5,355 bases of DNA from assembly GCA_017378975.1 (NCBI GenBank), contig JAFNXT010000050.1, forward strand, positions 1 to 5,355. Direction: 5' to 3'. This stretch comes from Oscillospiraceae bacterium (GTDB taxonomy: Bacteria > Bacillota > Clostridia > Oscillospirales > Oscillospiraceae). The notes below the pieces were generated by a model. That model saw only the letters and a program-made list of their open reading frames with translations, was not told where the DNA came from and searched no databases. The translations under genes and the position numbers were made by a program. Shown here piece by piece: positions 1 to 5,355 of this stretch (within the stretch, counting starts at the first letter, position 1; the number at the start of each line of letters is the position of its first letter).

Positions 1-323
1 ACGAAGCGCTTTTGCGGGTGGTCGGTACGGACGGCATCGTCCTCAGCGGGACGGATGCCGTGTATACGGGAGCCCGGATCGAGCTTTATTCGGACGGTAC
101 GCGGATGGACAGCGTCACCGTGGCGGTGATGGGCGATCTGGACGGCAACGGCACGGTGGATACCACGGACTATCTGCGGATCAAGTCGGCATTCCTGGAG
201 CGTTATACGATGGGGACCGCCGAGGCGATCGCGGCGGATGTGGACGGTGACGGCAGTATCACCGCGACGGATCATCTGAGGATCAAAAAGCATTTCCTTG
301 GCACTTACGACTTACTGGTGTAA
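1..323 (+). CDS. C-terminal end of a dockerin-bearing secreted protein (5' partial)
   Basis: The gene enters from the left edge; reading is open from codon position 3, giving 106 visible residues and a TAA stop. An in-frame TTG at 12 should not be taken as the start, because the matching codons in the gene at 2417-4381 lie deep inside that protein. Visible residues 1-43 are the end of the pre-dockerin beta-rich segment. Residues 44-104 are a type I dockerin with two 12-residue calcium loops: DLDGNGTVDTTD (ligand positions 1,3,5,9,12 = D,D,N,D,D) and DVDGDGSITATD (D,D,D,T,D), each followed by an LRIK helix. Known role of the family: calcium-dependent binding to a cohesin on a scaffold or surface protein. 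The catalytic head lies outside the window, so the enzyme type is unknown. The first 300 nt match 4059-4358 with 7 mismatches. It precedes the next gene by 44 bp and probably shares its transcript. Confidence 0.93.
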   Translation, partial: EALLRVVGTDGIVLSGTDAVYTGARIELYSDGTRMDSVTVAVMGDLDGNGTVDTTDYLRIKSAFLERYTMGTAEAIAADVDGDGSITATDHLRIKKHFLGTYDLLV

Positions 324-355
324 GCATTACCCCCGAGCGTGTAACGGTCAACAGA

Positions 356-371
356 AGGAGATGGATCATGG
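356..371 (+). promoter_or_regulatory. Ribosome binding site and conserved leader of gene 2
   Basis: AGGAG at 356-360 lies 7 nt before the ATG at 368 and fixes that start. The 16-nt block AGGAGATGGATCATGG recurs with one mismatch at 2405-2420 before the next gene, so the initiation region was duplicated along with the gene. Confidence 0.85.
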
Positions 372-2359
372 ATAAGAAAGCATTCAAAAGGATATTATCT
401 TTCATCGTCGCGCTGGTGCTTTTGGTGTCTGTATTGCCGGTGCTTCCGGTGACACCGGTCCACGCGGTGACGACGAATCAGAAGAATATCGCGGCCAGAG
501 CGGACTATCTGTACAGCCTGACCTGGGTGGCGCAGAAAACGGTCTCGGCCCACGCATACAATTATTATTATACCTACTATGCGGGCAACACCTACCATTT
601 GCCCTACGGTCAGGGTGATACGTCCTACTATATCGGCTATGGCGTTACCCCTGAGAAGTTCGTGGAAGCGGCATCCGATCCGAACAGCGTGTTCTATCGG
701 TACAAGTCCTATGCGGGCTCCTGGTACTCCACTTACTACATCTCGGACTGCTCCGGCTTCGTTTCCTGGTGCTGGGGCCTGACGGCAAAGCAGTCCACCC
801 GGTCTCTGGCCAACTATTCCGATTATGTCGGTTCTGTGACTACGTCCAATATCCGTAACCGGTTGCAGATCGGTGACGCGCTGAACCGCTATGACTACCA
901 CGTGGTGCTGGTGACGGACCTGATCTATGACAGCGCCGGCAACCTGACCACCATCGAGATCACGGAGCAGACGATCCCCGAGACCAAGCGTAGCTATTAT
1001 ACGCCCTCCGGGCTGGCGCAGGCCTATGCCAGCTATGACGGTATCTACAGATATCAAGGCACCGTGCCGGAGGCACCGTATTACGAGGAAGTTCGGGAAG
1101 AGACCTGGATCGAGAAGGCCTGCTTCGACGTGATGGTCTACCGGGACCGGAACAAGGATATCTCCCACCTGTCCGACGCGGATCTGAAGAAGCACTGGCT
1201 GGAGAATGGCATCAAGGAAGGCAGACCCTCCAGCGTGATCCTGGACCTTGGGTTCTATCGCAACAACAATCCGGATCTGAAGGAAGCCTTCGGGGACGAT
1301 TGGGAAGCGATCTATGAGCATTTCATAACGAAGGGCTATCAGGAGCACCGAAAGTCCTCGGCGCTTTTCGACGGAAGCTACTATTGTGAGAAGTATCCGG
1401 ATGTGAAAGAGAATTATAAGGAGAAGTATCTTCTCCACTATATCGACCACGGCATGAGAGAGGGCCGCAGAGCGAGCCTGACTTATGACCCGGATTACTA
1501 CCTGTTCATCCGGCCCGATGTGGCCGAGACCTGGCCCGATGATTACACCATGGCGGCCAAGCACTATGCCGGTCACGGCATCAACGCCCAGACCGTGGCT
1601 TATGATCACAGCGCGCCGGTGATCTCTGGTGTGAAGATCTCCGATGTCGGAGAGGGAGGTTACACGGTGACTTGTACCGTGAAGGATGACTGGCAGGTCA
1701 ACAAAGTGGTGTTCCCCACCTGGACGCTCCTGAACGATCAGGACGATCTGGCGGCGCACTTCATGGAGACCCAGAAGGGCACCAAGAACGGCGATACCTA
1801 CACCTTCCGGGTGGATGCCGCGGATCACAACTGGGAGAGTGGCCAGTATGTCACCCATATCTATGCGGAGGACCGGGGCGGCAACCGGACCCAGTTGGTC
1901 TTGGACGTGGTCGAGGTGAAGGGCAAGGCGGAGTTCATCACGACGGTCGCCGGCGCTTCTTACTTCGTCAGCGGAGGCTGTCTGAAGAACGTGAAGCTTG
2001 GTACCACGGTACAGGCGATGCTGGCACAGTTGGAGGACAGCGATCTTCTGAAGGTGATCAGCGCCGACGGCACCAGGATCGGCGGATCGGCCACCGTCCA
2101 TACGGGAGCCCGTGTGGAGCTCTGGTCGAATGGCGTGCTGGTGGACACCGTGACGGTAGCGGTGCGGGGCGATCTGGACGGGAACGATGAGATCGATTCG
2201 ACGGACTATCTGCGGATCAAGGCCGCGTTCCTTGAGAAGTACGATATGAGCGATGTGGAATACGCGGCAGGCGATGTGGATGGTGACGGTGTCGTCAACA
2301 CCACGGATTATTTGAGGATCATGGAGCATTTCCTCGGGACCTACGACCTGCTGGCGTGA
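368..2359 (+). CDS. Secreted NlpC/P60-type cysteine hydrolase with GBS Bsp-like module and type I dockerin
   Basis: A complete 663-residue protein. Residues 1-33 form a signal peptide (KK/KR positive start, hydrophobic core, likely cleavage after VHA). Residues about 38-235 are an NlpC/P60-like (CHAP-related) head: Cys128 in DCSGFV, His178 in HVVLV after a GDAL turn, and Glu200 in EITEQT form a plausible triad. Such enzymes usually cut peptidoglycan peptide or amide bonds; the substrate here is not shown. Residues 253-409 are four FDxxYY/PDV/EGR repeats, starting near 253, 292, 334 and 373. Residues 416-519 are a GBS Bsp-like module with the FPTWT and NDQDDL signatures. Residues 520-600 are a pre-dockerin segment. 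Residues 601-660 are a dockerin whose loops have ligands D602, D604, N606, D610, D613 and D636, D638, D640, N644, D647. The protein is probably exported and held by a cohesin elsewhere. Residues 64-71 are unusually Tyr-rich. Module order is seen directly; role is inferred from the families. Confidence 0.93.
   Translation: MDKKAFKRILSFIVALVLLVSVLPVLPVTPVHAVTTNQKNIAARADYLYSLTWVAQKTVSAHAYNYYYTYYAGNTYHLPYGQGDTSYYIGYGVTPEKFVEAASDPNSVFYRYKSYAGSWYSTYYISDCSGFVSWCWGLTAKQSTRSLANYSDYVGSVTTSNIRNRLQIGDALNRYDYHVVLVTDLIYDSAGNLTTIEITEQTIPETKRSYYTPSGLAQAYASYDGIYRYQGTVPEAPYYEEVREETWIEKACFDVMVYRDRNKDISHLSDADLKKHWLENGIKEGRPSSVILDLGFYRNNNPDLKEAFGDDWEAIYEHFITKGYQEHRKSSALFDGSYYCEKYPDVKENYKEKYLLHYIDHGMREGRRASLTYDPDYYLFIRPDVAETWPDDYTMAAKHYAGHGINAQTVAYDHSAPVISGVKISDVGEGGYTVTCTVKDDWQVNKVVFPTWTLLNDQDDLAAHFMETQKGTKNGDTYTFRVDAADHNWESGQYVTHIYAEDRGGNRTQLVLDVVEVKGKAEFITTVAGASYFVSGGCLKNVKLGTTVQAMLAQLEDSDLLKVISADGTRIGGSATVHTGARVELWSNGVLVDTVTVAVRGDLDGNDEIDSTDYLRIKAAFLEKYDMSDVEYAAGDVDGDGVVNTTDYLRIMEHFLGTYDLLA
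1100..2359 (+). repeat. Tail copy B of the array-wide direct repeat (complete)
   Basis: The 1260 nt from the ETWIEK codons to the stop match 3122-4381 with no net indel (constant offset 2022). Between the two copies I counted protein differences of 13/169 in the repeat region, 24/106 in the GBS Bsp-like module, 39/81 in the pre-dockerin segment and 22/63 in the dockerin. Partial copies of the same tail are at 1-323 and 5038-5355. Confidence 0.92.
1124..1594 (+). repeat. Four tandem FDxxYY/PDV/EGR protein repeats in gene 2
   Basis: The units start at residues 253, 292, 334 and 373, each about 37-42 residues long. The common skeleton is an aromatic-Asp start, YY or FY, a PD(V/L) turn, an H(Y/F)xxxG helix and EGR or EHR followed by S. 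The fourth unit has degenerated, ending INAQT instead of EGRxxS, and the first lacks the PD turn (NKD there). Similar repeats occur in many secreted bacterial proteins of clostridia and alphaproteobacteria; I know of no established biochemical function. Confidence 0.82.
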
Positions 2360-2368
2360 TCGCGGAGG

Positions 2369-2394
2369 ACAGTCGCTCCGACCGGAAAGACTGT
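2369..2394 (+). other. Intergenic hairpin between genes 2 and 3, without a T-tract
   Basis: ACAGTC (2369-2374) pairs with GACTGT (2389-2394). Inside, TCC (2377-2379) pairs with GGA (2384-2386) around a GACC tetraloop, separated from the outer stem by a 2x2 internal loop. The following bases (AGCTATTTATAGG) hold no run of T, so it is not a standard intrinsic terminator. It could be an RNA processing or stabilising element in a polycistronic message, or chance; no equally strong hairpin was seen in the other two gaps. Confidence 0.4.
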
Positions 2395-2404
2395 AGCTAT
2401 TTAT

Positions 2405-2420
2405 AGGAGATGCATCATGG
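2405..2420 (+). promoter_or_regulatory. Ribosome binding site and conserved leader of gene 3
   Basis: AGGAG at 2405-2409 sits 7 nt before the ATG at 2417. The block AGGAGATGCATCATGG differs by one base from 356-371. An earlier ATG at 2410 directly abuts the AGGAG, which is too close for initiation, so 2417 is the chosen start. Confidence 0.85.
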
Positions 2421-4381
2421 GCAGAGATCTTTTCAAAAGAGTATCGTCGCTCCTCCTTGTGGTGGCGCTGTGTTTGTCTGTTTGTCCGGCCACACCGGTC
2501 CGGTCGGTGCCTGCGGCGACGCAGGACCAGAAGGACATGGTCGCCCGTGCCGACTGGTATTACGGCATCACATGGGTGGCACAGCAGACGGTGCAAGGGT
2601 GGTCCGGTACGTTTTACGCCGGGGGCACCTATCACATCCCTTACGGTCAGCCGATCTACTCCGGTGAATACATAGGCTATGCCGCCACCTTCGAGGAGTT
2701 CCAGACGGCGGCAGCCACGCCGGGCAGTATCTTCTACACCGGCAGAAGCTATTGTGACGGACCTACGGCTCCTTACTATGCGTCGGATTGCTCCTCCTTC
2801 GTTTCCTGGGTGTGGGGCATCGAAAGAAGGACGACCTACTATATCCCCGATGTCTCCACCAGCTTTGGTAAAGTCACCAAAGACAGGGCCACCTACACGC
2901 TGCAGCTCGGTGACGCGCTGAACAGCGCTTCCCATGTGGTGCTGGTCTCGGGGCTGGAGTATGACGGCAACGGCGCGATCACCAGGATCGAGATCACCGA
3001 GCAGACACCCCCTCAGATGAAGCGGAGCTATTACACGCCGAGCCAATTGTATTCGAAATACTCCGCTTACACGATCTTAAGATACTACGGTGACGTTCCG
3101 CCGGCACCGGGGACGGTGGAAGAGACCTGGATCGAGAAAGCCTGCTTCGATGTGATGGTCTACCGGGACCGGAACAAGGATATCTCCCATCTGTCCGACG
3201 CGGATCTGAAGAAGCACTGGAAGGAGCGGGGCATCAAGGAGGGCAGACCCTCCAGTACGATCCTGGACCTTGGGTTCTATCGCAACAACAATCCGGACCT
3301 GAAGGAAGCCTTCGGGGACGATTGGGAAGCGATCTATGAGCACTTCATCACGAAGGGCTATCAGGAACACCGAAAGTCTTCGGCGCTCTTCGATGGCAGC
3401 TACTATTGCAAGAACTACCCGGATGTGGCGGAGAACTATAAAGAACAGTATCTGCTCCACTACATCGACCATGGGCAGGCAGAGGGGCGCAGAGCGAGCC
3501 TGACCTATGACCCGGACTACTATCTGTTCATCCGGCCCGATGTGGCCCAGACCTGGCCCAATGATTACACTATGGCGGCCAGACATTACGCCGGTCACGG
3601 CATCAATGCCCAGACCGAGGCCTACGATCATAGCGCTCCTACCATATCTGATGTGGTCATCTCCGATGTCAGCGCGGCGGGCTACACGGTGACGTGTACC
3701 GTGAAGGATGACTGGGCCATCAGCAAGGTGGTGTTCCCCGCCTGGACGATCCTGAACGATCAGGATGATCTGGCGGAGCAGTTCATGGAGACCCAATTGG
3801 GCACTCCGAACGGCGATACCTACACCTTCCGGGTGGATGCCGCGGATCATAATAATGAAGGCGGCCTGTATATCACCCACATCTACGCGATCGACCGGGG
3901 CGGCAACCAGACCAAGCTGGTGCTGGACCCTGTGGAGGTCAAGGACGAGGTGAAGCGGATCACCGCCATCGCCGGATCGGCTTATTCCGTCGTGGATCAG
4001 TGCCTGAAGGGCGTGAAGCTGGGCACCACGGTGGACGCGCTTCTGACCCAACTGGAGAACGAAGCGCTTTTGCGGGTGGTCGGTACGGACGGCATCGTCC
4101 TCAGCGGAACGGATGCCGTGTACACGGGAGCCCGGATCGAGCTTTATTCGGACGGTACGCGGATGGACAGCGTCACCGTGGCGGTGATGGGCGATCTGGA
4201 CGGCAACGGCACGGTGGATACCACGGACTATCTGCGGATCAAGTCGGCATTCCTGGAGCGGTACGCGATGGGGACCGCCGAAGCGATCGCGGCGGATGTG
4301 GACGGTGACGGCAGTATCACCACGACGGATCATCTGAGGATCAAAAAGCATTTCCTTGGGACCTATGAGCTGTACGGATGA
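2417..4381 (+). CDS. Secreted NlpC/P60-type cysteine hydrolase with GBS Bsp-like module and type I dockerin (paralogue)
   Basis: A complete 654-residue paralogue of the preceding gene, 57 bp downstream of it. The signal peptide covers about residues 1-33 (FKR start, Leu/Val core, likely cleavage near VPA/A). The NlpC/P60-like head spans about 37-225: Cys125 in DCSSFV, His173 in SHVVLV and Glu195 in EITEQT. The Gly usual after Cys-Ser is Ser here, so the triad is kept but the pocket may differ. Four FDxxYY/PDV/EGR repeats (244-400), a GBS Bsp-like module (407-510), a pre-dockerin segment (511-591) and a dockerin (592-651) follow. Dockerin ligands are D593, D595, N597, D601, D604 and D627, D629, D631, T635, D638. 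The two complete heads are clearly related but much less alike than the repeats. A shared YHxPYGQ and YIGY patch upstream of the Cys probably belongs to the active-site region. Export and docking to a cohesin are inferred; the substrate is unknown, with peptidoglycan the leading guess. Confidence 0.93.
   Translation: MGRDLFKRVSSLLLVVALCLSVCPATPVRSVPAATQDQKDMVARADWYYGITWVAQQTVQGWSGTFYAGGTYHIPYGQPIYSGEYIGYAATFEEFQTAAATPGSIFYTGRSYCDGPTAPYYASDCSSFVSWVWGIERRTTYYIPDVSTSFGKVTKDRATYTLQLGDALNSASHVVLVSGLEYDGNGAITRIEITEQTPPQMKRSYYTPSQLYSKYSAYTILRYYGDVPPAPGTVEETWIEKACFDVMVYRDRNKDISHLSDADLKKHWKERGIKEGRPSSTILDLGFYRNNNPDLKEAFGDDWEAIYEHFITKGYQEHRKSSALFDGSYYCKNYPDVAENYKEQYLLHYIDHGQAEGRRASLTYDPDYYLFIRPDVAQTWPNDYTMAARHYAGHGINAQTEAYDHSAPTISDVVISDVSAAGYTVTCTVKDDWAISKVVFPAWTILNDQDDLAEQFMETQLGTPNGDTYTFRVDAADHNNEGGLYITHIYAIDRGGNQTKLVLDPVEVKDEVKRITAIAGSAYSVVDQCLKGVKLGTTVDALLTQLENEALLRVVGTDGIVLSGTDAVYTGARIELYSDGTRMDSVTVAVMGDLDGNGTVDTTDYLRIKSAFLERYAMGTAEAIAADVDGDGSITTTDHLRIKKHFLGTYELYG
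3122..4381 (+). repeat. Tail copy C of the array-wide direct repeat (complete)
   Basis: Collinear with 1100-2359 with no net indel. Its last part (4059-4358) is almost identical to 1-300 (7 mismatches), whereas the same part of copy B is far more divergent. The final codons differ again: copy C ends GTYELYG, while copies A and B end GTYDLLV and GTYDLLA. Confidence 0.92.
3146..3616 (+). repeat. Four tandem FDxxYY/PDV/EGR protein repeats in gene 3
   Basis: The units start at residues 244, 283, 325 and 364 and align one to one with those of gene 2. The second unit (LGFYRNNNPDL through EHRKSS) is identical between the two complete genes. The fourth again ends INAQT, so that degeneration predates the duplication. 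Confidence 0.82.
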
Positions 4382-4395
4382 AGGGGGATATGATG
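4382..4395 (+). promoter_or_regulatory. Ribosome binding site deciding the start of gene 4
   Basis: AAGGGGG occupies 4381-4387, with its first base inside the previous stop codon. Two in-frame ATGs follow, at 4390 and 4393. The spacing is only 2 nt to the first and 5 nt to the second, so 4393 is preferred; it also gives an MDR start like the MDK start of gene 2. The motif differs from the AGGAGATG leader of genes 2 and 3. Confidence 0.6.
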
Positions 4396-5355
4396 GACAG
4401 ATCAAGACGAGTCTTATCACTGCTGCTGGCATTGGTCCTCACCCTGTCGTCGATCCCGATGATCGCCAACGAGGCCAACGCGGTGGCGTATACCGGATGC
4501 CTGAGCCAGCATGACAGCCGGTGGGGCAGTCTTTCCTATGGCGGAGGTACCATCTCTGCCACCGGTTGCGGCATCCTTTCTCTGGTGAATACGGTCGGTT
4601 ACCTTTCCGGCGAGCGGATGGACATACCTTCCGTTGCCTCCTGGGCCCATCAGATCGGTTCGTTCAATCCGAACGGTCCGGAAGGTGTGTACCGCTTCGT
4701 GCTGTATCCCCGGGTGGAAGCCAAATACGGCAGTACTTACGGCATCAAGCTGGATTGCGGCGATGACGGCGAAGGCTACTGGGAAGGCTCCAACAGCACA
4801 CGGCTGAAGAACCACTTGCTGGGTGGCGGCGTGGCCATCGGCCATGTGCCCAACCACTTCATCGCGATCGTGGGATACGACGCGATCACCAACAAGTATC
4901 ATCTGTATGAATCCTCTCCGACCTCCTTGAGAGGCACCAACTACAACGGCGGCGATGTCTGGGTGACGCAGGCGGCGCTGGCCTCCGGCAGACTGTGTCT
5001 GGACTGGTTCTGTCTGGTGTCCTCCACCCGGAGCCAGGAGACCTGGATCGAGAAGGCCAGCTTCGATGTGATGGTCTACCGGGACCGGAACGTGGATCTG
5101 GCCGGCATGACCGACGCGGAGCTGAAGGCCCATTGGAAGGCCCATGGCATCAAGGAAGGCAGACCCTCCAGTACGATCCTGGATCTGGGCTTCTACCGCA
5201 ACAACAATCCGGACCTGAAGGAAGCCTTTGGGGACGATTGGGAAGCGATCTATAACCATTTCATTACGAAGGGCTATCAGGAGCACCGAAAGTCCTCGGC
5301 ACTCTTCGACGGGAACTACTATTGTGAGCGGTATCCGGATGTGGTGCAGAACTAC
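4393..5355 (+). CDS. Secreted C39-like cysteine peptidase head on the array's shared repeat tail (3' partial)
   Basis: Open from 4393 to the right edge, 321 visible residues and no stop. Residues 1-30 are a signal peptide (RSRR start, Leu-rich core, likely cleavage after ANA). Residues about 36-200 look like a Peptidase_C39_2-type papain-like domain: the QHDSRWG motif at 39, Cys59 in ATGCGILSLVN and His155 in NHFIAIVGYD. The third catalytic residue is uncertain: the usual Asp position reads YESSP, so Glu173 may replace it. C39-like enzymes hydrolyse peptide bonds; some relatives are acyl or peptide transferases. From residue 216 (ETWIEK) the protein switches to the tail of the other genes: repeat 1 (224-260), repeat 2 (to about 302) and the start of repeat 3 (305 on). 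A GBS Bsp-like module and dockerin are expected beyond the edge but not seen. It starts 11 bp after gene 3, consistent with cotranscription. Confidence 0.88.
   Translation, partial: MDRSRRVLSLLLALVLTLSSIPMIANEANAVAYTGCLSQHDSRWGSLSYGGGTISATGCGILSLVNTVGYLSGERMDIPSVASWAHQIGSFNPNGPEGVYRFVLYPRVEAKYGSTYGIKLDCGDDGEGYWEGSNSTRLKNHLLGGGVAIGHVPNHFIAIVGYDAITNKYHLYESSPTSLRGTNYNGGDVWVTQAALASGRLCLDWFCLVSSTRSQETWIEKASFDVMVYRDRNVDLAGMTDAELKAHWKAHGIKEGRPSSTILDLGFYRNNNPDLKEAFGDDWEAIYNHFITKGYQEHRKSSALFDGNYYCERYPDVVQNY
5038..5355 (+). repeat. Tail copy D of the array-wide direct repeat (3' partial)
   Basis: Collinear with 1100-1417 (offset 3938) and 3122-3439. Unit 1 has diverged (VDLAGMTDAELKAHW against KDISHLSDADLKKHW, and Ser replaces Cys before FDV). 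Unit 2 is almost unchanged, with Glu to Asn in YNHF the only change I found between LDLGFY and EHRKSS. The junction with the unrelated C39-like head lies just before 5038. Confidence 0.88.

Follow-up and report, generated by a model that had tools for sequence, protein, structure and literature searches.

Modular autolysins and phage endolysins exchange their catalytic domains on binding domains, the binding part being a wall-binding domain rather than a dockerin tail, and we know of no tandem array with homogenised tails among them. Machines of the cellulosome kind have been described for cellulose and starch and proposed for mucin, while a complex directed against bacterial walls has, as far as we found, so far only been suggested. 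The suggestion, a multi-enzyme complex for bacterial lysis called the "lyticome", is made in the available text of PMC6403190. The accessible parts of two further sources report GH25 in the scaffoldin ScaK of Ruminococcus champanellensis (PMC6780208) and two NlpC/P60 modules with an X-dockerin in RflaF_05439 of Ruminococcus flavefaciens (PDB 4EZY; PMC3573020). How does the present locus compare? The window, by which we mean the whole 5,355-nucleotide stretch analysed, carries a tandem array with the following features.

3..323, + strand: last 106 codons of gene 1, the 3' end of the common tail including the dockerin; its head lies beyond the contig edge
132-299, + strand: dockerin of gene 1 (Dockerin_1, 51.3 bits)
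368-2359, + strand: gene 2, complete, 663 aa; N-terminus signal-peptide-like (by eye), NlpC/P60-like type 1 head, tail, GBS Bsp-like module, dockerin
473..1093, + strand: head of gene 2, predicted NlpC/P60-CHAP-like; codons Cys 749, His 899, Glu 965
1100..1600, + strand: helical repeat part of the gene 2 tail, opening with ETWIEK; repeats of FD..YY..NPDL type
1652..1897, + strand: GBS Bsp-like module of gene 2 (PF08481, 43.1 bits against a cut-off of 31.6)
2168..2332, + strand: dockerin of gene 2 (PF00404)
2417-4381, + strand: gene 3, complete, 654 aa; plan of gene 2, with a second NlpC/P60-like subtype as head
2507..3112, + strand: head of gene 3; codons Cys 2789, His 2933, Glu 2999
3122..4378, + strand: tail of gene 3, with repeats, GBS Bsp-like module (3680-3916) and dockerin (4190-4357)
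4378..5355, + strand: gene 4, open at the contig end; N-terminus signal-peptide-like (by eye), C39-like head, first 107 tail residues
4471..5034, + strand: predicted C39-like head of gene 4; codons Cys 4567, His 4855, Glu 4909
5038..5355, + strand: onset of the constant tail in gene 4, 82% identical to gene 2 over 107 aa

The sequence AGAAGGAG stands upstream of gene 2, and AGGAG is found at 2405-2409, 5' of gene 3. Gene 4 may begin at ATG 4378 or, more likely, at ATG 4393, just 5' of which lies AAGGGGG (4381-4387). With the latter start, the Cys59/His155 pair that the earlier note had proposed for gene 4 holds; counted from ATG 4378 it becomes Cys64/His160. The predicted triads of gene 2 (Cys128/His178/Glu200) and gene 3 (Cys125/His173/Glu195) are located exactly where that note had put them. 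Bases 1-301 of the window show seven differences from the end of gene 3, and the whole 323 nt are 94% identical to that end and 68% identical to the end of gene 2.

The switch from head to tail, claimed to be sharp at 1100, 3122 and 5038 in genes 2, 3 and 4, is so: the ETWIEK codons begin exactly there. In the 40 bases before the junction, genes 2 and 3 and genes 2 and 4 agree at 4-7 positions per 20 bases; in the 60 bases past it, both pairs agree at 18-20 per 20. Over a 300-nt junction repeat (D1), gene 3 is 92% and gene 4 86% identical to gene 2. Could the head switch in gene 4 be an assembly chimera, or could the contig have been binned into the wrong genome? Both contig ends lie within the repeated tail, the bin is fragmented, and the full tail was found in no other searched genome, all of which would fit such an artefact. 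However, a second contig encodes P0007, in which 320 of the 321 residues between Met6 of gene 4 and the contig end are identical and the head-tail junction is the same; this junction recurs in 20 more C39-like proteins. P0007 also continues into a GBS Bsp-like module and a dockerin, and the gene 4 junction is therefore not a chimera. The gene 4 tail in the window amounts to its first 107 residues, and both downstream modules, which lie outside the window, are seen in P0007. As for misbinning, the GC content of the contig (0.576) and its tetranucleotide correlation (0.896) fall within the ranges spanned by 14 further contigs from the bin (0.527-0.612 and 0.763-0.966, respectively), and a binning error would alter the host, not the array. 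We consider either artefact highly improbable.

What are the heads? Those of genes 2 and 3 are 50% identical. Among type 1 heads (alignment A5), the predicted catalytic Cys is present in 25 of 26, P0115 being the one without it, and His and Glu in all 26; Glu is taken to be the third catalytic residue on account of its order and conservation. Type 2 heads have Cys, His and Glu in 17 of 17. When compared by hhalign, the type 1 profile matched NlpC/P60 with 94% probability (43 columns, ending before the His) and CHAP with 91% (71 columns), both above 60 shuffles. Pfam NLPC_P60 matched type 1 heads weakly, in 1 of 26 (E 0.036). Searched by sequence against the PDB, the type 1 profile returned two antibody chains only, and the type 2 profile one weak match, a cell wall hydrolase (E 0.44). 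With Foldseek and VIA, used for the gene 2 head and helical repeats, the head was unmatched among the matches listed, which fell on other parts of the protein; a viral library search gave nothing useful, an NCBIfam search yielded no match, and profile comparison between the head groups detected no shared similarity. In the C39-like heads (alignment A4), Cys and His are each conserved in 22 of 22, the third residue being Asp in 19 and Glu in 3. Peptidase_C39_2 matches 19 of these 22 at E up to 1 (best 4.3e-5), PF13529 is precomputed on some homologues, and the structure model of P0007 matches C39 domains, as expected of a C39 peptidase fold. Gene 4 itself scores 12.8 bits, below the Pfam gathering cut-off of 24, and its head is therefore classed as C39-like and not as a C39 member. 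The NlpC/P60-like and C39-like heads of the window are most likely both papain-like. The earlier note's "two unrelated folds" is thus rejected for the window, and it stands for the wider tail family.

The tail itself is modular. In gene 2, the repeat part is helical in the structure model, where ten-residue blocks across 251-360 reach pLDDT 86-94, and it has no Pfam match at E up to 1. The dockerins are of type I, with two calcium-binding repeats. GBS Bsp-like and dockerin modules were found at E up to 1 in 26 of 26, 17 of 17 and 21 of 22 members of the three cysteine-head alignments; the single entry without them fits gene 4, ended by the contig edge. This constancy of the dockerin is partly built in, because the tail profile used for the family searches included the dockerin. 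GH25 proteins listed without PF00404 are P0026, which retains a dockerin-like end, and P0056 and P0099, which end before the dockerin.

The claim of one tail with differing heads extends well beyond the window. Out of 124 tail-bearing entries, 26 were dropped for want of a head of 100 aa or of the tail start; the 98 with a usable head (97 distinct, gene 3 being counted twice, also as P0001) can all be assigned to five head groups: GH25 (29), NlpC/P60-like type 1 (27), C39-like (22), NlpC/P60-like type 2 (17) and Amidase_3 (3). The heads of genes 2 and 4 are also found on SLH, SH3 and lectin tails. By hand count, the 77 relatives of the type 1 head include GH25 in 11, PG_binding_1 in 6, SH3_3 in 3 and SLH in 2; on the other hand, 20 of the 77 are on non-wall tails such as ricin-type lectins. 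Among the 120 relatives listed of 177 for the C39-like head, at least 18 carry SLH and at least 10 SH3_3 (also by hand count). The wall-binding partners, together with GH25 and Amidase_3 on the same tail, suggest that peptidoglycan is the substrate of the heads. Might the substrate instead be dietary or host (mucin) protein, with the heads serving as proteases or amidases of a mucinolysome- or cellulosome-like complex? C39 enzymes are proteases. Peptidases borne on dockerins are described as abundant in Ruminococcus flavefaciens (PMC2930009) and as present in the Limousia mucinolysomes (PMC12997984). By family, however, GH25 and Amidase_3 act on peptidoglycan, and GH25 and peptidoglycan-binding domains accompany the type 1 head, which makes this alternative improbable.

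How is the tail kept constant? Protein pairs on contigs of equal length number 14 against 0.27 expected, a common contig being deduced from equal length rather than read. In the ten such pairs with different heads, tail identity is 0.725 against 0.614 in random draws, of which 0 of 20000 were as high. The repeat parts of the tails of genes 2 and 3 are 92% identical, the highest value among 159 pairs with heads under 56%. In 61 of 95 cases the nearest tail has a head of the same group, against 22.4 by shuffling, and independence of tail and head type is rejected on this count. In four of the ten mixed pairs, both members have a same-head tail elsewhere that is closer than their contig mate; in one pair a single member does, and in five neither does. 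We infer that recombination within arrays homogenises the tails or exchanges the heads.

SLH, SH3 and PG_binding_1 tails usually denote the cell's own wall. Since the same heads are found on such tails, the array could encode the cell's own autolysins, with the tail retaining the heads at the wall of the producer, where they would act in growth, division or spore-related processes; the variety of heads would then be an ordinary autolysin toolkit. The term GBS Bsp-like is, moreover, used ten times in the available text of a streptococcal autolysin paper (PMC9377611). A docked complex is nonetheless indicated by the dockerin, present wherever a member of the cysteine-head alignments is full-length (a result that the search profile favours), and the distribution of the tail is patchy for a housekeeping function. 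It occurs in 1 of 400 genomes of the family at E 1e-40, the one being the genome of the array, G000. In the order, 71 of 394 genomes match at 1e-10; where scoring covered up to four candidates per genome, the matches listed outside G000 span parts of the tail only, none having the full tail. No full tail outside G000 was found in 99 relatives including G000 (E 1e-3, repeat part as query), in 391 genomes of the class (1e-50) or in 398 of the phylum (1e-40); these genome sets overlap with one another. Scans of genome contigs revealed no full-length relative; they gave only L025, in which a phage-lysozyme head is joined to a GBS Bsp-like module and a dockerin. A scan of viral contigs revealed no full-length relative either. 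We regard the autolysin reading as rather unlikely.

The reading we favour, with a probability of roughly 0.57, is a tandem array of predicted peptidoglycan-cutting heads on one tail, whose dockerin would likely dock to a cohesin-bearing surface protein. The enzymes, likely secreted, have distinct heads that are each fused at one sharp, identical point to the common tail, and the dockerin would hang them together on that protein. Muramidase (GH25), amidase (Amidase_3) and cysteine endopeptidases (NlpC/P60-like and C39-like) could then cut different bonds of one polymer, with the tail setting the place of action in the manner of cellulosomes on the plant wall. Docking would be to a scaffoldin; a cohesin search of the array's own genome (76% complete, 359 contigs) gave no match above the cut-off of 24.1 bits, and one of 21.2 bits covering one third of the profile. 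The proposal of the earlier note, that the array diversifies activity at constant localisation, is supported in part: the array itself, its junctions, the dockerins of genes 1-3 and the five head groups are established, and docking and action on peptidoglycan are probable. For a cell with such an array, mixed wall-cutting tools on one anchor would be possible. It is also conceivable, and we put it forward tentatively, that the array forms part of a lyticome in its own right, a surface machine of cellulosome type that dismantles bacterial walls. Recombination inside the array would keep its dockerin tail uniform, with muramidase, amidase and cysteine-endopeptidase heads exchanged on it like cassettes.

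The tail family offers a concrete, testable parts list whose five head groups could between them cleave glycan, amide and peptide bonds, and the sharp, recurring junction is a natural case for studying head exchange with a docking tail kept constant. Like the array, the Limousia mucinolysome is a cellulosome-like system for another polymer with dockerin-bearing peptidases; its substrate is mucin, its scaffoldins have been identified and its binding predicted with AlphaFold3, and the available text describes no exchanged heads on a constant tail (PMC12997984). RflaF_05439 shares a dockerin-borne NlpC/P60-type cysteine head whose superfamily is evident by structure and not by sequence, but it has two like heads per protein, and the accessible part of the report mentions neither a GBS Bsp-like module nor a repeat tail and describes no head exchange (PMC3573020). 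A further close system is the R. champanellensis cellulosome with lysozyme activity, in which, according to the available text, a dockerin/cohesin system is likewise tied to wall-cutting enzymes (PMC6403190). In contrast to the GH25 of its ScaK, the present locus belongs to a dedicated family in which five head groups share one long constant tail, arranged in tandem.

The window spans all of contig C73 (5355 bp) in G000, a 2.02 Mb genome of 359 contigs that is 75.7% complete with 2.2% contamination. It carries four genes in the same direction.

Genes on C73
Gene 1: last 106 codons only
Gene 2: complete; NlpC/P60-like type 1 head
Gene 3: complete; head of a second NlpC/P60-like subtype
Gene 4: first 326 codons only; C39-like head
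1-323 and 5038-5355: repeated tail, one copy at each contig end

Tails at both ends are expected if the assembly broke at near-identical copies, with the array continuing both ways. The intergenic gaps are short (44, 57 and 11 bp, the last with the gene 4 start taken at 4393), and genes 2, 3 and 4 are each preceded by a purine-rich ribosome-binding-like sequence. Their N-termini, judged by eye, look like signal peptides. Four promoters and four terminators were predicted on C73 versus 2.7 and 2.5 in shuffles, and none stands out. Does the array belong to this genome? The full tail was found in no genome other than G000 among those searched. C73 may have been binned into the wrong genome; however, its composition lies within that of 14 other contigs of the bin, which argues against misbinning.

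The shared tail has a repeat part that is predicted to be helical, a GBS Bsp-like module (PF08481) and a dockerin (PF00404). The earlier note proposed a constant tail bearing exchanged catalytic heads, and the predicted catalytic residues it named (Cys128/His178/Glu200, Cys125/His173/Glu195 and, counted from the 4393 start, Cys59/His155) lie at the stated positions. Compared at the DNA level, genes 2, 3 and 4 share 4-7 of every 20 bases just 5' of 1100, 3122 and 5038 and 18-20 from these positions onward. In 120-column windows, identity across the junction rises from 0.57 to 0.93 between genes 2 and 3 and from 0.35 to 0.82 between genes 2 and 4. Only the first 107 residues of the gene 4 tail precede the contig end. 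P0007, a database protein of 632 aa on a contig of length 4840, shares 320 of 321 residues with gene 4 and continues past its end into GBS Bsp-like and then dockerin modules. As far as the data reach, this speaks against both refuting conditions set by the earlier note: gene 4 probably continues into these modules, and the junction, being seen again on other contigs, is unlikely to be an assembly chimera.

How many heads does this tail carry? A tail-profile search (E 1e-10; 7992 candidates scored, those sharing most words) matched 266 proteins, of which 120 were listed. Adding our four gave 124 entries, and 26 with a head below 100 aa or no tail start were dropped. Among the matches listed and our own proteins, the 98 heads fall into exactly five BLAST groups; P0001 is gene 3 itself, leaving 97 distinct heads.

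Head groups joined to the shared tail
GH25: 29
NlpC/P60-like type 1: 27 (26 distinct)
C39-like: 22
NlpC/P60-like type 2: 17
Amidase_3: 3

Pfam places GH25 (P0016) and Amidase_3 (P0079) each beside GBS Bsp-like and dockerin modules, and a type 2 head also occurs in G000 itself, on contig C214. Dockerin constancy is partly a product of the search, because the profile includes the dockerin; P0056 and P0099, both GH25, stop short of it. The repeat part is absent in some listed proteins, where PF24893 is reported. P0115 has the full tail and an NlpC/P60-like head with Ala in place of the catalytic Cys, and is probably inactive. In a Lachnospiraceae MAG (label Lapin-012), L025:9143-10528 joins a Phage_lysozyme2 head to GBS Bsp-like and dockerin modules, with no repeat part visible by Pfam or listed; by its predicted domains it is an additional head type on the tail's end. 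An open frame of 1820 aa on contig C140 of G000 (L008) contains more distant tail-repeat copies; the piece scanned gave signals for ricin-type lectins, and inspection by eye showed a Cys/His segment there.

Did tails become alike within arrays, or did heads move? Fourteen pairs of tail proteins lie on contigs of equal length versus 0.27 expected under independent lengths, and therefore most likely share contigs (for example, P0028/P0039, 11403; P0018/P0040, 34064; P0079/P0089, 55016). The ten pairs with different heads have a mean tail identity of 0.725 versus 0.614 for random partners drawn with the second member's head type, a value reached in 0 of 20000 draws (95 proteins; P0002, the duplicate entry of gene 3 and gene 4, whose tail is incomplete, were set aside). 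The repeat parts of P0039 (GH25) and P0028 (type 1) are 96% identical. Those of genes 2 and 3, whose heads are two subtypes at 50%, are 92% identical, more than in any other of the 159 pairs whose heads fall below 56%; the ends of genes 1 and 3 show 7 differences in the first 301 bases. Head lineage is nevertheless still traceable in tails: for 61 of 95 proteins the nearest tail carries a head of their own type, versus 22.4 expected, which counts against a simple picture. A closer same-head tail exists on another contig for both members of four mixed pairs, one member of one and neither of five (n=10). Tail homogenisation and head movement would both fit these data.

The heads also occur on other tails. 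Searches with the gene 2 head and the P0007 C39 head (targets 0.55-1.75 times query length) found 77 and 177 relatives, respectively, within that range. By hand count, partners among the 77 are GBS Bsp-like (27), RicinB_lectin_2 (20), GH25 (11), PG_binding_1 (6), SH3_3 (3), PF01473 (3), SLH (2) and cohesin (2); among the 120 C39 relatives listed they include SLH (18), PF00754 (11), SH3_3 (10) and RicinB_lectin_2 (6). A few C39-head proteins with tails of other kinds bear the names Ruminococcus, Ruminococcaceae, Acutalibacteraceae and Clostridia. Five head groups on one tail and the two searched heads on other tails thus indicate module exchange in both directions. Because these partners are partly those of wall enzymes, we infer peptidoglycan as the predicted substrate. 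P0135 and P0173 combine type 1 head, cohesin and dockerin on one chain and might represent a scaffolding form.

The dockerins of genes 1-3 score above the Pfam cut-off, and the predicted models match solved dockerins. G000 has five dockerins, four of them with the shared tail (for gene 1, judged from its tail end alone). The fifth belongs to a GDPD enzyme (115.9 bits; L007:249-2174, contig C261) that may be a teichoic-acid hydrolase using this docking system. The sole cohesin signal in this incomplete genome, where an open frame on C184 begins, reaches 21.2 bits versus a cut-off of 24.1 and covers profile positions 3-48 of 139.

No paper on the shared-tail family was found among those listed, judged by titles and abstract openings in mostly non-subscription literature. 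Ruminococcus flavefaciens has many dockerin-borne peptidases (PMC2930009). Its protein RflaF_05439 has NlpC/P60 modules and an X-dockerin that reportedly binds the ScaE cohesin, cited there as unpublished (PMC3573020). One paper reports lysozyme activity for the R. champanellensis cellulosome, mentions wall hydrolases that contain dockerins, and puts forward a 'lyticome' as a suggestion (PMC6403190), a word not found in the further open literature searched; the scaffoldin ScaK is reported to carry GH25 (PMC6780208).
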